64,000 bases of DNA, from the NCBI GenBank assembly GCA_017847835.1, contig JAGASH010000009.1:62001-126000 (forward strand), in the 5' to 3' direction. The translations under genes and the position numbers were made by a program. Of the stretch, positions 1 to 64,000 are shown one piece after another. The notes under the pieces are model-generated. The model was not told the origin of the DNA, made no database searches, and saw only the letters and a program-made list of their open reading frames with translations. Position 1 is the stretch's first letter. The number at the start of each line of letters is the position of its first letter. This DNA is from Oscillospiraceae bacterium (GTDB lineage Bacteria; Bacillota; Clostridia; Oscillospirales; Ruminococcaceae).

Positions 1-572
1 GCTATTCCGTAAGCGACGTGGTTCTCCCGACAAGACTTATGAAGCTTATGGGCGCGAAAACGCTGTTTCTGACGAACGCAGCGGGCGGCATAAACCCTTC
101 CTTCAAAGCGGGCGATTTTATGCAAATCTGCGACCATATTATCTACAACGTTCCTTCCCCGCTTATCGGAGAAAATATCGACGAGCTGGGCGTGCGCTTC
201 CCCGATATGAGCGAGGTTTATTCAAAGCGGCTCAGAAAGCTGGTTGAGGAAGCGGCCGCCGAGGTGAGCGTTCCTCTCAAAAGCGGTGTTTACATTCAGA
301 CTTCCGGTCCGAACTATGAAACTCCCGCAGAGGTTCGCGCATTCGGAAGACTTGGCGCGGACGCAGTCGGAATGTCAACAGCGGTTGAAGCGGTCGCGGC
401 TCGTCACTGCGGAATGGAAATTCTCGGAATATCCTGCATTTCAAATCTCGCAGCGGGAATTTCTCCCGAAAAGCTCTCGCACAAGGAAGTTCAGGAAACC
501 GCTGACAAAGCGGCTCCGATGTTCCGGAAACTCGTGACGCGTGCGATTGAAAAAATAGCGGAAAACGCTTGA
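1..572 (+). CDS. purine nucleoside phosphorylase, C-terminal part (5' end outside window)
   Basis: Phosphorolysis of purine (deoxy)nucleosides in cytoplasmic purine salvage. The frame is already open at base 3, before any start codon, so the true start lies upstream and roughly the first third of a ~270-residue protein is missing. Visible family signatures are TNAAGG near base 80 (phosphate/ribose-site loop), GPNYETPAE, GMSTAVEAVAARHCGM and SNLAAG, whose Asn corresponds to the residue that contacts the 6-oxo group of hypoxanthine/guanine in trimeric PNPs. This pattern fits the trimeric (PunA/DeoD-2) class rather than hexameric DeoD. The stop at 570-572 is followed within 25 bases by the promoter of the next gene. 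Confidence 0.9.
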   Translation, partial: YSVSDVVLPTRLMKLMGAKTLFLTNAAGGINPSFKAGDFMQICDHIIYNVPSPLIGENIDELGVRFPDMSEVYSKRLRKLVEEAAAEVSVPLKSGVYIQTSGPNYETPAEVRAFGRLGADAVGMSTAVEAVAARHCGMEILGISCISNLAAGISPEKLSHKEVQETADKAAPMFRKLVTRAIEKIAENA

Positions 573-593
573 TTTGACAATATTTCACAGCTC

Positions 594-622
594 TTGACAA
601 AGCGGGAAAAATTTGATAAAAT
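594..622 (+). promoter_or_regulatory. sigma-A-type promoter of the dockerin gene
   Basis: TTGACA at 594-599 and TAAAAT at 617-622 are separated by 17 bases. The expected transcription start is near 629, about 33 bases before the ATG at 662, which has a GAGGTG ribosome-binding site. Confidence 0.7.
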
Positions 623-661
623 GGAAATGAAAAGCTTTCGGGATTGTTTTGAGGTGAAAAT

Positions 662-1726
662 ATGAAGATTAAACATAGATTTTTAAGCGCGCTTATTGCC
701 GCGGCAACAACTCTTTCACTTGTTTCAACGGTTTCTTTCGCGCAGGACTTGAAGCTTGATTTCAACGGCGACGGATACGAAAACTCATTCGACGCGCTTT
801 TCGTCCTGAAAGAGAGCATGAAGACCAAAAAAGACATAGCCTTCGACGCAAACGGCGACGGCTATGTAAACTCAATGGACGCGCTTTATGTTCTGAAAGT
901 TGTATTGGGCAAGATAAAGCCCGAAGCTCCCGAAACGCCGGCTCCCGAAGTGACGGCTTGTGAGAGCATTCTCGATGATTATGAGAACAAATGGGCTTAC
1001 AGCCTGCTTACCGATAAACAGAAACAAGCGTATTTGACGCTTGTTGATGGTATTCTGAAATGCAAATCTTCGATTGATATTTCCGACTGCAATATCATCG
1101 ACTCGGATTATGACAAAGCTTTTGCCGCAATTCTGGCAGACAATCCTCACGCGATTTCCACAAGAGGCGCAGGAAGAACAACGCTTTCGGGCGGCAAGAT
1201 GTTATCAATCAGATACACCTACAATTTAACCGCAGCCGAGTGCTCCGAAATAATGAAAAAGGTCGAGAAAATCACCGCAGATGTAATCGCCGAAGCGAAA
1301 AACCTTCCGAATGATTACGAAAGAGTGAAGCTCTTCCACGACTGGATTATCAACCGAACAACCTACATAGACAACGGTGAAAGCTATCTCTGGCGGCTTG
1401 ACGGGCCGATTATTCAGGCGAAATCGGTCTGCGAGGGCTATTCAAAGGCATTTTCGTATCTTTGTCAGTCGGTTGGAATTGAGTGCTTGCTTGTAAGCGG
1501 AACTGCCGTTTCAAGCATTTCCAGCGGCCCGCACATGTGGAATATGGTGAAAATCGACGGAAGCTGGTATCACACGGACGTTACTTGGGACGACCCCGTG
1601 AGAACAGACGGAAAACCCGTTCTGAGATATGATTATCTCTTGATAAGTCAGGCAAAAATAAGCAAAGACCACTCCGTTGAAAGCACGTTTAAAATTCCGG
1701 CGGCGCTGTCAGATTACACGGCATAA
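662..1726 (+). CDS. secreted dockerin / transglutaminase-like protein
   Basis: Likely an extracellular enzyme docked onto a cohesin scaffold. A signal peptide (residues 1-27, ending SFA) is followed by two dockerin type I repeats with Ca-binding loops DFNGDG (33-38) and DANGDG (about 62-67), then a Pro/Glu-rich linker (about 87-98). The C-terminal half is a transglutaminase-like/papain-fold domain with a complete apparent triad: Cys257 in SVCEGYSKAF, His291 in PHMWN and Asp306 in HTDVTWDDP. Family members act as cysteine proteases or cross-linking enzymes; the substrate cannot be read from sequence. The dockerin is N-terminal, whereas many dockerins sit at the C-terminus. It has its own promoter, and the small membrane gene at 1739 follows after 12 bases. 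Confidence 0.85.
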   Translation: MKIKHRFLSALIAAATTLSLVSTVSFAQDLKLDFNGDGYENSFDALFVLKESMKTKKDIAFDANGDGYVNSMDALYVLKVVLGKIKPEAPETPAPEVTACESILDDYENKWAYSLLTDKQKQAYLTLVDGILKCKSSIDISDCNIIDSDYDKAFAAILADNPHAISTRGAGRTTLSGGKMLSIRYTYNLTAAECSEIMKKVEKITADVIAEAKNLPNDYERVKLFHDWIINRTTYIDNGESYLWRLDGPIIQAKSVCEGYSKAFSYLCQSVGIECLLVSGTAVSSISSGPHMWNMVKIDGSWYHTDVTWDDPVRTDGKPVLRYDYLLISQAKISKDHSVESTFKIPAALSDYTA

Positions 1727-1738
1727 CGGGAGAAGATT

Positions 1739-1867
1739 ATGGCAAAACGTTTTGACAACAAAAAGAACGATAAAAAGCTCGAAAAGCTGATAATGCGAAA
1801 CTGGATTATTATGGGCGTGACGGCAGTACTTATAATAGTTCTGGTTGTAATGTCAAGAACAGCGTGA
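1739..1867 (+). CDS. 42-residue single-pass membrane protein
   Basis: A short reading frame of 43 codons including the stop: ATG at 1739, TGA at 1865-1867, with a GGGAG ribosome-binding site about 7 bases upstream. The N-terminal 18 residues are strongly basic and charged (MAKRFDNKKNDKKLEKL). One hydrophobic segment follows (about residues 22-38) and the tail is short (SRTA), giving the topology of a small tail-proximal membrane peptide. It lies between the dockerin gene and fabV with gaps of 12 and 33 bases, so it may be co-transcribed with either. I recognise no family. Its size, good RBS and clear amphipathic design make a real gene likely. Confidence 0.6.
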   Translation: MAKRFDNKKNDKKLEKLIMRNWIIMGVTAVLIIVLVVMSRTA

Positions 1868-1900
1868 GCTTGTAATAAAATAACATTTAAGGAGAAAATT

Positions 1901-3043
1901 ATGGTAGTTGAACCAAAGGTTCGCGGCTTTATCTGCACGACGGCACACCCCGTCGGCTGCGAGGAAATCGTCAAGCGCGAGATTGAATACGTCAAGTCAA
2001 AGGGAGAACTTTCGGGCGTGAAAAAAGCGCTGGTTATCGGTTGTTCAATGGGCTATGGACTTGCTTCGAGAATTTCCCTTGCCTACGGAATGAAAGCGGC
2101 AACGCTCGGAGTTATGTTTGATAAACCCGGCTCCGGCAACAAAACCGGCACATCGGGCTGGTACAACACGAAAGCATTTGAAAAATTCGCCTCGGCAGAC
2201 GGACTGTACGCGAAAACAATCAACGGCGACGCTTATTCCGACGAGTGCAAGAACGAAATTATCGAGATAATCAAGCGCGATTTGGGCAAGGTTGACGCTG
2301 TTATCTACTCGCTTGCGGCTCCGAGAAGACAGGTCGGCGAGGAAGTGTACAAAAGCGTTCTCAAAACAACCGGCGAGCCTTACACGAACAAGACGATAGA
2401 TTTGCGCAACAACGCGATTTCCGAGGTGACAATCGAGCCCGCAACTCCCGAGGAGATTGAAGCAACCGTCAAGGTTATGGGCGGTGAGGACTGGGAAGCG
2501 TGGATTGACGCGCTGAAAGCGGCAGATGTTCTCGAAGACAACGCGCTCACAATCGCGTACTCCTACATCGGCCCGACAATCACCTATCCCGTTTACTACG
2601 AAGGCAGCATCGGCAGAGCGAAAGCGCACCTTTTTGAAACCTCGAAAAAGCTCTGCGAAAAAGGCTTGCGCGCGTATATTTCCGTGAACAAGGCGCTGGT
2701 TACGCAGTCAAGCGCGGCAATTCCCGTAGTTCCGCTCTACATCTCGATTTTGTACAAGGTGATGAAGGAAAACGGCACGCACGAGGGCTGTATCGAGCAA
2801 ATGCAGAGAATGTTTGAGGAGATTTCCTCGGGCAAGCTCAACCTTGACAGCGAGGGTCGTATTCGTATGGACGACCTCGAAATGTCACCCGAGGTTCAGG
2901 GCAAGGTTTCGGAAATCTGGAACAGCATAAATCAGGAGAATTTCAAGAGCTGCGCTGATATCGACGGTTATTGGAAGGATTTCTACGAGCTGTTCGGTTT
3001 CGGCGTTGAAGGCGTTGATTACACGCAGGACGTTGAGGTATAA
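1901..3043 (+). CDS. fabV: trans-2-enoyl-CoA/ACP reductase (FabV/TER family)
   Basis: Reduces trans-2-enoyl-ACP or -CoA with NADH: the last step of fatty-acid elongation, or butyryl-CoA formation when acting as TER. Begins MVVEPKVRGFICTTAHPVGC, typical of the family, followed by the NAD-binding stretch GCSMGYGLASRIS near residues 47-59. The catalytic Tyr-x8-Lys is Tyr232 to Lys241 in YYEGSIGRAK, the spacing that separates FabV from FabI (Tyr-x6-Lys). Length 380 is slightly short of the usual ~390-400. RBS AAGGAG precedes the ATG. The CoA/ACP preference cannot be decided from sequence. A bidirectional terminator follows at 3050. Confidence 0.93.
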   Translation: MVVEPKVRGFICTTAHPVGCEEIVKREIEYVKSKGELSGVKKALVIGCSMGYGLASRISLAYGMKAATLGVMFDKPGSGNKTGTSGWYNTKAFEKFASADGLYAKTINGDAYSDECKNEIIEIIKRDLGKVDAVIYSLAAPRRQVGEEVYKSVLKTTGEPYTNKTIDLRNNAISEVTIEPATPEEIEATVKVMGGEDWEAWIDALKAADVLEDNALTIAYSYIGPTITYPVYYEGSIGRAKAHLFETSKKLCEKGLRAYISVNKALVTQSSAAIPVVPLYISILYKVMKENGTHEGCIEQMQRMFEEISSGKLNLDSEGRIRMDDLEMSPEVQGKVSEIWNSINQENFKSCADIDGYWKDFYELFGFGVEGVDYTQDVEV

Positions 3044-3049
3044 AAAATT

Positions 3050-3080
3050 GCGGGGCTTGAAAACAAGTCCCGCGTTATTT
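3050..3080. terminator. bidirectional terminator between fabV and the flavodoxin gene
   Basis: GCGGGGCTTG (3050-3059) pairs with CAAGTCCCGC (3064-3073) around an AAAA loop. A T-rich tail follows on the plus strand and an A-run upstream gives a T-run on the minus strand, so it can serve both convergent genes. Confidence 0.75.
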
Positions 3081-3541
3081 TATGATTTCAGCCATTCTTC
3101 AAGCTTCGCGATATCCGAGTTGAACGGGTTTCCGTCGGCGCACTCCCGCAAATCCGCGCCCTTGCAGGCTTTTTTGAGTTCAACGTCAACGTGACCACGC
3201 CCGCCGCCTCCGTGAGTAATAAACGGAAGAACGGTTTTCCCGCTCAAATCAGCGCTTTCGAGAAACGTCAGCACGGGCATAGGACAAGTTGAACACCAAT
3301 TCGGGAAGCCGAGAATTATCCGCTCAACGTCCGAGATGTCGGGAAGCGGCTCTTTGAGCTTCGGGCGAGCATTTGTGGCAACCTCTTTTCTAGCCTCGGC
3401 AACAACCGCGTCATAGTCCGCGGGATAAGGCACAGCGGTCTTGATTTCGCACACGGGACAGCCCGCTATTCTCGCTGCGTCCTCGGCAATTTTCTTCGTA
3501 ATGCCCGAAATCGAAAAATAAACAACAATCGACTTTCCCAT
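3080..3541 (-). CDS. flavodoxin
   Basis: Small FMN electron carrier of the flavodoxin_4 type. The start is placed at ATG 3539-3541 (MGKSIVVYFSISG) because AAGGAG sits 6 bases upstream; the frame stays open further but without an RBS. The FMN phosphate loop is SISGITKK (about residues 10-17; canonical is (T/S)xTGxT), and GFPNWCSTCPMPV is the isoalloxazine-contacting loop in which the family usually has WW/WY near this position. The gene is in a minus-strand pair with the YunG-like gene at 3556, whose stop is 14 bases upstream. The redox partner is unknown. Confidence 0.85.
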   Translation of the reverse strand: MGKSIVVYFSISGITKKIAEDAARIAGCPVCEIKTAVPYPADYDAVVAEARKEVATNARPKLKEPLPDISDVERIILGFPNWCSTCPMPVLTFLESADLSGKTVLPFITHGGGGRGHVDVELKKACKGADLRECADGNPFNSDIAKLEEWLKS

Positions 3542-3555
3542 AAAAATTCTCCTTT

Positions 3556-3987
3556 TCAGACTTTTTTGCACCGCTCAGACAGCGCATTTTTCAGATACTT
3601 ATACCGCTCGAATTTCTCGGCTTTTTTGAAATGCACCTCGCGGAATTGCTCGGGATTGTTCTCGTAAACAAGCTTTTCATCGCCGAATTGCTCGCTTGTG
3701 AGGTCAAAAACACACTCCCCGACAACATTGTAGCAGTGAAAATTCCCGTCGGAGCGCTCTATCCCGTACACCTTCCCGCCGAAAATATCCTGCGCCAGAA
3801 ACGCTGTAATCGAGCACTGTCCGAGGGTTTTGTTCTCGCTTGTCCACTTTTCCCGTAGCCTCGGAGCGCAGGTTTCCGCACTCCATATTTCCGAGAGCGC
3901 GTCGTACAAATCGCGGGGATTTCCCGAAAAATCGGCGCAGATTGACTTGCAATCGGCATTTTCCCAGCCGTAAAAATTATATTTCAT
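3556..3987 (-). CDS. YunG-like conserved protein of unknown function
   Basis: 143 residues. The central block LGQCSITAFLAQDIFGGKV, with the later FHCYN and VFDLTSEQFG, matches the layout of the YunG family (GQCAVTAL..QD.FGG, then H-Y-N and DLT-x-EQF). The invariant Cys, His and Asp/Asn could form a papain-like active site, but activity for this family is not established to my knowledge. Starts at ATG 3987 with GAGGTGA upstream. The flavodoxin gene follows after a short gap, so the two are probably co-transcribed. Confidence 0.65.
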   Translation of the reverse strand: MKYNFYGWENADCKSICADFSGNPRDLYDALSEIWSAETCAPRLREKWTSENKTLGQCSITAFLAQDIFGGKVYGIERSDGNFHCYNVVGECVFDLTSEQFGDEKLVYENNPEQFREVHFKKAEKFERYKYLKNALSERCKKV

Positions 3988-4001
3988 AGTTCACCTCAAA
4001 A

Positions 4002-4024
4002 GGCTGCGGTTGTTTTCCGCAGCC
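4002..4024 (-). terminator. hairpin terminator between the YunG-like and SprA-like genes
   Basis: GGCTGCGG pairs with CCGCAGCC around TTGTTTT. A run of T follows on both strands. It lies just upstream of the YunG-like start and 7 bases past the SprA-like stop, so it most likely ends the SprA-like transcript. Confidence 0.65.
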
Positions 4025-4030
4025 CCGTTT

Positions 4031-4705
4031 TTACGCTACAATGTTTAAGAACTGTCCAACTTCAACTTCCCTGTCGTACAGCCCCACGTCGAACTTTTTC
4101 TGAAGCTCCTCGGCAGGATTTGCTTTCTCGCCGTTTTTCGCTTCATCAGCCGTTTTCACGGAAAGCTCAGCGCCGTCCTTTTGCTCGGGCTGATTGATTT
4201 CGGTTTCGGGCTTGTTTCTTGTGACAGTAACCGTTTCACCGCCCGCAACATAGCTGTCCCCGCACTCGGGACAAATCGCGGTCTTTATCCGCACGCTTTG
4301 GCTGACAACCTCTTTGCCTTCGCGAGCAGCTTTTGCCTGATTGCGGTAAACGTGCTCGTACTCGTGACCGCGAACCGCAGCAGCCGCTCCCTCGGGACCA
4401 ACCTTGGAAGCCGATTTGAACGAAACACCCGGGTCGTCCGAAACGTCCTGATACTTTCGGTTTTTGCAGGTCTGACACTCGTCCTGCTTCCCGTTCAGCT
4501 TGTCAAGCCGCTCCTGTAAATTTTTCAGCCGATTGTCCAGCTCGGAGATTTTCTTGTCGTCGGCGGCATTTTCGGCATTTTTCCGATAATTTTCACGTTC
4601 AAGCTTAACGCGGTTTATCATATTTTCAAGGTCGCTCTTTGTGGTTTTCCCGAACTTGCCCGCGTCAACCATTGTCGAGCCCGCGCCGATTACTCCAACA
4701 CCCAT
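4031..4705 (-). CDS. SprA-like putative metalloprotease with HEYEH motif
   Basis: 224 residues with no signal peptide. Residues about 24-72 are charged and heptad-like (probable coiled coil). C77-x2-C80 and C145-x2-C148 may bind a structural metal. Between them lies VRGHEYEHVYRNQAKAA (111-127) with a zincin-type HExxH (His114, Glu115, His118), followed by VAGGETVTV. The arrangement of HExxH, Ala-rich helix, then a GGE stretch resembles the putative metalloprotease catalytic domain called SprA-related in Bacteroides and Clostridia. The Ala-rich start of the helix and the CxxC pairs support a folded domain rather than chance. Substrate unknown. Confidence 0.6.
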   Translation of the reverse strand: MGVGVIGAGSTMVDAGKFGKTTKSDLENMINRVKLERENYRKNAENAADDKKISELDNRLKNLQERLDKLNGKQDECQTCKNRKYQDVSDDPGVSFKSASKVGPEGAAAAVRGHEYEHVYRNQAKAAREGKEVVSQSVRIKTAICPECGDSYVAGGETVTVTRNKPETEINQPEQKDGAELSVKTADEAKNGEKANPAEELQKKFDVGLYDREVEVGQFLNIVA

Positions 4706-4736
4706 TCAAGTCACTCCTTTCGCTGTGTTTTTTCTG

Positions 4737-6410
4737 TTATTTTGCGCCGTTTATCGAAACAAGACGCTCCTCAAACTCGCCTGTTGTGATAGGCTTTGAG
4801 TAGAAGAAGCCCTGCGCCGCATCACAGCCGCATTCGCTGAGGAACTGTGCCTGTTCCTTGGTTTCGACGCCCTCTGCGATGATATCAAGACCGATATCCT
4901 GCGACATCGAGATTGTGTGTTCGATGATTTTTCTTCCGCGGTCGCTGTCCATAAACTCCGACAGGAACTCGCGGTCAATTTTCAGCACGTCAAACTGCGT
5001 GGTTTTCAGCATATTCAGCGACGAATAGCCCGAGCCGAAATCGTCCATAAGCATTGTAAATCCCGCCTGCTTCATTCGCGCAACAACGTCCTGAATTCCG
5101 TTTGCATCCGCGGTTTCCGTGATTTCAAGCTCCAGCATATTTATCGGGATATCGTATTTTTTGATAAGCCCCAGAATGTACGAAACGCAGTCAAAAGTCC
5201 TGACATATTCGCGCGAGATGTTGACAGAAATCGGCACAACCTCCACGCCCTTGTCGAGAAGCTTTCTGATTTCCTTGCAGGCGCTTTCCCAGATGAACTG
5301 GTCGAGCTTCAGAATAAAGCCGTTTTTCTCGAACACTGGGATAAAGTCCGCGGGAGAAATCATACCCTTTTCGGGGTGATTCCAACGTGCAAGCGCCTCC
5401 GCACCGATAATTTTTCCTGTGGAAATGCTGTGCTTCGGCTGGAGATACATCATAAATTCCTGATTGACAAGCGCCTTGTGCATATCGTCCTCGATACTCT
5501 GCATTCTGTGAAGGTCGCTCTTCATTTTGCCGTTGAACCAGCCGATATTGCAAAGCGCGTTTCCGTGGATTGACCGTCTTGCAATCGCGGCATTGTCACC
5601 GTGTCTGCGGGTGTGGAGCGTTCTGTCCTCGGCAATCGCGATACCGAAAATCAGACGATACTCCATTCCCTTATAGCCCGTGAGCATACTCTCGATATAG
5701 TGAATGAAATCGAGCAAATCTTCCTCGTCGTCAAACTTCGTGACAACCATAAAAACGTCTGCGGTAAGGCGGCAAAACGGCGTGTCCTCGTCACAGATAA
5801 GTCCCAGACCGTCGTTCATAAATTTGAGCAGCTCGTCGCCGATTTCAACGCCGTACTTCTCGTTTATCAGCTTAAAGCGCTCAACATCAAGCTGAATAAA
5901 GGCAACCTTTTCGTCGGGGTGACGGTCGAGCATATCCTTGCAGCGCTTAGAGAAAAGCTGCGGCGCTTTGTCCGAGGTGAAAACTTCCAGCACCTGCTTG
6001 TCGAATTTCTCGCGGACCGAAAACGGACGGATATGGAAATGCACCGCTTTTATTTTCTTGTCCCGGTCAAGAAGGAAATGCGCATAAAAATGATGTGCAA
6101 TAAATTCTCCTTCGGGTGAAAATTTCATCTTCAGGTCAAGAGAAATGCTGTTTTTATCGCTTCCCGCGAGCACACCATTCTGTATACACGAGCAGAAAAC
6201 GTTGAACGAGTCAATGTTCTTTTCAAAAACGAGATTGTTCTCACGGATATATTCAAGCGGGTCGGAAACATTTTCGGGCAGAAAAGTCCTGCCGAGTGAG
6301 ATACAGCCTCCCTCACGGACTTTCCAGATGATGTGATAGGTGAAATCATCATATGTTAATATTTCGGTTATTATATCGCGAAATTCTTCGGGAATAGCCA
6401 TTTTTTCCAT
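4737..6410 (-). CDS. c-di-GMP phosphodiesterase: degenerate GGDEF plus intact EAL domain
   Basis: Predicted to hydrolyse c-di-GMP to pGpG. Residues 1-125 form an unassigned N-terminal sensory region without membrane segments. Residues about 130-290 are a GGDEF-like domain whose catalytic signature has decayed to LTADVF (about 215), so no cyclase activity is expected. The EAL domain (about 310-557) keeps AEALARW (336-342), the Asn in SVNIS, LEITET, DDFGSGYSS (about 455), KIDREF, IIAEGVET and AAQGFFYSKP, the full set of metal-binding and catalytic residues. ATG at 6408-6410 follows AAGGGGG. The protein looks cytosolic; the input signal is unknown. Confidence 0.93.
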   Translation of the reverse strand: MEKMAIPEEFRDIITEILTYDDFTYHIIWKVREGGCISLGRTFLPENVSDPLEYIRENNLVFEKNIDSFNVFCSCIQNGVLAGSDKNSISLDLKMKFSPEGEFIAHHFYAHFLLDRDKKIKAVHFHIRPFSVREKFDKQVLEVFTSDKAPQLFSKRCKDMLDRHPDEKVAFIQLDVERFKLINEKYGVEIGDELLKFMNDGLGLICDEDTPFCRLTADVFMVVTKFDDEEDLLDFIHYIESMLTGYKGMEYRLIFGIAIAEDRTLHTRRHGDNAAIARRSIHGNALCNIGWFNGKMKSDLHRMQSIEDDMHKALVNQEFMMYLQPKHSISTGKIIGAEALARWNHPEKGMISPADFIPVFEKNGFILKLDQFIWESACKEIRKLLDKGVEVVPISVNISREYVRTFDCVSYILGLIKKYDIPINMLELEITETADANGIQDVVARMKQAGFTMLMDDFGSGYSSLNMLKTTQFDVLKIDREFLSEFMDSDRGRKIIEHTISMSQDIGLDIIAEGVETKEQAQFLSECGCDAAQGFFYSKPITTGEFEERLVSINGAK

Positions 6411-6459
6411 ATGGAGCGCGCCCCCTTTTCACAAATTGAGAGGTATAATTCTTTATAAC

Positions 6460-6488
6460 ATTATAACATATTTTTTTCAACATTGCAA
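6460..6488 (-). promoter_or_regulatory. promoter of the EAL protein gene
   Basis: On the minus strand, TTGCAA (6483-6488) and TATAAT (6460-6465) are 17 bases apart, leaving a leader of about 45 bases before the ATG at 6410. Confidence 0.6.
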
Positions 6489-6573
6489 GAGCGTTTGTGA
6501 AAAATGACCAATATTTTTGGCATAATATACATCAACGACAAAAAACGGGATAAACAATTATATAAAATGTGCA

Positions 6574-6602
6574 TTGAATTATGTCGTAAAAGGATATATA
6601 AT
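6574..6602 (+). promoter_or_regulatory. promoter of the zinc-ribbon membrane protein gene
   Basis: TTGAAT (6574-6579) and TATAAT (6597-6602) are separated by 17 bases. GGGAGGT follows as RBS before ATG 6635. It is divergent from the EAL-gene promoter. Confidence 0.65.
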
Positions 6603-6634
6603 AAAGTGAAAGAATTTTTTGGGAGGTAAATATC

Positions 6635-7051
6635 ATGGCAAAATTCAGGAATTTCGCAAAAATTATGGCTTGGCTTGTTATGCTTGGAGGAATGGCAATT
6701 TCAATCGTCCTTGCAGTCAACTTCTTTATAATGGCAAGTCAGTACGGCTCGCATGGCGGCTCCGCAGCAGCAGCGTCGTTCGTGTGGTATGGCATCGGCT
6801 CTATTCTGGTTGGTTTTATTTTCTCAATTGGCAGCTTTGTTATCATCAATATGATAACCGAGATGTATGTAAATTCCTGCATCATGAGAAGCAAATTCTG
6901 CGGCGATTACTATGCTCCGCAGCCTATGCAGATGACTCAGCAGTATTCCGCTCCCGTTCAGCAGCCCGCTGTCTGGTACTGCACAAATTGCAGCGCTCAG
7001 AATGCCGGCACAAGCAGTTTCTGCGAAAAATGCGGTCAGCCGCGCAAGTAA
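6635..7051 (+). CDS. membrane protein with C-terminal zinc ribbon
   Basis: 138 residues: two hydrophobic segments (about 10-32 and 47-75) joined by a Gly/Ser/Ala stretch, then a Pro/Gln-rich linker and a C-terminal CxxC-x10-CxxC zinc ribbon (YCTNCSAQ and FCEKCGQPRK). The ribbon should face the cytoplasm if both segments span the membrane. Such membrane-anchored zinc ribbons are common in Clostridia and lack an assigned role. RBS GGGAGG lies 8 bases before the ATG. Monocistronic between its own promoter and the terminator at 7065. Confidence 0.75.
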   Translation: MAKFRNFAKIMAWLVMLGGMAISIVLAVNFFIMASQYGSHGGSAAAASFVWYGIGSILVGFIFSIGSFVIINMITEMYVNSCIMRSKFCGDYYAPQPMQMTQQYSAPVQQPAVWYCTNCSAQNAGTSSFCEKCGQPRK

Positions 7052-7064
7052 TTATGCACAACAC

Positions 7065-7092
7065 AAAAGCCCGCGAAATGCGGGCTTTTTTC
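7065..7092. terminator. bidirectional terminator
   Basis: AAAAGCCCGC (7065-7074) pairs with GCGGGCTTTT (7080-7089), with T-runs on both sides. It serves the zinc-ribbon gene (plus) and the ABC operon (minus). Confidence 0.85.
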
Positions 7093-7096
7093 GTTT

Positions 7097-7882
7097 TCAG
7101 ATGTTTTCAAGCGATTTTTCGAGAAATGCCTTGGTTCTCTCGCTTTTCGGATTTCCGAAAACCTCGTCGGGAGTTCCCTCTTCCTCGATTACGCCGTTTG
7201 CCATAAAGATAACCTTGTCCGCGACGCCGCGCGCGAAATTCATCTCGTGCGTCACGACAATCATCGTGCGGTTTGTGCTTTTCAGCTCGCGGATAACCCG
7301 CAAAACCTCACCGGTAAGCTCGGGGTCAAGCGCGGAAGTCGGCTCGTCAAAGCAGAGTATCTCGGGACTTAACGCAAGCGCTCTCGCAATCGCAACACGC
7401 TGCTGCTGACCGCCGGACAAATTGCACGGGTAATCGCCCGCTTTGTCTGCAAGACCGACCGTCGCGAGAAGCTGCCGCGAGTTGTCCTCGATTTCCTTGA
7501 AAACGCGCTTTTTCTCGTCCTTTGCGAGCTTTTTCCCGTCCGTTTCGAGAAGCTCCCGCGCAAGCGACACGTTTTTCAAAACCGTGTACTGCGGGAACAG
7601 ATTGAACTGCTGAAAAACCAGCCCGAAGCGCAGCCTTTTCTCGCGCTTTTCCTTGTCGGTGTAGGTTTTTGACGCGTTGAACAGCTCCTCTCCGTCAACC
7701 GAAAAGCTGCCGCTGTCCGGTCTTTCGAGGAAGTTCAGGCAGCGCAGAAGCGTTGTTTTACCGCTGCCCGAGGAGCCGATTATCGCGAGCACCTCTCCCT
7801 TTTCCATCGAAAAACCGACATTTTTGAGAACCTCGGTTTTTCCGAAGCTCTTTTGTATGCCATTAACTTCAAGAAATGCCAA
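7097..7882 (-). CDS. polar amino-acid ABC transporter, ATP-binding protein
   Basis: Energises uptake by the three-gene ABC importer encoded at 7097-9370. Walker A is GSSGSGKT (36-43). The other hallmarks are the Q-loop FGLVFQQFNLFPQYTVL, signature LSGGQQQRVAIARAL, Walker B EILCFDEPTSALDPE and switch His in VVTHEMNFA. This is the GlnQ/ArtP/HisP family (polar amino-acid uptake). 261 residues, a little over the usual ~245, because of an insert (about 95-115) before the signature. It is the last gene of the operon, 11 bases after the permease stop, and ends at the bidirectional terminator. Confidence 0.95.
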   Translation of the reverse strand: MAFLEVNGIQKSFGKTEVLKNVGFSMEKGEVLAIIGSSGSGKTTLLRCLNFLERPDSGSFSVDGEELFNASKTYTDKEKREKRLRFGLVFQQFNLFPQYTVLKNVSLARELLETDGKKLAKDEKKRVFKEIEDNSRQLLATVGLADKAGDYPCNLSGGQQQRVAIARALALSPEILCFDEPTSALDPELTGEVLRVIRELKSTNRTMIVVTHEMNFARGVADKVIFMANGVIEEEGTPDEVFGNPKSERTKAFLEKSLENI

Positions 7883-7893
7883 AGCTCTTCACC

Positions 7894-8541
7894 TCAACTA
7901 TGATAATAATTCAGCTTTTTCTCCACGCGATTGAGCAGTATCGTGAGCAGTCCCGAAAACAGCAGATAGAACGCTCCGATATAGAACATCGGCCAGATAA
8001 GCGCTTTCTGCGCGACAATCGACTGAGCCGCCTGAACCAGCTCCACAACCATTATTACACGCGCAAGCGACGTGTCCTTGACGAGCGTGATGATTTCGTT
8101 GCCCATCGGCGGCACAATCCGCTTGATTACCTGAAACAGCACGATTTTGAAGAAAATCTGCTTTTTCGTCATTCCGAGAACCTGTCCCGCTTCGTACTGC
8201 CCTTTCGGAATACTTTCAATTCCGCCGCGGTAAATCTCCGAGAAATAGCACGCGTAATTTATCACAAAGGCAATCAGCACGGCAACCAGCCTCGGGAGCG
8301 CGTCCCAGCCGAAAATCAGCCCCGGACCATAGAAAACGATGATTATCTGGAGCATAAGCGGAGTACCGCGGATAATCCAGACAAACGTTTTCACAAGCCA
8401 CTTTATCGGCGGGATTTTCGACATTGAGCCGAATGTTATCAAAAGTCCCAGCGGCAGCGAGCAGACAAGCGTTATGCCGAATATCAGCAGCGTTGTCAGA
8501 AAGCCGTCGGCGAGCTGCGCGGTTACTTCAAGAAACGACAT
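7894..8541 (-). CDS. polar amino-acid ABC transporter, permease
   Basis: Inner-membrane permease of the HisM/GlnP family (215 residues, about five membrane segments). The EAA loop that contacts the ATPase is visible as EAGQVLGMTKKQIFFKIVLFQ. The segment VWIIRGTPLMLQIIIVFYG is the conserved first-loop region of amino-acid permeases. Only one permease gene is present, so it probably works as a homodimer. The middle gene of the operon, 19 bases after the binding-protein stop. Confidence 0.93.
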   Translation of the reverse strand: MSFLEVTAQLADGFLTTLLIFGITLVCSLPLGLLITFGSMSKIPPIKWLVKTFVWIIRGTPLMLQIIIVFYGPGLIFGWDALPRLVAVLIAFVINYACYFSEIYRGGIESIPKGQYEAGQVLGMTKKQIFFKIVLFQVIKRIVPPMGNEIITLVKDTSLARVIMVVELVQAAQSIVAQKALIWPMFYIGAFYLLFSGLLTILLNRVEKKLNYYHS

Positions 8542-8560
8542 ATTTCCACCCTTAAATCAA

Positions 8561-9370
8561 TCAGTTGAACGCGTAAACGTCAGCGAGGTCGTACTTCTCG
8601 CAAAGAGCCTTCAGGCTGCCGTCCTTAACCATTTCGTCAATCGCCGCGTTAATCTTCTTCTGAAGCTCAACGTCACCCTTGCGGATACCGACAGCATACT
8701 CCTCGGGAGCAAGATTTACGTTTTCAACAATCATAAGGTCAGCGTAATCCGTGCCTTCGCCAACGGAAGCCTTTGCCATAACATAGTCGATAACGCCGAT
8801 TTCGGTTGTGCCTGCCTTGATTTCCATAAGAACGTCCTTCTGCGCTGCGCAGCCGTTGTAGTTCTTTTTGAGGTTTTCGTCAGCCTGAACAGCGGTTTCG
8901 CCCGCAGAACCGATTTCAGCGGTCACGGAAGCATTCGCCATAGAAGCGAGGTCCTTGTACTTGTCAGCGTTGCTCTTCTTGATAACCGCAACCTGTCTGT
9001 TTCTGATGTAAGGAGTAGAGAAAATGATTTTCTCTGCGAGGTCAGCCTTGACAGTCATTCCGTTCCAGATAACGTCAATCGTCTTTGCGTCAAGCTCGAA
9101 AACCTTGTTGTCCCAGTTGATTTCCTGGAACTTCGGCTTTACGCCGAGCTTGTTGCAGACAGCCGTGGTGAACTCGGTTTCAAAGCCCGTGAGCTCGCCG
9201 GTGTTGTCGTCGAAATAGTTCATCGGCTTGAAATATGTAATGCCGACAACAAGCTCGCCCTTGTCCTGAATGTAGTCCCAGTCCTTCTTTTCTCCGCCCT
9301 TGCAGCCGCAAAGTCCAACCGCTGCCGCAACAGCAAGAATAATCGCCATAATCTTCTTTTTCATTGTCAT
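8561..9370 (-). CDS. polar amino-acid ABC transporter, substrate-binding lipoprotein
   Basis: Captures the substrate outside the membrane. The N-terminus has a lipoprotein signal with lipobox LCGC (Cys23). The mature part is an SBP_bac_3 domain: GELVVGITYFKPMNYFDDNTGELTG is the first lobe, WDNKVFELDAKTIDVIWNGMTV the hinge region, and the C-terminus ends ALCEKYDLADVYAFN. Ligand specificity (cystine, glutamine, arginine and others) is not determinable by eye. First gene of the operon. The transcript starts about 218 bases upstream, and the leader contains the structured element at 9411-9519. Confidence 0.94.
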   Translation of the reverse strand: MTMKKKIMAIILAVAAAVGLCGCKGGEKKDWDYIQDKGELVVGITYFKPMNYFDDNTGELTGFETEFTTAVCNKLGVKPKFQEINWDNKVFELDAKTIDVIWNGMTVKADLAEKIIFSTPYIRNRQVAVIKKSNADKYKDLASMANASVTAEIGSAGETAVQADENLKKNYNGCAAQKDVLMEIKAGTTEIGVIDYVMAKASVGEGTDYADLMIVENVNLAPEEYAVGIRKGDVELQKKINAAIDEMVKDGSLKALCEKYDLADVYAFN

Positions 9371-9410
9371 TTTCCTTTCTTTTTGGGAACCTCTAATAAC
9401 CGGTTTGAAA

Positions 9411-9519
9411 AGTAAAAATGGGGATAGTGCTCCGGATGCGAGGAAAGCCGACGAAGTAAGGCTTGATGCCTTACGAGGAAGCTTGACGACGCAGGCGGTG
9501 TGCTAGACACATTTTTACT
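9411..9519 (-). ncRNA. structured element in the leader of the ABC operon (possible riboregulator or dispersed repeat)
   Basis: A 109-base element bounded by a perfect 10-bp inverted repeat, AGTAAAAATG (9411-9420) with CATTTTTACT (9510-9519). Inside are a perfect 7-bp hairpin, GTAAGGC/GCCTTAC with TTGAT loop (9456-9474), and two related modules of the form CGAGGAA-(A)GC-GACGA at 9439-9454 and 9474-9490 flanking it. It lies wholly inside the predicted 5' untranslated region of the minus-strand amino-acid ABC operon. I do not recognise a described riboswitch. The modular symmetry could also mark a REP/MITE-like repeat. No second copy was found in this window. Confidence 0.45.
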
Positions 9520-9594
9520 CAAACAAGGTTTTTTTGAGGTGACCTTGTGTCAAAGTAACACTTTAACATACTATATTGTTTCACAACATCTGTT

Positions 9595-9623
9595 ATTATA
9601 ACATATTTCGCCGTGTTTGTCAA
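9595..9623 (-). promoter_or_regulatory. promoter of the amino-acid ABC operon
   Basis: On the minus strand, TTGACA (9618-9623) and TATAAT (9595-9600) are 17 bases apart. The expected start is near 9588, giving a leader of about 218 bases, unusually long for a simple operon. The leader also contains a small hairpin, AAGGT/ACCTT, around 9526-9547. Confidence 0.75.
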
Positions 9624-9722
9624 CTGTTGCTTTTCGCGTGTTCCGAGGGAATTATGGTTGTTGATGTTGAACAAAACGACTGCCGAATTTTGTCAAAAAT
9701 GAACATAAATTCCACAAACCCC

Positions 9723-9751
9723 TTGTTATTTAGCGAAAAAAGTACTACAAT
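9723..9751 (+). promoter_or_regulatory. promoter of the acyl-CoA synthetase gene
   Basis: TTGTTA (9723-9728) and TACAAT (9746-9751) with a 17-base spacer, followed by AAAGGAG before ATG 9792. The rest of 9371-9791 holds only the ABC-operon leader and promoter described separately. Confidence 0.5.
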
Positions 9752-9791
9752 ATAAATTGTACAATTTAACAATTTAAAGGAGCACAGAAAA

Positions 9792-11426
9792 ATGCCTATA
9801 ACCGATTTACTTGAACAAAATGCCGAAAAATACGCAACAGAAGTCGCGCTGGTCGAGGTCAATCCGCAGATAACGGAAAAGCCCCGTATGCTCTGGAAGG
9901 ACTATGACCTTATTCAGCCTACTTCTTCTCTCTGGTACCGCCGCGAAATCACCTGGAGCGTGTTCAACGAGAAAGCAAACCGTTTCGCGCAGCTTCTCAT
10001 CAGCCGCGGTGTGAAAAAGGGAGATAAGGTGGCAATTCTCCTGATGAACTGCCTTGAATGGCTGCCGATTTATTTCGGCATACTCAAAACAGGCGCGCTT
10101 GCCGTGCCGATGAATTTCCGTTACAGCGCCGAGGAAATCAAATACTGCCTTGATTTGTCGGACGCGGACGTGCTGGTTTTCGGTCCCGAATTTATCGGTC
10201 GAATTGAAACAATCGCCGAGGAAATCGGCAAAAAACGGATTTTGTTCTATGTCGGCGGTGACTGCCCGTCCTTTGCCGAGGACTACGACAAGCTCTCGTC
10301 AAACTGCGCGAGCATTTCTCCCGGAATTAAGCTTTCCGAGGACGACGACGCGGCAATTTACTTTTCATCGGGAACAACAGGCTTCCCGAAAGCAATTTTA
10401 CATAATCACAGAGCGCTTATGCACTCTTGTCAGGTTGAACAAAATCACCACAAACAGACGCACGAGGACGTGTTCCTTTGTATTCCTCCGCTTTATCACA
10501 CGGGCGCGAAAATGCACTGGTTCGGCAGCCTTATCACGGGCTCAAAAGCCGTTTTGCTAAAAGGTGTAACCCCGAACGCGGTTCTCAAAACCGTTTCCGA
10601 CGAGAAATGCACGATTGTGTGGCTGCTTGTGCCGTGGGCTCTCGATATACTTGAAGCGCTCGACAACGGAAGCGAGAAGCTCTCCGACTACAAGCTCTCG
10701 CAGTGGCGGCTTATGCACATCGGTGCGCAGCCCGTTCCGCAGAGCCTTATCCAGCGCTGGCAGCAGTACTTCCCGAACCAGCAGTACGACACGAACTACG
10801 GTTTGTCCGAGTCGATAGGTCCGGGCTGCGTTCACCTCGGAATTGAGAACATCAACAAAATCGGTGCTATCGGTATTCCGGGCTTCGGCTGGGAAACGAA
10901 AATCATCAACGACAAGGGCGAGGAAGTCGCGCAGGGCGAGGTCGGCGAGCTTGCTGTAAAAGGTCCGGGCGTGATGAAGTGCTACTACAAAAACCCCGAA
11001 GCAACCGCCGAAGCTCTCCACGACGGCTGGCTCTGGACGGGCGATATGGCGCGTATGGACGAGGACGGCTTCATCTTCCTCGTTGACCGCAAGAAAGACG
11101 TTGTTATCAGCGGCGGCGAAAACCTCTACCCCGTCGAAATCGAGAATTTTATGGCAAAGTTCGACAAAATCAAGGACGTTGCCGTTATCGGACTGCCCGA
11201 CAAGCGTCTGGGTGAAATCGCTGCGGCTATTGTTGAACTTAAAGCAGGCGAAACCTGCACCGAGGACGAAATCAACGAGTTTTGCCTCGGAATGCCGCGC
11301 TACAAGCGCCCGAAGAAGATTATCTTCGCGGAAGTGCCGAGAAACGCGACAGGCAAAATCGAAAAGCCCAAGCTCCGTAAAATTTACGCGGGTGAAAACA
11401 TTGTTGATATGGAAAACAAGAGTTGA
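9792..11426 (+). CDS. acyl-CoA synthetase (AMP-forming, ANL superfamily)
   Basis: Activates a carboxylic acid to the acyl-adenylate and then the CoA thioester. The ATP-binding loop is SSGTTGFPKA (from residue 192). The motif NYGLSESIGPG binds adenine/AMP. The hinge region is GWLWTGDMARMDEDGFIFLVDRKKDVVISGGENLYP, whose Asp and Arg/Lys residues define the two conformations, and the C-terminal catalytic Lys is in PRNATGKIEKPKL. The 544-residue length and motif spacing fit medium/long-chain fatty acyl-CoA synthetases, but aryl or branched acids are possible. RBS AAAGGAG. The next gene overlaps by four bases, so the pair is translationally coupled. Confidence 0.92.
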   Translation: MPITDLLEQNAEKYATEVALVEVNPQITEKPRMLWKDYDLIQPTSSLWYRREITWSVFNEKANRFAQLLISRGVKKGDKVAILLMNCLEWLPIYFGILKTGALAVPMNFRYSAEEIKYCLDLSDADVLVFGPEFIGRIETIAEEIGKKRILFYVGGDCPSFAEDYDKLSSNCASISPGIKLSEDDDAAIYFSSGTTGFPKAILHNHRALMHSCQVEQNHHKQTHEDVFLCIPPLYHTGAKMHWFGSLITGSKAVLLKGVTPNAVLKTVSDEKCTIVWLLVPWALDILEALDNGSEKLSDYKLSQWRLMHIGAQPVPQSLIQRWQQYFPNQQYDTNYGLSESIGPGCVHLGIENINKIGAIGIPGFGWETKIINDKGEEVAQGEVGELAVKGPGVMKCYYKNPEATAEALHDGWLWTGDMARMDEDGFIFLVDRKKDVVISGGENLYPVEIENFMAKFDKIKDVAVIGLPDKRLGEIAAAIVELKAGETCTEDEINEFCLGMPRYKRPKKIIFAEVPRNATGKIEKPKLRKIYAGENIVDMENKS

Positions 11427-12082
11427 TTTACGCGCTCAAAAATCCCGATTTTCTGAGAATCACAGATAAATACGCGACATTTTACGGCGGCGCGCAAGCG
11501 TGGTTTTCGGACAGGTTTTATGTCAACGGCGGGTGCGGGGTGGTTTCGGCAGCAAATATTCTCGCGTATCTCGCGGCTTCCGATGAAAAATACGCGCGGC
11601 TTTACCCGCAAAAATCGCTCTCGAAACAGGATTTTGCCGCATTTATGAAGGAACTTTGCGCGTTCGTCAAAATCAGGAATTTCTTCGGTCAGCCGCTCGG
11701 TGTGTGGGGAAAAAAGCGCTTTGAAAAGGGCGTTCTGGATTACGCGAAAAGCCGTGGAGTTTCGCTTTCGGCTGTTCAATTTCGCGGGAAAATGACGCTT
11801 GAAAATGCCGCAGATTTCATCAAAAACGCGCTCTCGGAGAATTTGCCCGCGGCAATGCTAATCGGTTTCAACAGGCGGCTAAAAAGCGTGCAGTGCGATT
11901 TCCCTAGCGGCGGCACGATAAGCGGAAGCTTTGAGCGGCACTGGGTGACGATAACCGAGCTCTCCGAAAACGACGGGAAAATCACCGTCAAGGTATCGTC
12001 GTGGGGTGCGGCAGCGGAAATCGACTTGGCGGATTTCATCGGCGGCGAGAAGATTTACTCGGCTTTGATTTACTTCAAATAG
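11423..12082 (+). CDS. C39-like cysteine peptidase-fold protein
   Basis: 219 residues, probably starting at TTG 11423, which overlaps the TGA of the acyl-CoA synthetase (TTGA); no other in-frame start has an RBS. The block YVNGGCGVVSAANILAYL supplies a candidate catalytic Cys (about residue 38) at the start of a helix, and FERHWVTITELSENDG..VKVSSWG supplies the His and a following polar residue, the layout of C39-like/papain-fold proteins. There is no signal peptide, so a cytosolic role is likely. Proteolysis is unproven; a transglutaminase or non-enzymatic role cannot be excluded. Coupling to the synthetase suggests a shared pathway, but which is unknown. Confidence 0.6.
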   Translation: MIYALKNPDFLRITDKYATFYGGAQAWFSDRFYVNGGCGVVSAANILAYLAASDEKYARLYPQKSLSKQDFAAFMKELCAFVKIRNFFGQPLGVWGKKRFEKGVLDYAKSRGVSLSAVQFRGKMTLENAADFIKNALSENLPAAMLIGFNRRLKSVQCDFPSGGTISGSFERHWVTITELSENDGKITVKVSSWGAAAEIDLADFIGGEKIYSALIYFK

Positions 12083-12085
12083 AAA

Positions 12086-12115
12086 AAACGGCAGGATTTT
12101 TCACCTGCCGTTTGT
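12086..12115. terminator. bidirectional terminator between the C39-like gene and gatD
   Basis: AAACGGCAGG pairs with CCTGCCGTTT around a T-rich loop, with A/T-runs on both sides. It ends the acyl-CoA synthetase pair (plus) and the 12-kb pyr-murT-gatD run (minus). Confidence 0.85.
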
Positions 12116-12733
12116 TTATTTGAGAAGATTTGCGAAATACTCCGCGACCGCTTTGTTGCGTATCAGAAGCGGTCCGATGATGTGCGTGCCGTAGAAATTT
12201 CCGTCGATAATGCCCTCGGTCGTGGTTTCGTTTTTGTTGTTGCCAGCGCCCTGTTTAACCGTGAAAAACGGCTTTGTAATGCCGAAAATCTCGCTTGCCT
12301 TGTTGACGAAGCCGATGATTTCCGATCCGTTAAACTCGCAAAGGCTGTCGGTGACGACGCGCTTGTCGCTCTCGGTTGTCGTGAAGTCGAAAAAGCCCAA
12401 GCCCTCGAACTCCGCGCCGTTTTTGTCGGTGATTTTCTTGCCGAACATCTCAAACGAGTTGCCCGTTGCAAGCACGATTGTGCCGCGCTCCATTGCCTCG
12501 CGAAGCTCGTTTTTAAGCGGCTTCAGCGCTTCAAGAGCAACCTTTTGGTTTTTCTCCGTGCCCGAGCCGATGTAGATGAAATCCGCGTCCGAGAGGTCGA
12601 TTTTGTCGCCCACGGACTGCTTTTCGACAGTCACCGAAACGCCGCGGTTTTCAAGCTCGCGCTTTAACGCAAGCACATTCGCGTACTCGCCGTACAAGTT
12701 CATCAGATTGTGGAACAAATGCAGAATTTTCAT
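12116..12733 (-). CDS. gatD: GatD-like class I amidotransferase subunit, predicted glutaminase-dead
   Basis: GatD normally hydrolyses glutamine and passes ammonia to MurT for amidation of the D-Glu of lipid II. Identity rests on the partner (murT overlaps by ATGA), on the size (205 residues) and on a CobB/CobQ-like fold start (MKILHLFHNLMNLYGEYANV) with DFIYIGSG. The nucleophile-elbow segment reads TIVLATGNSFEMFG (85-98): at the place of the Cys in the canonical CGGYQ motif there is Gly91. Near the C-terminus GTHIIGPLL (182-190) has Ile186 where the family usually has the catalytic His (GTYLHGP). Both catalytic positions therefore look replaced. Confidence 0.75.
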   Translation of the reverse strand: MKILHLFHNLMNLYGEYANVLALKRELENRGVSVTVEKQSVGDKIDLSDADFIYIGSGTEKNQKVALEALKPLKNELREAMERGTIVLATGNSFEMFGKKITDKNGAEFEGLGFFDFTTTESDKRVVTDSLCEFNGSEIIGFVNKASEIFGITKPFFTVKQGAGNNKNETTTEGIIDGNFYGTHIIGPLLIRNKAVAEYFANLLK

Positions 12734-14052
12734 TTTTGCACCTCCACTTTCGACAGAAATTTTGCCTTATCCGAAAAACACGTCACGGTGTACAGCTTCT
12801 CGCGGTTTTCCACCTTGATTTCGTCAATCGCAGCCTCGATATCGGGGTTTGTGTACAGCTTTTCGGCGGGGATTTCCGTGAACGAAAAACGAGTTTTGAG
12901 GTCCTCGCAGTGCGCGCCGAGAAGGTAAATTTTCTCAACGCACGGCGCGTTCAAAAGCTCGAAATCTATGTCCCACAGCCAGCTTATCTCGCCCGTCGAA
13001 TAACGTCTGCTCACCGCGTCCACGATAATGATAACCCCGCAGGGCTGATTTTGTCCGATGATATAGCGGATTGACTGGTCGTAGGAAATCGAATTTTCGT
13101 GCTTGGAAACAAGGAAAGTGCCGTTTGAATTGCCGAGCTTATACTGTACAACTCTGCCGTTTTTCAGCACATAATCGCTGATGTTTTCAGCAATTTTACC
13201 CTCGTCAATCCCCACGAGCGAACACACCGCAAAACACGCGAGAATGTTGTAAACATTGTAAATGCTCTTGAACGCGAGCGTGATTTTTTCCTTGCCGTTA
13301 ATCGTGACAATTCCTTTTTCAAGGTCTGCGTCCGTTATCGTGAAGTCGGTCGCATGCTTTTTGTGACCGCAGCTTTCGCAGAAATAATCACCGATGTGGT
13401 TGTAGTGACGGAAATTGTACTTCATCGGTTTTTTGCAGTTCGGGCAAAACGCGCCGTCATCATAGACGGAGTTGTTCTCGGCAAACGAGAAATCCTGCTT
13501 GTCCATTCCGAACCAAACGACGTTTTCCCTGTCCTTGCCGTAGAGCGACACAAGCGGGTCGTCCGCGTTGAGGATAAGCGTGGACTTTTCGGAAACGGAC
13601 GGCGCAATCGCGTCAAAAACCCACTCGGGGTGACCGTTTCGCGTGAGCTGGTCGCGGTAGAGGTTGGTGATAACATAGTGCGTGGGCGAGAAGTGACTGA
13701 ACGTGAATTTCGAGTAACGCTCGTCGCTTTCGAGCAGCAAAACATCACCTTTGAGCTTTCCGCCGAGCGTGCAGTTGGACAAAATCAGCGTCGTCACGCC
13801 CTCAATCTGATTTGAGCCTTCTCGGTTCCAGATAACCTTTTTGCCCTCTTTTTCGAGAATGCAGGCAATCATCTCCACGGTTGAGGTTTTGCCGTTGCTT
13901 CCCGTGACCGCGATTACCTTGTCGGGCAATTTCACCTTCGACAGAATTTTCGGCGACAGCTTCAGCGCAATCTGTCCCGGCATACTCGACCCGCGCCCTA
14001 TCAGCTTTCCGATAAACCGCAGAATTTTGCAAACTAAAATCGTGAAAAACAT
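12730..14052 (-). CDS. murT: lipid II isoglutaminyl synthase, Mur-ligase subunit
   Basis: ATP-dependent ligase that converts D-iso-glutamate of the lipid II stem peptide to D-iso-glutamine. The P-loop is TGSNGKTST (50-58). Typical MurT features follow: EGSNQIEGVTT, a Cys4 zinc ribbon inserted in the central domain (C203-x2-C206 and C225-x2-C228) and the C-terminal DUF1727 region with SWLWDIDFE. A hydrophobic N-terminus (residues 1-20) suggests peripheral membrane association, as expected for a lipid-linked substrate. It follows tcdA by only 5 bases, placing peptidoglycan amidation at the end of the pyrimidine operon. Confidence 0.93.
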   Translation of the reverse strand: MFFTILVCKILRFIGKLIGRGSSMPGQIALKLSPKILSKVKLPDKVIAVTGSNGKTSTVEMIACILEKEGKKVIWNREGSNQIEGVTTLILSNCTLGGKLKGDVLLLESDERYSKFTFSHFSPTHYVITNLYRDQLTRNGHPEWVFDAIAPSVSEKSTLILNADDPLVSLYGKDRENVVWFGMDKQDFSFAENNSVYDDGAFCPNCKKPMKYNFRHYNHIGDYFCESCGHKKHATDFTITDADLEKGIVTINGKEKITLAFKSIYNVYNILACFAVCSLVGIDEGKIAENISDYVLKNGRVVQYKLGNSNGTFLVSKHENSISYDQSIRYIIGQNQPCGVIIIVDAVSRRYSTGEISWLWDIDFELLNAPCVEKIYLLGAHCEDLKTRFSFTEIPAEKLYTNPDIEAAIDEIKVENREKLYTVTCFSDKAKFLSKVEVQK

Positions 14053-14057
14053 TTATT

Positions 14058-14738
14058 TTACCTCTGTAAATCGTCAATAACCGCCGCTGCCATAAGCAGT
14101 CCCGCTGCCGACGGAACATACGCACAAGAAGCGGGAACACGCTCGGTTATCACGGGTTCTTCCGTTGAATACACCACGCGAAGCCGCTCCACGCCTGCTT
14201 TTCTGAGGCGCTGCCGCATAACTCTTGCCAGCGGACAAACCGACGTTTCGTAGATATCCGCAACCCGAAATCCCATAGGATTGAGCTTGTTTCCCGCGCC
14301 CATTGAGCTGATTATCCGCACGTTTTTCCGTGTGCAGATTTCTGCAAGAAGCACCTTTGCCGAAACATCATCAATGCAGTCGAGAACGTAATCATACTCC
14401 GAAAAATCGAACTGCTCCGCGTTCTCCTCGCTGAAAAACAGCGGGAATTTCCGCAGTTTCAATTCAGGATTAATGTCGAGAAAACGTTCCCCGCAAACGT
14501 CCGTTTTAAGCTGTCCAACCGTGCTGTGAAGCGCGACAAGCTGACGGTTGATATTCGAGAGCGCAACCGTGTCGCCGTCGATGATATCAATCGCGCCGAC
14601 TCCCGTTCTCACGAGAGCCTCTGCCGCGTGACCGCCGACTCCTCCAAGCCCGAAAACCGCGATTTTCTTTCCCGCAAGCCGCTCGACAGCCTGTTCACCG
14701 AGCAGCTTCGCGGTTCTTTGAAGTTCTTCCCTTACCAC
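14058..14738 (-). CDS. tcdA: tRNA threonylcarbamoyladenosine dehydratase (TcdA/CsdL family)
   Basis: E1-like enzyme that uses ATP to cyclise t6A37 of tRNA to the hydantoin form. The nucleotide-binding loop is FGLGGVGGHAAEAL (about 29-42), followed by the family's DGDTVALSNINRQLVA, the Arg/Lys stretch QLKTDV and the DYVLDCIDDVSAK metal/substrate loop. The C-terminal part has SSMGAGNKLNP and SCAYVPSAAG as in TcdA. The 226-residue length fits the short TcdA form. It overlaps pyrD by 7 bases, so it is part of the pyr run. A ThiF/MoeB role is less likely because a thiF sits with the thiamine genes at 41127. Confidence 0.88.
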   Translation of the reverse strand: MVREELQRTAKLLGEQAVERLAGKKIAVFGLGGVGGHAAEALVRTGVGAIDIIDGDTVALSNINRQLVALHSTVGQLKTDVCGERFLDINPELKLRKFPLFFSEENAEQFDFSEYDYVLDCIDDVSAKVLLAEICTRKNVRIISSMGAGNKLNPMGFRVADIYETSVCPLARVMRQRLRKAGVERLRVVYSTEEPVITERVPASCAYVPSAAGLLMAAAVIDDLQR

Positions 14739-15643
14739 GGCTTGACCTGTCCGACAATCTCGGAGAGCGATTTTATGCCGTTCTTGTCCATATATTCCTC
14801 GATGCCCTCGATAACTTTAAGCGGCGCATACGGGTCAGTGAAAATCGCTGTGCCCATTTGAATTGCCGTTGCGCCCGCGAGCATCATCTCGATAGCGTCC
14901 TCCCAAGTGGAGATACCGCCCATTCCGATTATCGGGATTTTGACCGCGTTGAAGCACTGCCAAACCATTCTGACAGCCACGGGGAATACCGCAGGACCGC
15001 TCATACCGCCCATATTGTTCTTCAAAATCGGGCGACGGGAGTTGATGTCAATTCTCATTCCGAGAAGCGTGTTTATCAGCGAAATGCAGTCTGCACCCTC
15101 CGCTTCAACAGCTTTCGCAATGCTTGTGATATCGGTGACATTCGGCGTGAGCTTTACGATAAGCGGCTTTTTGGTAGCTCTCCTGACAGCGGAAGTAACA
15201 GCCGCCGCACCCTCGCAGGAAACACCCCACGAAGCGCCTCCCTGCTTTACATTCGGGCAGGAAATGTTCAGCTCAATCATATCGATATCCGAAGCGTCAA
15301 GAGCCTCGGCAGCCGCAATATAGTCATCGATAACCGCGCCCGCAACATTCGCGATGATAACATTTCCCTCTTCCTTTAAAGTGGGCAGATAGTACTCGAT
15401 AAAACCGTGAACTCCGATGTTCTGGAGTCCGACCGAGTTCAGAATACCCGAATAGGTTTCGGCAATTCTTGGCGGGGGATTTCCGAGCTTCGGCTCAATC
15501 GTCATTCCCTTGCAGGAAACGCCGCCGAGCTTTGAAAGCGGGTACAAATCGGTGTAGCACTCGCCGTTTCCATACGTTCCCGAAGCGGCAATCACGGGGT
15601 TCGGAAACTCAACTCCCGCTATTCTTACAGACAAATCAACCAC
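14732..15643 (-). CDS. pyrD: dihydroorotate dehydrogenase B, catalytic subunit
   Basis: Oxidises dihydroorotate to orotate using FMN, passing electrons through PyrK to NAD+. 303 residues, with the class-1B catalytic Cys in ELNISCPNVKQGG rather than the Ser of class 2. Other signatures are AASGTYGNGECY and GLQNIGVHGF at the substrate side, IVKLTPNVTD and the phosphate-binding IIGMGGISTWEDAIEMMLAGATAIQMGTA. The start overlaps pyrK by 8 bases. PyrD and PyrK together form the heterotetramer, which needs no quinone, in keeping with an anaerobe. Confidence 0.96.
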   Translation of the reverse strand: MVDLSVRIAGVEFPNPVIAASGTYGNGECYTDLYPLSKLGGVSCKGMTIEPKLGNPPPRIAETYSGILNSVGLQNIGVHGFIEYYLPTLKEEGNVIIANVAGAVIDDYIAAAEALDASDIDMIELNISCPNVKQGGASWGVSCEGAAAVTSAVRRATKKPLIVKLTPNVTDITSIAKAVEAEGADCISLINTLLGMRIDINSRRPILKNNMGGMSGPAVFPVAVRMVWQCFNAVKIPIIGMGGISTWEDAIEMMLAGATAIQMGTAIFTDPYAPLKVIEGIEEYMDKNGIKSLSEIVGQVKPW

Positions 15644-16409
15644 CGAACTTCACCTCCTCAGCATTGAAAACAGGACCGTCCTTGCATACTCTCGAATAGA
15701 ACTCCTGTCCGTTTCTCACGGTCATACAAGAGCACACAACGCAAGCTCCCACTCCGCAGCCCATTCTCTGTTCAAGCGAAACCTGACAGGGGACGTTGTT
15801 TTCCTCGCAGGTCTTGATAACCGCTTTGAGCATAGGCTCGGGGCCGCACGCGCAAACAAGAGCGTACTCGCCCGTTTTAAGCTCCTCGGCAAGCGGTGTT
15901 GTCACAACTCCGTGAACGCCAACGCTTCCGTCGTCCGTGCAGATTATCGTGTTTGAGCAATACTCCTCAAACTCGTCCTTCAGGATAATTCTCGAATAGT
16001 CGCGGAAACCGAGAATTGCCGTGCAGAGCGAGCTTGTTCTGCGGGCGATTTCGAGCAGCGGAGGAGTACCTATACCGCCGCCGACAACGATGATTTTCTT
16101 TCCCTCGGGTATACGAAAACCGTTTCCGAGCGGTCCGAGAATATCAAGGCTCTCGCCCTCGACATAACGCGAAAGCTCAGCCGTGCCTTTGCCGCGAACC
16201 TCGAAAACAAACCTCAGCGTGCCGTTTTCCTTGTCAATCTCGCAGATTGAAATCGGTCTGCGCAGGGTAAATCCCGCAACGCCGATATTCGCGAACTGTC
16301 CGGGCTGCGCTTCGTCGGCAAGCTCGGGCGCGTCCGCAACCATTGAATAAATTCCCTTTGCAAGCGTTTTTCGTTCAATTATCGGATATTTTCCGCAAAA
16401 AAAGCTCAT
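15636..16409 (-). CDS. pyrK: dihydroorotate dehydrogenase B, electron-transfer subunit
   Basis: FAD and [2Fe-2S] protein that moves electrons from PyrD to NAD+. The FAD-binding segment is FTLRRPISICEID (RxxS-type motif), the NAD-binding loop is VVGGGIGTPPLLEIAR, and the C-terminal cluster region MGCGVGACVVCSC...YSRVCKDG gives the spaced Cys ligands. 257 residues, normal for the family. Its ATG overlaps the stop of the membrane-protein gene at 16406 (ATGA), and its end overlaps pyrD. Confidence 0.95.
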   Translation of the reverse strand: MSFFCGKYPIIERKTLAKGIYSMVADAPELADEAQPGQFANIGVAGFTLRRPISICEIDKENGTLRFVFEVRGKGTAELSRYVEGESLDILGPLGNGFRIPEGKKIIVVGGGIGTPPLLEIARRTSSLCTAILGFRDYSRIILKDEFEEYCSNTIICTDDGSVGVHGVVTTPLAEELKTGEYALVCACGPEPMLKAVIKTCEENNVPCQVSLEQRMGCGVGACVVCSCMTVRNGQEFYSRVCKDGPVFNAEEVKFGG

Positions 16410-16939
16410 TTCTTCTCCCTTTCCTCGTTTTCTTCAACAACTGCACGAACGTGTACAACGTCCGCGTTTTTTTCCTCGTGGGACAGTGTTTTCACTCTGT
16501 GAACCGCCATTCTGATTATTATCGCAATCAGAAGAATATACAGAATAAACCGAAAATTCAAAAGATTTACCGCAATTCCAAGCGAAATCTCCTGAAATGT
16601 CAGCATACTCTCAAATATTATCAACAGCAGCGGCAGTTTTATGAGCGATACCGAAAAAGCATACCAATCGTAGATTTCCTGCGCGTTTTTCTTTGTGATT
16701 TTGTACCGTTTGAACGCGTGGCTTTTCAGCACAAGAACCGCGTAAACCGCAAGAACTCCCAGCGCAAGCGCGGGAAAAATCACCGAAACGGCCGCTCTTT
16801 CACCGCCGATTTGCTCGCCGCTGTTTATAAACCTCTCGGTCATATAGACGATAACCGCCGCTCCCGCAAGCGATATAATGTCGCAGATTATCCGCGACGG
16901 TTTGTAGGAGCGACGGACTGTGATTTTGCCTAGTTTCAT
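16406..16939 (-). CDS. uncharacterised four-helix membrane protein inside the pyr operon
   Basis: 177 residues with about four hydrophobic segments (approx. 20-38, 54-72, 100-116, 128-147) and basic N- and C-terminal tails; the C-terminus ends in an acidic/basic EENEEREKK. I recognise no family. Its start overlaps the carB stop by ATGA, and its own stop overlaps the pyrK start the same way, so it is translationally coupled on both sides and expressed with pyrimidine synthesis. A transport or regulatory role in the pathway is possible but is only inferred from position. Confidence 0.75.
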   Translation of the reverse strand: MKLGKITVRRSYKPSRIICDIISLAGAAVIVYMTERFINSGEQIGGERAAVSVIFPALALGVLAVYAVLVLKSHAFKRYKITKKNAQEIYDWYAFSVSLIKLPLLLIIFESMLTFQEISLGIAVNLLNFRFILYILLIAIIIRMAVHRVKTLSHEEKNADVVHVRAVVEENEEREKK

Positions 16940-19900
16940 ATCTTTGTAATGTCAACAAGCTCGATGTCCGAGATGCTGCGTTTTGCTTCAAGACAATCGA
17001 GCAGCGCGTTTGCGGTATCAATCGCAGTCAGGCACACAATCGAGCGCTCAACCGCTTTTCTTCTCATACGAACGCTGTCGAGCGACGGCTTTCTTCCCGT
17101 TTCCGAGGTCGAGATAACATAGCTTATCTCGCCGCTTTCAAGCAGCGTGATAACATTCGGCTCCTGCTCCTCGTGAATACGGTAAACGTGGTTCGCGGCA
17201 ATCATATTCCTGTTCAGAACCGAAGCTGTGCCGCCTGTCGCGTAAATCTTGAAGCCAAGCTCCTCGAAACGCGAAGCAATCTCGATAATCTCGTTTTTGT
17301 CGCTGTCGCGAACGGAAATCAGCACACCGTAGCTGCCGTCTTTAGAGTTCGGGTTAGGACCGTCCGCGGGGTGAGTGAACTTGTAGCCCGCCGCCATAAG
17401 TCCCTTGTAAAGCGCGTCGCCGAACGTTCTCGCAATGCCGAGGCACTCGCCCGTTGATTTCATCTCCGGACCGAGCTGATTGTCCACATCGTGCAGCTTC
17501 TCAAAGCTGAACACGGGCACTTTCACCGCGATATAATCAGCTTCGCGGTAAAGTCCGCTCTTGTAGCCCATATCCTTGAGCTTTTTGCCGAGAATGATTT
17601 TTGTCGCAAGGTCAACCATAGGAACGCCCGTAACCTTGCTGATGTAAGGCACGGTTCTCGACGAACGCGGGTTTACCTCAATAACGTAAACCTCGTGGTT
17701 GTAGACAACGTACTGAATATTGACAAGACCGATAACGTGGAGCGCTTTCGCGAGCTTTTCCGTGTAATCCACGATAACCTTTTTGATGTGTGCCGAGAGG
17801 TTCTGACACGGGTAAATCGAAATCGAGTCGCCCGAGTGAATTCCCGCGCGCTCAACGTGCTCCATAATGCCGGGGATTACGAAATCCTCGCCGTCGCAGA
17901 TTGCGTCAACCTCGACTTCCGTTCCCATCATATATTTATCGATAAGAACGGGATTTTCCAGCTCGTGGGAGGTGATTATCTTCATATATTCCGAAACATC
18001 GGAGTCGGCGTGCGCGATAATCATATTCTGACCGCCGAGAACATAACTCGGACGAAGCAAAACGGGATAACCGAGCTCATTTGCCGCTTTGAGCGCTTCT
18101 TCCTCGGTAAAGACGGTTTCTCCCTTCGGACGCGGAATGTTGCACTTTTCAAGCAGCTCGTCGAACAGCTCTCTGTCCTCAGCCGCGTCAATATCGGCAG
18201 CCTGCGTTCCAAGAATGCGAACACCCATTTCCGTGAGGTGTTTCGTGAGCTTAATCGCGGTCTGTCCGCCGAACTGAACAACGCAGCCGTACGGCTTTTC
18301 CGTCGCGATAAGCGCCTCAACGTCCTCTTTCGTGAGCGGGTCGAAGTAAAGTCGCGTGCCTGTGTCAAAGTCCGTGGAAACGGTTTCGGGGTTGTTGTTG
18401 CAGATAATCGCTTCGCAGCCCTCTTCCTTCAATGTCCACACGCAGTGAACCGAGCAATAATCGAACTCAATTCCCTGTCCTATGCGAATAGGTCCCGAAC
18501 CGAAAACGATAACCTTTTTCTTGTCGGACGGGTGCTGCTCGATAAACTCAGCAGCCTCGTTCTCGTCGTCAAAATCGTTGTAGAAGTACGGTGTTTCCGC
18601 GGAAAATTCAGCCGCGCAGGTGTCAACCATTTTATAAACCGCGAGCTTTTTCGCAGGGCATTTCTGTCCCGAAATACGCTCAATCGTGCTGTCGAGATAG
18701 CAGTATTTCTTCGCGGTTTCGTATTTCTCAACCGTGAGTTCACCCTCGGCAAGCCACTTTTCAAGCTCGACGAGATTGTTCAGCTTCGCGATAAACCACT
18801 TGTCAATCTTCGTGATTTCGTGAATTCTGTCAATCGAAATTCCGCGCTTCAATGCCTCGAAAACGCAGAACGAGCGGTCAACGTCCACATCATAGAGCTT
18901 CTTTTCAACGGCTTCATCGGAAAGCTCGGTGAAATCGCGCTTTGTGAGCGTGTCCATTCCAAGCTCAATCGAGCGCACCGCTTTTATCATTCCCGCTTCA
19001 AAAGAGGGCGCGATTGCCATAATTTCGCCGGTCGCTTTCATCTGCGTGCCGAGCGTTTTCTTCGCGTAAACAAATTTATCAAAAGGCCATTTCGGGAATT
19101 TAACAACGAGATAATCAAGCGCGGGCTCAAACGCAGCATAAGTTTTTCCCGTAACCTGATTTACGATTTCATCGAGAGTATATCCCACGGCAATTCTCGC
19201 GGCAACCTTTGCTATCGGGTAGCCTGTTGCCTTTGAAGCGAGTGCCGATGAGCGCGAAACACGCGGATTTACCTCGATAACCGCGTACTCGAAGCTGTCG
19301 GGCTTCAGCGCAAACTGACAGTTGCAGCCGCCCTCGACTTTGAGCGCCTGAATAATATCAAGCGCCGCTGTACGGAGCATCTGATATTCCTTATCGGCAA
19401 GCGTAACGCACGGCGCGACAACGATAGAATCGCCAGTGTGAACTCCGACAGGGTCGAAGTTCTCCATTGAGCAGACCGTGATGACGTTGTTTTTGCTGTC
19501 GCGGATAACCTCGAACTCAATTTCTTTCCAGCCCGAAATGCACTTTTCAACCAAAATCTGCGTTATCGGAGAAAGGCGCAGACCGTTTGTCGCGATTTCG
19601 TGGAGTTCCTCGCGGGTTTCAGCGATACCGCCTCCCGTTCCTCCCAAAGTGAACGCGGGACGAACAATTACAGGATAACCGATTTCCTCCGCAAAATCCA
19701 TCGCGTCCTCGAGATTTTCCACAACCTTTGACGGGATACACGGCTGTCCGATTTCTTCCATTGTGTCCTTGAAAGCCTGTCTGTCCTCGGCTTTGTGGAT
19801 TGTTTCGGGATTTGAACCGAGCAGCTTTACGCCGTGTTCGGCAAGAAATCCGCTCTCGGCGAGCTGCATAGAAAGCGTGAGCGCCGTCTGTCCGCCGAGA

Positions 19901-20166
19901 TTTGAAAGCACGCTGTCGGGCTTTTCTATCTCGATAACGCGTTTTACAACGTCAAGCGTGAGCGGCTCGATGTAGATTTTGTCCGCCATATGCTTGTCGG
20001 TCATAATTGTCGCGGGGTTCGAGTTTATCAGAACAACCTCAAGGCCTTCCGCTTTAAGTGCGCGGCAAGCCTGTGTTCCCGCATAGTCAAATTCGGCTGC
20101 CTGTCCGATTACAATAGGTCCCGAGCCGATTACAAGAACCTTTTTTATATCACTTCTCAACGGCAT
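16936..20166 (-). CDS. carB: carbamoyl-phosphate synthase large chain
   Basis: Makes carbamoyl phosphate from bicarbonate, ATP and ammonia delivered by CarA. 1076 residues with the two homologous ATP-grasp halves: the first begins VLVIGSGPIVIGQAAEFDYAG, the second VIVFGSGPIRIGQGIEFDYCS. EVNPRVSRSSALASKATGYPIA and EVNPRSSRTVPYISKVTGVPM are the paired metal/ATP sites. The last ~140 residues are the MGS-like allosteric domain (GVLISVRDSDKNE..IYATGGTA), where UMP and other effectors bind. One base separates it from carA. Confidence 0.97.
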   Translation of the reverse strand: MPLRSDIKKVLVIGSGPIVIGQAAEFDYAGTQACRALKAEGLEVVLINSNPATIMTDKHMADKIYIEPLTLDVVKRVIEIEKPDSVLSNLGGQTALTLSMQLAESGFLAEHGVKLLGSNPETIHKAEDRQAFKDTMEEIGQPCIPSKVVENLEDAMDFAEEIGYPVIVRPAFTLGGTGGGIAETREELHEIATNGLRLSPITQILVEKCISGWKEIEFEVIRDSKNNVITVCSMENFDPVGVHTGDSIVVAPCVTLADKEYQMLRTAALDIIQALKVEGGCNCQFALKPDSFEYAVIEVNPRVSRSSALASKATGYPIAKVAARIAVGYTLDEIVNQVTGKTYAAFEPALDYLVVKFPKWPFDKFVYAKKTLGTQMKATGEIMAIAPSFEAGMIKAVRSIELGMDTLTKRDFTELSDEAVEKKLYDVDVDRSFCVFEALKRGISIDRIHEITKIDKWFIAKLNNLVELEKWLAEGELTVEKYETAKKYCYLDSTIERISGQKCPAKKLAVYKMVDTCAAEFSAETPYFYNDFDDENEAAEFIEQHPSDKKKVIVFGSGPIRIGQGIEFDYCSVHCVWTLKEEGCEAIICNNNPETVSTDFDTGTRLYFDPLTKEDVEALIATEKPYGCVVQFGGQTAIKLTKHLTEMGVRILGTQAADIDAAEDRELFDELLEKCNIPRPKGETVFTEEEALKAANELGYPVLLRPSYVLGGQNMIIAHADSDVSEYMKIITSHELENPVLIDKYMMGTEVEVDAICDGEDFVIPGIMEHVERAGIHSGDSISIYPCQNLSAHIKKVIVDYTEKLAKALHVIGLVNIQYVVYNHEVYVIEVNPRSSRTVPYISKVTGVPMVDLATKIILGKKLKDMGYKSGLYREADYIAVKVPVFSFEKLHDVDNQLGPEMKSTGECLGIARTFGDALYKGLMAAGYKFTHPADGPNPNSKDGSYGVLISVRDSDKNEIIEIASRFEELGFKIYATGGTASVLNRNMIAANHVYRIHEEQEPNVITLLESGEISYVISTSETGRKPSLDSVRMRRKAVERSIVCLTAIDTANALLDCLEAKRSISDIELVDITKI

Positions 20167-20167
20167 A

Positions 20168-21259
20168 TCATTTACCCTCCATCAGCTGAATAAACTCATC
20201 GAACAAATACGATGTGTCGTGCGGTCCTCCGCACGCTTCGGGGTGAAACTGAACCGTGAAAGCAGGCGCGTTTTTATAGCGGATACCTTCGCAGGTGCCG
20301 TCGTTGTTGTTGATGTGGCTGATTTCGCCCGTCGCTTCGGGAAGCGTTTCTGCAACAACCGCATAGCCGTGATTTTGCGACGTGATAAACGTGCGGTCAA
20401 TCGCAAGGTCCTTTACGGGCTGATTTCCGCCGCGGTGACCGTACTTCATCTTCGTCGTGGAAGCGCCGTTTGCAAGCGCAAGAAGCTGATGTCCCAGACA
20501 AATCCCGAAAGTGGGAATTTGCGCGGAAATAAGCTCACGCAGCGTGTTTATCGAAACGGGATTTTGCTTGGGGTCGCCGGGACCGTTTGAGAGCATAATT
20601 CCGTCGGGATTGAGGGCTTTGATTTCCTCGGCAGAGGTGTCGTGCGGGACAACCGTGACGTTGCAGCCGCGTTTTATAAGCTCTCGTCTGATATTGAACT
20701 TGTAGCCGTAGTCAATCAAAACCACGTTATACTTCGCGTTTTCCGCTTCAAAAGTCTGCTTTTCCTTAACGCTGACTTTCGGCACGGGCGGCTCTTCCTT
20801 GTAATTTCTGATTTCTTCAAGGAGCGCGTCCTTATCAAAATCCCCGCAGACAATCGCGCCGTTCATAACACCGAATTCGCGGATAATTCTCGTCAGTTTT
20901 CTCGTGTCGATATCATAAATTCCGACAATTCCGTGCGATTTTATATAGTCGTTGAGATTGCCCTCGCAGCGGAAATTTGACGGAAAATCGCAGTACTCGC
21001 GGACGATATATCCCGAAACCACGCTCCCGTTGCTCTCGGGGTCGATTTTGTTTACGCCGTAGTTTCCGATAAGCGGGAAAGTCTGCGTTATAATCTGTCC
21101 GCAGTAGGACGGGTCGGTGAGCGTTTCCTGATAACCCGTCATCGCTGTCGTGAACACGATTTCACCCAGCACCTTTCCCTCAGCGCCGAACGATTTTCCC
21201 TCGAAAACCGTTCCGTCAGCCAAAACCAAGCTCGCTTTCTTTTTGTTCTCAAAAATCAT
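20168..21259 (-). CDS. carA: carbamoyl-phosphate synthase small chain
   Basis: Glutamine amidotransferase subunit feeding ammonia to CarB. The N-terminal CPSase_sm domain starts ASLVLADGTVFEGKSFG. The C-terminal class I GATase has the intact triad: Cys in FGICLGHQLLALA, then His and Glu in TVQFHPEACGGPHD. The substrate segment SNGPGDPKQ is also conserved. 363 residues, normal length. carA follows pyrF after 11 bases and is followed by carB after one base. Confidence 0.97.
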   Translation of the reverse strand: MIFENKKKASLVLADGTVFEGKSFGAEGKVLGEIVFTTAMTGYQETLTDPSYCGQIITQTFPLIGNYGVNKIDPESNGSVVSGYIVREYCDFPSNFRCEGNLNDYIKSHGIVGIYDIDTRKLTRIIREFGVMNGAIVCGDFDKDALLEEIRNYKEEPPVPKVSVKEKQTFEAENAKYNVVLIDYGYKFNIRRELIKRGCNVTVVPHDTSAEEIKALNPDGIMLSNGPGDPKQNPVSINTLRELISAQIPTFGICLGHQLLALANGASTTKMKYGHRGGNQPVKDLAIDRTFITSQNHGYAVVAETLPEATGEISHINNNDGTCEGIRYKNAPAFTVQFHPEACGGPHDTSYLFDEFIQLMEGK

Positions 21260-21270
21260 TTTTTTGCTCC

Positions 21271-22206
21271 TTAACCGTTTACAACGATTTTTCCGACCTG
21301 CGCCATAATTTCATCGCGCATACGGATTGCTTCTCTGCGCGCTGCCTCAGCGAATTCGTGCTCGCTGACTTTCTGTTTCTGATAAGCGCACATAATTCCT
21401 CTGGAACTGTTTACAATGCCGCCCAAGCCGTTCTTGTCGAACGCGCCCGCGATATCTGCGGCAGTCGCTCCCTGAGCGCCATAGCCCGGAATAAGGAAGA
21501 ACGTGTTCGGCAAAAGCGCACGCAAGGTCTTTATCTGCTCGGGATAGGTTGCGCCGACAACCGCTCCCACACCGCTGTAACCGTACACTCCCGGAAGCTC
21601 CTCGCCCCATTTTTCGCACATTTTGCCCATAACCTCGTATACGGGCTCGCCGTCAATCAGCCTGTCCTGAAGCTCACCGCTTGACGGATTTGAGGTCTTG
21701 ACGAGAACGAAAATTCCCTTGTCGTTCTCCGAGCAAATCTTCAGAAGCGGCTTAATTCCGTCACTTCCGAGATAACCGTTTACCGTGAGCGCGTCGCCCA
21801 GAAACGGCTCAATCTCGGTTGAACCGACCTTGACTTTTCCGAGGTGAGCGGCAGCATACGCTTCCATTGTCGTGCCGATATCGTTGCGCTTGCCGTCCGT
21901 GATGACGTACATTCCCTTTGAGCGCGCGTACTCCTGCGTTTTGTAGAGCGTTTTCATACCCGCAGCGCCGTACATCTCGTAATAAGCAGCCTGCGGTTTA
22001 ACCGCGGGAACGATGTCATAAAGCGCGTCAATCAGCCCTTTGTTGAACTCGAGCAGCGCCTTTGCAGCACCTTTGAGCGTTTCGCCGTACTTTTCAAAGC
22101 AGCGCTTTCTGATGTACTCGGGGACGTAATCCAGCTTCGGGTCAAGTCCCGCAACGGTGGGGTTTTGCATTTGTTCGATTTTCTCAATCAAGCGGTCAAG
22201 TGACAT
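21271..22206 (-). CDS. pyrF: orotidine 5'-phosphate decarboxylase (long, type 2 form)
   Basis: Last step of UMP synthesis: decarboxylates OMP. 311 residues, the longer type-2 family. Signatures are AGLDPKLDYVPEY at the N-terminus, the catalytic DGKRNDIG loop, ALTVNGYLGSDG, and FLIPGYGAQGATAADIAGAFD with the phosphate-binding GIVNSSRGIM at the C-terminus. It lies 12 bases after pyrC in the run. The enzyme upstream in the pathway (PyrE) is not in the window. Confidence 0.95.
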   Translation of the reverse strand: MSLDRLIEKIEQMQNPTVAGLDPKLDYVPEYIRKRCFEKYGETLKGAAKALLEFNKGLIDALYDIVPAVKPQAAYYEMYGAAGMKTLYKTQEYARSKGMYVITDGKRNDIGTTMEAYAAAHLGKVKVGSTEIEPFLGDALTVNGYLGSDGIKPLLKICSENDKGIFVLVKTSNPSSGELQDRLIDGEPVYEVMGKMCEKWGEELPGVYGYSGVGAVVGATYPEQIKTLRALLPNTFFLIPGYGAQGATAADIAGAFDKNGLGGIVNSSRGIMCAYQKQKVSEHEFAEAARREAIRMRDEIMAQVGKIVVNG

Positions 22207-22218
22207 AATTTCTTCTCC

Positions 22219-23490
22219 TTACTTATCTTCATAGACGATTTTTCCGTCTACAATGGTCTTTTTAACTCTGCCTTTAAACGTCATACCCTTGAAGCAGGTG
22301 TTCTTTGATTTGCCGTGGAGCTTTTCGGGGTCAACCGTCCATTCCTCGTTCAAATCAACAATCGCGATATCTGCGGGCTCGCCCTCGCTGAAATTGCCGC
22401 CCGGAATATTAAGAATTTTGCGCGGGTTCACGCACATAAGCCTTACAATCTTTGAAAGCGTGAGCTTTCCCGTGTGATAAAGCTGCGTAAGCGTCACCGC
22501 AAGCGATGTTTCCAGCCCGACAACACCATTCGGTGCTTTCTCGAAATCGGCTTTTTCCTCGGGAGAGTGAGGCGCGTGGTCAGTGACGATACAGTCAATC
22601 GTGCCGTCGCAGACGCCCTCGGTTATCGCCTCAACGTCCTCAATTGTTCTGAGCGGAGGGTTCATTCGGTAATCCGCGTCGCGCGAAAGCAGCTTTTCAT
22701 CGGTCATCGTGAAATAATGCGGGCAGGTTTCGGAAGTCACCATTACACCGTAACGCGCCGCTATTCTCAGAAGCAGCATACTTGTTGCCGTGGAAACGTG
22801 CGCGATGTGAATGGGCATTTCCAAGTCCCCCGCAAGCACAATTTCGCGCGCTGTCGAGATATCCTCGGAAATGCGGTGCATTCCCTTAACACCGAGCTCC
22901 TTTGAAACCTTGCCGCTGTTGATAATTCCACCCGCGACAACGTCCTGGTCCTCGCAGTGCGAGATAACTTTCAGTCCCGCATAGTGCGCCTTGACAAGAG
23001 CCTGAGCCATCATTTTCGCGTTTTTCACGGGCTTTCCGTCATCGGAAACCGCAACGCAGCCCGCTTTTCTCAGCTCCTCGAAATCGCACAGCTCGTCGCC
23101 TTTCAGACCTTTTGTTATGCAGCCAACGGGATAAACCTTGACTTTCGACTGCTTTGCCTTATCGAGAATGTACTTCACGGTTTTGGCATTGTCCACAACA
23201 GGGGTTGTGTTCGGCATACAAGCAACCGCTGTTACTCCTCCCGCAGCGGCAGCGTTTCCGCCTGTGATGATGTCCTCCTTGTGGGTTTGTCCGGGGTCGC
23301 GCAGGTGAACGTGCATATCGCAAATTCCCGGAATAACCGTAAGTCCCGTGCAGTCAATCACCTCGTCTGCGTTTTCCGCGATATCCGGCGCGCACTTTAC
23401 GATAACTCCGTCCTCCGCGAGAATATCCGCCGTTCCCTCAAAGCCGTTCGCATTATCCACAACATATCCGTTTTTCAGCAAAAGCTTCAT
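22219..23490 (-). CDS. pyrC: dihydroorotase
   Basis: Cyclises carbamoyl aspartate to dihydroorotate. Start at ATG 23488-23490 (MKLLLKNGYVV), chosen because TAGGAG lies 7 bases upstream; the longer open frame has no RBS and would run into pyrR. Zinc ligands are visible in CDMHVHLRDPG (about residue 60), ISHCED, IAHVST and VTDHAPHSPEEK. The C-terminal part has NPRKILNIPGG and VDLNEEWTVDP as in the class I (Bacillus-type) dihydroorotase. 423 residues. The next gene in the pathway step before it, pyrB, is absent here. Confidence 0.95.
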   Translation of the reverse strand: MKLLLKNGYVVDNANGFEGTADILAEDGVIVKCAPDIAENADEVIDCTGLTVIPGICDMHVHLRDPGQTHKEDIITGGNAAAAGGVTAVACMPNTTPVVDNAKTVKYILDKAKQSKVKVYPVGCITKGLKGDELCDFEELRKAGCVAVSDDGKPVKNAKMMAQALVKAHYAGLKVISHCEDQDVVAGGIINSGKVSKELGVKGMHRISEDISTAREIVLAGDLEMPIHIAHVSTATSMLLLRIAARYGVMVTSETCPHYFTMTDEKLLSRDADYRMNPPLRTIEDVEAITEGVCDGTIDCIVTDHAPHSPEEKADFEKAPNGVVGLETSLAVTLTQLYHTGKLTLSKIVRLMCVNPRKILNIPGGNFSEGEPADIAIVDLNEEWTVDPEKLHGKSKNTCFKGMTFKGRVKKTIVDGKIVYEDK

Positions 23491-23504
23491 ATCTTCTCCT
23501 ATCT

Positions 23505-24062
23505 TCAGCCCGAAGCGCCGTTTTCGGCAGCCTCGCAAATTACAACCTTATCCGCTCCGTCTATTTCCTTAACCATAACCCGAACCTTCTCGCTGTGAGA
23601 AGTCGGCAGGTTTTTCCCGATATAGTCCGCTCTTATCGGCAGCTCTCTGTGACCTCTGTCAATCAGCACGGCAAGCTGTATCACCTTCGGTCTGCCGCGT
23701 GACACAAGCGCGTCCATTGCCGCTCTCGCCGAGCGCCCCGTGAAAATCACGTCGTCGATTATCACAACGTGCTTTCCCGTGATGTCAAAATCAATCTTGC
23801 TTGCGTCGTCCTCACCGCGTCTGCGCTCGTCGTCGCGAAACGGTGTTATGTCAAGCAGTCCCGTGGGAATTTCACGCTTTTCGTTTTCGGCAATTTTCGC
23901 CGCAATCCTCTTTGCAAGCACCGCTCCCCGCGAATAAATCCCCACAAGGCAAAGATTATCCGCGCCGTGACTGCGCTCGATTATCTCAAAGGAAATCCGC
24001 GTTATCGCACGCGAAACCGCGTTTTCATCGAGAATTTCCGCTTTTACCGCAAGTTCCTCCAC
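23505..24062 (-). CDS. pyrR: PyrR, pyrimidine attenuation regulator / uracil phosphoribosyltransferase
   Basis: UMP-sensing RNA-binding attenuator that usually retains uracil phosphoribosyltransferase activity. Start set at GTG 24060-24062 (VEELAVKAEIL), with AGGAGG nine bases upstream. The earlier in-frame ATG at 24089 lies directly on the T-run of the leader terminator and has no RBS. The family start KAEILDENAVSRAITRISFEI follows, and the PRPP-binding motif VVIIDDVIFTGRSARAA is near residue 100. The 185-residue length matches PyrR. First gene of the operon. Its position right after a terminator hairpin is the classic arrangement for PyrR autoregulation. Confidence 0.93.
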   Translation of the reverse strand: MEELAVKAEILDENAVSRAITRISFEIIERSHGADNLCLVGIYSRGAVLAKRIAAKIAENEKREIPTGLLDITPFRDDERRRGEDDASKIDFDITGKHVVIIDDVIFTGRSARAAMDALVSRGRPKVIQLAVLIDRGHRELPIRADYIGKNLPTSHSEKVRVMVKEIDGADKVVICEAAENGASG

Positions 24063-24222
24063 CCGCGCATTCCTCCTAAAATTTTCCATAAAAAAACCGC
24101 GTATAAACGCGGCAAAAGGCTAGATTTATTCCCAAAACGCGGATTATCCGCGCGGAATTACCACAAAATCCAAACCTTGTCGGCGTCGCCGCACCGACTT
24201 AAAAGCCGCTGATTTCGTATCT
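24063..24222 (-). promoter_or_regulatory. pyr operon leader with attenuator-like hairpins
   Basis: About 160 bases between the predicted transcription start and the pyrR GTG. In RNA order they contain: a GTCGG/CCGAC hairpin (24179-24198 region); a perfect CGCGGA/TCCGCG hairpin (24138-24152); and a terminator with CCGCGT/ACGCGG stem (24097-24112) followed by seven U (24090-24096) just before the pyrR RBS. The CGCGG of the second hairpin can pair instead with the CCGCG arm of the terminator, the antiterminator logic expected for PyrR control. I could not identify the PyrR-binding loop consensus with certainty. Confidence 0.7.
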
Positions 24223-24228
24223 CTATAC

Positions 24229-24257
24229 ATTATAATAGAAAAACGCGGTTTTGTCAA
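24229..24257 (-). promoter_or_regulatory. promoter of the pyr operon
   Basis: On the minus strand, perfect TTGACA (24252-24257) and TATAAT (24229-24234) with a 17-base spacer. Predicted start near 24222. Confidence 0.9.
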
Positions 24258-24335
24258 GGGGAAAACGCAGTTTTCGGCAATTTTTTTGTATTTTCCCGCC
24301 GATTTTCTCGTCCACTTTTTTCACCTCAAATTGAG

Positions 24336-24365
24336 AAAAACCCGAGCGCAAAACTCGGGTTTTCG
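24336..24365 (-). terminator. terminator after the flavodiiron gene
   Basis: AAAACCCGAG pairs with CTCGGGTTTT (stem about 24337-24363), with a T-run on the minus strand just past the stop at 24372. Confidence 0.8.
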
Positions 24366-24371
24366 TGTATT

Positions 24372-25532
24372 TTACTGCATAAGTTCCTTTACAAGCGCGT
24401 CAAGCTGCGCGTCGTTCTCGGGAGCGAGCGCGGATTTCAGCGTAACGGTAGTTTCGGTAAATGTGATGTTCTTGGAGTTCTCGAACAGCTTCTTGATAAC
24501 CTTTGCCGCGGTCGGCGCCCACGAACCGTTCTCGATGATACCGATAAGACGGTTCTGATAGTTTCTCTCAACAAGGTGAGCGATGAACTCGCGCATTGTC
24601 GGGAAAGCGTCGGCATTGTAGGTCGTTGTCGCAAGGACAAGCTTTCCATAGCGGAACGCGTCCTCGACAGCCTCAGCCCAGTCGTCGCGCGCCAAATCCG
24701 TCACGGCAACCTTCGGGCAGCCCGCAGCTTTCAGCTTTTCCGCGAGAAGCAGAGCCGCTTTCTTCGTGTGACCGTAAACCGATGTGTACGCAACGCAGAC
24801 GCCCTCGCTCTCAACGCCATAGCTCGACCAGGTGTTGTATGTATCAAGATAATAGCCGAGATTTTCGGTGAGGACGGGACCGTGAAGCGGGAGAATTTTC
24901 TCGATGTCAAGACCGGCAGCCTTTTTCAGAACAGCCTGAACCTGCGCGCCGTACTTGCCGACGATACCGAAATAATAGCGTCTTGCCTCGCAAGCCCAGC
25001 CCTCGGGATCAACAACGTCGTTTGCGCCGAATTTGCCGAAGCCGTCAGCCGAGAAAAGCGCCTTGTCAACATTGTCGTAGGTCATAATAACCTCGGGCCA
25101 GTGTACCATAGGAGCTGTGATAAAGGTAAGCTCGTGCTTGCCGAGAGAGAGCTTGTCGCCCTCGCCGACAACAACCTGCTTGTCCTTGAAATCATTGCCG
25201 AAGAACTGTCCCATCATCACGAAAGCCTTCGCAGAGGCAACGATTTTCGCCTCGGGATAACGCTCCGCGAAAACCGCGATATTTGCCGAGTGGTCGGGCT
25301 CCATGTGCTGAACAACGAGGTAGTCGGGCTTTCTGCCGCCGAGCTCCTTTTCGAGATTTCCGAGCCACTCCTCGCCGAAATTCGCCTCAACCGTGTCCAT
25401 AACCGCGATTTTCTCGTCAAGAATAACATAAGAATTGTAAGCCATACCGTTCGGCACGTCGTACATTCCCTCAAACAAATCAACCTCGTGGTCGTTTACA
25501 CCTATGTATTTTATGTCCTTTGAAACTTCCAT
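24372..25532 (-). CDS. FprA-family flavodiiron protein (oxygen/NO reductase)
   Basis: Four-electron reduction of O2 to water, or of NO to N2O, as a detoxifying enzyme in anaerobes. Start at ATG 25530-25532 (MEVSKDIKYIG), preceded by GGAGG. The N-terminal metallo-beta-lactamase domain (about 1-245) has the di-iron ligands HMEPDHSAN (about 80-88), a second His in APMVHWPEV, DGFGKF and LPLHGPVL. The C-terminal flavodoxin domain starts AYTSVYGHTKKAA (FMN loop). 386 residues, the core two-domain form without rubredoxin. It has its own promoter and terminator. The electron donor is not evident nearby; the flavodoxin at 3080 is distant. Confidence 0.93.
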   Translation of the reverse strand: MEVSKDIKYIGVNDHEVDLFEGMYDVPNGMAYNSYVILDEKIAVMDTVEANFGEEWLGNLEKELGGRKPDYLVVQHMEPDHSANIAVFAERYPEAKIVASAKAFVMMGQFFGNDFKDKQVVVGEGDKLSLGKHELTFITAPMVHWPEVIMTYDNVDKALFSADGFGKFGANDVVDPEGWACEARRYYFGIVGKYGAQVQAVLKKAAGLDIEKILPLHGPVLTENLGYYLDTYNTWSSYGVESEGVCVAYTSVYGHTKKAALLLAEKLKAAGCPKVAVTDLARDDWAEAVEDAFRYGKLVLATTTYNADAFPTMREFIAHLVERNYQNRLIGIIENGSWAPTAAKVIKKLFENSKNITFTETTVTLKSALAPENDAQLDALVKELMQ

Positions 25533-25567
25533 ATTTATCCTCCGAAATGCTTTTATTTTACATAGAA

Positions 25568-25596
25568 ATTGTATCACATTTTTAGCTTTTTGTCAA
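25568..25596 (-). promoter_or_regulatory. promoter of the flavodiiron gene
   Basis: On the minus strand, TTGACA (25591-25596) and TACAAT (25568-25573) with 17-base spacing. Confidence 0.8.
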
Positions 25597-25610
25597 GACT
25601 TGCAAAAAGA

Positions 25611-25636
25611 AAAACCGCGTTCCGTCGGGAACGCGG
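25611..25636 (-). terminator. terminator after the 226-residue secreted protein
   Basis: CCGCGTTCC (25615-25623) pairs with GGAACGCGG (25628-25636). On the minus strand a T-rich tail follows. It separates this gene from the flavodiiron promoter. Confidence 0.8.
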
Positions 25637-25654
25637 CTCTGTGTTCTTGAAAAA

Positions 25655-26335
25655 TCAAGCCTTTTTGCGGGAAATTACAACAACTGCGCCCGCAACGGCA
25701 ATTACACCAACGATAGCTGCAACGCCCTCAACACCGGTGTCTGCGTTGTCGCCGCCGGTATCGCCGCCCGCAGCAAGACCAGCCTCATACTCGTCGAGAG
25801 CCTTGGACATCTGCGCGAGACTTTCCTCGTCCATCATCAGGAACATCGCGTCAATCATAGCGTTTGTGCCATCTTCGGTCTGAATAGCTGTCAAAAGACC
25901 AGTAATGCTCTCTCTGTATGCTTCGGGAGTGAAAGTGCCCGCAGCTTCCTCGGAGCTGTACATCTCCATAATCTTTTCGACTTGCTCCTCGGGAATGCTG
26001 CTCGCAGCGAGCTGCTCAGCAAACATAGCCTTGAGCTCCTCGGGAGATTTGCCCTCAATCTGCTCCATTGCATTGTCAACGATAGCGTCAATACCGCCCG
26101 CAGCGTCAACTGCCTGCTTTATCTGATCGGTGAACTCGGAAATCTTGTCTGCGAAAAGCTTCTTGAACTTTGCGGAAACCTCGGTTTCAAGCGCAGAACC
26201 GGGAGCGGGAGCAATCAGAATATCCTCGGCAACGGGTGCAGAAACGAGAACAGGTTCCTCAGCGAACGCGCTTGCCGAAACAGCAAAAATTGTTCCCGCA
26301 GCAACAACTGCCGCAAGAATTGACTTAATCTTCAT
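25655..26335 (-). CDS. secreted helical protein with LPXTG-like C-terminal tail
   Basis: 226 residues. Signal peptide 1-25 (ending SAFA) and a low-Pro, Ala/Glu-rich helical middle (about 50-185) without recognised domain. The Gly/Asp linker (GGDTGGDNADTG) leads to a tripartite tail: NADTG (197-201), hydrophobic segment 202-221, then RKK. The tail has the architecture of a Gram-positive sorting or membrane-retention signal but lacks the canonical LPXTG. The neighbouring protein at 26587 has a comparable tail. Monocistronic between its own promoter and terminator. Function unknown. Confidence 0.8.
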   Translation of the reverse strand: MKIKSILAAVVAAGTIFAVSASAFAEEPVLVSAPVAEDILIAPAPGSALETEVSAKFKKLFADKISEFTDQIKQAVDAAGGIDAIVDNAMEQIEGKSPEELKAMFAEQLAASSIPEEQVEKIMEMYSSEEAAGTFTPEAYRESITGLLTAIQTEDGTNAMIDAMFLMMDEESLAQMSKALDEYEAGLAAGGDTGGDNADTGVEGVAAIVGVIAVAGAVVVISRKKA

Positions 26336-26428
26336 ATAAATCCTCCATAATGTAAAAACGCGGAAAACCCCGCAAATCTCAAAATTAAAACCGCTGTTTG
26401 CCCCACGGCTTTAATCCCTATGAAAATA

Positions 26429-26457
26429 ATTATACATTATTTCACAAAGAATTGCAA
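26429..26457 (-). promoter_or_regulatory. promoter of the 226-residue secreted protein gene
   Basis: On the minus strand, TTGCAA (26452-26457) and TATAAT (26429-26434), spacer 17. Leader of about 90 bases before ATG 26335; I see no clear regulatory structure in it. Confidence 0.6.
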
Positions 26458-26537
26458 CCGACAGTTTCACCAAATAATAATTTTTTCAGCTTTGATTTTT
26501 GTATATTCCTACAAAATTTTAGCCGTTTTTTGCAGCA

Positions 26538-26572
26538 AAAAAGGCATTCCGAAATCCGAAATGCCTTTTGTT
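26538..26572 (-). terminator. terminator after the 139-residue secreted protein
   Basis: AAAAGGCATT and AATGCCTTTT form the stem around CCGAAATCCG, with T-runs on both strands. It lies 15 bases past the stop at 26587. Confidence 0.8.
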
Positions 26573-26586
26573 TTTTATATTAAATT

Positions 26587-27006
26587 TTACTCTCCGCGGC
26601 GGTTTGCCGTCACCACAACACCGAGTGCGCCGAGCATTGCCGCAGCCGCTGTCAGACCGAAAGAAACACCTGTTGCGGGGGACTGATTTGCGGTAATATC
26701 GCTTGTTGTTCCTGTGACATCGCCGTAGTCGGTTGTGTCGGAAACGTCGGGAACATCGCCGACCGTCGGGTCATTTGTGCCGTTTGTCGTGCCGTTTGTA
26801 CCGTTATTGGCACCGTCGGTACTTCCTCCCGTCACACCGTTTACGATATCTTCGCCTGCATCTGCCACACCGTTTATCAAATCCTCACCGGCATCAATCG
26901 CACCGTTTGCGGCTCTTCCAATCGGATTGCTTGCTGCGCTTGCAGCTGTCGTCAAAGCCGCAAAGCAAACCGCACACGCTGCCGCTGTCGAAATCTTTTT
27001 AATCAT
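26587..27006 (-). CDS. secreted low-complexity protein with SPATG tail
   Basis: 139 residues. Signal peptide (1-24, ending SAASA), two imperfect repeats of a helical AG(E)DLINGVADAGEDIVNGV unit, a Gly/Asn/Thr/Asp-rich spacer (about 58-105), then SPATG (109-113), hydrophobic segment 114-133 and ANRRGE. The spacer looks like a cell-wall-spanning stalk and the end like a sorting signal. No enzymatic domain is visible. A short surface anchor or a receptor stub is possible; the function is unknown. Confidence 0.75.
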   Translation of the reverse strand: MIKKISTAAACAVCFAALTTAASAASNPIGRAANGAIDAGEDLINGVADAGEDIVNGVTGGSTDGANNGTNGTTNGTNDPTVGDVPDVSDTTDYGDVTGTTSDITANQSPATGVSFGLTAAAAMLGALGVVVTANRRGE

Positions 27007-27127
27007 CGCTTTTCTCCTATCCTTGCAAATTGCGCGAAAAATTCACGCAAGAATATTATTCGCACAGTCGGATTTTTTTATCGGCGGTGATTTTTAGCAG
27101 CCGCGTATTAACGGAATTTTTTGGAAA

Positions 27128-27484
27128 TCAATGTTTTTTTCGCGGCTTGCGCTGCTTCTTTTCCGTCAGCGCAAAGCTCGAAAGCGTCATTCGCTCAATC
27201 TCCTCACGCGGCACGTCCGAGTCAAGATAAACGCTGTTCCAGTGCGTTTTGTTCATATGATACGCGGGAGTAATGCCCTCGAATGCTCTCCGCAGAAAAT
27301 CCGCTTCCATCGGCTCGCATTTGAGATTTACAACCCATTTGCCGTTGTGCATAATCACAAGCGCAAACCATTTCCGATTGTCCGAGTGACGGGCAACAAC
27401 CGTTTCAAAGTCCTCGTCAAACGGGCTGTCAAGCTCTGCGCCGCCTAAATTCCCGCAAAAATCAAGATATTCTTCCTTGGTCAT
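27128..27484 (-). CDS. MmcQ/YjbR family protein
   Basis: 118 residues starting at ATG 27482-27484 (MTKEEYLDFC), with AGGTGAG upstream; the longer open frame has no RBS and would cross a terminator hairpin. The family pattern is clear: SPFDEDFETVVARHSDNRKWFALV, VNLKCEPMEADFLR, ITPAYHMNKTHWNSVYLD and a C-terminal basic tail (KKQRKPRKKH). The fold is double-wing DNA-binding-like in known structures, but no regulator role has been shown for most members. Confidence 0.9.
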   Translation of the reverse strand: MTKEEYLDFCGNLGGAELDSPFDEDFETVVARHSDNRKWFALVIMHNGKWVVNLKCEPMEADFLRRAFEGITPAYHMNKTHWNSVYLDSDVPREEIERMTLSSFALTEKKQRKPRKKH

Positions 27485-27500
27485 TTTCTCACCTGCTTCA

Positions 27501-27537
27501 CAAAAACTGCCGCGGCTCTGTTCAAAGTTCCGCGGCA
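27501..27537 (-). terminator. strong hairpin with U-run upstream of the MmcQ/YjbR gene
   Basis: Nine-base perfect stem CTGCCGCGG (27506-27514) with CCGCGGCAG (27529-27537), followed on the minus strand by five T (27501-27505). It either ends the helicase transcript, whose stop is at 27711, or acts as an attenuator for the MmcQ gene, since it ends only 16 bases before the start codon. Confidence 0.7.
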
Positions 27538-27554
27538 GTAATCTTTCTTCCGTC

Positions 27555-27600
27555 CAAGCGCCTTTTTCCTGCAAAACAGAGTTTTGCGGCGCTTTTCAGC
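27555..27600 (-). other. nested hairpin downstream of the helicase gene
   Basis: AAGCGCC and GGCGCTT enclose GCAAAAC/GTTTTGC, giving a stacked two-part hairpin on the minus strand about 115 bases past the helicase stop. No U-run follows, so it is not a simple terminator. Confidence 0.4.
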
Positions 27601-27710
27601 CAAATAGTGCACCCGCTTTTGCAGATACACGCATTCCGAGTGCGGGAAATATAGCTGCATTTCCTTTCCTCTTGCTTTTTATATCGGCAGATTTCCGGAA
27701 AACTTTAGCG

Positions 27711-30080
27711 TTATTTCGCGATTTTTTCCATTCGCGCGTTGTTCTTCATCACGGGTTTCGTGCCCTTTGTATCGAAATCAATCGTGATAATCGCGTCCTT
27801 GCCGACAGGCTTCACGCCGACAACCGTGCCCTCGCCGAAAATCTTGTGACGAACTCTGTCGCCCACGTCAAAATTCTCGCTTGCAGCCGTTTGTACGGGA
27901 GCCGCCGTTTTCAGCTTTTCGGACTGCTCCTTCAAAAAGCTTTTCTGAACGGGCTTTGAGAAGGACATTCCGCGGGAAAATCCGTTTCCCTGCTTATCGT
28001 CCTTGATATCGCAGAATTCCGCGGGAATTTCACGGACAAACGTTGAAAGCTTATTCGCGGACGTGTGACCGTAAAGCATACGATAACCCGTGTGCGTGAT
28101 GTATAGCTGCTTTTTCGCGCGCGTTATCGCAACATAAGCAAGTCTTCGCTCCTCTTCAAGCTCCGTGGGATTGTTTATGCTCATAATCGACGGGAAAACG
28201 TTGTCCTCAGCCGCAGCCAGAAATACCTCGGGAAACTCCAGACCTTTCGCGGAGTGCATTGTCATAAGCGAAACACGGTCGGTGTCGGTATCATAGTTGT
28301 CGATATCCGACTGAAGTGCCGCCTGCTCCAGAAAATCGGGCAAAGCCGCGTCGGGCTGTTCTTTGAGCAGCTCCAGCGCGTTTGATTTCAGCTCGTTTAT
28401 GTTCTCCATTCGGGCAGCGCCCTCGTCGCCGAGCGCTTTGAGCATCTGCGCATAGCCCGACTTCTCCACAACCGCGTCAATAAGCTCGTCCAGCTGAACG
28501 GTATACGAAAGCTCGTCAAGCTCGTCGAAAATGTTTGCGGCGGCTTTGAGCGAATTTGTCTTGCGGGAAAGCGTTTCAAACCGCGCAGCGTCCCTGCACA
28601 CGTCAAGCGGGCTTATCCCAAGCCCCTCGCTCACGCGAATTATCTCGTCAACCGTTGTGTCGCCGATACCGCGCTTCGGCTCGTTTATCACGCGTCTGAA
28701 ACGCACCGCGTCATACGGATTGTTCAAAAGCGCGAGATAGCTCAGAATATCCTTGACTTCCTTTCTGTCGTAAAAGCGCAGACCGCCTACTATTTTATAA
28801 GGTATACCTGCGCGGGTGAGAGAGGTTTCAAAGGTTCTCGAAAGCGCGTTGTTGCGGTACAAAATCGCGTAATCCGAGTATTTCGCGCCGTTTTTCACGC
28901 CCTCGGAAATGATATCGGCAACACCCTTTCCCTCGCTCAGCTCGTTCGGGAATTTCATTACCTTTATCTTTTCGCCCTCGCCAAGTTCGCTCCACAAGCG
29001 CTTTTCCTTGCGGTTTGAGTTGTTTTTGATAACAGCGTTTGCAGCGTTCAGAATATTCGTCGTCGAGCGGTAATTTTGCTCCAGACGGATAACCTCGCTG
29101 TTTTTATACTGCTTCTCAAAGCTCAGGATATTCTCGATTGTCGCGCCGCGGAAACGGTAAATCGACTGGTCGTCGTCGCCGACAACGCAGAGATTTCCGC
29201 TGTCGCCCGCAAGAAGCGAAATCAGGCGGTACTGCGCGAAGTTCGTGTCCTGATACTCGTCGACCATTATGTATTTGTACAAGTTTCGATAATGCGAAAG
29301 AACATCGGGGAAATTCTCGAACAGCTTTACGGTGAGGTAAATGATATCGTCAAAGTCAACCGCATTCGCTGAGGCAAGCGCCTTCTGATAATCCGCATAA
29401 ACCTCGGCAGTTTTCTGCTCGGTAAACTCACCGCTTTCCTCTGCGGTTTTCGCGTAGTCCTCCGCTGAAATCATTCTGTCCTTCAAGCGCGAAATGTTGT
29501 TTTTGAAAACCTTCGGCGCAATCCTCTTCTCGTCGATATTGCGGTTTTTCATAATATCGCGGATTAGCCGTTTTGAGTCGTCGTCATCGTAAATCGTGAA
29601 GCCCGAATGAAAGCCGAGCTTTTCAATCTCGCGGCGCAGAATTTTCACGCAGGCAGAGTGAAACGTCGAAGCGTTGATTTTGTCCGCGTCATCTCCGAGC
29701 ATTGCCGAAAGCCTCTCGCGAAGCTCTCCCGCAGCCTTGTTTGTGAACGTAATCGCGAGAATATTCCACGGGTTTATCGGCTGAACCGCGATAATCTTCG
29801 CGAGCTTTTCAAGATTTTCGGGAGATTTTTCCATATCGGAAAATTCTGCGAGAAAACGTTCCTCATCGGGTGAAATATCGCGGATTTCCTCGTCGTGGAA
29901 AGCGTTTCCGAAGCGTATCATATTCGCAATCCTGTTTACGAGCACCGTTGTTTTTCCGCTGCCCGCGCCCGCGATAATCAGCACCGCCCCGCGAACCTTG
30001 AAAATCGCTTTTTTCTGCATATTGTTTGCGCGCGAAAAACAGCTGTCGAGCGCGTTTCGCTTTAACGTATTATATTCCAA
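27711..30080 (-). CDS. UvrD/PcrA-type superfamily 1 DNA helicase
   Basis: ATP-dependent 3'-5' helicase in repair and replication restart. Start taken as TTG 30078-30080, with AAGGAAGG seven bases upstream; the longer frame has no RBS. 789 residues. Motifs in order are Walker A GAGSGKT (38-44), VDEYQDTN (DEYQD of motif II), VVGDDDQSIYRFRGA, QNYRST, LMTMHSAKGLEFPEVFL and YVAITRAKKQLYITH. The C-terminus has a PcrA-like tail (DRVRHKIFGEGTVVGV), which in PcrA binds RNA polymerase. UvrD and PcrA cannot be separated more finely, but in Firmicutes this is normally PcrA. Confidence 0.93.
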   Translation of the reverse strand: MEYNTLKRNALDSCFSRANNMQKKAIFKVRGAVLIIAGAGSGKTTVLVNRIANMIRFGNAFHDEEIRDISPDEERFLAEFSDMEKSPENLEKLAKIIAVQPINPWNILAITFTNKAAGELRERLSAMLGDDADKINASTFHSACVKILRREIEKLGFHSGFTIYDDDDSKRLIRDIMKNRNIDEKRIAPKVFKNNISRLKDRMISAEDYAKTAEESGEFTEQKTAEVYADYQKALASANAVDFDDIIYLTVKLFENFPDVLSHYRNLYKYIMVDEYQDTNFAQYRLISLLAGDSGNLCVVGDDDQSIYRFRGATIENILSFEKQYKNSEVIRLEQNYRSTTNILNAANAVIKNNSNRKEKRLWSELGEGEKIKVMKFPNELSEGKGVADIISEGVKNGAKYSDYAILYRNNALSRTFETSLTRAGIPYKIVGGLRFYDRKEVKDILSYLALLNNPYDAVRFRRVINEPKRGIGDTTVDEIIRVSEGLGISPLDVCRDAARFETLSRKTNSLKAAANIFDELDELSYTVQLDELIDAVVEKSGYAQMLKALGDEGAARMENINELKSNALELLKEQPDAALPDFLEQAALQSDIDNYDTDTDRVSLMTMHSAKGLEFPEVFLAAAEDNVFPSIMSINNPTELEEERRLAYVAITRAKKQLYITHTGYRMLYGHTSANKLSTFVREIPAEFCDIKDDKQGNGFSRGMSFSKPVQKSFLKEQSEKLKTAAPVQTAASENFDVGDRVRHKIFGEGTVVGVKPVGKDAIITIDFDTKGTKPVMKNNARMEKIAK

Positions 30081-30162
30081 ATCATTACCTTCCTTTAAAC
30101 ACGGAAAATGCAGAGCGACAGCTGCCGCCCGGCATTCCCCGAAATATTCTGTTTTTGTGAAA

Positions 30163-31083
30163 TCACTCAGCAGCGGGAGCTGTTGTGCCGCCGTTTGAGG
30201 TTTTGCCGGAAAGCGCGCTGTTGTCAAGCGCAAAGAACGGATTAACCTCGTTTCCGATTGCCTGCGGGAGCTCGCCGTTCCAGTTGTTGATTTTCAGATA
30301 ATCAACATAGTTCGGGCTGGTCGCGAGCTGCTCCTGAACAGCCTTGATTGCGTAAGCCTCAGCGTCCGCCTTGATTTTCTGAGAGTCAGCCTCAGCCTGC
30401 GCCGCGATTACCTTCTGCTTTGCTTCTTCTTCCTTTTCAGCGGTCTTGTTCTGCATCTTCAGAGCGTCCTGCGCTGCGATTACCTTTGCCTGAATGGACT
30501 GCTCAAACGCTGCGTCAAAGGAGAGGTTTTCGATTGCGAATGCCGTAACGATAATTCCGCTCGGTTCAAGAGTTGCCTTCAGCGACTCGTAAATTGCGTT
30601 CTGAACCTCGGAGCGCGACTGAACCAAATCCTCCGCGCGAACCTTACCGATTTCGTTCTTTGCGATTTTCGCAACGTTCGGAACAAGCAGCTTTGTTTCA
30701 ACGTTGCTGATACCGATTGTTCTGATGATATCGGACAGCTTTGTGCCGTCATAGCAGTAGTTCAGCTTCAGCGAGAGCTGGTCAACCGTCTGCGTGTCGC
30801 TTGTATAAGCGTTTGTCTGAACGGAATAAATCTGCTCGCGCGTGTCGACCTCCTGAATTTCCTCGATGAAGGGAATGTGCAGGTTAAGTCCCGCGGACAA
30901 ATCGCTCGAAACAATCTTTCCGAACTGATATTTAACGCCGATGTAGCCCTCGTTTACAACAGAAAAGCTGTTGAACAGAACGATAAGCACGAAAACCGTG
31001 ATAAGACCGATAAGCACCCAGAAACTGATTGCTTTCTTGTTTGCGGGGCTGCCATTGTTTGATGAAGAAGTATTAAAAGCCAT
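30163..31083 (-). CDS. SPFH/band 7 membrane protein
   Basis: 306 residues with one N-terminal membrane segment (about 20-42), then the SPFH domain: VNEGYIGVKYQFGKIVSSDLSAGLNLHIPFIEEIQEVDTREQ is the family's start. A long Glu/Ala/Lys coiled coil (about 195-250) precedes a short C-terminal tail. The family includes prohibitins, HflK/C and stomatins, which scaffold membrane microdomains or regulate FtsH-like proteases. No FtsH or NfeD partner is adjacent. It follows the 1430-residue activase by 23 bases and may share its transcript. Confidence 0.88.
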   Translation of the reverse strand: MAFNTSSSNNGSPANKKAISFWVLIGLITVFVLIVLFNSFSVVNEGYIGVKYQFGKIVSSDLSAGLNLHIPFIEEIQEVDTREQIYSVQTNAYTSDTQTVDQLSLKLNYCYDGTKLSDIIRTIGISNVETKLLVPNVAKIAKNEIGKVRAEDLVQSRSEVQNAIYESLKATLEPSGIIVTAFAIENLSFDAAFEQSIQAKVIAAQDALKMQNKTAEKEEEAKQKVIAAQAEADSQKIKADAEAYAIKAVQEQLATSPNYVDYLKINNWNGELPQAIGNEVNPFFALDNSALSGKTSNGGTTAPAAE

Positions 31084-31106
31084 ATTCTTTTCCTTTCCGT
31101 ATTCTG

Positions 31107-34100
31107 TTACTTATAAATCGCGCCGATAAGCTGCGAATATTTGTCGTCCGTTTCGAGCGGCTTCATCACGCTCTTTCGGCTGAGTCCCGCTTCCGCGAAC
31201 GCTCTCGTCAGCATAAGCTTAATTCTGTTCACCTGATTTACCTCGGAAGCGCCCGGGTCAAAGTCAACGGCAACGATGTTGCTCTCGGGGTGACGACGGC
31301 GAAGCTCACCGATAACACCCTTGCCCGTGACGTGGTTCGGCAGGCAGGCAAACGGCTGCATACAAACGATGTTCGGGACGCCCTCGCGGATAAGCTCCAG
31401 CATTTCCGCCGACAGGAACCAGCCCTCGCCCGCGATATTTCCCGGAGAAACAATCGGCTTTACCATTTCGCGCATTTCAAAAATGTCGCCAGGACAGCCG
31501 AATTTTGTTCCCGTAACCGCCTTGCGATAAGCCTTTTCCATAAACCGCATCGCTTTGATTGCCGCGTTTTCGGCGAATTTCTTCGTCTTTGAGCAATACA
31601 GAAGCTCGGATTTTGTCACGCCGTGCGAGCAGATGTAATAGAAAAATCCCATTAAATCGGGCACGACAACCTCGCAGCCCTCGTTTTCAAGAAGCCCGAT
31701 TATGTCGTTATTTGCAACGGGGTGGAATTTTACGAGAATTTCTCCGACAAGTCCGATACGCGGTTTTTGGATATCGAGCACGGGGAAATTCTTGAACTCC
31801 TCGACAATCGCTTCGATGTTTTTGTTGAAGGTTTTCATCGAGAGCGTTTTCATATCGTCGCGCAGTTTTAAGCGCCATTTCTGATAAAGCGCGTTTGCCG
31901 AGCCTTTTTCGATTTCATAAGGACGAACCTTGTACAGGCAGCGCGACAAAACATCGCCGTAAATCATCGCCATAAACGCTCTTATCGCCATTGAAACCGA
32001 AAGTCTGAAGCCGCTCTGCTTTTCAAGACCGACAACGTTGAGCGAAATCAGCGGGACATTGTCATAACCCGCGTCTTTGAGCGCTTTTTTCAGCATTCCC
32101 ACATAGTTTGTCGCACGGCACGCACCGCCTGTCTGGGTTATCAGAACAGAGGTGTTGTTTATGTCATACTTGCCGCTTTTGAGCGCGTGAATAAGCTGTC
32201 CGACAATCAAAATTGACGGGTAGCAAGCGTCGTTGTTGACGTACTTCAAACCCTCGTCAACAACCTCCTTCGAGCAGTCGCGCAGAATATCCACGTCATA
32301 GCCGCTGTATCTGAACGCCATTTCCAGCAAATCGAAGTGAATGGGCGCCATCTGCGGGCAGAGGATTTTGTGGTTTTTGCGCATTTCTTTCGTGAACTCG
32401 GGCTGTCTTATGTAACCGACGTGACCGCGCACGGGCTTGTATTTATGCCGCGCACGCTCGTCCACAACAGAAATCAGCGAGCGCAGACGTATTCTCGCAG
32501 CGCCGAGATTGTTTACCTCGTCGATTTTGAGGCAGGTGTACAGCTTTCCGAAGCTGCGCAGAATTTCCTGAACCTCGTCCGTGGTAATCGCGTCAAGACC
32601 GCAGCCGAACGAGTTGAGCTGAACGAGCTCCAGACATTCGTTTTTGCCGACAACGTGAGCCGCCGCATAAAGTCTTGTGTGATACGTCCACTGGTCGACA
32701 ACGCGTATCGGGCGCACAACCTGTTCGATATGTGCAACGCTGTCCTCGGTAAGAACAGCAAACCCGTATCCCGAAATCATCTCGGGCAGACCGTGGTTTA
32801 TTTCGGGGTCAACGTGATAAGGACGGCCCGCGAGCACAATTCCGCGCTTGCCGTTGTCCTTCAGGAACTGAAGCGTTTCCTCGCCTTTTTTGCGCATTGT
32901 TTCCTTGAAAAGCGCGTCCTCTGTGTAGGCTTTTTCAAGCGCTTCCGTTATCTCTTTTTTAGTGATGTTTTTATCGGGAAGATTTGCCGAGAACTCCTCA
33001 AAAAGTCGCTCTCCCATACGCTTTTCATTGAAAATAGGCAGGAACGGGTTGAGGAATTTCACGCTTTCGCGAAGCTCCGGCACGGAGTTCTTGATAACCT
33101 CGCTGTACGTTGCGACAACAGGGCAGTTGTAGTGGTTGTCGCCGCCGATATCGTCGGACATTTCGTACGGCATCGACGGATAGAAAATCAGCTTCACACC
33201 GTCGTCAATCAGCGCCTGAATGTGCCCGTGAGCCAGCTTTGCGGGATAGCAGACGCTCTCGCTCGGCATTGTTTCGATACCCTTGTCGTAAATCGCGCGC
33301 GTTGTTTTCGGGGAGAGCTTAACCGAGAAGCCAAGCTCGGTGAAAAGCTTGTGCCAGAACGGGAAATTCTCGTACATTCCGAGCACTCTCGGAAGTCCGA
33401 TTACCCCGCGCGGCGCGCTGTCCTCGGGAAGACACTCGCGGTCAAACAAGAGGTGATATTTATAATCGTACAAATTCGGGAGTTTTTCGCCCGTCGATAC
33501 ATTTCCGGCACCGCGCTCGCAGCGGTTGTTGCTGATATAGCGCGTTCCGTCGGGGAATTTTGTGATTGTTAGCAGGCAGTTGTTCGAGCATTTTCCACAG
33601 CGCGCCGCGGTTTTTTCCGCTTTGAAGTTGTCGAGCTTGTCGAGCGGTGCAATCGTGCTCTTTTTACCGTCGTCGCGTTCAAGAGCCACGAGAGCCGAGC
33701 CATAAGCGCCCATAAGTCCCGCCTTATCGGGACGAACAACGTCTTTTCCGACAATTTTTTCAAATGCGCGCAGAACGCTGTCGTTCATAAACGTGCCGCC
33801 CTGAACGATGATTTTTTCGCCCATTGAAGCGGTATCGCGCAGCTTGATAACCTTAAACAGCGCGTTTTTGCACACGGAATAGGACAGTCCCGCCGAGATA
33901 TCCGCGACAGTCGCGCCCTCTTTCTGCGCCTGTTTTACGCGCGAGTTCATAAATACCGTACAGCGCGAGCCGAGGTCAACGGGGTGCTCTGCGGAAAGAC
34001 CGAGCACGGCAAATTCCGAGCTTGTCATTCCGAGCGCATTTGCGAAATTCTCGATAAACGAGCCGCAGCCCGACGAGCAAGCCTCGTTGAGCAGAATGCT

Positions 34101-35399
34101 CTCGATTTCGCCGTTTTTCACGCGCATACATTTCATATCCTGACCGCCGATGTCGAGGATAAACTCTGCGCCGGGCAGGATTTTGTCCGCACCTTTATAG
34201 TGCGCCATTGTCTCAATCTCGCCGAAATCCGCGCCGAGAGCTGCTTTTATCAAATGCTCACCGTAGCCCGTTGTACAAGCCTTCGCGATGTAAGCTCCCT
34301 CGGGCAGCTTTGAGTAAATATCCTTCAGTATTCCGATAACCGATTTCAGCGGGTCGCCGTGGTTGTTGTCATAGAAAGAATAGAGAATTTCCGCATCCTT
34401 GTTCAGCAAAACAGACTTTGTTGTCGTCGAGCCCGCGTCAATTCCGAGATAGCAAGCGCCCGTGTGTTTGCTCAAATCCGCTGTCGGGATAATCGACTTT
34501 GCGTGCCTTTCGCGGAACGCTTTCAGCTCGTCCTCGCTCTCGAAAAGCGGCGCAAGACGCTCGACCTCGCGAAGCTGGTTCTCGCCGAGATTTCCCGCCT
34601 TTTCGCAGAGCTCGTCAATCGACATTTCCTCCGCTTCATCGGACAGCGCGCAGCCCATTGCCACAAACAAATTCGCGTTTTCGGGGATTATGATATTCTC
34701 GGGTTTGAGGGCAAGCGTTTCGATAAAGCGCTCGCGCAGCTCCGAGAGATAATGCAGAGGTCCTCCGAGGAAAGCCACATTTCCGCGGATAGGCTTTCCG
34801 CAGGCAAGTCCGCTTATCGTCTGATTTACAACCGACTGGAAAACGGAAGCCGCGATATCGCTTCGTTTTGCGCCCTCGTTGAGCAGCGGCTGGATATCGC
34901 TCTTTGCGAAAACACCGCAGCGCGACGCTATCGGGTAAATCGTCGTGTGCTTTTTGGACAGCTCGTTCAAGCCGCCGATATCGGTGTTCAGAAGCGCAGC
35001 CATCTGGTCGATAAACGCGCCCGTGCCTCCCGCGCAGGTGCCGTTCATACGCTGTTCAAGACCGCCCGTGAGATATGTAATCTTCGCGTCCTCACCGCCG
35101 AGCTCGATTGCAACATCGGTCTGCGGGATAAGCGCTTTTATCGCGTCTGTTCCCGCGGCAACCTCCTGCACAAACGGTATCCCGAGCCACTTTGACACGG
35201 AAATACCGCCCGAGCCGGTTACTGCGACAAGCGCGATTTCTCCGGGGAATTTCTCGCCGACCTCGGAAATGATTTCGGCAACTGTCTTTCTTATATCGGA
35301 AAAATGCCGCTGATAACGGCTATGGAGCAGTTCTCCGTTCTCTCCGAGAACCGCCGCCTTTACGGTTGTCGAACCTATATCAAGTCCCACTCGCCTCAT
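31107..35399 (-). CDS. acyl-CoA dehydratase activase fusion (BadF/HgdC x2, DUF2229, HgdB-like)
   Basis: 1430 residues. Two ASKHA ATPase domains of the BadF/BadG/HgdC type: the first (1-~250) begins [11 protein letters not shown] and has [15 protein letters not shown] and [10 protein letters not shown]; the second (~315-580) begins [11 protein letters not shown] and has [15 protein letters not shown] and [10 protein letters not shown]. The Cys pairs are expected to ligate a [4Fe-4S] cluster at the dimer interface. A Cys-rich stretch ([11 protein letters not shown]) follows, then DUF2229 and a region resembling the 2-hydroxyglutaryl-CoA dehydratase subunits to the C-terminus. Such giant proteins are common in Clostridia with no assigned substrate, and no dehydratase or CoA-transferase gene is adjacent. 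Confidence 0.9.
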
Positions 35400-35488
35400 A
35401 GCTATATCCTCTCCATTTTTGTATATATTTTACAAATATTAGCGTTTTTCAACAAAAATAACTATATCTATTTTTGCACTATGAATAA

Positions 35489-35517
35489 ATTATAACACAT
35501 TCACACAAAAATGTCAA
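35489..35517 (-). promoter_or_regulatory. promoter of the activase-fusion gene
   Basis: On the minus strand, TTGACA (35512-35517) and TATAAT (35489-35494), spacer 17. The transcript probably extends through the SPFH gene, possibly to the helicase. Confidence 0.85.
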
Positions 35518-35551
35518 CAGACTAAATATTTTGAATTGTGAAAGAATTGTG

Positions 35552-35587
35552 AAAAAAGAGAAGCAAGAAGAATTCTCCTTGCCTCTC
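35552..35587 (-). terminator. terminator after the DUF342 gene
   Basis: GAGAAGCAAG (35558-35567) pairs with CTTGCCTCTC (about 35578-35587). Six T follow on the minus strand. It lies 17 bases past the stop at 35604. Confidence 0.8.
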
Positions 35588-35603
35588 ATATTCATTTTGT
35601 GCA

Positions 35604-36980
35604 TTACAGCGGCTTGAAGGTGATTTCACCCTTTTCCACTGTCGCGCGGCAGCGGTTTTCTGTCGTTTTCACGGCAAGCATACTAGAGTTAATCCTCAGC
35701 TTTACTCCGGGATAAATCATTCGCTTAATCGAAACCGACAAATTCTGCGTGAGTTTAAGCGCCTCGTCGATATCCGACATTCTGAGCTTAGACTTTTTAA
35801 TCTCAGCCTGTATCTTCAGACGGTTTCTCAGCGCGTCAGCCTTCAGCTGTTCTCTTTCGGGCGACAGCTTTGCAGCCTTCTGAAGCTCCGTCAGCGTCGC
35901 GAGAATTTTCCCGAGCTGGTCGAGCTTATCCTCCATATCCTTAATCTGCTTGTCAAGCGTTTCGCGTTCTTCCATAAGAACAGCGTTGTTTCCGAGCGTG
36001 ATTTCCGTTTTAACGTACTTATCCGAGCCGATAACCGACGCGTCAACATTATTGAGCGCCGTGTACTTTCCGCCCATAATAACACCCTTGCCCGAGGCTA
36101 TCAGGTCGCGTCCCGCGAAAACCTCTCCTCCGACAAAAGAAGCGCTGTCAACATTTCCGTCACAGCGAACTCTGGAGTTCTCGCAAAATCCGAGCTTGAC
36201 GTCACCGCGGCAGTCAACCCTGCTGTTGATTATGCCGATTTTCACGGAAATATTGCCGTCAGCCGAAAGCTCTGCGCCGTTTACCGAGCCGAGAACGCTT
36301 ATATCCTTTCTCGACGTTACGCGAAATCCCTCGAAAACGCTTCCCTTGACGGTTACGCTTCCGATGAAATCAATGTTTCCCGTGGACACGTCGACGTCGC
36401 CGTTTATCAGCAGCGTTTCATCAACGCAGAACGAGCCGTTTCTGTACACGAGGTTTCCGTCAATCGCAGCAATAAGCTCGGTTCCGTCGTTAATAAGCGA
36501 AGTTCCCTGACCGACGTTAAGCGGCACGGGCACGCCCTTTTTCTGCTGAATCGTAATTCCCAGAATATCTTTTCCGGGCTCGCCGTCCGTGGGCAGAGTT
36601 ATCTTCGCGATAGGAGTTCCCGCCGTGATGTTGCGCACCAGACCGAGATTTTTATAATCCACAACACCGTGCTCGTTTTCAACGGGAGCTGTGCACTGGT
36701 CGGTTCTGTAAAAATACTTAATCGTTCCGTCAACGCCGTCCGTAGGCGGTTCCCAGCGCGCAGCACAAATGTTTTCGTCATAGCGTTTCTGCTCGACGGC
36801 TCTTTCTATTTCCTCTTTGAGAATACCGAAAGACACGTTTTTCTCTTCAAGCGCGCTCATAACCTTTTCAACAGTCACGTCAATTCCGCCGTTTTCGGGC
36901 TTTGAAAACGACACAAACGCGGTTGTATGGTTAGGATTTACAGATACATCAATCGTGGAATGAACTATTTCTTCTGACAT
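35604..36980 (-). CDS. FapA family (DUF342) polymer-forming-like protein
   Basis: 458 residues of the DUF342/FapA family. The N-terminal half contains the FapA-specific region (GVDGTIKYFYRTDQ..VDYKNLG..VRNITAGTPIAKITLPTDGEPGKDILG). The middle is a right-handed beta-helix with regularly spaced hydrophobics (GNIDFIGSVTVKGSVFEGFRV, GNISVKIGIINSRVDC). The C-terminal region (about 330-420) is coiled coil. Homologues are named for flagellar assembly, but no flagellar genes are present here, and in many Clostridia the protein has no known role. Own promoter and terminator. Confidence 0.9.
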   Translation of the reverse strand: MSEEIVHSTIDVSVNPNHTTAFVSFSKPENGGIDVTVEKVMSALEEKNVSFGILKEEIERAVEQKRYDENICAARWEPPTDGVDGTIKYFYRTDQCTAPVENEHGVVDYKNLGLVRNITAGTPIAKITLPTDGEPGKDILGITIQQKKGVPVPLNVGQGTSLINDGTELIAAIDGNLVYRNGSFCVDETLLINGDVDVSTGNIDFIGSVTVKGSVFEGFRVTSRKDISVLGSVNGAELSADGNISVKIGIINSRVDCRGDVKLGFCENSRVRCDGNVDSASFVGGEVFAGRDLIASGKGVIMGGKYTALNNVDASVIGSDKYVKTEITLGNNAVLMEERETLDKQIKDMEDKLDQLGKILATLTELQKAAKLSPEREQLKADALRNRLKIQAEIKKSKLRMSDIDEALKLTQNLSVSIKRMIYPGVKLRINSSMLAVKTTENRCRATVEKGEITFKPL

Positions 36981-37036
36981 AACAGTTCCTCCTCTCCTTA
37001 TATTTTTCCCAATTATTGCATACTATCTCTTTTTAC

Positions 37037-37065
37037 ATTATATCACATCACCAAAATATTTGCAA
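37037..37065 (-). promoter_or_regulatory. promoter of the DUF342 gene
   Basis: On the minus strand, TTGCAA (37060-37065) and TATAAT (37037-37042) with a 17-base spacer. AGGAGAGGAGG before ATG 36980 is the RBS. Confidence 0.7.
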
Positions 37066-37131
37066 CAATCGACAAAATTTTTGGTGTTTTCAACAATTTT
37101 CCGACAACATATTTATATATTATTACGGCAA

Positions 37132-38049
37132 TCAGATTTTCTTGCTGATATCAAACGGAGTTGTCTGATAAACGTAATAGTTGAGCCAGTTCGTAAAAAG
37201 CAGCGTCGAGTGCGCTCTCCAGCGAAGCACGGGCTCGTTTTCGGGGTTGTCGTCGGGGTAATAGTGCTTCGGGATTTTGGGGTTAAGCCCGCGTTCCAAA
37301 TCGCGGCGATACTCCCCGTCAAGCGTTCCCGCGTCATATTCCGAGTGACCGGTGATGAAAAAGCGGCTTCCGCTCTCGTTTCCCGCAGCGTACACTCCCG
37401 CTTCGTCCGAAACCGCCATAAGTCTTAAATCCGGCACTTTCAGGATATCCTCGGCACGGGTTTCCGTGTGGCGGGAATGAGGCGCGCAGAATTCCCCGTC
37501 AAATCCGTGGAAAAGACGAGCTTTCGGTGTGAGGAGCTTGTGTGTGAAAACACCGGAAACCTTTTCGGGAAGCGGATATTTCGGTATTCCATAGTGGTGA
37601 TAAAGACCCGCCTGCGCTCCCCAGCAAATGTGAAGCGTTGAGTGAACGTGGGTTGTCGTCCAGTCCATAATCTCGCAAAGCTCGCTCCAATAGTCAACCT
37701 CTTCAAACGGCATTTGCTCCACGGGCGCGCCGGTTATTATAAAGCCGTCGAAATTCTGATTTTTTATATCGTCAAAGCTCTTGTAAAACTCCAGCAAATG
37801 CTCCTGCGAAGTGTTTTTGCTGGAATGTGAAGCCATTCCCACAAGCTCAACTTCAATCTGAAGCGGAGTATTTGACAGGCAGCGCAAAATCTGCGTTTCC
37901 GTGGCAATTTTTGTCGGCATAAGATTGAGTATACCGATTTTAAGCGGGCGTATATCCTGATGAAGCGCGCGATACTCCGTCATCACGAAAATGTGTTCTT
38001 TTTCGAGTATCTCCTGCGCGGGCAGCCCGTCGGCTATTTTTATAGGCAT
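37132..38049 (-). CDS. metA: homoserine O-acetyltransferase of the MetA/HTS family
   Basis: Acylates homoserine in methionine synthesis. 305 residues. The nucleophile is Cys142 in [15 protein letters not shown], exactly at the family position. The residue at 111 is Glu, in [13 protein letters not shown]; in MetA proteins Glu111 goes with acetyl-CoA use and Gly111 with succinyl-CoA, so this enzyme is predicted to be an acetyltransferase despite the metA name. The catalytic His is in the FITGHSEYD region. Own promoter; leader of about 32 bases without riboswitch. Divergent from tRNA-Ser. Confidence 0.94.
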
Positions 38050-38087
38050 AATTCCCAGACCTTCCTTTTATCTTCTTACTTCCCTTA

Positions 38088-38116
38088 ATTATAGTACAAT
38101 TCTCGTTTTTTGTCAA
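38088..38116 (-). promoter_or_regulatory. promoter of metA
   Basis: On the minus strand, TTGACA (38111-38116) and TATAAT (38088-38093), spacer 17. The -35 box is 26 bases from the divergent tRNA -35 box. Confidence 0.9.
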
Positions 38117-38142
38117 GTGCGGATAAAAATCGAAAAAAGGAC

Positions 38143-38171
38143 TTGACAAACGGGTTTTGTTGTGGTATAAT
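38143..38171 (+). promoter_or_regulatory. promoter of tRNA-Ser
   Basis: Perfect TTGACA (38143-38148), 17-base spacer, TATAAT (38166-38171). The start is expected about 25 bases before the tRNA. Confidence 0.92.
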
Positions 38172-38204
38172 ATCATTTGTGATTAATACGGACAATCAGC
38201 ATTT

Positions 38205-38294
38205 GGAGAAATACTCAAGTGGTGAAGAGGCTCCCCTGCTAAGGGAGTAGGTCGGGTAACCGGCGCGAGGGTTCAAATCCCTCTTTCTCCGCCA
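38205..38294 (+). tRNA. tRNA-Ser (anticodon GCU), CCA encoded
   Basis: Acceptor stem GGAGAAA (38205-38211) pairs with TTTCTCC (38284-38290), discriminator G38291, then encoded CCA. The anticodon stem CTCCC/GGGAG (38231-38235 with 38243-38247) closes the loop C-T-GCT-A-A, so the anticodon is GCT at 38238-38240, reading AGC and AGU. The long variable arm GTAGGTCGGGTAACCGGC is the mark of a class II (Ser) tRNA. The T arm is GAGGGTTCAAATCCCTC. Confidence 0.97.
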
Positions 38295-38295
38295 A

Positions 38296-38350
38296 CCAGC
38301 GTGACGCTGGACCCTATTTCGCCCCTAGTTTCATCTAGGGGCGATTTTTT
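38296..38350 (+). terminator. terminator of tRNA-Ser
   Basis: A small hairpin, CCAGCG/CGCTGG (38296-38310), then a ten-base stem, TCGCCCCTAG with CTAGGGGCGA (38319-38328 and 38335-38344), followed by six T. The second hairpin is the terminator proper. Confidence 0.85.
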
Positions 38351-38390
38351 ATGCCCGAAGCTGACAAATCAATAAAGTCACATTTTCACA

Positions 38391-38419
38391 AAAGCACGGT
38401 CTGAAAGACCGTGCTTTTT
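38391..38419. terminator. second hairpin terminator after tRNA-Ser
   Basis: AAAGCACGGTC (38391-38401) and GACCGTGCTTT (38407-38417) around TGAAA, with T/A-runs on both sides. No gene ends between it and the tRNA terminator, so it is either a backup terminator or the remnant of a lost gene. Confidence 0.65.
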
Positions 38420-38433
38420 AGTTTTCCTCTGCG

Positions 38434-38570
38434 TTTTTGGCAATTTTGCAGGCGACACGATGTCGCCGGTGCACAAAATTGCCAAAATCCGCGGGTTGTT
38501 CGCAAAACCTAATTGGCAATCTCCCTTTTTCGCCCTAATTTCAGCTAGAGCGCTTTTTCGCAAAACCTAA
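38434..38570. repeat. palindromic gene-free block with internal duplications
   Basis: 38434-38487 is a large stepped palindrome: TTTTGGCAATTTTG and CAAAATTGCCAAAA enclosing GGCGACA/TGTCGCC. The 14-base direct repeat TTCGCAAAACCTAA occurs at 38499-38512 and 38557-38570. Between the copies lies a degraded version (38529-38556) of the tRNA terminator (CGCCCTAATTTCAGCTAGAGCG). No reading frame with an RBS is present in 38295-38610. Confidence 0.5.
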
Positions 38571-38582
38571 AATGCAAAAACC

Positions 38583-38609
38583 AAAGCGTTCCGCACGGGA
38601 ACGCTTTTT
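38583..38609. terminator. terminator of the thiamine operon
   Basis: AAAGCGTTCC (38583-38592) pairs with GGAACGCTTT (38598-38607). A T-rich tail lies on either strand, just past the thiE stop at 38611. Confidence 0.8.
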
Positions 38610-38610
38610 G

Positions 38611-39174
38611 TTATTTGAAGAAAGTGCCGTTCATCAGTCCCGACATCACGCAAACTCCCGCTGCGCCTTTTTCAAGTGCGATGTGCATATTTTCCCGCGT
38701 TATCCCGCCGATTGCGTAAACGGGAATTTTCACGCTTTTGCAGACTTTTTCGAGAAAATCAATCCCTCGCGGCGGCAAACCTTTTTTGCAGTCAGTCGCG
38801 AAAATATGCCCGGCAGTGACGTAAGAAGCTCCGAGTTTTTCGGCAAGGACAGCTTCTTCAACAGAATGAACCGACGCGCCCACAACCTCAAATTCCGCGC
38901 AGATTTCCCGCGTGAGTTTCGCAAGCGGCAGATGAATTTTCTTCACCGAAAGCTCCCGCGCGACATTCGGGAAATTGTGGACAAAAAGCTCGATTTCCGG
39001 CACTCCGAGCACCCGTTTCGCAAGCGCCGCGTACTCCTCCTCGGGCAAGTCCTTTTCACGGAGAATTACCCGAAAAACGCCTTTTTTTGCCAGAAAAGCA
39101 AGCTGCTCGTCAAGCGGATTTTCGCACAATTTCCTGTTGGTCACGCAGATAATTTTATCAAGATTTTCCGTCAT
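38611..39174 (-). CDS. thiE: thiamine-phosphate synthase
   Basis: Joins HMP-PP and thiazole phosphate to thiamine phosphate. The start chosen is ATG 39172-39174 (MTENLDKIICVTNRKL), four bases after the thiH stop. 187 residues, a compact member of the family. Visible sites are RVILREKDLPEEEY (pyrophosphate and Mg region; ReKdl), KKIHLPLAKLT, GASVHSVEEA and the phosphate-binding YAIGGITRENMHIALEKGAAGVCVMSGLM. HIFATDCKKGLPPRG is the GTPPRG-type loop for thiazole phosphate. Last gene of the thi run. The similar TenI (thiazole tautomerase) has the same fold and cannot be fully excluded. Confidence 0.82.
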   Translation of the reverse strand: MTENLDKIICVTNRKLCENPLDEQLAFLAKKGVFRVILREKDLPEEEYAALAKRVLGVPEIELFVHNFPNVARELSVKKIHLPLAKLTREICAEFEVVGASVHSVEEAVLAEKLGASYVTAGHIFATDCKKGLPPRGIDFLEKVCKSVKIPVYAIGGITRENMHIALEKGAAGVCVMSGLMNGTFFK

Positions 39175-39178
39175 TTCA

Positions 39179-40336
39179 TCAGCCCACATAAACATAATCG
39201 TTCATCACAGGCTGAAGTCCGCGCGCGCGTATTGCGTCGCAAACCTCGTCAAGTGTTCTGTCGTCGCTTATCTCAAACTGGTTGTCGCCGAGCGACTCTT
39301 CCTCGGTGTGAGAGCCTATACCGGTGCTCACGCCCGCCGAGATTTTTGTCGCGCACATTCCCACAACATTGTCGCGGAAACCCGCGCGCTCTCTCGTCGA
39401 AATCGTAAGTCCCGCAAACGGCATAAATATGCGGAATGCCGTCATCACCTGCAAAAGCTGCCTTTCGTGAACGTCCTTCGGATTGATTTTGTCGTTGTTG
39501 ATTATCGGACGCAGACGCGGACAAGAGAACGAAATCTCCGCATGCGGGTACTTGCGCTGGATAAGATAAGCGTGAACTCCCGCGGCAAACGCGTCCTTTC
39601 TGAAATCGTCAAGCCCCAGCAGCGCCGCAAACGCAACTCCTCTCATTCCACCGCGAATAGCGCGCTCCTGCGCGTTCAGACGGTACGGGAAAATGCGCTT
39701 GTGTCCCGCAAGATGAAGCGTTTCGTACTTGTCGGAATTATAGGTTTCCTGAAAAACCGTGACGTAATCGGCGCCGTGCTCATGAAGATACTTGTACTCG
39801 TCCGTGTTCATCGGGTAAACCTCAATTCCCACGTTTTTGAAATACTCGTGCGCGATTGAGCAAGCCTCGCCGATATATTCGACGTCGGACATTTTTCTGC
39901 TTTCGCCCGTTAAAATCAGGATTTCTTCCATTCCCGTTTTAGCAATCGCTTCCATTTCACGGCGGATACCGTCCTTGTCAAGCTTTGCGCGGCGGATTTT
40001 GTTGTGGCAGTTAAAGCCGCAGTAAACGCAGTAATTCTCGCAGTAATTCGCGATGTAAAGCGGTGTGAAAAGATACACGCTGCTGCCGAAATGCTTTCGT
40101 GTTTCTATGGTTGCCTTTGCCGCCATTTGTTCAAGAAACGGCTCTGCTGCGGGCGACAACAGCGCGGCAAAATCCTCGACAGAGGGATATTCTGCGGCAA
40201 GCGCGCGCTTTACGTCGGTTTCGGTGTAGCGGCTGTAATCATACGCGTTCATTCGGCTGATAACCTGCTCCTGAATGTCGGACTCGATAACCTCCATTCC
40301 GGGCAGGTATTTCATATGGTCAATTCTCTCTTCCAT
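39179..40336 (-). CDS. thiH: 2-iminoacetate synthase
   Basis: Radical-SAM enzyme that cleaves tyrosine to dehydroglycine for the thiazole ring, the oxygen-sensitive alternative to ThiO. The cluster motif is C99-x3-C103-x2-C106 in NYCENYCVYCGF. LTGESRKMSDVEYIGEA and NTDEYKYLHEHGADYVTVFQETYN are ThiH signatures. 385 residues. RBS AAGGAG before ATG 40336. 15 bases separate it from thiG. Confidence 0.95.
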   Translation of the reverse strand: MEERIDHMKYLPGMEVIESDIQEQVISRMNAYDYSRYTETDVKRALAAEYPSVEDFAALLSPAAEPFLEQMAAKATIETRKHFGSSVYLFTPLYIANYCENYCVYCGFNCHNKIRRAKLDKDGIRREMEAIAKTGMEEILILTGESRKMSDVEYIGEACSIAHEYFKNVGIEVYPMNTDEYKYLHEHGADYVTVFQETYNSDKYETLHLAGHKRIFPYRLNAQERAIRGGMRGVAFAALLGLDDFRKDAFAAGVHAYLIQRKYPHAEISFSCPRLRPIINNDKINPKDVHERQLLQVMTAFRIFMPFAGLTISTRERAGFRDNVVGMCATKISAGVSTGIGSHTEEESLGDNQFEISDDRTLDEVCDAIRARGLQPVMNDYVYVG

Positions 40337-40351
40337 TTTGTTCTCCTTGAA

Positions 40352-41113
40352 TTAGTCCGCGATAAATCCTGTGAGCGGCGAGGACGCGCTTGCCTTGTCG
40401 AGGACGCGGCCCGTGCCCGCGAGATAAGCAAGTCTGCCCGCGATAATCGCGTTTTTGAAAGCCTCCGCCATCTGCACGATATTTCCCGCAGTTGCAATCG
40501 CCGTGTTCGCCATAATTGCCGAAGCGCCCATTTCCATAGCTTCGCAGGCCTGCGAGGGCTTTCCGATACCCGCGTCAACGATTATCGGCAGGTCGATTTC
40601 CTCAATCAGAATGCGGATAAACTGCTTTGTCGAAAGTCCCTGATTTGAGCCTATCGGCGCAGCAAGCGGCATAACAGCGGCAGCTCCCGCGTTTTTCATA
40701 TCGCGGGCAGCATACAAATCGGGGTACATATAAGGCATCGGGATAAATCCGTCCTTCGCGAGCATTTCGCAGGCTTTTGCGGTTTCGTAGTTGTCGGGGA
40801 GAAGGTACTTCGAGTCGTGGATAACCTCGATTTTGATGAAATCACCGCAGCCCGCCTCACGCGCAAGCTTTGCAATCTTCACCGCTTCCTCCGCGTTTCT
40901 CGCGCCCGAGGTGTTCGGCAAAAGCGTCACTCCCTCGGGAATGTGGTCGAGAATATTTCCCGTAAAGCTGTTCACTCTGCGCACCGCAAGCGTGATAATC
41001 TCCGCGCCCGCGTTTTTCACCGCAGCGTTAATAAGGTCGAGGTCAAATTTGCCCGAGCCTAAAATAAATCTTGAATTAAATTCGCGTCCCGCAATAATCA
41101 GTTTATCTTCCAT
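40352..41113 (-). CDS. thiG: thiazole synthase
   Basis: Condenses DXP, dehydroglycine and ThiS-thiocarboxylate into the thiazole. 253 residues starting [23 protein letters not shown]. The Schiff-base Lys is in [17 protein letters not shown], and [28 protein letters not shown] is the phosphate-binding end. It follows thiF after 13 bases. Confidence 0.96.
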
Positions 41114-41126
41114 ATTTTTCCTTTCG

Positions 41127-41750
41127 TTAAGCCAAAATTATCTCAACAGCTTTGCTTGCGATATGCCCCGCGCAGATGATAACGCGCGAAGCCGAAAGTC
41201 CCTCGCCGTCGGCAACATCGGTTTTTCCGTCACCGCACACAAAAAGCCGCTCCGAGATTTTTTTCGTGACAATCTCGTTTGCGCGCCCGAAGCCCGCCAT
41301 ACCGCTCCCCGCAATGATTTTCACGGTTTTGCTCTCGGACAAAAGCGTGTTCACGAGCATTGCCTTTTCCTCCGCTCCGTCAAACGCTTCGCAGACAATC
41401 GGACACTCCCCGAATATCTCAAGGCAGTTCTTCTCGTCAACGCGAACATCGTGCGTGACAATCTCGCAGAACGGGTTGATTTCCCGCAGAATTTCCGCGA
41501 GAGCCTCGGTTTTTCGCCTGCCGATATCACGCAGAAAATACGCCTGTCGGTTGATATTCGACAGCTCAACCTTGTCGAAATCCGCAAGCACAAGCCGTCC
41601 TATTCCGCTTCGGACAAGCGCTGCCGCTATATTTGAGCCGAGCCCTCCGAGCCCTGCTATGCCGACAGTCGCGGCTTTCATCTTATCGTAAATCGGCGAT
41701 TTTGAGCGGGAATTCACCGCCTCGGCAAACTCCCTTTCGCTTATCTTCAT
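41127..41750 (-). CDS. thiF: sulfur-carrier protein ThiS adenylyltransferase
   Basis: E1-like protein that adenylates the C-terminal Gly of ThiS before sulfur transfer. [22 protein letters not shown] (about 29-50) is the nucleotide loop, followed by [26 protein letters not shown] and [13 protein letters not shown]. 207 residues, shorter than E. coli ThiF and without its Zn-binding CxxC pairs, as in the short clostridial ThiF. Its start overlaps the thiS stop by one base. Confidence 0.9.
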
Positions 41751-41941
41751 CAGCCGCCTCCCACAAATCCGACAATTTCAACCTCGTCGTCGGGCTGAAT
41801 TTTAGTGCAGTCGTATTCGTTTTTCGACAAAATCTCACCGTTCACCATTACGGCAACCCGTGCCGCCGTGTAACCCTTTTTTTTGAGATACTCGCCGATT
41901 GTGATTACTTCATTGAAATCCTCGCCGTTAATTTTAGCCAT
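41750..41941 (-). CDS. thiS: sulfur carrier protein ThiS
   Basis: Ubiquitin-like carrier that donates sulfur as a C-terminal thiocarboxylate. Start at ATG 41939-41941 (MAKINGEDF) with GGTGAG upstream; the longer frame would translate the riboswitch-like leader. 63 residues, ending in the essential Gly-Gly (EIVGFVGGG). VAVMVNGEILSKNEYDCTKIQPDDEVEIV is the usual ThiS beta-grasp. First gene of thiS-F-G-H-E; thiC and thiD are not in the window. Confidence 0.93.
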   Translation of the reverse strand: MAKINGEDFNEVITIGEYLKKKGYTAARVAVMVNGEILSKNEYDCTKIQPDDEVEIVGFVGGG

Positions 41942-41969
41942 TTTCTCACCGTCCCATAAAAAATTGCAC

Positions 41970-42048
41970 AAAAAAAGCAGACACTTTTCCCGTAACAGTA
42001 CCTTGCTCCCTATCGGCAGCGGTGGTGCTCCCCGAAAAACGTTCTGCG
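41970..42048 (-). promoter_or_regulatory. candidate HMP-PP riboswitch (thiS motif), aptamer embedded in a terminator
   Basis: Between the thi promoter and thiS lies a ~79-base structure whose outer stem GCAGA/TCTGC (with further pairing of the adjoining TTTTC and GAAAA) ends in seven U, i.e. an intrinsic terminator whose apical part is a conserved-looking GGGGAGCACCACCGCTGCCG region. A published class, the thiS motif, binds the thiamine precursor HMP-PP and has its aptamer inside a terminator stem just ahead of thiS; the architecture and location match. It does not contain the CUGAGA and second-arm elements of a TPP riboswitch. Assignment by context, not alignment. Confidence 0.6.
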
Positions 42049-42059
42049 TTTCTTCATCT

Positions 42060-42088
42060 ATTTTAGCATAATTTCCGACAATTGTCAA
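42060..42088 (-). promoter_or_regulatory. promoter of the thiS operon
   Basis: On the minus strand, TTGACA (42083-42088) and TAAAAT (42060-42065), spacer 17. Start near 42052, so the terminator-like aptamer begins within a few bases of the 5' end. Confidence 0.8.
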
Positions 42089-42142
42089 GAGGCAATTTTT
42101 TCGACTTTATATCACCATTTTCGGTCAATTTCGCAAAGATGA

Positions 42143-42178
42143 TTGACAATCGGCGAAAAAAGTAGTATAGTATATAAT
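42143..42178 (+). promoter_or_regulatory. promoter of trkA-trkH
   Basis: TTGACA (42143-42148) with TATAGT (42166-42171, 17-base spacer) or TATAAT (42173-42178). The first ATG of the open frame (42189) would be at the start of the transcript, which favours the later TTG. Confidence 0.75.
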
Positions 42179-42236
42179 AGGTATTTATATGCAGACTGTC
42201 GGAAAGAACAGCTTGTTTTTGGGAAAGAGGGATTTT

Positions 42237-43592
42237 TTGGATATAATTATAGTCGGCTGCGGAAAGGTCGGTCAGGCGCTTGCCGAACAGCTCAACGAGC
42301 AGGGCAGCAACATCACCGTCATCGATTTGGACGGAAATAAAATCGACGCATTAACCTCCCGCTGCGATGTTATGGGAGTTGTCGGAAACGGTGCAACTCA
42401 CCTTGTTCAGCAGGAAGCGGGCATTGCGCGCGCGGATTTGCTGATTGCGGTCACGGGCTCGGACGAGTTGAATTTGCTCTGCTGTCTTATCGCGAAAAAA
42501 GCCGGAAACTGCCGTACAATCGCGCGCGTGCGCTCACCGCAGTACAGCAGCGAAGCTCCGTTTTTAAAAGACGAGCTCGGACTTGCAATGGTTATCAACC
42601 CCGAGCTTGCCGCGGCACAGGAAATCGCGCGGGTTTTGCGTTTCCCGTCCGCAATGAAAATCGAAACATTTTCGAGAGGCAGAGTTGAGCTGCTGAAATT
42701 CAGACTTCCCGAGGACAGCCCGCTCGCGGGACTTGCCGTAAAGGAAATTTCCTCAAAGCTGATGTGCGACGTGCTCGTGTGTACAATCGAGCGCGGTGAC
42801 GAGGCTTACATTGCAAACGGTAATTTCATTTTTGAGGGAAAGGACGTTATTTCAATCGTCGCTTCCCCGAAAAAAGCAAACGATTTCTTCCGAAAGATAA
42901 ACTACAAGACAAATTCCGTCAGGGACGTTTTAATTACAGGCGGCGGTGAGCTTGGTCATTATCTCACGGAAATTCTGCTCCGGTCGGGAATTTCGGTCAA
43001 GATTATAGAAAAAGACCTCAAACGCTGCGAGGAGCTCTCGGAGCTATGGGACGAAGTAACCGTGATAAACGGCGACGCGTCCGACCAGAATGTTCTGCTT
43101 GAAGCGGGACTTGAAGAAGCGGGAGCTTTTGTCGCGCTCACAAATCTTGACGAAGAAAACATAATGCTTTCGCTTTTCGCAAAGAGCGCGGGCAGCGCAA
43201 AGCTCGTCACGAAAATCAACCGTATCGAGTTTGACGAGGTTATCAAGCACCTTGACCTTGACACGATAATTTACCCGAAAAACATCACATCGGACACGAT
43301 TATCCGCTATGTCCGCTCGTTTAAGAGAACCGAGGGAAGCAACGTCGAGCGCGTGTATCAGTTCATCAAAGGCAAGGTCGAAGCTTCCGAGTTCACCATA
43401 ACAGACGAAAGCGCCGTCACGAATATACCGCTTATGGAGCTCACGCTGAAACCGGGAGTGCTTGTCGCGGCAATTCTCCGCGATAAAAAGGTTATCATAC
43501 CGCGAGGCTCGGACGTAATTATGTCGGGAGATACGGTAGTTATCGTGTCAAATATCGTCGGACTTCACGATATCGCGGATATTCTCAAATGA
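42237..43592 (+). CDS. trkA: Trk potassium uptake system, regulatory NAD-binding subunit
   Basis: Cytoplasmic ring-forming gate of the TrkH channel. Start set at TTG 42237-42239 (DIIIVGCGKVGQ follows), with AGAGGG upstream. Two tandem RCK units: N-terminal NAD-binding IIIVGCGKVGQALAEQL and second VLITGGGELGHYLTEIL, each followed by a TrkA_C domain (ELLKFRLPEDSPLAGLAVKE and the C-terminal EASEFTITDESAVTNIPL). 451 residues, normal for the fused two-repeat form. trkH follows after 20 bases. Confidence 0.94.
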   Translation: MDIIIVGCGKVGQALAEQLNEQGSNITVIDLDGNKIDALTSRCDVMGVVGNGATHLVQQEAGIARADLLIAVTGSDELNLLCCLIAKKAGNCRTIARVRSPQYSSEAPFLKDELGLAMVINPELAAAQEIARVLRFPSAMKIETFSRGRVELLKFRLPEDSPLAGLAVKEISSKLMCDVLVCTIERGDEAYIANGNFIFEGKDVISIVASPKKANDFFRKINYKTNSVRDVLITGGGELGHYLTEILLRSGISVKIIEKDLKRCEELSELWDEVTVINGDASDQNVLLEAGLEEAGAFVALTNLDEENIMLSLFAKSAGSAKLVTKINRIEFDEVIKHLDLDTIIYPKNITSDTIIRYVRSFKRTEGSNVERVYQFIKGKVEASEFTITDESAVTNIPLMELTLKPGVLVAAILRDKKVIIPRGSDVIMSGDTVVIVSNIVGLHDIADILK

Positions 43593-43612
43593 TTTGAAAG
43601 AGCGGAAATTTT

Positions 43613-45052
43613 ATGAATTACAGAATGATAAGCTATGTCCTCGGCTGGATTTTGGTTTTCGAGGCAGCTTTTATGGCGGTTCCGCTGATAACCGCAGCGG
43701 TGTTCGCAGAGGGAAGCACGGCGATTTGGTTCGGCGTCACGGCGGGAATTTGCCTTGCAATCGGCGGACTGCTTATACTTGTGAAAAAGCCCGAGAAAAA
43801 ACGGCTGTTTTCGCGCGAGGGCTTTGTAATCGTCGCGCTGAGCTGGATTGCGCTGTCGGTTTTCGGAGCGCTGCCGTTTTTCCTGTCGGGAGCAATCCCC
43901 TCTTATATCGACGCGCTGTTTGAAACGGTTTCGGGATTTACCACTACGGGTGCTTCTATTCTGAGTGATGTCGAAGCGCTCCCGAAGTCAATTCTTATGT
44001 GGCGCAGCTTCACGCACTGGGTCGGCGGAATGGGCGTGCTTGTATTTGTTATGGCGTTTTTGCCGCTGTCGGGCGGACAGAATATGCACATAATGAAAGC
44101 AGAGTCGCCCGGACCTTCCGTAAGCAAGCTCGTTCCCCGCGTCAAAACAACCGCGCTTTTGCTCTACTCGATTTACTTTGTGCTGACGCTGATTGAGTTT
44201 ATAATGCTGCTTTGCGGCGGAATGACGGGCTTTGAGGCACTCAACACCGCGTTTGCAACGGCTGGCACGGGCGGCTTCGGCATTTACAACAGCAGTATCG
44301 GCAATTTCTCGCCTTACATACAGATTGTCGTCACGGTATTTATGCTTCTGTTTTCGGTCAACTTCAACTCCTACTTCTTCCTGTTGAACAGAAAATTCCG
44401 CGAAGCGTTCAACACCGAGGTTATTGTTTTCTTCATCATCGTCGTCACTGCCGTTACTGTCATCACCCTTGACAATCGCGCGCTTTATCCCGAAACGGGT
44501 GACTCCCTGCGAAACTCCGCGTTTACGGTAGCTTCGCTGATATCGACAACAGGCTTTTCGACGGTTGATTTCAACGCGTGGTCGGAGCTTTCACGGACAA
44601 TTCTCGTTATCATAATGTTCATCGGCGCGTGCGCGGGAAGTACCGGCGGCGGTATCAAGGTTTCGAGATTTATTATTCTTTTCAAGAGCCTCGGAAAAGA
44701 GCTTAAAGTAATGGTTCACCCAAAGCAAATCAAGAAAATCAAAATCGGCTCTCACCCGATTGAGCACGAAACCGTGCGCTCGGTGAGCGTGTTTATGATA
44801 GCGTATCTGGTGGTTTTCGTGATGTCGCTGGTTGTGATTAGCTTCGACAACCACGATTTGATAACAAACTTCACCGCCGTGACCGCCTCCATAAACAACA
44901 TAGGTCCGGGACTTGAACTTGTCGGCCCGACGCAGAATTTCTCGTTCTTCTCGGTACCGTCGAAAATCGTGCTGATTTTCGATATGCTCGCGGGCAGACT
45001 GGAGCTTTTCCCTATGCTGTTGCTCTTTACTCCGTCTACTTGGAAGAAGTGA
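43613..45052 (+). CDS. trkH: Trk potassium uptake system, membrane subunit
   Basis: K+ channel/transporter with four pore repeats. Selectivity-filter segments are visible: TVSGFTTTGASIL, ATAGTGGFGIYNSSIGNF, ISTTGFSTVDFNAW, and a final INNIGPGLELVGPTQNFSFF; CAGSTGGGIKVSRF is the conserved loop after the third. About ten hydrophobic segments, 479 residues. The C-terminus RLELFPMLLLFTPSTWKK is the family end. Terminator at 45072. Confidence 0.95.
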   Translation: MNYRMISYVLGWILVFEAAFMAVPLITAAVFAEGSTAIWFGVTAGICLAIGGLLILVKKPEKKRLFSREGFVIVALSWIALSVFGALPFFLSGAIPSYIDALFETVSGFTTTGASILSDVEALPKSILMWRSFTHWVGGMGVLVFVMAFLPLSGGQNMHIMKAESPGPSVSKLVPRVKTTALLLYSIYFVLTLIEFIMLLCGGMTGFEALNTAFATAGTGGFGIYNSSIGNFSPYIQIVVTVFMLLFSVNFNSYFFLLNRKFREAFNTEVIVFFIIVVTAVTVITLDNRALYPETGDSLRNSAFTVASLISTTGFSTVDFNAWSELSRTILVIIMFIGACAGSTGGGIKVSRFIILFKSLGKELKVMVHPKQIKKIKIGSHPIEHETVRSVSVFMIAYLVVFVMSLVVISFDNHDLITNFTAVTASINNIGPGLELVGPTQNFSFFSVPSKIVLIFDMLAGRLELFPMLLLFTPSTWKK

Positions 45053-45071
45053 AATTCCAACATAATACAAG

Positions 45072-45101
45072 AAAACCACTCCCATTTGAGAGTGGTTTTT
45101 T
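45072..45101. terminator. bidirectional terminator between trkH and galM
   Basis: AAAACCACTC and GAGTGGTTTT form the stem (45072-45081 with 45090-45099), with T-runs on both sides. Confidence 0.85.
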
Positions 45102-45119
45102 GTTGCCGTAAAAACAATT

Positions 45120-46139
45120 TTACTTTGCCTCAAACTCGTAAACCGTGGTGTAGTCGTAGGTTTCGCCCGCTTTGAGGACGCAACTCGGGAAATTCGGCTT
45201 ATTCGGCGTGTCGGGGCAGAACTGGCTCTCAAAGCAAAGTCCGCCGTATTTCGGGTAGTGCTTTCCGCCCTTTCCGTCCTCATTCAAGCCGATACCGATG
45301 TAAAACTGCATCGCGGGTTTGTTCGTTTTCATCGTGAGCAAAATCCCGCGCGTCTGCTCGTAAGCCTGCGCTGCGACACGAACTTCCTTGCTTTCGCCAA
45401 GGAAAAAGTTGTGGTCGTAGCCGTTCGGGAGTTTTCCGCTGTCCATATCCTCGCGAACCTTTTTCGGCTGTCTGAAATCAAACGCAGTTCCCGCTACATC
45501 AGCAATCTCGCCTGTCGGGATAAGCCCGCTGTCCACGGGAGTGTACTTGTCCGCGTTTATCTCAACAATGTGGTCGAGAACATCACCGCAGCCCTCACCT
45601 TTGAGGTTGAAATAGGAGTGATTTGTGAAATTCACAACCGTGTCCTTGTCGGATTTCGCGGTGTAGTGAATTTGAATGCCGTTGTCAAGAAGCGTGAACT
45701 GCACCTTGCAGGCAAGAGTTCCGGGGAAATTCTCCTCACCGTCGGGGCTTATGTAACCGAAGGTAACGCTGTTGTCCGTCACCTCGTCAACCGTCCACAC
45801 GCGCTTGTTGAACGAAATCGAGCCACCGTGAAGCGTGTTTTCGCCGTCGTTGTTGTAAAGCTTGTACTCCTTGCCGTTGAGCGTGAATTTCGCGCCGCCT
45901 ATTCGGTTTGCAAAACGTCCGACGGTTGCGCCGTGGGAGGAATTGCCCTCGATATAACCGTTCAAATCGTCGTATCCCAGCACAACATCAACCTTTTCGC
46001 CGTTTTTGTCGGGCACAGTGATTGACTGAATACACGCACCGAGGCTGTGAAAGCTAGCCTTGATTTTCGTGTTTTCAAGCGTTACCAGATAGCACTTGTA
46101 GCCTTGATAAAAGCCGTATTCCCTGATTTCGGAAGCCAT
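45120..46139 (-). CDS. galM: aldose 1-epimerase
   Basis: Interconverts alpha and beta anomers of aldoses, usually for galactose use. 339 residues. The catalytic His is in TNHSYFNLKGEG and the catalytic Glu in GLCFESQFCPDTPNKPNFPSC. RFANRIGGAKFTLNGKEYKL near residue 75 is the N-terminal family signature. It starts 11 bases after the chemoreceptor stop, so it is probably the second gene of that transcript; no other galactose genes are near. Confidence 0.94.
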   Translation of the reverse strand: MASEIREYGFYQGYKCYLVTLENTKIKASFHSLGACIQSITVPDKNGEKVDVVLGYDDLNGYIEGNSSHGATVGRFANRIGGAKFTLNGKEYKLYNNDGENTLHGGSISFNKRVWTVDEVTDNSVTFGYISPDGEENFPGTLACKVQFTLLDNGIQIHYTAKSDKDTVVNFTNHSYFNLKGEGCGDVLDHIVEINADKYTPVDSGLIPTGEIADVAGTAFDFRQPKKVREDMDSGKLPNGYDHNFFLGESKEVRVAAQAYEQTRGILLTMKTNKPAMQFYIGIGLNEDGKGGKHYPKYGGLCFESQFCPDTPNKPNFPSCVLKAGETYDYTTVYEFEAK

Positions 46140-46150
46140 AGATTTTCTCC

Positions 46151-48373
46151 TTAATATTTATTGTTGTCCAGCGAAATATTTCTGCTGACGGGCTGCATTG
46201 TTGCCTTTGTCACGGGAGCTGTGCCCGATTTAACCGCTGCTGCGGGCTCCTCGTCGAGCTTGATTACCGGCTTTGCGGGAGCGGGTTTAGCCGCGGGCTT
46301 AGCCGGAGCGACGGGCTTTGCGGGTGCCGACGAAGCGGGCTTTGCTGTCGGAGCAGCCTTTTTCGGTGCAGACGCAGCAGTTTTATTCACTTTCTTTTCG
46401 CTGTCGTCAAGACGAATTTCAGCGGGCTTTTCGGGAACTTTTTTCTTTGAAGCGGAAGCCTCCAGCTTTTCGGCAGCTCTTTTTGCAGCCTTGCCCTCGG
46501 TGATGATAAACCTGTCAACCGTGTTGTGGAGCATAACCGCCTGAGTTGCGAGCTCCTCGGAGCTGTCCGCGCACTCTCTTGCGGAGTTGCTGACCTGATT
46601 TACCTCTGAGGAAATGATGTTCATTCCCGAAAGAACGTCCTTCACGCTTTCAGCCTGTTTTGCGGAAGCGTCAGCGATATCCTCGACAACCTTTGCGGTA
46701 GCGTCGGTTTTCTCGACAATCTTTCCGAGCATTTCTGCGGTTTCGTTTGCGATAACCGTGCCGTTTCTGACGGACTGAATGGACGATTTGATAAGCTTTG
46801 TGGTGGATTTGGCAGCCTGTGCAGTCTTTTCGGCAAGCTTTCCGACTTCTCCTGCGACAACGGCAAAGCCCTTGCCTGCCGCGCCGACTCTCGCAGCCTC
46901 AATGGACGCGTTTATCGAGAGAATGTTCGTCTGCTCGGAAATATCCTGAATGGTCTTGATGATGTTTGCAATCTGCGCGGAAGTACCGTTGATTTCGTTC
47001 ATTGCTTCGAGCATATTGCCCATCTTGACGTTGCCCTCGTTGACAAGCTCCATACACTCCTTAGCAGTGCCGCTTGCCTGCTCGCAGGCAATTTTCGCGT
47101 TGTTGCTGATTTCATCGTAAACAAGGTTCAGCTTGTCGTTGAGCTGGGAAACAGTCGTTGACTGCTCCTCGGCAGCGGTCGAAAGCACAGCGGAATTTCG
47201 GGACATTTCCTCGGAGCCGCTGCTTACCTGTCTGCCCGCTTCCTCGATATTCTCGATAACCGAGCGTATTGAAGAAACAATCTTTTCGAGCGCTTCCTTG
47301 ACGGGAACGAAATCTCCGTTATATGCACCGTTCGGCTTTACGCAGAGATTTTCTGCGGCAATTTCTTCGGCGGTGTGCGTGATATCGGTGATAATGGTGT
47401 TGTTATAATCAGCCATTCTGTTTACAGCGTCCGCGAGCACTCCGAGGTCATCGTCCGCCTTGTGGTCGACAGGCGCTCCCGAAAGCACGCCGTTCGACAT
47501 ATCGATAATCTTCTTTTGAATTTTCCCGAGAGGCTTGGTGACTGATTTTCCGAAGAAATAGTTCGCACCCAGTCCCAGCGCAATCATTACAATAATTGTG
47601 CCGATACTCAAACGCAGAGCCGTGTTGAAGCCGCCGTTGAAGTCGTTTGCTGCGCACCTCACGAGAACAGTCCAGTTGTCGCTTATGTCAAGCTTTTTCG
47701 CAGCGTAGCAGTTTCCGCTGTCGCCCGCAACATTGGTGAAAATCGCGCCGTCACCGGTTGTCTGAACGAAATCAGCGTATTTGGAATTTCCGGCAGCTCC
47801 CGAAGAAGCAATCACCGTGCCATCTGAAGCAAGCAAAAATGCGTCGTTATCGATACCCGAAAGAAAGTCTGTGAGCTTTGCCGTACTCATTTTCGCGCAA
47901 AGCGTGTTGCCCTCGGCAGTTTTGACGGCTATGTAGAAGCTGTCCGTGACACTGCTCGGTGAGGAAATGACATAATTCGACGAGCCCAGACGGGATTTAA
48001 CCTCGGCGGGCATTTCTCCGCCTGTCGAAACACCCGAATCGTCCGTGAAGACAAGCTCCTGAATATTCGCGTCGTAGGACATAATTTCCTTCATGTGCGC
48101 GATTTTCTGCTCACTCGTTCCGTTTTTGAACTCGTAATCGTGAGCATGGTCCCCGACAAGAATAACCAGATTGTTGATACCGTTTTGCGAGAGATGTGCC
48201 GTGCCGGCGAGGTTGCCGCGCAATGTGTTCACGATATTTTCCTTTGTCTGATTGTTCTGCGCAATAAGGTTTATCACCACATTGAGTATCGCGGCAATCG
48301 TCATCACAAGGCTCATCAGCATAATTCTGCCTTTTACCGTGCGGCTCGAGCCGAGTTTTACGTCATTTCCCAT
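46151..48373 (-). CDS. methyl-accepting chemotaxis protein with Ala/Pro/Lys-rich tail
   Basis: 740 residues: membrane segment about 15-37, an extracellular sensing region (about 40-255; a Cache-like fold is plausible) and a second segment about 258-280. HAMP follows, then a coiled-coil signalling domain with the hairpin tip EQTNILSINASIEAARVGAAGKGFAVVAGEVGKLAEKT. The tail (about 640-740) is unusual: repeated KPA/APAKP units, net basic, ending NISLDNNKY rather than a CheR-binding pentapeptide. No che or flagellar genes are nearby, so the receptor may signal to a remote CheA or to a non-motility pathway. The ligand is unknown. Confidence 0.92.
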   Translation of the reverse strand: MGNDVKLGSSRTVKGRIMLMSLVMTIAAILNVVINLIAQNNQTKENIVNTLRGNLAGTAHLSQNGINNLVILVGDHAHDYEFKNGTSEQKIAHMKEIMSYDANIQELVFTDDSGVSTGGEMPAEVKSRLGSSNYVISSPSSVTDSFYIAVKTAEGNTLCAKMSTAKLTDFLSGIDNDAFLLASDGTVIASSGAAGNSKYADFVQTTGDGAIFTNVAGDSGNCYAAKKLDISDNWTVLVRCAANDFNGGFNTALRLSIGTIIVMIALGLGANYFFGKSVTKPLGKIQKKIIDMSNGVLSGAPVDHKADDDLGVLADAVNRMADYNNTIITDITHTAEEIAAENLCVKPNGAYNGDFVPVKEALEKIVSSIRSVIENIEEAGRQVSSGSEEMSRNSAVLSTAAEEQSTTVSQLNDKLNLVYDEISNNAKIACEQASGTAKECMELVNEGNVKMGNMLEAMNEINGTSAQIANIIKTIQDISEQTNILSINASIEAARVGAAGKGFAVVAGEVGKLAEKTAQAAKSTTKLIKSSIQSVRNGTVIANETAEMLGKIVEKTDATAKVVEDIADASAKQAESVKDVLSGMNIISSEVNQVSNSARECADSSEELATQAVMLHNTVDRFIITEGKAAKRAAEKLEASASKKKVPEKPAEIRLDDSEKKVNKTAASAPKKAAPTAKPASSAPAKPVAPAKPAAKPAPAKPVIKLDEEPAAAVKSGTAPVTKATMQPVSRNISLDNNKY

Positions 48374-48463
48374 AAAAAACCTTCTTTCAATACCTCACAT
48401 TTTGTGGGTAATGTGCAAAACCTATTTGAAGTTACTGCACATCTGTTCCATTTTATACTTATT

Positions 48464-48492
48464 ATAATAACACATTTTCCCGTAAAAGTCAA
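48464..48492 (-). promoter_or_regulatory. promoter of the chemoreceptor gene
   Basis: On the minus strand, TTGACT (48487-48492) and TATTAT (48464-48469), spacer 17. An alternative TATAAT begins three bases on. The leader of about 85 bases contains a small CACATT/AATGTG hairpin. Confidence 0.6.
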
Positions 48493-48510
48493 CAGTTTTG
48501 CAAAACTCTT

Positions 48511-49932
48511 TTAACCCCTCAGAGTGTGGTAAAACTCTTTTGCATAGCCGTCCGTCATTCCGCAAACGCAGTCTGTCGCGAAAAGCAGTCTGCGATAGCA
48601 CTGCTCGGCGTCGCTTTTTCCCTCGCAGGCTTTTCTGCATATTTCGAGATAGTTCTCCGACAAGACCTCGGTAAGGTCGCGCTCATATCCGCGCATATTT
48701 TCCGTGTCAAACGCAAGCGCCGCCCGTGTGATTTTGTCGAGCAGAAAGCACATAACCGCGTCCTCGGAAAGCTCGTCGCGGACAATTCCCGCCGAGCGGA
48801 ACGCGTATCTGTAAGCGATATCCGAAAACGCGTCCGCGAGCACACGAACGTTTGTCACCGAAAGCAATTCCTCGTTCAGTTCGCCGTTCATAATCTTTTC
48901 GTAATTGTCGCAAAATGCGTCGGCAGCCGCGTAAATCAGCTTCGTCTGCATTTTCACAATCCAACGAGAAATTGCCCTCACACCCGCGTCTTTCATACCG
49001 AATTTGTCCGCGGACTCCTTTGAGTGAACAAGCGCTTCCGCGGCGCTTTCAAGCTCTGCGGCTTCCGCTTCCGTGCGGCATTTCGAGCGATATTTCTCGG
49101 ATTTCAGCTCCTTTTCAAGCGCTTCAAACGACAGCAGCCCCTTAACCGCGGCGTCCTCTAAATCCGCGGTTTTATACGCGATATCGTCGGCGCTCTCCAG
49201 AATAAACGTGAGCGGATAGCGGGAGTTTCCCACACCCGTTTTCTCGGTGATTTTGCGGAAAAGCTCCTCCTCGGAGCAGTAATATCCCATTTTCTTGCGG
49301 CAGATATTTCCGCACTTTTTGTCGATTTCAAGCGAATTTGTCGGGTATTTTATAATAGTGTTGAGCAGCGCGAAGGTGAGGTTCATTCCCGTTTCCATAT
49401 CAATCAGACAGTGCAGCCGCGACAACAGACGAAGTGCCTGCGCGTTGCCCTCGAAATGCAGGAAATCCGCTTTCATTTGGTCGTTCAGCAGCTCGTTTGC
49501 AGACTTGCCTTTATACTCCAGCCGCGATATATTATCCGCGAACCACTGCCGGATTGCAAACTCACCGAAATGACCGAAAGGCGGGTTTCCGATGTCGTGG
49601 ATAAGTCCCGCACATTCGAGGATATCCGCGCAGTTTTCACGGACAAGCTCGTCGATTTCGGGAGTGTCCGCGTCAATCAGCCGACGGAAAATTGTGTTCC
49701 CGAGAGAGCCCGCAAAAGAGCTTACTTCAAGCGAGTGAGTCAGACGCGTGCGGACAAAATCACCGCGATAAAGCGGGTAAACCTGAGCTTTGTCCTGTAA
49801 GCGGCGAAAAGACGCGCTGCCGATAATTCTGTGATAATCCTTGCGGAATTCCGTGCGGATATCAAGTGGATTTGAGGAGCTGTATGAACGTTCGCGCTCG
49901 GCACAAAGGAGCTTCTTCCAGGTAAATTTCAT
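48511..49932 (-). CDS. dgt: deoxyguanosinetriphosphate triphosphohydrolase-like HD protein
   Basis: Hydrolyses dNTPs, classically dGTP, to deoxynucleoside and triphosphate. 473 residues. HD-domain ligands are visible in TRLTHSLEVSSFAGS, GLIHDIGNPPFGHFGE (His-Asp near 109) and SADDIAYKTADLEDA. LDIRTEFRKDYHRIIGSASFRRLQDKAQVYPL is the N-terminal signature. RBS GAGGTG before ATG 49932. Specificity for a given dNTP is not shown by the sequence. No evident terminator lies between it and the chemoreceptor promoter. Confidence 0.93.
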   Translation of the reverse strand: MKFTWKKLLCAERERSYSSSNPLDIRTEFRKDYHRIIGSASFRRLQDKAQVYPLYRGDFVRTRLTHSLEVSSFAGSLGNTIFRRLIDADTPEIDELVRENCADILECAGLIHDIGNPPFGHFGEFAIRQWFADNISRLEYKGKSANELLNDQMKADFLHFEGNAQALRLLSRLHCLIDMETGMNLTFALLNTIIKYPTNSLEIDKKCGNICRKKMGYYCSEEELFRKITEKTGVGNSRYPLTFILESADDIAYKTADLEDAAVKGLLSFEALEKELKSEKYRSKCRTEAEAAELESAAEALVHSKESADKFGMKDAGVRAISRWIVKMQTKLIYAAADAFCDNYEKIMNGELNEELLSVTNVRVLADAFSDIAYRYAFRSAGIVRDELSEDAVMCFLLDKITRAALAFDTENMRGYERDLTEVLSENYLEICRKACEGKSDAEQCYRRLLFATDCVCGMTDGYAKEFYHTLRG

Positions 49933-50033
49933 TGTAAAACACCTCGATTTGAAAAAAATCTGAATAATAAAAACCCGAGCGTCAATAATAATTCCGACAG
50001 AAATATCTGGGATATCGAAAGGAGTTTTGAATT

Positions 50034-50378
50034 ATGATGTCCGTAAAACGCGGAGAGATTTATTACGCGGATTTGAGTCCTGTGGTAGGTTCTGAGCAAG
50101 GCGGGATAAGACCTGTTCTTATCGTGCAGAACGATATCGGGAACAAGCACAGTCCGACGGTGATTGCGGCAGCGATTACGAGCAAGAAGGAGAAATCGGC
50201 GCTGCCGACGCATATATCGGTACAGGCGGCAAGCTGTGGACTTGCGAAGGACTCGGTGGTGCTGCTGGAGCAGGTTCGTACATTGGATAAGAGGAGATTG
50301 AAGGAGAGAATGGGAGAGCTTGACGAGAGGTCGATGGCGCAGGTGAACAGCGCGCTGTCGACGAGCCTCGGACTTTAA
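50034..50378 (+). CDS. MazF/PemK-type endoribonuclease toxin, no adjacent antitoxin
   Basis: 114 residues of the Firmicute MazF (NdoA/EndoA) type: RGEIYYADLSPVVGSEQGGIRPVLIVQNDIGN and VIAAAITSKKEKSALPTHI, with the catalytic Arg in GGIRPVL and Thr in AITSK, and LEQVRTLDKRRL at the C-terminus. Cleaves mRNA at short sequence motifs. No small upstream antitoxin gene occurs in 49933-50033, so this copy is solitary, unlike the usual alr-ndoAI-ndoA arrangement. The start ATG 50034 is followed by a second ATG; GAAAGGAG at 50017-50024 is the RBS. Confidence 0.93.
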   Translation: MMSVKRGEIYYADLSPVVGSEQGGIRPVLIVQNDIGNKHSPTVIAAAITSKKEKSALPTHISVQAASCGLAKDSVVLLEQVRTLDKRRLKERMGELDERSMAQVNSALSTSLGL

Positions 50379-50433
50379 TCTCGCAGCAGCTACCCACTCA
50401 CGCGAAGCGAAAAAAGTCTTTTTGAAAGTCCAG

Positions 50434-50462
50434 AAAACTTTTTCTTCAGAAAAAGTTTTTTG
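50434..50462 (+). terminator. terminator after the mazF-like gene
   Basis: Perfect 11-base stem AAAACTTTTTC/GAAAAAGTTTT around TTCA, followed by T. It begins 56 bases past the stop. Confidence 0.75.
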
Positions 50463-50660
50463 GTCGCCGGAGGCACTCGCGGCGAAGCCGCGCAAAACGC
50501 GATAGCAAGCGCAAAGGGGTTCAAGGGGGAAACAAGAGTTTCCCCCTTGCGGAATAGGGTTTGGGGAAAACCCCAAGGGGTGTTCCCCAAGCGATTTTTC
50601 GGGTTCGATGCCCGAAAAATCGCCCTAGCATCGCGCAAATTCGGTTTATGCACAGGAAAG
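50463..50660. repeat. hairpin-rich GC block, candidate dispersed repeat
   Basis: A gene-free stretch packed with perfect palindromes: CGCGGC/GCCGCG near 50482; AGGGGGAAAC/GTTTCCCCCT near 50525-50550; GGGGTT/AACCCC-type pairs near 50566; and a 13-base stem GCGATTTTTCGGG/CCCGAAAAATCGC around 50590-50623. Both strands stay open in several frames, as expected of low-complexity palindromic DNA, and none has an RBS. Composition differs sharply from the flanks. It resembles a genomic interspersed repeat, but no second copy exists in the window. Confidence 0.5.
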
Positions 50661-50691
50661 CAAGATTTCCGCAAACCGCTGCCGCCCGAGG

Positions 50692-50865
50692 TCACCTTTT
50701 CTTCATATAGAAGAACAAAAACCATTGCATACCCGCAAGTCCCGCGACAAGCAGGACGATTATAATCTGCGCTGCGCCCCATTCCCGCATAAAAATGACG
50801 ATAACCGCAAGCGCAGCCGTGAGCAGAATTGCGTTTCGCAGGAACGATTTAGAGGTATTGTTCAT
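50692..50865 (-). CDS. 57-residue two-segment membrane protein
   Basis: Starts at ATG 50863-50865, three bases past the folD stop, with AGTGAC upstream (weak RBS; coupling likely). Residues 11-27 and about 32-53 are hydrophobic, separated by MREWGAAQ. The C-terminus is FFYMKKR, ending in a positive cluster. The stop is TGA at 50692-50694. No recognised family. Its tight link to folD and clean hairpin-membrane design support a real small protein. Confidence 0.6.
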   Translation of the reverse strand: MNNTSKSFLRNAILLTAALAVIVIFMREWGAAQIIIVLLVAGLAGMQWFLFFYMKKR

Positions 50866-50868
50866 CGG

Positions 50869-51708
50869 TCACTTCTTCTGCTGTTTAGCCGCAGTGAGGG
50901 TGTTCTTCATAAGCGTTGCAATAGTCATAGGTCCGACGCCGCCCGGGACGGGTGTAATCCAGCCCGCTTTTTCGCTTACCTCGTCAAACTTGACATCGCC
51001 GCAAAGTTTGCCGTCGGGCAGTCTGTTTATGCCGACATCGATGACAACAGCGCCCTCTTTAACCATATCCGCAGTAACGAAATTCGGCTTTCCGACCGCA
51101 GCTACGAGTATATCAGCCCTGCTGCAAACCTCAGCAAGATTTTTCGTTCTGCTGTGGCAAATTGTGACAGTTCCGTTTTTGTGAAGGAGAAGCATTGCCA
51201 TAGGCTTTCCGACAATGTTCGAGCGGCCGATTACCACACACTCCTTGCCCGAAATCTCAACTCCCGTGCTGTGTATCAAATCCATACAGCCCGACGGTGT
51301 GCAAGGCAAAAAGCTGTAATTTCCTATCATAATCTTGCCGACATTCTGCTCGTGGAACGCGTCTACGTCCTTTTCGGGAGAAATTCTCGCGATTACCTCT
51401 TTCTCGTCAAGCTGCTTCGGAAGCGGCAGCTGAACCAAGATACCGTTGACATTTTCGTCACCGTTCAAAGTATCGATAAGCTCCAGAAGCTGCTCCATAG
51501 TCGTTTCCTCGGGAAGCGCATACTCGAACGACTGAATTCCGCAGAACTCGCAGGCTTTCTTCTTGTTGTTTACATAAACGCGGCTCGCGGGGTCGTTTCC
51601 GACAATAACAACCGCAAGTCCCGCCTTGATACCGTCGCGCGCGATTTCGTCGCGAACCTGTTCCTTAACCGCCGCAGAAACGGCTTTTCCGTCAATAATC
51701 TTTGCCAT
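50869..51708 (-). CDS. folD: methylenetetrahydrofolate dehydrogenase / methenyl-THF cyclohydrolase
   Basis: Bifunctional one-carbon enzyme, NADP-linked. 279 residues. YVNNKKKACEFCGI carries the catalytic Lys region (YxxxK), VQLPLPKQLDEKEVI is the folate site, and VVIGRSNIVGKPMAMLLL with VDVGINRLPDGKLCGDVKF and TPVPGGVGPMTIATLMKNT are the classic FolD signatures. The gene is 18 bases from the lipoprotein gene upstream. Confidence 0.97.
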   Translation of the reverse strand: MAKIIDGKAVSAAVKEQVRDEIARDGIKAGLAVVIVGNDPASRVYVNNKKKACEFCGIQSFEYALPEETTMEQLLELIDTLNGDENVNGILVQLPLPKQLDEKEVIARISPEKDVDAFHEQNVGKIMIGNYSFLPCTPSGCMDLIHSTGVEISGKECVVIGRSNIVGKPMAMLLLHKNGTVTICHSRTKNLAEVCSRADILVAAVGKPNFVTADMVKEGAVVIDVGINRLPDGKLCGDVKFDEVSEKAGWITPVPGGVGPMTIATLMKNTLTAAKQQKK

Positions 51709-51726
51709 TTTAACTCTCCTTAAAAT

Positions 51727-52467
51727 TTAATTTACAGCCGAATACAACTCGTTCAGCTCGTCATAACCATAGGTTTTTCCCTTGTATGTAACGCGGATTT
51801 TCCCGCAGTCCCGAAAAGGATTTCCGTTGATTTTCGCGGCATATTCCATAGCCTCGTCCACGGAGAATTTCCCCGAAATCACCGTTCTTCCGTCAACAAC
51901 CTGCTCGTGAACATACGGCGCGCTCAAAAGCTCATCGTCAATCCAAATCGAGATTGTTTCGCCGATAAGCCGCTTTGTCGCCTCGGAAAACTTTTCCGTG
52001 CCACTTTGCGTAAAGTCAATTTGTATAAAGAATTCGGAATTGAACTCATCGTAATAAGCGTTTGCTTTTTCAACGTCCGCGCCCGTCAGGATTACCTCTC
52101 CCGAAATATCCTCGCCCTCGCGGAATTTCAGCGCGTCGCTTTTGCCGATTTTCGCGACGGTATCGGGCAGCGCAACCCGCGTCAAATCCCCGCGCCCGCA
52201 AAACGCCTCGCTGCCGATTTCAACGACAGGCTTTCCGTCAAGCTTCGCGGGAACAGCAAACTCGGTTTGACTGCCGAGATATTTTGTCACGGCAACCCCG
52301 CCGTCCGTTCCCGAAAACTCAAAGTCGCTTGCGTTCGCTTCGGGGAGCTTTTCGGCTTCGGAAATCGTGGAAATATCGGACTTTTCCTCAACGAAAATCC
52401 CAGATTTATCCGCGCAGCCGCAAAGCAAAACCGCCGCAAAAACTGCCGCAAAAATCTTCTTCATCAT
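51727..52467 (-). CDS. lipoprotein with a BspA-like LRR and a SecD P1-head-like domain
   Basis: 246 residues. Lipobox LCGC with Cys18 after a short signal peptide. Residues about 57-107 (YLGSQTEFAVPAKLDGKPV..IGSEAFCGRGDLTRVALPDTVAKIG) look like one and a half leucine-rich repeats of the LRR_5/BspA type. Residues about 123-215 (GEVILTGADVEKANAYYDE..ISGKFSVDEAMEYAAKIN) match the periplasmic P1 head of SecD, including IDDELLSAP (in SecD, LDGKVLSAP) and the final FTLEEA-like turn. A SecD domain without its membrane helices is unusual. The start overlaps the lgt stop by four bases. Surface-exposed; function unknown. Confidence 0.75.
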   Translation of the reverse strand: MMKKIFAAVFAAVLLCGCADKSGIFVEEKSDISTISEAEKLPEANASDFEFSGTDGGVAVTKYLGSQTEFAVPAKLDGKPVVEIGSEAFCGRGDLTRVALPDTVAKIGKSDALKFREGEDISGEVILTGADVEKANAYYDEFNSEFFIQIDFTQSGTEKFSEATKRLIGETISIWIDDELLSAPYVHEQVVDGRTVISGKFSVDEAMEYAAKINGNPFRDCGKIRVTYKGKTYGYDELNELYSAVN

Positions 52468-53639
52468 TCGCTCTTTTCTTCGGGCTCGGCTGCTTCTTCA
52501 ACCGTTTTTTCGACATCTTCCGCAGCTTCGGTTTCCTCGGAATTTTCGCTGTTTTTCTCGGTTTCTTCGCTGTCAGCAGCCGCTTCTTCCGCATCCTCAA
52601 CAGCCTCGGTTTCCTCGGATTTTTCCTCGTTCTCCTCAGCCTCTTCTCCGAGAATGCTCGGGGACTTTTTGTTCTTCTTTTCTGCCTTCTTCGCAAGGCG
52701 CTCTTCCTCTGCCTTTCGGTCGTTTTCAAGGAGCGTCTGACTTGCGCCCGAATTGACGTAAAGCGGTATGTTTTTCTTCTTCGTGAGAATTTTGAAGATT
52801 ACGAACAAAATCAGTGCCGCTATGCAGGAAACTGCAGCTACAATCTGCGAAATTCTGAAATCACCCGCCATAAGGCTGTCCGTGCGCAGTCCCTCGACAA
52901 AGAAGCGCTCCAGACCGTACCACGCAACGTACAGCAGGAAAACCTCGCCGTCAAATGTACGCAGCTTTTTCGAGTAGATGTGCAGGAAAATAAATCCGAG
53001 CAAGCACCAAACGCTTTCGTACAGGAAGCACGGGTGTACAACTCCCGTAATGCCCTGAGAGGTGATAAGAGAGCCCTTCATCGCGAAAAGCCAGTCCGTC
53101 GGGCAATCTGCGCCGTATGCCTCCTGATTTACGAAATTTCCCCATCTGCCGATTGTCTGTCCTATCAGAAAACCGAGCGCAGCAACGTCCAGCATTGTCG
53201 TAAAGTGAACCTTGCGCAGCTTGCAGAACAGAAATCCCACCAGCACCGCCGCGATAATTCCGCCGTAAATGGCAATTCCTCCGTCGCGGATTTCCGTGAA
53301 CGTCGTCACGAAATCGTACTTTTTAAGCGAGGTCGGGTCAAGCGATGTGAACACGCAAAAATATATTCTCGCGCCGATAAAACCGCCGATTGTCGCCGCA
53401 AAAATTACGTCAAACGCTCTGTCCTTGCTCAGACCGAAGTCTTTCTCCATACGGTGAAAAACGTAAACACACGCAAGTACAATTCCCACGGCAATCAGCA
53501 CTCCGTACCAGTAAATCGGCACTCCGAAGACCTCAAAACCGCGGTAATACTCGATTTCCGTGCCTCCGAAAAGGTTCGGAAATTCCAGCTTGTTCTTTAC
53601 AGTAACCGCCGACTCTGCGGCTAAATTCATTACACTCAT
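52464..53639 (-). CDS. lgt: prolipoprotein diacylglyceryl transferase with long acidic tail
   Basis: Adds diacylglycerol to the lipobox Cys of prolipoproteins. About seven membrane segments in residues 20-300. GRWGNFVNQEAYG (about 166-178) is the Lgt signature, and RIYFCVFTS.. and FLYESVWCLLGF carry other conserved positions. The last ~90 residues form a low-complexity acidic tail of Glu/Ala/Ser repeats (EETEAVEDAEEAAADSEET..), not part of the normal ~270-300-residue enzyme. The tail's end overlaps the start of the SecD-like lipoprotein gene. Confidence 0.93.
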   Translation of the reverse strand: MSVMNLAAESAVTVKNKLEFPNLFGGTEIEYYRGFEVFGVPIYWYGVLIAVGIVLACVYVFHRMEKDFGLSKDRAFDVIFAATIGGFIGARIYFCVFTSLDPTSLKKYDFVTTFTEIRDGGIAIYGGIIAAVLVGFLFCKLRKVHFTTMLDVAALGFLIGQTIGRWGNFVNQEAYGADCPTDWLFAMKGSLITSQGITGVVHPCFLYESVWCLLGFIFLHIYSKKLRTFDGEVFLLYVAWYGLERFFVEGLRTDSLMAGDFRISQIVAAVSCIAALILFVIFKILTKKKNIPLYVNSGASQTLLENDRKAEEERLAKKAEKKNKKSPSILGEEAEENEEKSEETEAVEDAEEAAADSEETEKNSENSEETEAAEDVEKTVEEAAEPEEKSE

Positions 53640-53651
53640 AAAAATTCTCCT

Positions 53652-54920
53652 TTATTCTTTGTTCTCTACAATAGAAATGCTTGCGTTTTCCTCGTCAAGA
53701 CTTTCAAGCTTTTCGAGAAGCGTTTCATAATCCGCAGAAGCCGCCGTGTTTATCGCGGCAAACGGTGAAACTCCTCCGAGCGCTGCCTCGGTGAGCGTTG
53801 AAGCAACGGAAGAAACGTTGTTGAAATCACGGATAAGCGAACCGTAGGTTGCCTTTTTTACGCGCTCGAAAAGCGTCTTTGAGGGCGGAGTTTTCTTGAA
53901 CTCACGAATAAGCCTCTGCATTTCCTCGATGATAAGCTCGGGCTTATCGCTCTCACCGCGCGCTGTCGGGAAAAGATGCCCGCGGCCGCTGAAAACACCA
54001 ACGTTCCACTCGTCGTTCAACAAGCCGTTTTCACGCATTTTTTCGTAAAACTCCGACGACTCTCCGAAAATCATATCAAACAGCAGATTGAAGTAAATAT
54101 AATCCTTGATTTCGTCCATTCCGTAAACCGCGCTTCTCTTGAAGCCAAGCTCAAAAATCGGCTTTGCGACAGGCATTGACAGACGCGTGATTTTCTTTGA
54201 AACAGCGTACGGCTCGTCAAACGGCTCGGTCTCAACGCTGTGAATTTTGCCCGCACGGAGTTTTTCCTCACACACGCGGCAGACGTCCTCGGGATTAAAA
54301 TTTCCCGCAACGCAAAGAAACATATTCGACGGATTATAGAAAGCGTCATAGCAGTCATAGAGCGTTTTCGGGGTGATTTGCGAGATACTTTCGACAGTGC
54401 CCGCGATGTCCAGCCTCACGGGATTTTTCTCGTAAAGCGCTTCAAGCAGATTTGTGAAAACACGCCACGAGGGATTGTCGCGGTACATTGTGATTTCCTG
54501 CGCGATAATTCCGCGTTCCTTTTCAACGTTTTCCTCAGTGAAATAAGGGCTTGCGACAAAATCAAGCAGAATTTCAAGATTTTCCGTAAACTTGTCCGTG
54601 CAGCCGAAATAATACTGCGTGTAATCGAAGCTTGTTCCCGCGTTACAGGAAGCGCCCGTCTGTGCAAAAAGCGAAAACGCGTCCTTTTCCTCGCTCTCGA
54701 AAAGCTTGTGTTCAAGGTAATGAGCCGTCCCGTCGGGGATTTTCACATACTCTCCCGACGATGTTCTGAAGCTGTTGTCCTGCGAGCCGAATTTCACGGT
54801 AAACTGCGCTGTTGCCGAGGAGTATCCCTCCATAGGCAGCATATAGATTTCCGTGCCGCTCTGATGAACGTATTTCAGACAGGTTTCGCCCGTTATTTTA
54901 TCGTATATTTTTTCAATCAT
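53652..54920 (-). CDS. M16 peptidase, YfmH-type (catalytic subunit)
   Basis: Zinc peptidase of the M16 family, of the type annotated as EF-P modification-associated YfmH. Start at ATG 54918-54920 (MIEKIYDKITGE), five bases after the partner's stop; the longer frame lacks an RBS and would overlap the partner. The inverted zinc motif HxxEH is HYLEHKLFE, with the distal Glu about 75 residues later in KERGIIAQEITMY. 422 residues. The target is unknown here. Confidence 0.9.
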   Translation of the reverse strand: MIEKIYDKITGETCLKYVHQSGTEIYMLPMEGYSSATAQFTVKFGSQDNSFRTSSGEYVKIPDGTAHYLEHKLFESEEKDAFSLFAQTGASCNAGTSFDYTQYYFGCTDKFTENLEILLDFVASPYFTEENVEKERGIIAQEITMYRDNPSWRVFTNLLEALYEKNPVRLDIAGTVESISQITPKTLYDCYDAFYNPSNMFLCVAGNFNPEDVCRVCEEKLRAGKIHSVETEPFDEPYAVSKKITRLSMPVAKPIFELGFKRSAVYGMDEIKDYIYFNLLFDMIFGESSEFYEKMRENGLLNDEWNVGVFSGRGHLFPTARGESDKPELIIEEMQRLIREFKKTPPSKTLFERVKKATYGSLIRDFNNVSSVASTLTEAALGGVSPFAAINTAASADYETLLEKLESLDEENASISIVENKE

Positions 54921-54925
54921 AAGCG

Positions 54926-56203
54926 TTATTCCTCGTCGTCTTTCCCGCAAAGCGTATAAACCGTGTCGAGCGAATACTGCCGCGCAACATCGCGTATTCT
55001 GTCCGATGTAACCGACTCCAGCGTTTCCATAAACTCCTCGGGTGACAGGATTTTTTCGTTTGCAAGCATTGTCAGATACCATTGCAAAAGACCTGCCGCG
55101 CTGTCATAAATCGCTTTGTATTGCGTCCTCAGCTCCAGCTTTGCCGACAGGATTTCTTCATCGGTCACGCCGTTTTCGCAGATATCCCGCAGCTCCTTCA
55201 ATATCGCTTCCTCGGTACGTTTTTTGTTTTTCGGTTCAATTCCCGCATAGCAGACAAGCGCGCGTTTGCTTCTGTCCGTAAACGATGCGCAGTAATAGCA
55301 AAGCGACTGCTTTTCGCGGATATTTGTGAAAAAGCGAGAGGTTGTCATTCCTCCGAGAATTCTCGCGAGAAGGAAATTTGCCTCTAAGTCCTTGATTTCG
55401 GGAGCTTTGAAATACATTCGCAGAATAGCCTGCTGCATATCAAACCTGTCCTCGGCATACGCGGGCTTTTCTTTCAGCGCAGACGGCTTGCAGCCAAGCT
55501 CGGTTATCGTGCAGCTTCGGTTTATCGCGGAAAACTCCCGCGCGAAAATTTCCTCGGTTTCTTTGAAATCTGAGCAGCCCGCCGCGAAAATTTCAACGCG
55601 AGCCGTTTCCAGAATTTTTCTGTATGCCTCAAAAGCGGATTTTGCCGTGACCTTCAGCGCGTCCTCGCGCGACCCCGTCGGCGGAAGCTCGTCTGCCTCG
55701 CCGATATAAGCCGTTTGCGCGGCTCTGTAAGCGGCATAGCGCGACTTGTCGTTGATTACGCTGTCAATGGAGTCGATAAGCTCCGCGCGCATCATCTCGG
55801 TGACTTTCTCGTCAAACGCGCCGTTTTCGGCTTTCGGACGAAACAGACACTCGCACATAAGCTGCGCCAGCTCACGCTCCAGCTTCTCACCCGAAAGCGC
55901 GTATCGGTCGTCAAGAGCTGAGCCCACAATTTCCGTGCAGCGCATATTCCAGCGTGATGAGGTCGCTGTTGAAATCGAAGCGTCGTACAGGTCAAGCAGC
56001 GCCGCAGAAAGCTTGCTGTAATCGGGATAAAGCGCGCAGCACTCCGAGAGCGCATAAGCCGCAAGCGCGCAGTCCGCACGCGAAAGCGCTTCAAACTCCG
56101 TGAAAAGCGAAACGTTTATTCTGTTTGCCTTAAAGCGACGGTCGGTTATTCTATTGAAAAACACACCGTCCGCTATTTGCTTTCGTTCAAAAATATCAAT
56201 CAA
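54926..56203 (-). CDS. M16 peptidase-like protein, YfmF-type (non-catalytic subunit)
   Basis: 425 residues with the M16 fold but no HxxEH: at the expected place the sequence reads ALSECCALYPDYSKLSAALLDLYDA, so zinc is not bound. The later part keeps the M16 C-domain features (ILGGMTTSRFFTNIREKQSLCYYCASF). In M16 pairs the inactive member forms the other half of the chamber, so it should work with the protein encoded at 53652. First gene of the run; the promoter is at 56238. Confidence 0.88.
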   Translation of the reverse strand: MIDIFERKQIADGVFFNRITDRRFKANRINVSLFTEFEALSRADCALAAYALSECCALYPDYSKLSAALLDLYDASISTATSSRWNMRCTEIVGSALDDRYALSGEKLERELAQLMCECLFRPKAENGAFDEKVTEMMRAELIDSIDSVINDKSRYAAYRAAQTAYIGEADELPPTGSREDALKVTAKSAFEAYRKILETARVEIFAAGCSDFKETEEIFAREFSAINRSCTITELGCKPSALKEKPAYAEDRFDMQQAILRMYFKAPEIKDLEANFLLARILGGMTTSRFFTNIREKQSLCYYCASFTDRSKRALVCYAGIEPKNKKRTEEAILKELRDICENGVTDEEILSAKLELRTQYKAIYDSAAGLLQWYLTMLANEKILSPEEFMETLESVTSDRIRDVARQYSLDTVYTLCGKDDEE

Positions 56204-56237
56204 CTCCCGAACAAACTGAATTTATCTATACTATATT

Positions 56238-56266
56238 ATTATAACACATTCTTTCGCGGATTTCCA
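56238..56266 (-). promoter_or_regulatory. promoter of the M16-lgt-folD run
   Basis: On the minus strand, TGGAAA (56261-56266, a 4/6 match to TTGACA) and TATAAT (56238-56243), spacer 17. It lies just past the terminator of the small-RNA locus, which keeps the two transcription units apart. Confidence 0.5.
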
Positions 56267-56288
56267 TATATTTTTTGTGAAAAAAGGC

Positions 56289-56414
56289 AAAAAAACGGGG
56301 TTCTTCAGAAAGAACCCTTAAATCAAATGATAAAATTATGTGTAGAACAAAAGAAAGGAGACAACTAAACAAACAAATGACATGGAAGTTTATCACAACC
56401 AAAATCTTTTGTTT
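56289..56414 (-). ncRNA. candidate small RNA with anti-Shine-Dalgarno loop
   Basis: A complete non-coding transcription unit on the minus strand. From a strong promoter (56421-56449) the predicted transcript of about 126 nt ends in a perfect 8-bp hairpin, GGGTTCTT/AAGAACCC (56298-56317), with seven U (56289-56295). Near the 5' end AATCAAA (56412-56418 region) and TGATAAA can pair with the adjoining TTTATCA-TTTGATT just before the terminator, so both ends close a large loop. In that loop is CTCCTTTC (56353-56360), complementary to the Shine-Dalgarno core GAAAGGAG. No reading frame with an RBS is present. I recognise no described family. Confidence 0.65.
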
Positions 56415-56420
56415 GATTAA

Positions 56421-56449
56421 ATTATACAGCACAACGTGATAAAAGTCAA
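56421..56449 (-). promoter_or_regulatory. promoter of the candidate small RNA
   Basis: On the minus strand, TTGACT (56444-56449) and TATAAT (56421-56426) with a 17-base spacer. Predicted start near 56414. Confidence 0.75.
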
Positions 56450-56542
56450 TAGATTTTTGGTATTTTGAACAAAATTCAACAAATCTTACAAATTCCCTCG
56501 CTATTATTAAACAAATTGCCCACAAATATTGCCAATTTTTAC

Positions 56543-56556
56543 TGAAAACGTTTTCA
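56543..56556. promoter_or_regulatory. perfect cre-like LacI-family operator
   Basis: TGAAAACGTTTTCA is a fully palindromic 14-mer that fits the cre consensus TGWAANCGNTNWCA at every position. It lies about 135 bases upstream of the small-RNA start and 130 bases upstream of the L21 start, in otherwise AT-rich gene-free DNA. The rest of 56450-56643 shows nothing else recognisable. Confidence 0.55.
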
Positions 56557-56643
56557 CTAGCGCAGGAAAATGCCTTTTTATGGAAATATCTCGGAAAACG
56601 GCAACGCTTTGAGGAAAAATGTGAAAAAAATCTGCGAAAAGGC

Positions 56644-56672
56644 TTGACAAAACAATTTGCGTGTGGTATAAT
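56644..56672 (+). promoter_or_regulatory. promoter of rplU-prp-rpmA
   Basis: Perfect TTGACA (56644-56649), 17-base spacer, TATAAT (56667-56672). Confidence 0.92.
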
Positions 56673-56679
56673 AATTAAG

Positions 56680-56750
56680 CCGCTTGTGCAGGGTTATTTA
56701 AAAAAGCAATTCGGCTTTACCCTTTCACAGCGAGTTCTTAAAAAAGAGGT
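56680..56750 (+). promoter_or_regulatory. ribosomal protein L21 leader
   Basis: The roughly 78-base 5' untranslated region folds as GGGTTA..TACCC enclosing AAGC/GCTT (aattcg loop), with flanking GCTGTG/CAGC-type pairing (GCTTGTGCAG with CACAGCGAG). This is the position and general shape of the Firmicute L21 leader, an autoregulatory mRNA element bound by L21 when rRNA is limiting. Assigned by place and hairpins rather than alignment. Confidence 0.7.
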
Positions 56751-56757
56751 ATGAAAT

Positions 56758-57063
56758 ATGTACGCAGTAATCGAAACAGGCGGAAAGCAGTATCAGGTTA
56801 AAGAGGGCGACACCATCTTTATCGAGAAGCTGGACGCAGAGGGCGAAATCACCTTCGACAAGGTTGTTATGGTTGGCGGAGAAGGCTCCGTAAAGGTTGG
56901 CGCTCCCTATGTTGACGGCGCTTCCGTAAAGGCAAAGCTCGTGAAGAACGGCAAGGCAAAGAAAATCACCGTTTTCACCTACAAGCCCAAGAAGCACATC
57001 AAGAAAAAGCAGGGCCACAGACAGCCGTACAGCCAGGTTCAGATTGAGGCTATCAACGCGTAA
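56758..57063 (+). CDS. rplU: 50S ribosomal protein L21
   Basis: 101 residues starting [25 protein letters not shown], the invariant L21 N-terminus; [22 protein letters not shown] is the rRNA-binding C-terminus. Of two nearby ATGs, 56758 is in frame, with GAGG 11 bases upstream. First gene of the three-gene unit; its stop overlaps the prp start by one base. Confidence 0.97.
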
Positions 57064-57389
57064 TGCTGAAATGTGTGTTCTATAAGAACGACGGGAGCTT
57101 TTCGGGCTTTCGGATAAGCGGTCACGCGGGCTATGAAACCGAGAACGGCGACGTGGTTTGCGCGGCGGTGAGTTCGGCGACGATGCTTGTCTGCAACACG
57201 ATAACCGATTATTTCAAGGTAAAGGCTGATGTCGAGGTTCTCGAAAACCAAATCACGCTTTTGCTGAAGGAAAAGAACAAGTCCGCAGAGCAGCTTCTGG
57301 AGTCGTTTTATACGCACATTGAAATGATAGCGCAAGATTACAAAAAGGTTAAAATCGAAATCAAGTCGGGAGGAAAAGAAAATGATTAA
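57063..57389 (+). CDS. prp: ribosomal-processing cysteine protease
   Basis: Cleaves the N-terminal extension of L27. 108 residues with both active-site blocks: [29 protein letters not shown], where His is in GHAGY and the nucleophile is Cys in VVCAAVS. It overlaps rpmA by 8 bases. Presence between rplU and rpmA is typical of Firmicutes. Confidence 0.95.
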
Positions 57390-57666
57390 AATCAGTTTAC
57401 AGTATTTCGCTCATAAAAAGGGAATGGGTTCGACCAAGAACGGCCGCGACTCCGAGTCCAAAAGACTTGGCGTAAAGCGCGCTGACGGTCAGTTCGTGCC
57501 TGCGGGAAATATTCTTGTCAGACAGCGCGGCACTCATATTCACCCCGGAAACAACGTTGGCAAGGGTTCTGACGATACCCTTTACGCTCTCATTGACGGC
57601 ACCGTTAAGTTCGAGCGCGTTGGCCGCGACAGAAAACAGGTAAGCGTTTACGCCGAGGCTGAATAA
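57382..57666 (+). CDS. rpmA: 50S ribosomal protein L27, with Prp-cleaved extension
   Basis: 94 residues. The N-terminus [21 protein letters not shown] carries the Firmicute extension; by analogy with the known S. aureus cleavage after LQFF, Prp should cut after the Phe, leaving AHKKG at the mature start, which reaches the peptidyl-transferase centre. [19 protein letters not shown] and [14 protein letters not shown] are L27 signatures. Confidence 0.96.
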
Positions 57667-57688
57667 TTGAACCTTCGATGAGTACAAA

Positions 57689-57717
57689 AAGCCGGATAGT
57701 CTTTATCCGGCTTATTT
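57689..57717 (+). terminator. terminator after rpmA
   Basis: AAGCCGGATA and the matching TATCCGGCTT form a stem around GTCTT, followed by ATTT. It ends the L21-L27 transcript. Confidence 0.75.
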
Positions 57718-57783
57718 CTCGTTATAGCGGTGTTGGAATAGACCGAAAAATTTCGGTTAAAGTATAGAAAAAGGAGGCGCGCT

Positions 57784-59058
57784 ATGTTCGCGGATAAGGT
57801 TAATATTTCTATAAAGGCAGGCGACGGCGGAAACGGCGCGGTGTCCTTTCACAGAGAAAAATACGTTGCGGCGGGCGGCCCCGACGGCGGTGACGGAGGA
57901 AAAGGCTCGGACATCGTTTTTGTCGCGGACGACAGCCTGTCAACGCTTATTGATTTCCGCTACAAGAAAAAATATATCGCTCCGAACGGTGAACCCGGCG
58001 GTGCAAAACGCTGCTCGGGAAAGTCGATGGAGCCGACCGTTATCAGAGTGCCGAGAGGAACTGTCGTAAAGGACGCGAAAACCGGCAGAATTATGGCGGA
58101 TATCTCCGGCGACGAGCCCGTTGTTATCGCGCGCGGAGGAAAAGGCGGCTGGGGTAATATGCACTTCGCAACTCCCACTCGGCAAATTCCCCGTTTCTCG
58201 AAACCGGGTTTTCCGGGAGAGAAATTTGAGGTTACGCTGGAGCTGAAACTGCTCGCGGACGTTGGTCTTGTGGGATTTCCGAATGTCGGTAAGTCCACGT
58301 TAATCAGCGTTGTGAGCGCCGCGAAACCCAAAATCGCAAACTACCACTTCACCACGCTCTCACCCGTTCTCGGAGTGGTAAAACGCGGTGAAAAATCCTT
58401 TGTTATGGCGGATATTCCGGGGCTTATCGAGGGCGCTTCGGAGGGCGCGGGGCTTGGTCACGAGTTTTTGCGGCACGTTGAACGCTGCCGTCTGATAATC
58501 CACGTCGTTGACGTTTCGGGTATCGAGGGTCGCGACCCTATCAAGGATTACGAAAAAATTAACGCAGAGCTTGCGAATTTCTCGGAGGATTTGTCCGAGC
58601 TGCCGCAGATTGTCGCAGCGAACAAGTGCGACCTTGCCGATGAGGAGCAAATCACGCGATTTGAGGAATATATCGCGGGGAAAGGTCTGAAGCTGTTCAA
58701 GATTTCGGCTGCAACAACCGAGGGGACGGCTGAGCTTATGGACGAGGCTTGCGCGGAACTCGACAAGCTGCCGCCCGTAAAACGCTTCGAGCCTACTCCC
58801 CTTTCGCTCGCAGAGCTGGAGCAGATTGCCGAGGAAAAGCGCTCGTTCAGCATCACAAACGAGGACGGCGTGTTTATCGTCACGGCAGACTGGCTTGCGC
58901 CGATTTTGTACAACTGCAATATGGAGGACTACGAGAGCCTGCAATATTTCCAGCGAGTTCTCCGTCAGAGCGGCATTATAGACGAGCTTGAACGTATGGG
59001 AATTGAAGAGGACGACGTGGTTTCCATTTACGATTTTGAGTTTAATTATGTCAGATAA
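57784..59058 (+). CDS. obg: Obg GTPase
   Basis: GTPase for 50S ribosome assembly and stress control. 424 residues. Obg fold 1-158 with the glycine-rich GDGGNGAVSFHREKY and GGPDGGDGGKGSDI. G domain G1 GFPNVGKST (about 160-168), DIPGLIEGASEGAGLGHEFL as G3, and NKCD as G4. C-terminal OCT domain (about 350-424) ends EEDDVVSIYDFEFNYVR. RBS AAGGAGG. Confidence 0.97.
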   Translation: MFADKVNISIKAGDGGNGAVSFHREKYVAAGGPDGGDGGKGSDIVFVADDSLSTLIDFRYKKKYIAPNGEPGGAKRCSGKSMEPTVIRVPRGTVVKDAKTGRIMADISGDEPVVIARGGKGGWGNMHFATPTRQIPRFSKPGFPGEKFEVTLELKLLADVGLVGFPNVGKSTLISVVSAAKPKIANYHFTTLSPVLGVVKRGEKSFVMADIPGLIEGASEGAGLGHEFLRHVERCRLIIHVVDVSGIEGRDPIKDYEKINAELANFSEDLSELPQIVAANKCDLADEEQITRFEEYIAGKGLKLFKISAATTEGTAELMDEACAELDKLPPVKRFEPTPLSLAELEQIAEEKRSFSITNEDGVFIVTADWLAPILYNCNMEDYESLQYFQRVLRQSGIIDELERMGIEEDDVVSIYDFEFNYVR

Positions 59059-59133
59059 ATAAAAAAAGAAAAACTTACCGGACTGACGAGAAATCACAGG
59101 TCCACTTCCGAGCGGGATTTCGGGAGGTTTTGT

Positions 59134-59829
59134 ATGAGTTCAATCAGCATTATTTTCAACAATCTCGACCGTCCGACAGCGGGCAGCGAGGAAACAGCGC
59201 AGAAAGTTCTTTCGCTTTGCGGGAACATTTCGCCGAAAAACGCGCTGTTCATCGGCGACGAATACTTTACACCGACGCTTATCAAAAAGCAAACGGGTGC
59301 GGAAATTTCCGCGTGCTTTTTTGAGCAGTTTCGTGCGGAGCGCGCCGCTGCAAAAGGTTTTTCATCGCGGGTTGTTATGCCGTTTGAAATCCCGCAAAGC
59401 GAAAACCCACGGGATTTCATCTGGTACAACGGAGTTTCTGCTCTCGAAGGCTCAGCGCTTTTGCTGGAGCAGATTTACGACAATCTCGAAAAAGGCGGCA
59501 CAGCGGTTTTCAGAACGCTTTGCTGGCTGATTGAGCCGTCGCCCGATACGAAATGCTACATCGAGCGCCGTTTCGGAAAGCCCGAGGCTCTGGACGCTGT
59601 TCTGCGAAACGCAAAGGAGCAGGGCTTCAAAATCCGCGACTTTTACATTGCCCCGAAAACCGACTGGACTCACGGTCTTTACGAGCCGCTGAAAGCTGAA
59701 ATGCAAAGGCTTGAAGGCGCTTCCGAGGACGGCGAGGAAACCGGCATTTCGGAGCTGAACAAAGAAATGTATATGTTTGATTTGCACAGCGAGGAGTACA
59801 GCTTTGTCTACTACATTCTTGAAAAGTGA
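59134..59829 (+). CDS. SAM-dependent methyltransferase-like protein
   Basis: 231 residues, RBS GGGAGG before ATG 59134. The pattern of a class I methyltransferase is visible but weak: FIGDEYFTPTLIKKQTGAEISACFFEQ in the place of the SAM-binding first strand and loop, RDFIWYNGVSAL as a motif-IV-like strand, LEQIYDNLEKGGTAVFRTL as the motif-V/VI loop (LKPGG type), and the final SFVYYILEK strand. The first Gly-rich loop is not canonical (GDEYF rather than GxGxG), so substrate and activity are uncertain. Its 3' end overlaps mrnC. Confidence 0.5.
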   Translation: MSSISIIFNNLDRPTAGSEETAQKVLSLCGNISPKNALFIGDEYFTPTLIKKQTGAEISACFFEQFRAERAAAKGFSSRVVMPFEIPQSENPRDFIWYNGVSALEGSALLLEQIYDNLEKGGTAVFRTLCWLIEPSPDTKCYIERRFGKPEALDAVLRNAKEQGFKIRDFYIAPKTDWTHGLYEPLKAEMQRLEGASEDGEETGISELNKEMYMFDLHSEEYSFVYYILEK

Positions 59830-60226
59830 GCCGCTCTCCGAAAAGGAAGCCGCGGCTTATTCGCCGAACGTTCTCGCGTTTTACGGGGACTCGGTTTATG
59901 AAACTCTCGTCCGCGAGAACATCGTCCGCAATCATCAGACAAACGCGGGCAGGCTTCACGAGCTTGCCGTAAAACGTGTTCGGGCAAGCTTTCAGTCCGA
60001 GGCAGTGAATATCGTCGAGCCTCTCCTCACGGAAAAGGAAGCAGATATTCTTCGGCGCGGCAGAAACGCAGGCGGAATTTCCGTTCCGAAAAGCTCGAAC
60101 CCTTCCGAATACCGCCGCGCGACCGCTCTCGAAACGCTTTTCGGGTATCTCGCGCTTAGCGGACAAAACGACCGTTTGAGGGAACTTTTTGACGCAATCA
60201 GCAATACGTTTTCCGAAGAAGGTTGA
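59804..60226 (+). CDS. mrnC: mini-ribonuclease III
   Basis: Matures 23S rRNA ends. Start taken as TTG 59804 (STTFLKSEPLSEKEAAAYSPNVLAFYGDSVYE), with GAGGAG seven bases upstream and inside the end of the preceding gene. The RNase III-type acidic signature is LAFYGDSVYETLVRE (Asp/Glu), with the second acidic motif in ALETLFGYLALSG. 140 residues and no dsRBD, as in MrnC. It overlaps the methyltransferase-like gene by 26 bases; yitT follows after 4 bases. Confidence 0.9.
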   Translation: MSTTFLKSEPLSEKEAAAYSPNVLAFYGDSVYETLVRENIVRNHQTNAGRLHELAVKRVRASFQSEAVNIVEPLLTEKEADILRRGRNAGGISVPKSSNPSEYRRATALETLFGYLALSGQNDRLRELFDAISNTFSEEG

Positions 60227-60230
60227 GCAA

Positions 60231-61091
60231 ATGAAAAAGAAAATCCGCCGCTGGGCAATCGACATTCTTGTGATGATTTTTGCGTCCGCGATTTATTCGC
60301 TTGGCATTCACATCTTCATCTCGCCGAATGATATCGCGCCGGGCGGTGTTACGGGAATTGCAATTATTCTCACGAATTTCTGGGGAATAAGCGTCGGCAC
60401 GCTGATTTCTCTGCTGAATATTCCGCTGATTATCGCGGGATTTATTCTGCTGAACAAAACCACAATGATAAAAACGATGATTTCGGTTGCGCTGATAACC
60501 GTTTTCACGAATTTAGCCGAGATGTTTGTTCCCGTGTATGACGCTTCCGGCGGAAACGGAGTTGTCGCGGCAATTTTCGGCGGCGCGGCTATGGGTATCG
60601 GTCTGGGGCTCGGCTATAACCGCGAGAGCACCTCGGGCGGCACGGATATCCTCACGAAAATCATCGGTAAATATCACACCGATTTCAAGCTTGGAGCAAT
60701 ACAGGCGGTGCTTGACGGGATTGTCGTCGTTATGGGATTTGTGGTGTACAGAAACGTCAACACCGTGCTTTTTGCGGTGATTGCGATTTTCGTTCAGTCA
60801 AAGCTCACGGACACTATCGTTTACGGCAGTCAGGAAAGCCGGTTTATGCTGATTTTCTCGGAGAACTACAAGATGATTGCCGAGGAGATTTTGAAACAGA
60901 GCAACGGCGTGACATTGTTCAAGGGAGAGGGCGCGTACAGCGGAAGCGAAAGGCAGGTTCTCGCGACGGCTGTTCACAGGAGCAATTATTCCAAGGTAAA
61001 ACGCATTGTTAAAACCGCCGACCCGAAAGCGTTTGTCATCACAACCAGCGCAAACGAGGTTTACGGTGAAGGTTTTACAAAGCTGAATTAG
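60231..61091 (+). CDS. YitT family membrane protein
   Basis: Start at ATG 60231 (MKKKIRRWAIDIL); the longer frame overlaps mrnC without RBS. About five to six membrane segments (residues 10-210), typical YitT signatures IFISPNDIAPGGVTGIAIIL, GLGYNRESTSGGTDILTKII and FVVYRNVNTVLFAVIAIFVQSKL, and a soluble C-terminal DUF2179 domain (FKGEGAYSGSERQVLATAV..NEVYGEGF). 286 residues. Family function is unassigned; transport is suspected. Confidence 0.93.
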   Translation: MKKKIRRWAIDILVMIFASAIYSLGIHIFISPNDIAPGGVTGIAIILTNFWGISVGTLISLLNIPLIIAGFILLNKTTMIKTMISVALITVFTNLAEMFVPVYDASGGNGVVAAIFGGAAMGIGLGLGYNRESTSGGTDILTKIIGKYHTDFKLGAIQAVLDGIVVVMGFVVYRNVNTVLFAVIAIFVQSKLTDTIVYGSQESRFMLIFSENYKMIAEEILKQSNGVTLFKGEGAYSGSERQVLATAVHRSNYSKVKRIVKTADPKAFVITTSANEVYGEGFTKLN

Positions 61092-61124
61092 TTCATATTA
61101 CAATTTTATAAAAGGAGAAATTTT

Positions 61125-61877
61125 ATGTCGGGACATTCAAAATGGAGCACAATCAAGCGTAAAAAGGGCGAAAAGGACGGCGCAAGAGCAAAGGTTTTCA
61201 CGAAGATAAGCCGTGAAATTCTCGTTTGCGTTAAGGAAACGGGCAGCGCAGACCCCGCGAATAACTCAAAGCTTGCGACGCTTGTTCAAAAGGCAAAGTC
61301 CAACAATATCCCCAACGACAACATCGACAGACTGCTCAAAAAAGCAGCGGGCGGCGGTGAAAAGAACGACTACGAAAACTGCGTTTACGAGGGCTATGGT
61401 CCCGGCGGAGTTGCCGTAATCGTGGACTGCCTCACCGATAACAGAAACCGTACCGCGGGCGAAATCCGTCACTATTTCGACAAGTTCGGCGGTAATATGG
61501 GTACATCGGGCTGCGTTTCGTTTATGTTCTCGCTGAAGGGTGTTATCGTTCTCAACAACGAGGACGGCGACATCGACGAGGACAAGGCTATGGAGGATAT
61601 CCTCGAAAGCGGCGCGGACGACTTCTCTTTCGAGGACGGTGTTGTGGAAATCTCAACCGACCCGTCAACCGTGGGAGCTGTTGCCGAGGAGCTTACAAAG
61701 CGCGGATATCAGGTAATCTCCGCTGAGGCGGCACAGGTTCCTTCTACTTATACAACGCTCACCGATGAAGACCAGCTCAAAAAAATGGGACTGCTTCTGG
61801 AAACGCTCGACGATAACGACGACGTTCAGAATGTATGGCACAACTGGGACGAGCCCGAAAGCAGCGACGAGGATTAA
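61125..61877 (+). CDS. YebC/PmpR family DNA-binding protein
   Basis: 250 residues. MSGHSKWSTIKRKKGEKDGARAKVFTKISREI is the invariant N-terminus, followed by NIPNDNIDRLLKKAAGG, YEGYGPGGVAVIV, TDNRNRTAGEIRHYFDKFGGNMGTSGCVSFMF. Described as a transcriptional regulator; recent work on homologues points to a role in translation of difficult sequences. RBS AGGAG. The gene has its own terminator at 61893. Confidence 0.96.
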   Translation: MSGHSKWSTIKRKKGEKDGARAKVFTKISREILVCVKETGSADPANNSKLATLVQKAKSNNIPNDNIDRLLKKAAGGGEKNDYENCVYEGYGPGGVAVIVDCLTDNRNRTAGEIRHYFDKFGGNMGTSGCVSFMFSLKGVIVLNNEDGDIDEDKAMEDILESGADDFSFEDGVVEISTDPSTVGAVAEELTKRGYQVISAEAAQVPSTYTTLTDEDQLKKMGLLLETLDDNDDVQNVWHNWDEPESSDED

Positions 61878-61892
61878 TTCCCGCAAATACAG

Positions 61893-61927
61893 AAAACCCA
61901 CGGAAAAGCTCCGTGGGTTTGTTTTTT
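61893..61927. terminator. bidirectional terminator between yebC and the Ser-rich lipoprotein gene
   Basis: AAAACCCACGGA pairs with TCCGTGGGTTT around AAAGC, with T-runs on the plus strand and A-runs on the left for the minus strand. Confidence 0.85.
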
Positions 61928-62907
61928 CAGATAAGCTCGATTGACACAAGCTGAGCTTCAATTCGCGGATAATACTGAGTGCTGGACATATACTTCACGT
62001 TGTCTACCACAACCTTGCATTTCAGGTATTCGTTGCCCTCGGGTATTCCGAAATCGGACAGCTTCGGGTTGTCATAGATGTTTCCGAAGTGAATACTTCC
62101 GTATTCGTTGCACCAGACAAGATTAAGGTCGGCGCCGGTCATCGGCTTGTGGCAAATTCCCTTTTCGCTGTCTATGGAGTAGCTCACAACGGGAAGCTCT
62201 CCCTCGGTCGGAATAAACACAACATCACCGATACCCGCAAAATTCGAGCCGCCCTCTGTTCTGAGATTTATGTATCCCGTGAGTTCCTTTTCACCGGAAA
62301 ATTCGCACGAGCCATAGCAGAAATAGCTTTTTGCCGCGTTGAGAATATCGTCCTGCATACGCGCAAAATTCGTTTCGGCATAGGTGAGCGTCATTCCGCA
62401 CATCTTTTCACCGACATTCAATCGTGTGTAGCCCGCGTCACCTGAAAAGGATACATCTCGGAAAGTTATTGAAATATCATCGTAAACATCGGCATTTTCT
62501 ATATTTGTACGGAAAACTCCGCTCGGCTCCGACGCGTAAATAAAGCCCATACAAAGCACCGACGAGAATGTTTCCTCGTTCAGCTTTTCAACTCTCGCGT
62601 CACCGCCCTCGGGCACGAAAACCTGCTTGATATCGGTTCTGAGAATTGTGTCACCCGCAAGTCCTTTGAGGAAGGTTTCGTTGGTTACGGGCTCGCTCTT
62701 TTCGGGCTCGCTTTCGGACGAACTTTCGGTTGATGAAGAAGACGACGACGAAACCGTTGTCGTTTCGGAAGAACTGCTTTCGGTTGTCGATGAGCTCGAA
62801 GAAGTGCTTTCCACAACGCTTGACGACGTGGATTTCTCCTCCTTTGTACTGCACCCGCAAAGCGCAGCAGCAAGAATTACCGCAAGAACTGCCTTTGTTT
62901 TTTTCAT
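61927..62907 (-). CDS. Ser/Glu-rich linker lipoprotein of unknown function
   Basis: 326 residues. Lipobox ALCGCS (Cys19) after a short signal peptide; then about 55 residues of Ser/Thr/Glu low complexity (up to about residue 74), a flexible stalk that lifts the globular part off the membrane. The globular region (75-326) has beta-rich blocks (FLKGLAGDTILRTDIKQVFV, DGDISITF-like, YEQLKC..) and four spaced Cys, with no recognised family. Monocistronic behind its own promoter. Confidence 0.8.
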   Translation of the reverse strand: MKKTKAVLAVILAAALCGCSTKEEKSTSSSVVESTSSSSSTTESSSSETTTVSSSSSSSTESSSESEPEKSEPVTNETFLKGLAGDTILRTDIKQVFVPEGGDARVEKLNEETFSSVLCMGFIYASEPSGVFRTNIENADVYDDISITFRDVSFSGDAGYTRLNVGEKMCGMTLTYAETNFARMQDDILNAAKSYFCYGSCEFSGEKELTGYINLRTEGGSNFAGIGDVVFIPTEGELPVVSYSIDSEKGICHKPMTGADLNLVWCNEYGSIHFGNIYDNPKLSDFGIPEGNEYLKCKVVVDNVKYMSSTQYYPRIEAQLVSIELI

Positions 62908-62950
62908 ATATTTTCCTCCGTTTGCTTTGGATTTTGTCTATTTTTAGTAT

Positions 62951-62979
62951 ATTATATCATCTGACAAGCGAAAAGTCAA
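62951..62979 (-). promoter_or_regulatory. promoter of the Ser-rich lipoprotein gene
   Basis: On the minus strand, TTGACT (62974-62979) and TATAAT (62951-62956), spacer 17. CGGAGGAAA before ATG 62907 is the RBS. Confidence 0.8.
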
Positions 62980-63100
62980 GCGTTTCCGTAAAAGTCAACA
63001 AAAAAGTTAGCTAATATTTGTTTAAAAAGTTACTTTACAAAACCGAAAAAATTACTTAAAATAGTAATAAGCGATTAAGTATAATAAGGGGAATTTGTGA

Positions 63101-64000
63101 ATGATTAAAAAAAGCGTGACAATGAGCGATATCGCAAAGGCAATGAATGTGAGCACCGTTACCGTGTCAAAAGCGCTCGGAGGAAAAGAGGGCGTGAGCG
63201 AGGCTCTTCGCGGGAAAATCAAGCAAAAGGCAATTGAAATGGGATATCGCGTACATACGGGCAGCCGCTCGGGCAAAGACGGACTTACATATAACATCGG
63301 GATAATTGTCGCAAAGCAGTTTATAAGCGAGCCGTCCGCGTTTTACTGGATTATTTACAAGCACCTTGTAGAGCTGCTTCAGAAGCAGAATTACTACGGT
63401 ATGCTGGAAGTTGTGGACAACGAAAACGGCGCGCTTGAAATCCCTAATTCCGTGAGCGAAAAAAAGGTTGACGGGCTGATTGTGCTGGGACAGTTTTCGG
63501 ACAGCTATGTCGACAAGCTGATGTCGTATTATATCCCCGTGGTGTTGCTGGATTTCTGCGTGGCAAGAGAGGACGCAGACGCGGTTCTTTCCGACAACTT
63601 TTACGGCGCTTTTCAGATCACGACGCATATTATCGCAAACGGTCACCGAAAAATCGCGTTTCTCGGAAACGTCCACGGGCAGTCATGTATTCAGGACAGA
63701 TTTCTCGGGTATTACAAGGCGCTGCTGGAAAACGGGATTTCGCTGCGGCAGGAGTGGATTATCCGCAGTCAGAATTCCGAGGGAGAGGTGCTGAAAAGCT
63801 TTGAGCTTCCCGAGGAAATGCCGACGGCTTTTGTTTGTTCATCGGACGAATGTGCGTTTGTTCTGGTAAATCAGCTGAAAAACGCAGGATTGAGAGTGCC
63901 GCAGGATATTTCGGTTGTCGGATATGACAATCACATCTACTCGACAATGTGCAGCCCTCACCTCACGACAATGGACGTGGACGGATTTCGTATGGCAAAG
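63101..64000 (+). CDS. LacI-family transcriptional regulator, N-terminal part (runs off window)
   Basis: Open from ATG 63101 to the last base of the window (300 codons, no stop). The N-terminal HTH is clear: TMSDIAKAMNVSTVTVSKALGG (residues 7-28), then GVSEALRGKIKQKAIEMGYR, the standard hinge-helix context. From residue 64 the effector domain begins (YNIGIIVAKQF), with DGLIVLGQ, RKIAFLGN, FVCSSDECAF and ISVVGYDNHIYSTMCSPHLTTMDVDG as in LacI/GalR proteins. RBS AAGGGG. The ligand and operators are unknown; the class binds CG-centred palindromes such as the one at 56543. Confidence 0.94.
   Translation, partial: MIKKSVTMSDIAKAMNVSTVTVSKALGGKEGVSEALRGKIKQKAIEMGYRVHTGSRSGKDGLTYNIGIIVAKQFISEPSAFYWIIYKHLVELLQKQNYYGMLEVVDNENGALEIPNSVSEKKVDGLIVLGQFSDSYVDKLMSYYIPVVLLDFCVAREDADAVLSDNFYGAFQITTHIIANGHRKIAFLGNVHGQSCIQDRFLGYYKALLENGISLRQEWIIRSQNSEGEVLKSFELPEEMPTAFVCSSDECAFVLVNQLKNAGLRVPQDISVVGYDNHIYSTMCSPHLTTMDVDGFRMAK

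Follow-up and report, generated by a model that had tools for sequence, protein, structure and literature searches.

Between rplU (L21) and a gene for an M16-type peptidase, the window (the whole 64-kb stretch of DNA analyzed here) carries a free-standing gene which, to judge from its sequence, is an unannotated small RNA (sRNA) gene, with its own promoter, a predicted noncoding RNA of ~120 nt and an intrinsic terminator. The features are:

56421..56449, minus strand: sigma-70 type promoter, TTGACT-17-TATAAT, matching 11 of 12 consensus positions
56289..56417, minus strand: small RNA, predicted at 126–129 nt from the promoter–terminator interval, with its 5′ end probably at ~56414–56417
56370..56415, minus strand: 5′ hairpin, predicted outer stem of CAAACAAA (56415–56408) with TTTGTTTG (56377–56370)
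56336..56369, minus strand: near-invariant, predicted single-stranded core TTTAGTTGTCTCCTTTCTTTTGTTCTACACATAA, marked by conservation and by presence of its complement in mRNA leaders
56289..56317, minus strand: intrinsic terminator, GGGTTCTT-TCTG-AAGAACCC CG T7, with an 8-bp stem at 56317–56298
56758..57063, plus strand: rplU (L21), divergent neighbor of the sRNA (context only)
56644–56672: promoter of rplU itself, 12/12 by consensus score
54926..56203, minus strand: M16-type peptidase gene, 3′ of the sRNA and on the same strand, named from its translation (context only)
56266–56238, minus strand: promoter-like site of the M16-type peptidase gene

The locus thus has what is generally expected of an sRNA gene: its own promoter, a noncoding product of 50–300 nt and a Rho-independent terminator. 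The initial annotation had described the promoter, an interval of ~126 nt from there to the U-tract, and an 8-bp terminator hairpin with seven U, and all of these hold, the stem being followed by CG and then by seven T. It had also seen no reading frame with a ribosome-binding site (RBS), and this extends to the homologous RNAs described below, only 7 of 148 of which combine any RBS with a reading frame 8 or more codons long. That count argues against a transcript encoding a small peptide, as do the identity of the core at all codon positions and the free change of flank lengths. Open frames do run through the T-rich core, but we find a peptide-coding role scarcely credible.

The locus is kept in 39 of the 43 genomes of the genus. 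The genus alignment shows conserved −35 and −10 hexamers and a single invariant block, with spacer and terminator stem varying freely, a pattern that fixed the strand and argued against a protein. Searching with a 27-nt core gave at least 120 matches in named genomes, including Ruminococcus flavefaciens, R. albus and many Oscillospiraceae. Because this search required identity, it was repeated on 297 sampled genomes of the taxonomic family, permitting up to three mismatches over 23 nt. The sRNA was present in 119 of these, across 28 genera (our own tally; an automatic tally of 32 genera takes in genomes with other matches only), and the 23-nt core, UCUCCUUUCUUUUGUUCUACACA, was identical in 113 of the 119. 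Sampled genomes from other families of the order gave only two weak matches, with three mismatches each. Promoters matched 11–12 of 12 consensus positions in 146 of 148 complete homologous loci, the spacer was 17 bp in 146 of 148, and the predicted RNAs had a median length of 121 nt. Terminator stem sequences have been replaced many times among the homologs, with the hairpin and U-tract kept. By these counts, conservation of the locus exceeds chance. A multi-target seed does not usually need as many as 23 frozen nucleotides, hinting at some other constraint on the core, such as contact with a protein or the ribosome.

The divergent neighbor is a pyruvate:ferredoxin-oxidoreductase-like gene in 39 of the 120 loci listed (Ruminococcus-type genomes, e.g. 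L062), and an M16-type gene lies downstream in 15 of the 120, both genes being named by sequence recognition. The former neighborhood is a different place from the one beside rplU in the window. At G638:C2:161252-161521, two exact 23-nt cores lie 247 bases apart, as if the sRNA gene had been duplicated in tandem.

The modeled architecture of the RNA is a single-stranded core flanked by a 5′ hairpin (CAAACAAA/UUUGUUUG here) and the terminator. The initial annotation had closed the RNA into one large loop by pairing AATCAAA with TTTGATT and TGATAAA with TTTATCA. These 7-base segments are complementary as letters, but the large loop does not form in prediction, its closing helices having ensemble pairing probabilities below 0.01. 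For the CAAACAAA/TTTGTTTG hairpin the probability is 0.91–0.99 when the RNA is started a few bases further upstream. The exact 5′ end matters, since with a start at 56414 the minimum free energy structure has ACAAAAGA, at the 5′ end, paired to a portion of the core instead. TGATAAA, one arm of the proposed closing helices, varies even within the genus.

Among homologs, the sequence of the 5′ hairpin turns over and its pairing stays. Compared with dinucleotide shuffles, the 5′ segments of 29 divergent homologs are better folders, with a mean z of −3.05 and 27 of the 29 below −1; most of the core is predicted to be unpaired (mean 0.76). Covariation is seen in Ruminococcus-type RNAs, for example AGTG...CACT versus GATG...CATC. 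When arms were compared, 90% of cells paired, versus 77% after re-dealing (maximum 83%), a contrast somewhat inflated because the comparison picks the best 5′ offset. RNAalifold gave no structure on a MAFFT alignment of the 29 divergent RNAs because the variable hairpins fail to align; single-sequence folding and the arm comparison were used in its place.

The core also occurs in phages. An 18-nt core match was found in 34 viral contigs and a 19-nt match in 27; some are intragenic and chance-like (L172/L174, L179, L194), and the phage GenBank records and plasmids searched gave no match. The core lies in sense orientation 60–95 nt before a tRNA gene, mostly tRNA-Met(CAU), in ~23 contigs, among which are several near-duplicates. 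Distinct rumen phage contexts in which a sense-oriented copy of the core comes with a 5′ hairpin number at least 12, and usually a tRNA gene lies just downstream. As a rule the 5′ hairpin is strong and unrelated in sequence to that of the host, and a second hairpin follows the core. Upstream genes match a phage transcriptional-regulator family, and HNH, terminase or portal genes lie downstream. In L181 and L183 the core is at a different place and has its own promoter-like sites. The sequences suggest that phages acquired the core repeatedly. Although the phages differ, the 5′ hairpins of L184, L185, L189, L190 and L198–L202 share CTTTCGGGAG...CTCCCTTGCCTCCGCC, a motif that may form an independent structured RNA element; these hairpins had no Rfam match in L184 and L198.

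Small RNA genes are often used by integrases, and the core is identical in phage and host, as would be expected if the phages had taken the core from the host gene as an attachment site, with no phage sRNA. This seems to us very unlikely. In the neighborhoods examined, phage copies have a late regulator on one side and tRNA or terminase genes on the other, and no integrase was recognized among the genes scanned around them. A separate 5′ hairpin accompanies each phage copy, promoter-like sites accompany several, and the host genes are intact, with promoter and terminator present.

The core TTTAGTTGTCTCCTTTCTTTTGTTCTACACATAA includes CTCCTTTC, the anti-Shine-Dalgarno (anti-SD) segment, and the 23-nt TCTCCTTTCTTTTGTTCTACACA (56361–56339). 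By sequence and position, the RNA has an accessible segment complementary to mRNAs encoded elsewhere. The initial annotation had proposed CUCCUUUC as the pairing unit; its anti-SD segment is accessible, but the conserved unit is much longer, at ~23 nt. CTCCTTTC is, as had been noted, complementary to GAAAGGAG, which does precede the mazF-like gene, at 50017–50024, and which is found also at 4721 (minus strand), ahead of another ORF. The proposal of the mazF-like gene as a notable target did not survive, because a match of eight nucleotides is ordinary and pairing of the core to the 58 ORF leaders of the window showed no excess over shuffled cores. CUCCUUUCU is presumably identical to the 16S tail; a search of these assemblies for the 3′ end of 16S came up empty.

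Outside the sRNA locus, a single long complement occurs in the genome of the window: an 18-nt perfect match in L002, a few bases ahead of a small ORF's SD and start. A related site lies ahead of a similar gene in L239 (G018). In both L002 (1400–1600; G000:C16) and L239, the small-ORF promoter is followed by CGAAC...GTTCG, by eye resembling a LexA-type box. Across the genus, seven sites outside sRNA loci had 0–1 mismatch (one contig-end sRNA copy left out), versus none for the reversed control. In the taxonomic family, an extra near-complement was found in 14 of 119 sRNA-bearing genomes versus 4 of 178 without the sRNA (Fisher, p = 0.001), and sites divided 32:21 between genomes with and without the sRNA, versus 17:30 for an SD-preserving scramble of the core (p = 0.018); the site counts behind both values were read off tables by eye, and the Fisher values overstate independence because the genomes are related.

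Near-complements close to genes often lie 5–11 nt before the ATG, on the mRNA strand, with the SD paired to CUCCUUU, and the strongest complementarity usually runs upstream past the SD. Such sites precede the starts of genes for MatE (L288), GntR-type regulators (L296, L357, L287), an ABC ATPase (L352), a sigma factor (L354) and a member of the penicillinase repressor family (L355), as well as the orthologous pair in L289 and L290 and that in L347 and L348. Several other candidate sites are inside ORFs or have no nearby start.

Long complements are scarce (~0.3 per genome under the search criteria applied). Targets, if there are any, would therefore mostly use short pairing, indistinguishable from ordinary SD complementarity. 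This rarity would suit a core whose chief role is to bind a protein or the ribosome (as an anti-SD mimic on the ribosome, say, or as a site for a CU-binding chaperone), with leader pairing secondary. The near-freezing of 23 nt over 28 genera would suit it as well, as would the phages' retention of the core with replacement of both flanking hairpins. However, near-complements that track the presence of the sRNA, and that are often at translation starts on the mRNA strand, are unexpected for a pure protein site, and we rate this explanation as unlikely, though worth keeping in view.

Other near-complements are found in 3′ UTRs, next to terminators. An HPr-like gene has a near-complement between its stop codon and terminator in L240, L241, L242 and L246 (G019, G020, G024 and G018), and an ANTAR-type regulator gene has similar 3′-end sites in two genomes (L248 and L249); both genes are named by sequence recognition. 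In L285 (G162:C15) and L286 (G323:C2), three tandem near-complements ~80 nt apart stand ahead of one ORF, which begins MKTKAKAALI... or MRTKAKAALI... Such 3′-UTR complements and tandem leader arrays may act as sponges. The nearest known logic is that of RosA, which titrates RoxS in B. subtilis (PMC8216469).

These same sites could be read as the main business of the sRNA, controlling one or a few RNAs (the HPr-like 3′ UTR, the triple-site leader) with the other matches incidental. What favors this is their recurrence, at one and the same HPr-like gene in four genomes, at two ANTAR-regulator genes, and as triple arrays in two genomes. Yet none is present in all sRNA-bearing genomes, so a single target fails to explain the conservation, and the genome of the window has only its one long complement. 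We consider so narrow a role quite improbable.

The reading that we favor, and hold to be probable, is a family of trans-acting sRNAs in Ruminococcus and related genera that repress translation by anti-SD pairing. The RNA would be transcribed from the strong sigma-70-type promoter, and the 5′ hairpin and terminator hairpin would present a single-stranded core of 23–34 nt. The CUCCUUU part would pair with the SD and the CUUUUGUUCUACACA part with the leader just upstream, so that ribosome binding would be blocked on mRNAs with UGUGUAGAACAAAAGAAAGGAG-like leaders; some transcripts, with the complement located in a 3′ UTR or in an array of tandem leader sites, might serve as sponges. In several phages the same core would belong to an RNA of the phage itself, presumably acting on the same host targets to the benefit of the phage. 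A trans-acting regulator of translation had been proposed in the initial annotation, and the comparative evidence favors its trans pairing with mRNA leaders, shorn of the large-loop fold and the mazF-like target.

We put forward a wider interpretation as a serious possibility, while stopping short of belief in it: the near-frozen core common to bacteria and phages would make a global anti-SD regulator with built-in sponges, and the late-region copies beside tRNA genes in different rumen phages would seize or amplify the host regulon, a viral mimicry of a host sRNA.

With this locus, a major lineage of the gut and rumen, that of Ruminococcus albus, R. flavefaciens and their relatives, gains a putative sRNA family that Rfam 15 lacks, with candidate targets and sponges named. 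For a base-pairing sRNA, a core unchanged at 23 nt across 28 genera is unusually well conserved, which raises the question of what holds it. Whether viruses commandeer the regulon of a host sRNA can be tested directly with the phage copies.

The initial annotation had recognized no known family, and Rfam 15 at gathering threshold agrees: neither the sRNA of the window nor that of any of 13 loci, nine from hosts and four from phages, matched a family. A permissive Rfam scan gave chance-level matches only, and the sRNA was not found described in the open-license papers searched. The csRNAs of streptococci (CiaRH regulon), proposed to block translation initiation, likewise have two hairpins around an unpaired SD-complementary region, the arrangement predicted here (PMC3091779). 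Their nonamer UCCUAAA[A/C] is in 0 of 148 RNAs here (PMC3091779). There are several csRNAs per genome, whereas the present sRNA is typically in one copy and in a different taxon. The csRNA-type CiaR direct repeat, in its generally known form, was found in 1 of 148 promoters, allowing one mismatch per half. RsaE/RoxS of Bacilli and Staphylococci is likewise a highly conserved Gram-positive sRNA with a pyrimidine-rich anti-SD region, and has multiple targets and is countered by the sponge RNAs RosA and RsaI (PMC8216469). Unlike RsaE/RoxS, with its C-rich UCCC-type motifs, our sRNA has no UCCC in its core and no Rfam match, and is limited to one Clostridia family among those sampled. In LhrC of Listeria, unpaired CU-rich segments pair with SD regions. 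The sRNA here shares neither sequence family nor Rfam match with LhrC. LhrC is a multicopy family of Listeria with several CU-rich motifs (PMC4132741); here there is usually one copy per genome, with one long invariant core. By analogy, our sRNA would work like csRNA, RsaE/RoxS and LhrC, yet it lacks the defining features tested for each and most likely belongs to none of them. On the viral side, DicF, AgvB and AsxR are likewise phage small RNAs that enter a host sRNA network; AgvB does so by imitating the targets of a host sRNA, whereas the phages here have, in sense orientation, the core of the host sRNA itself (PMC12197685, PMC4104026).
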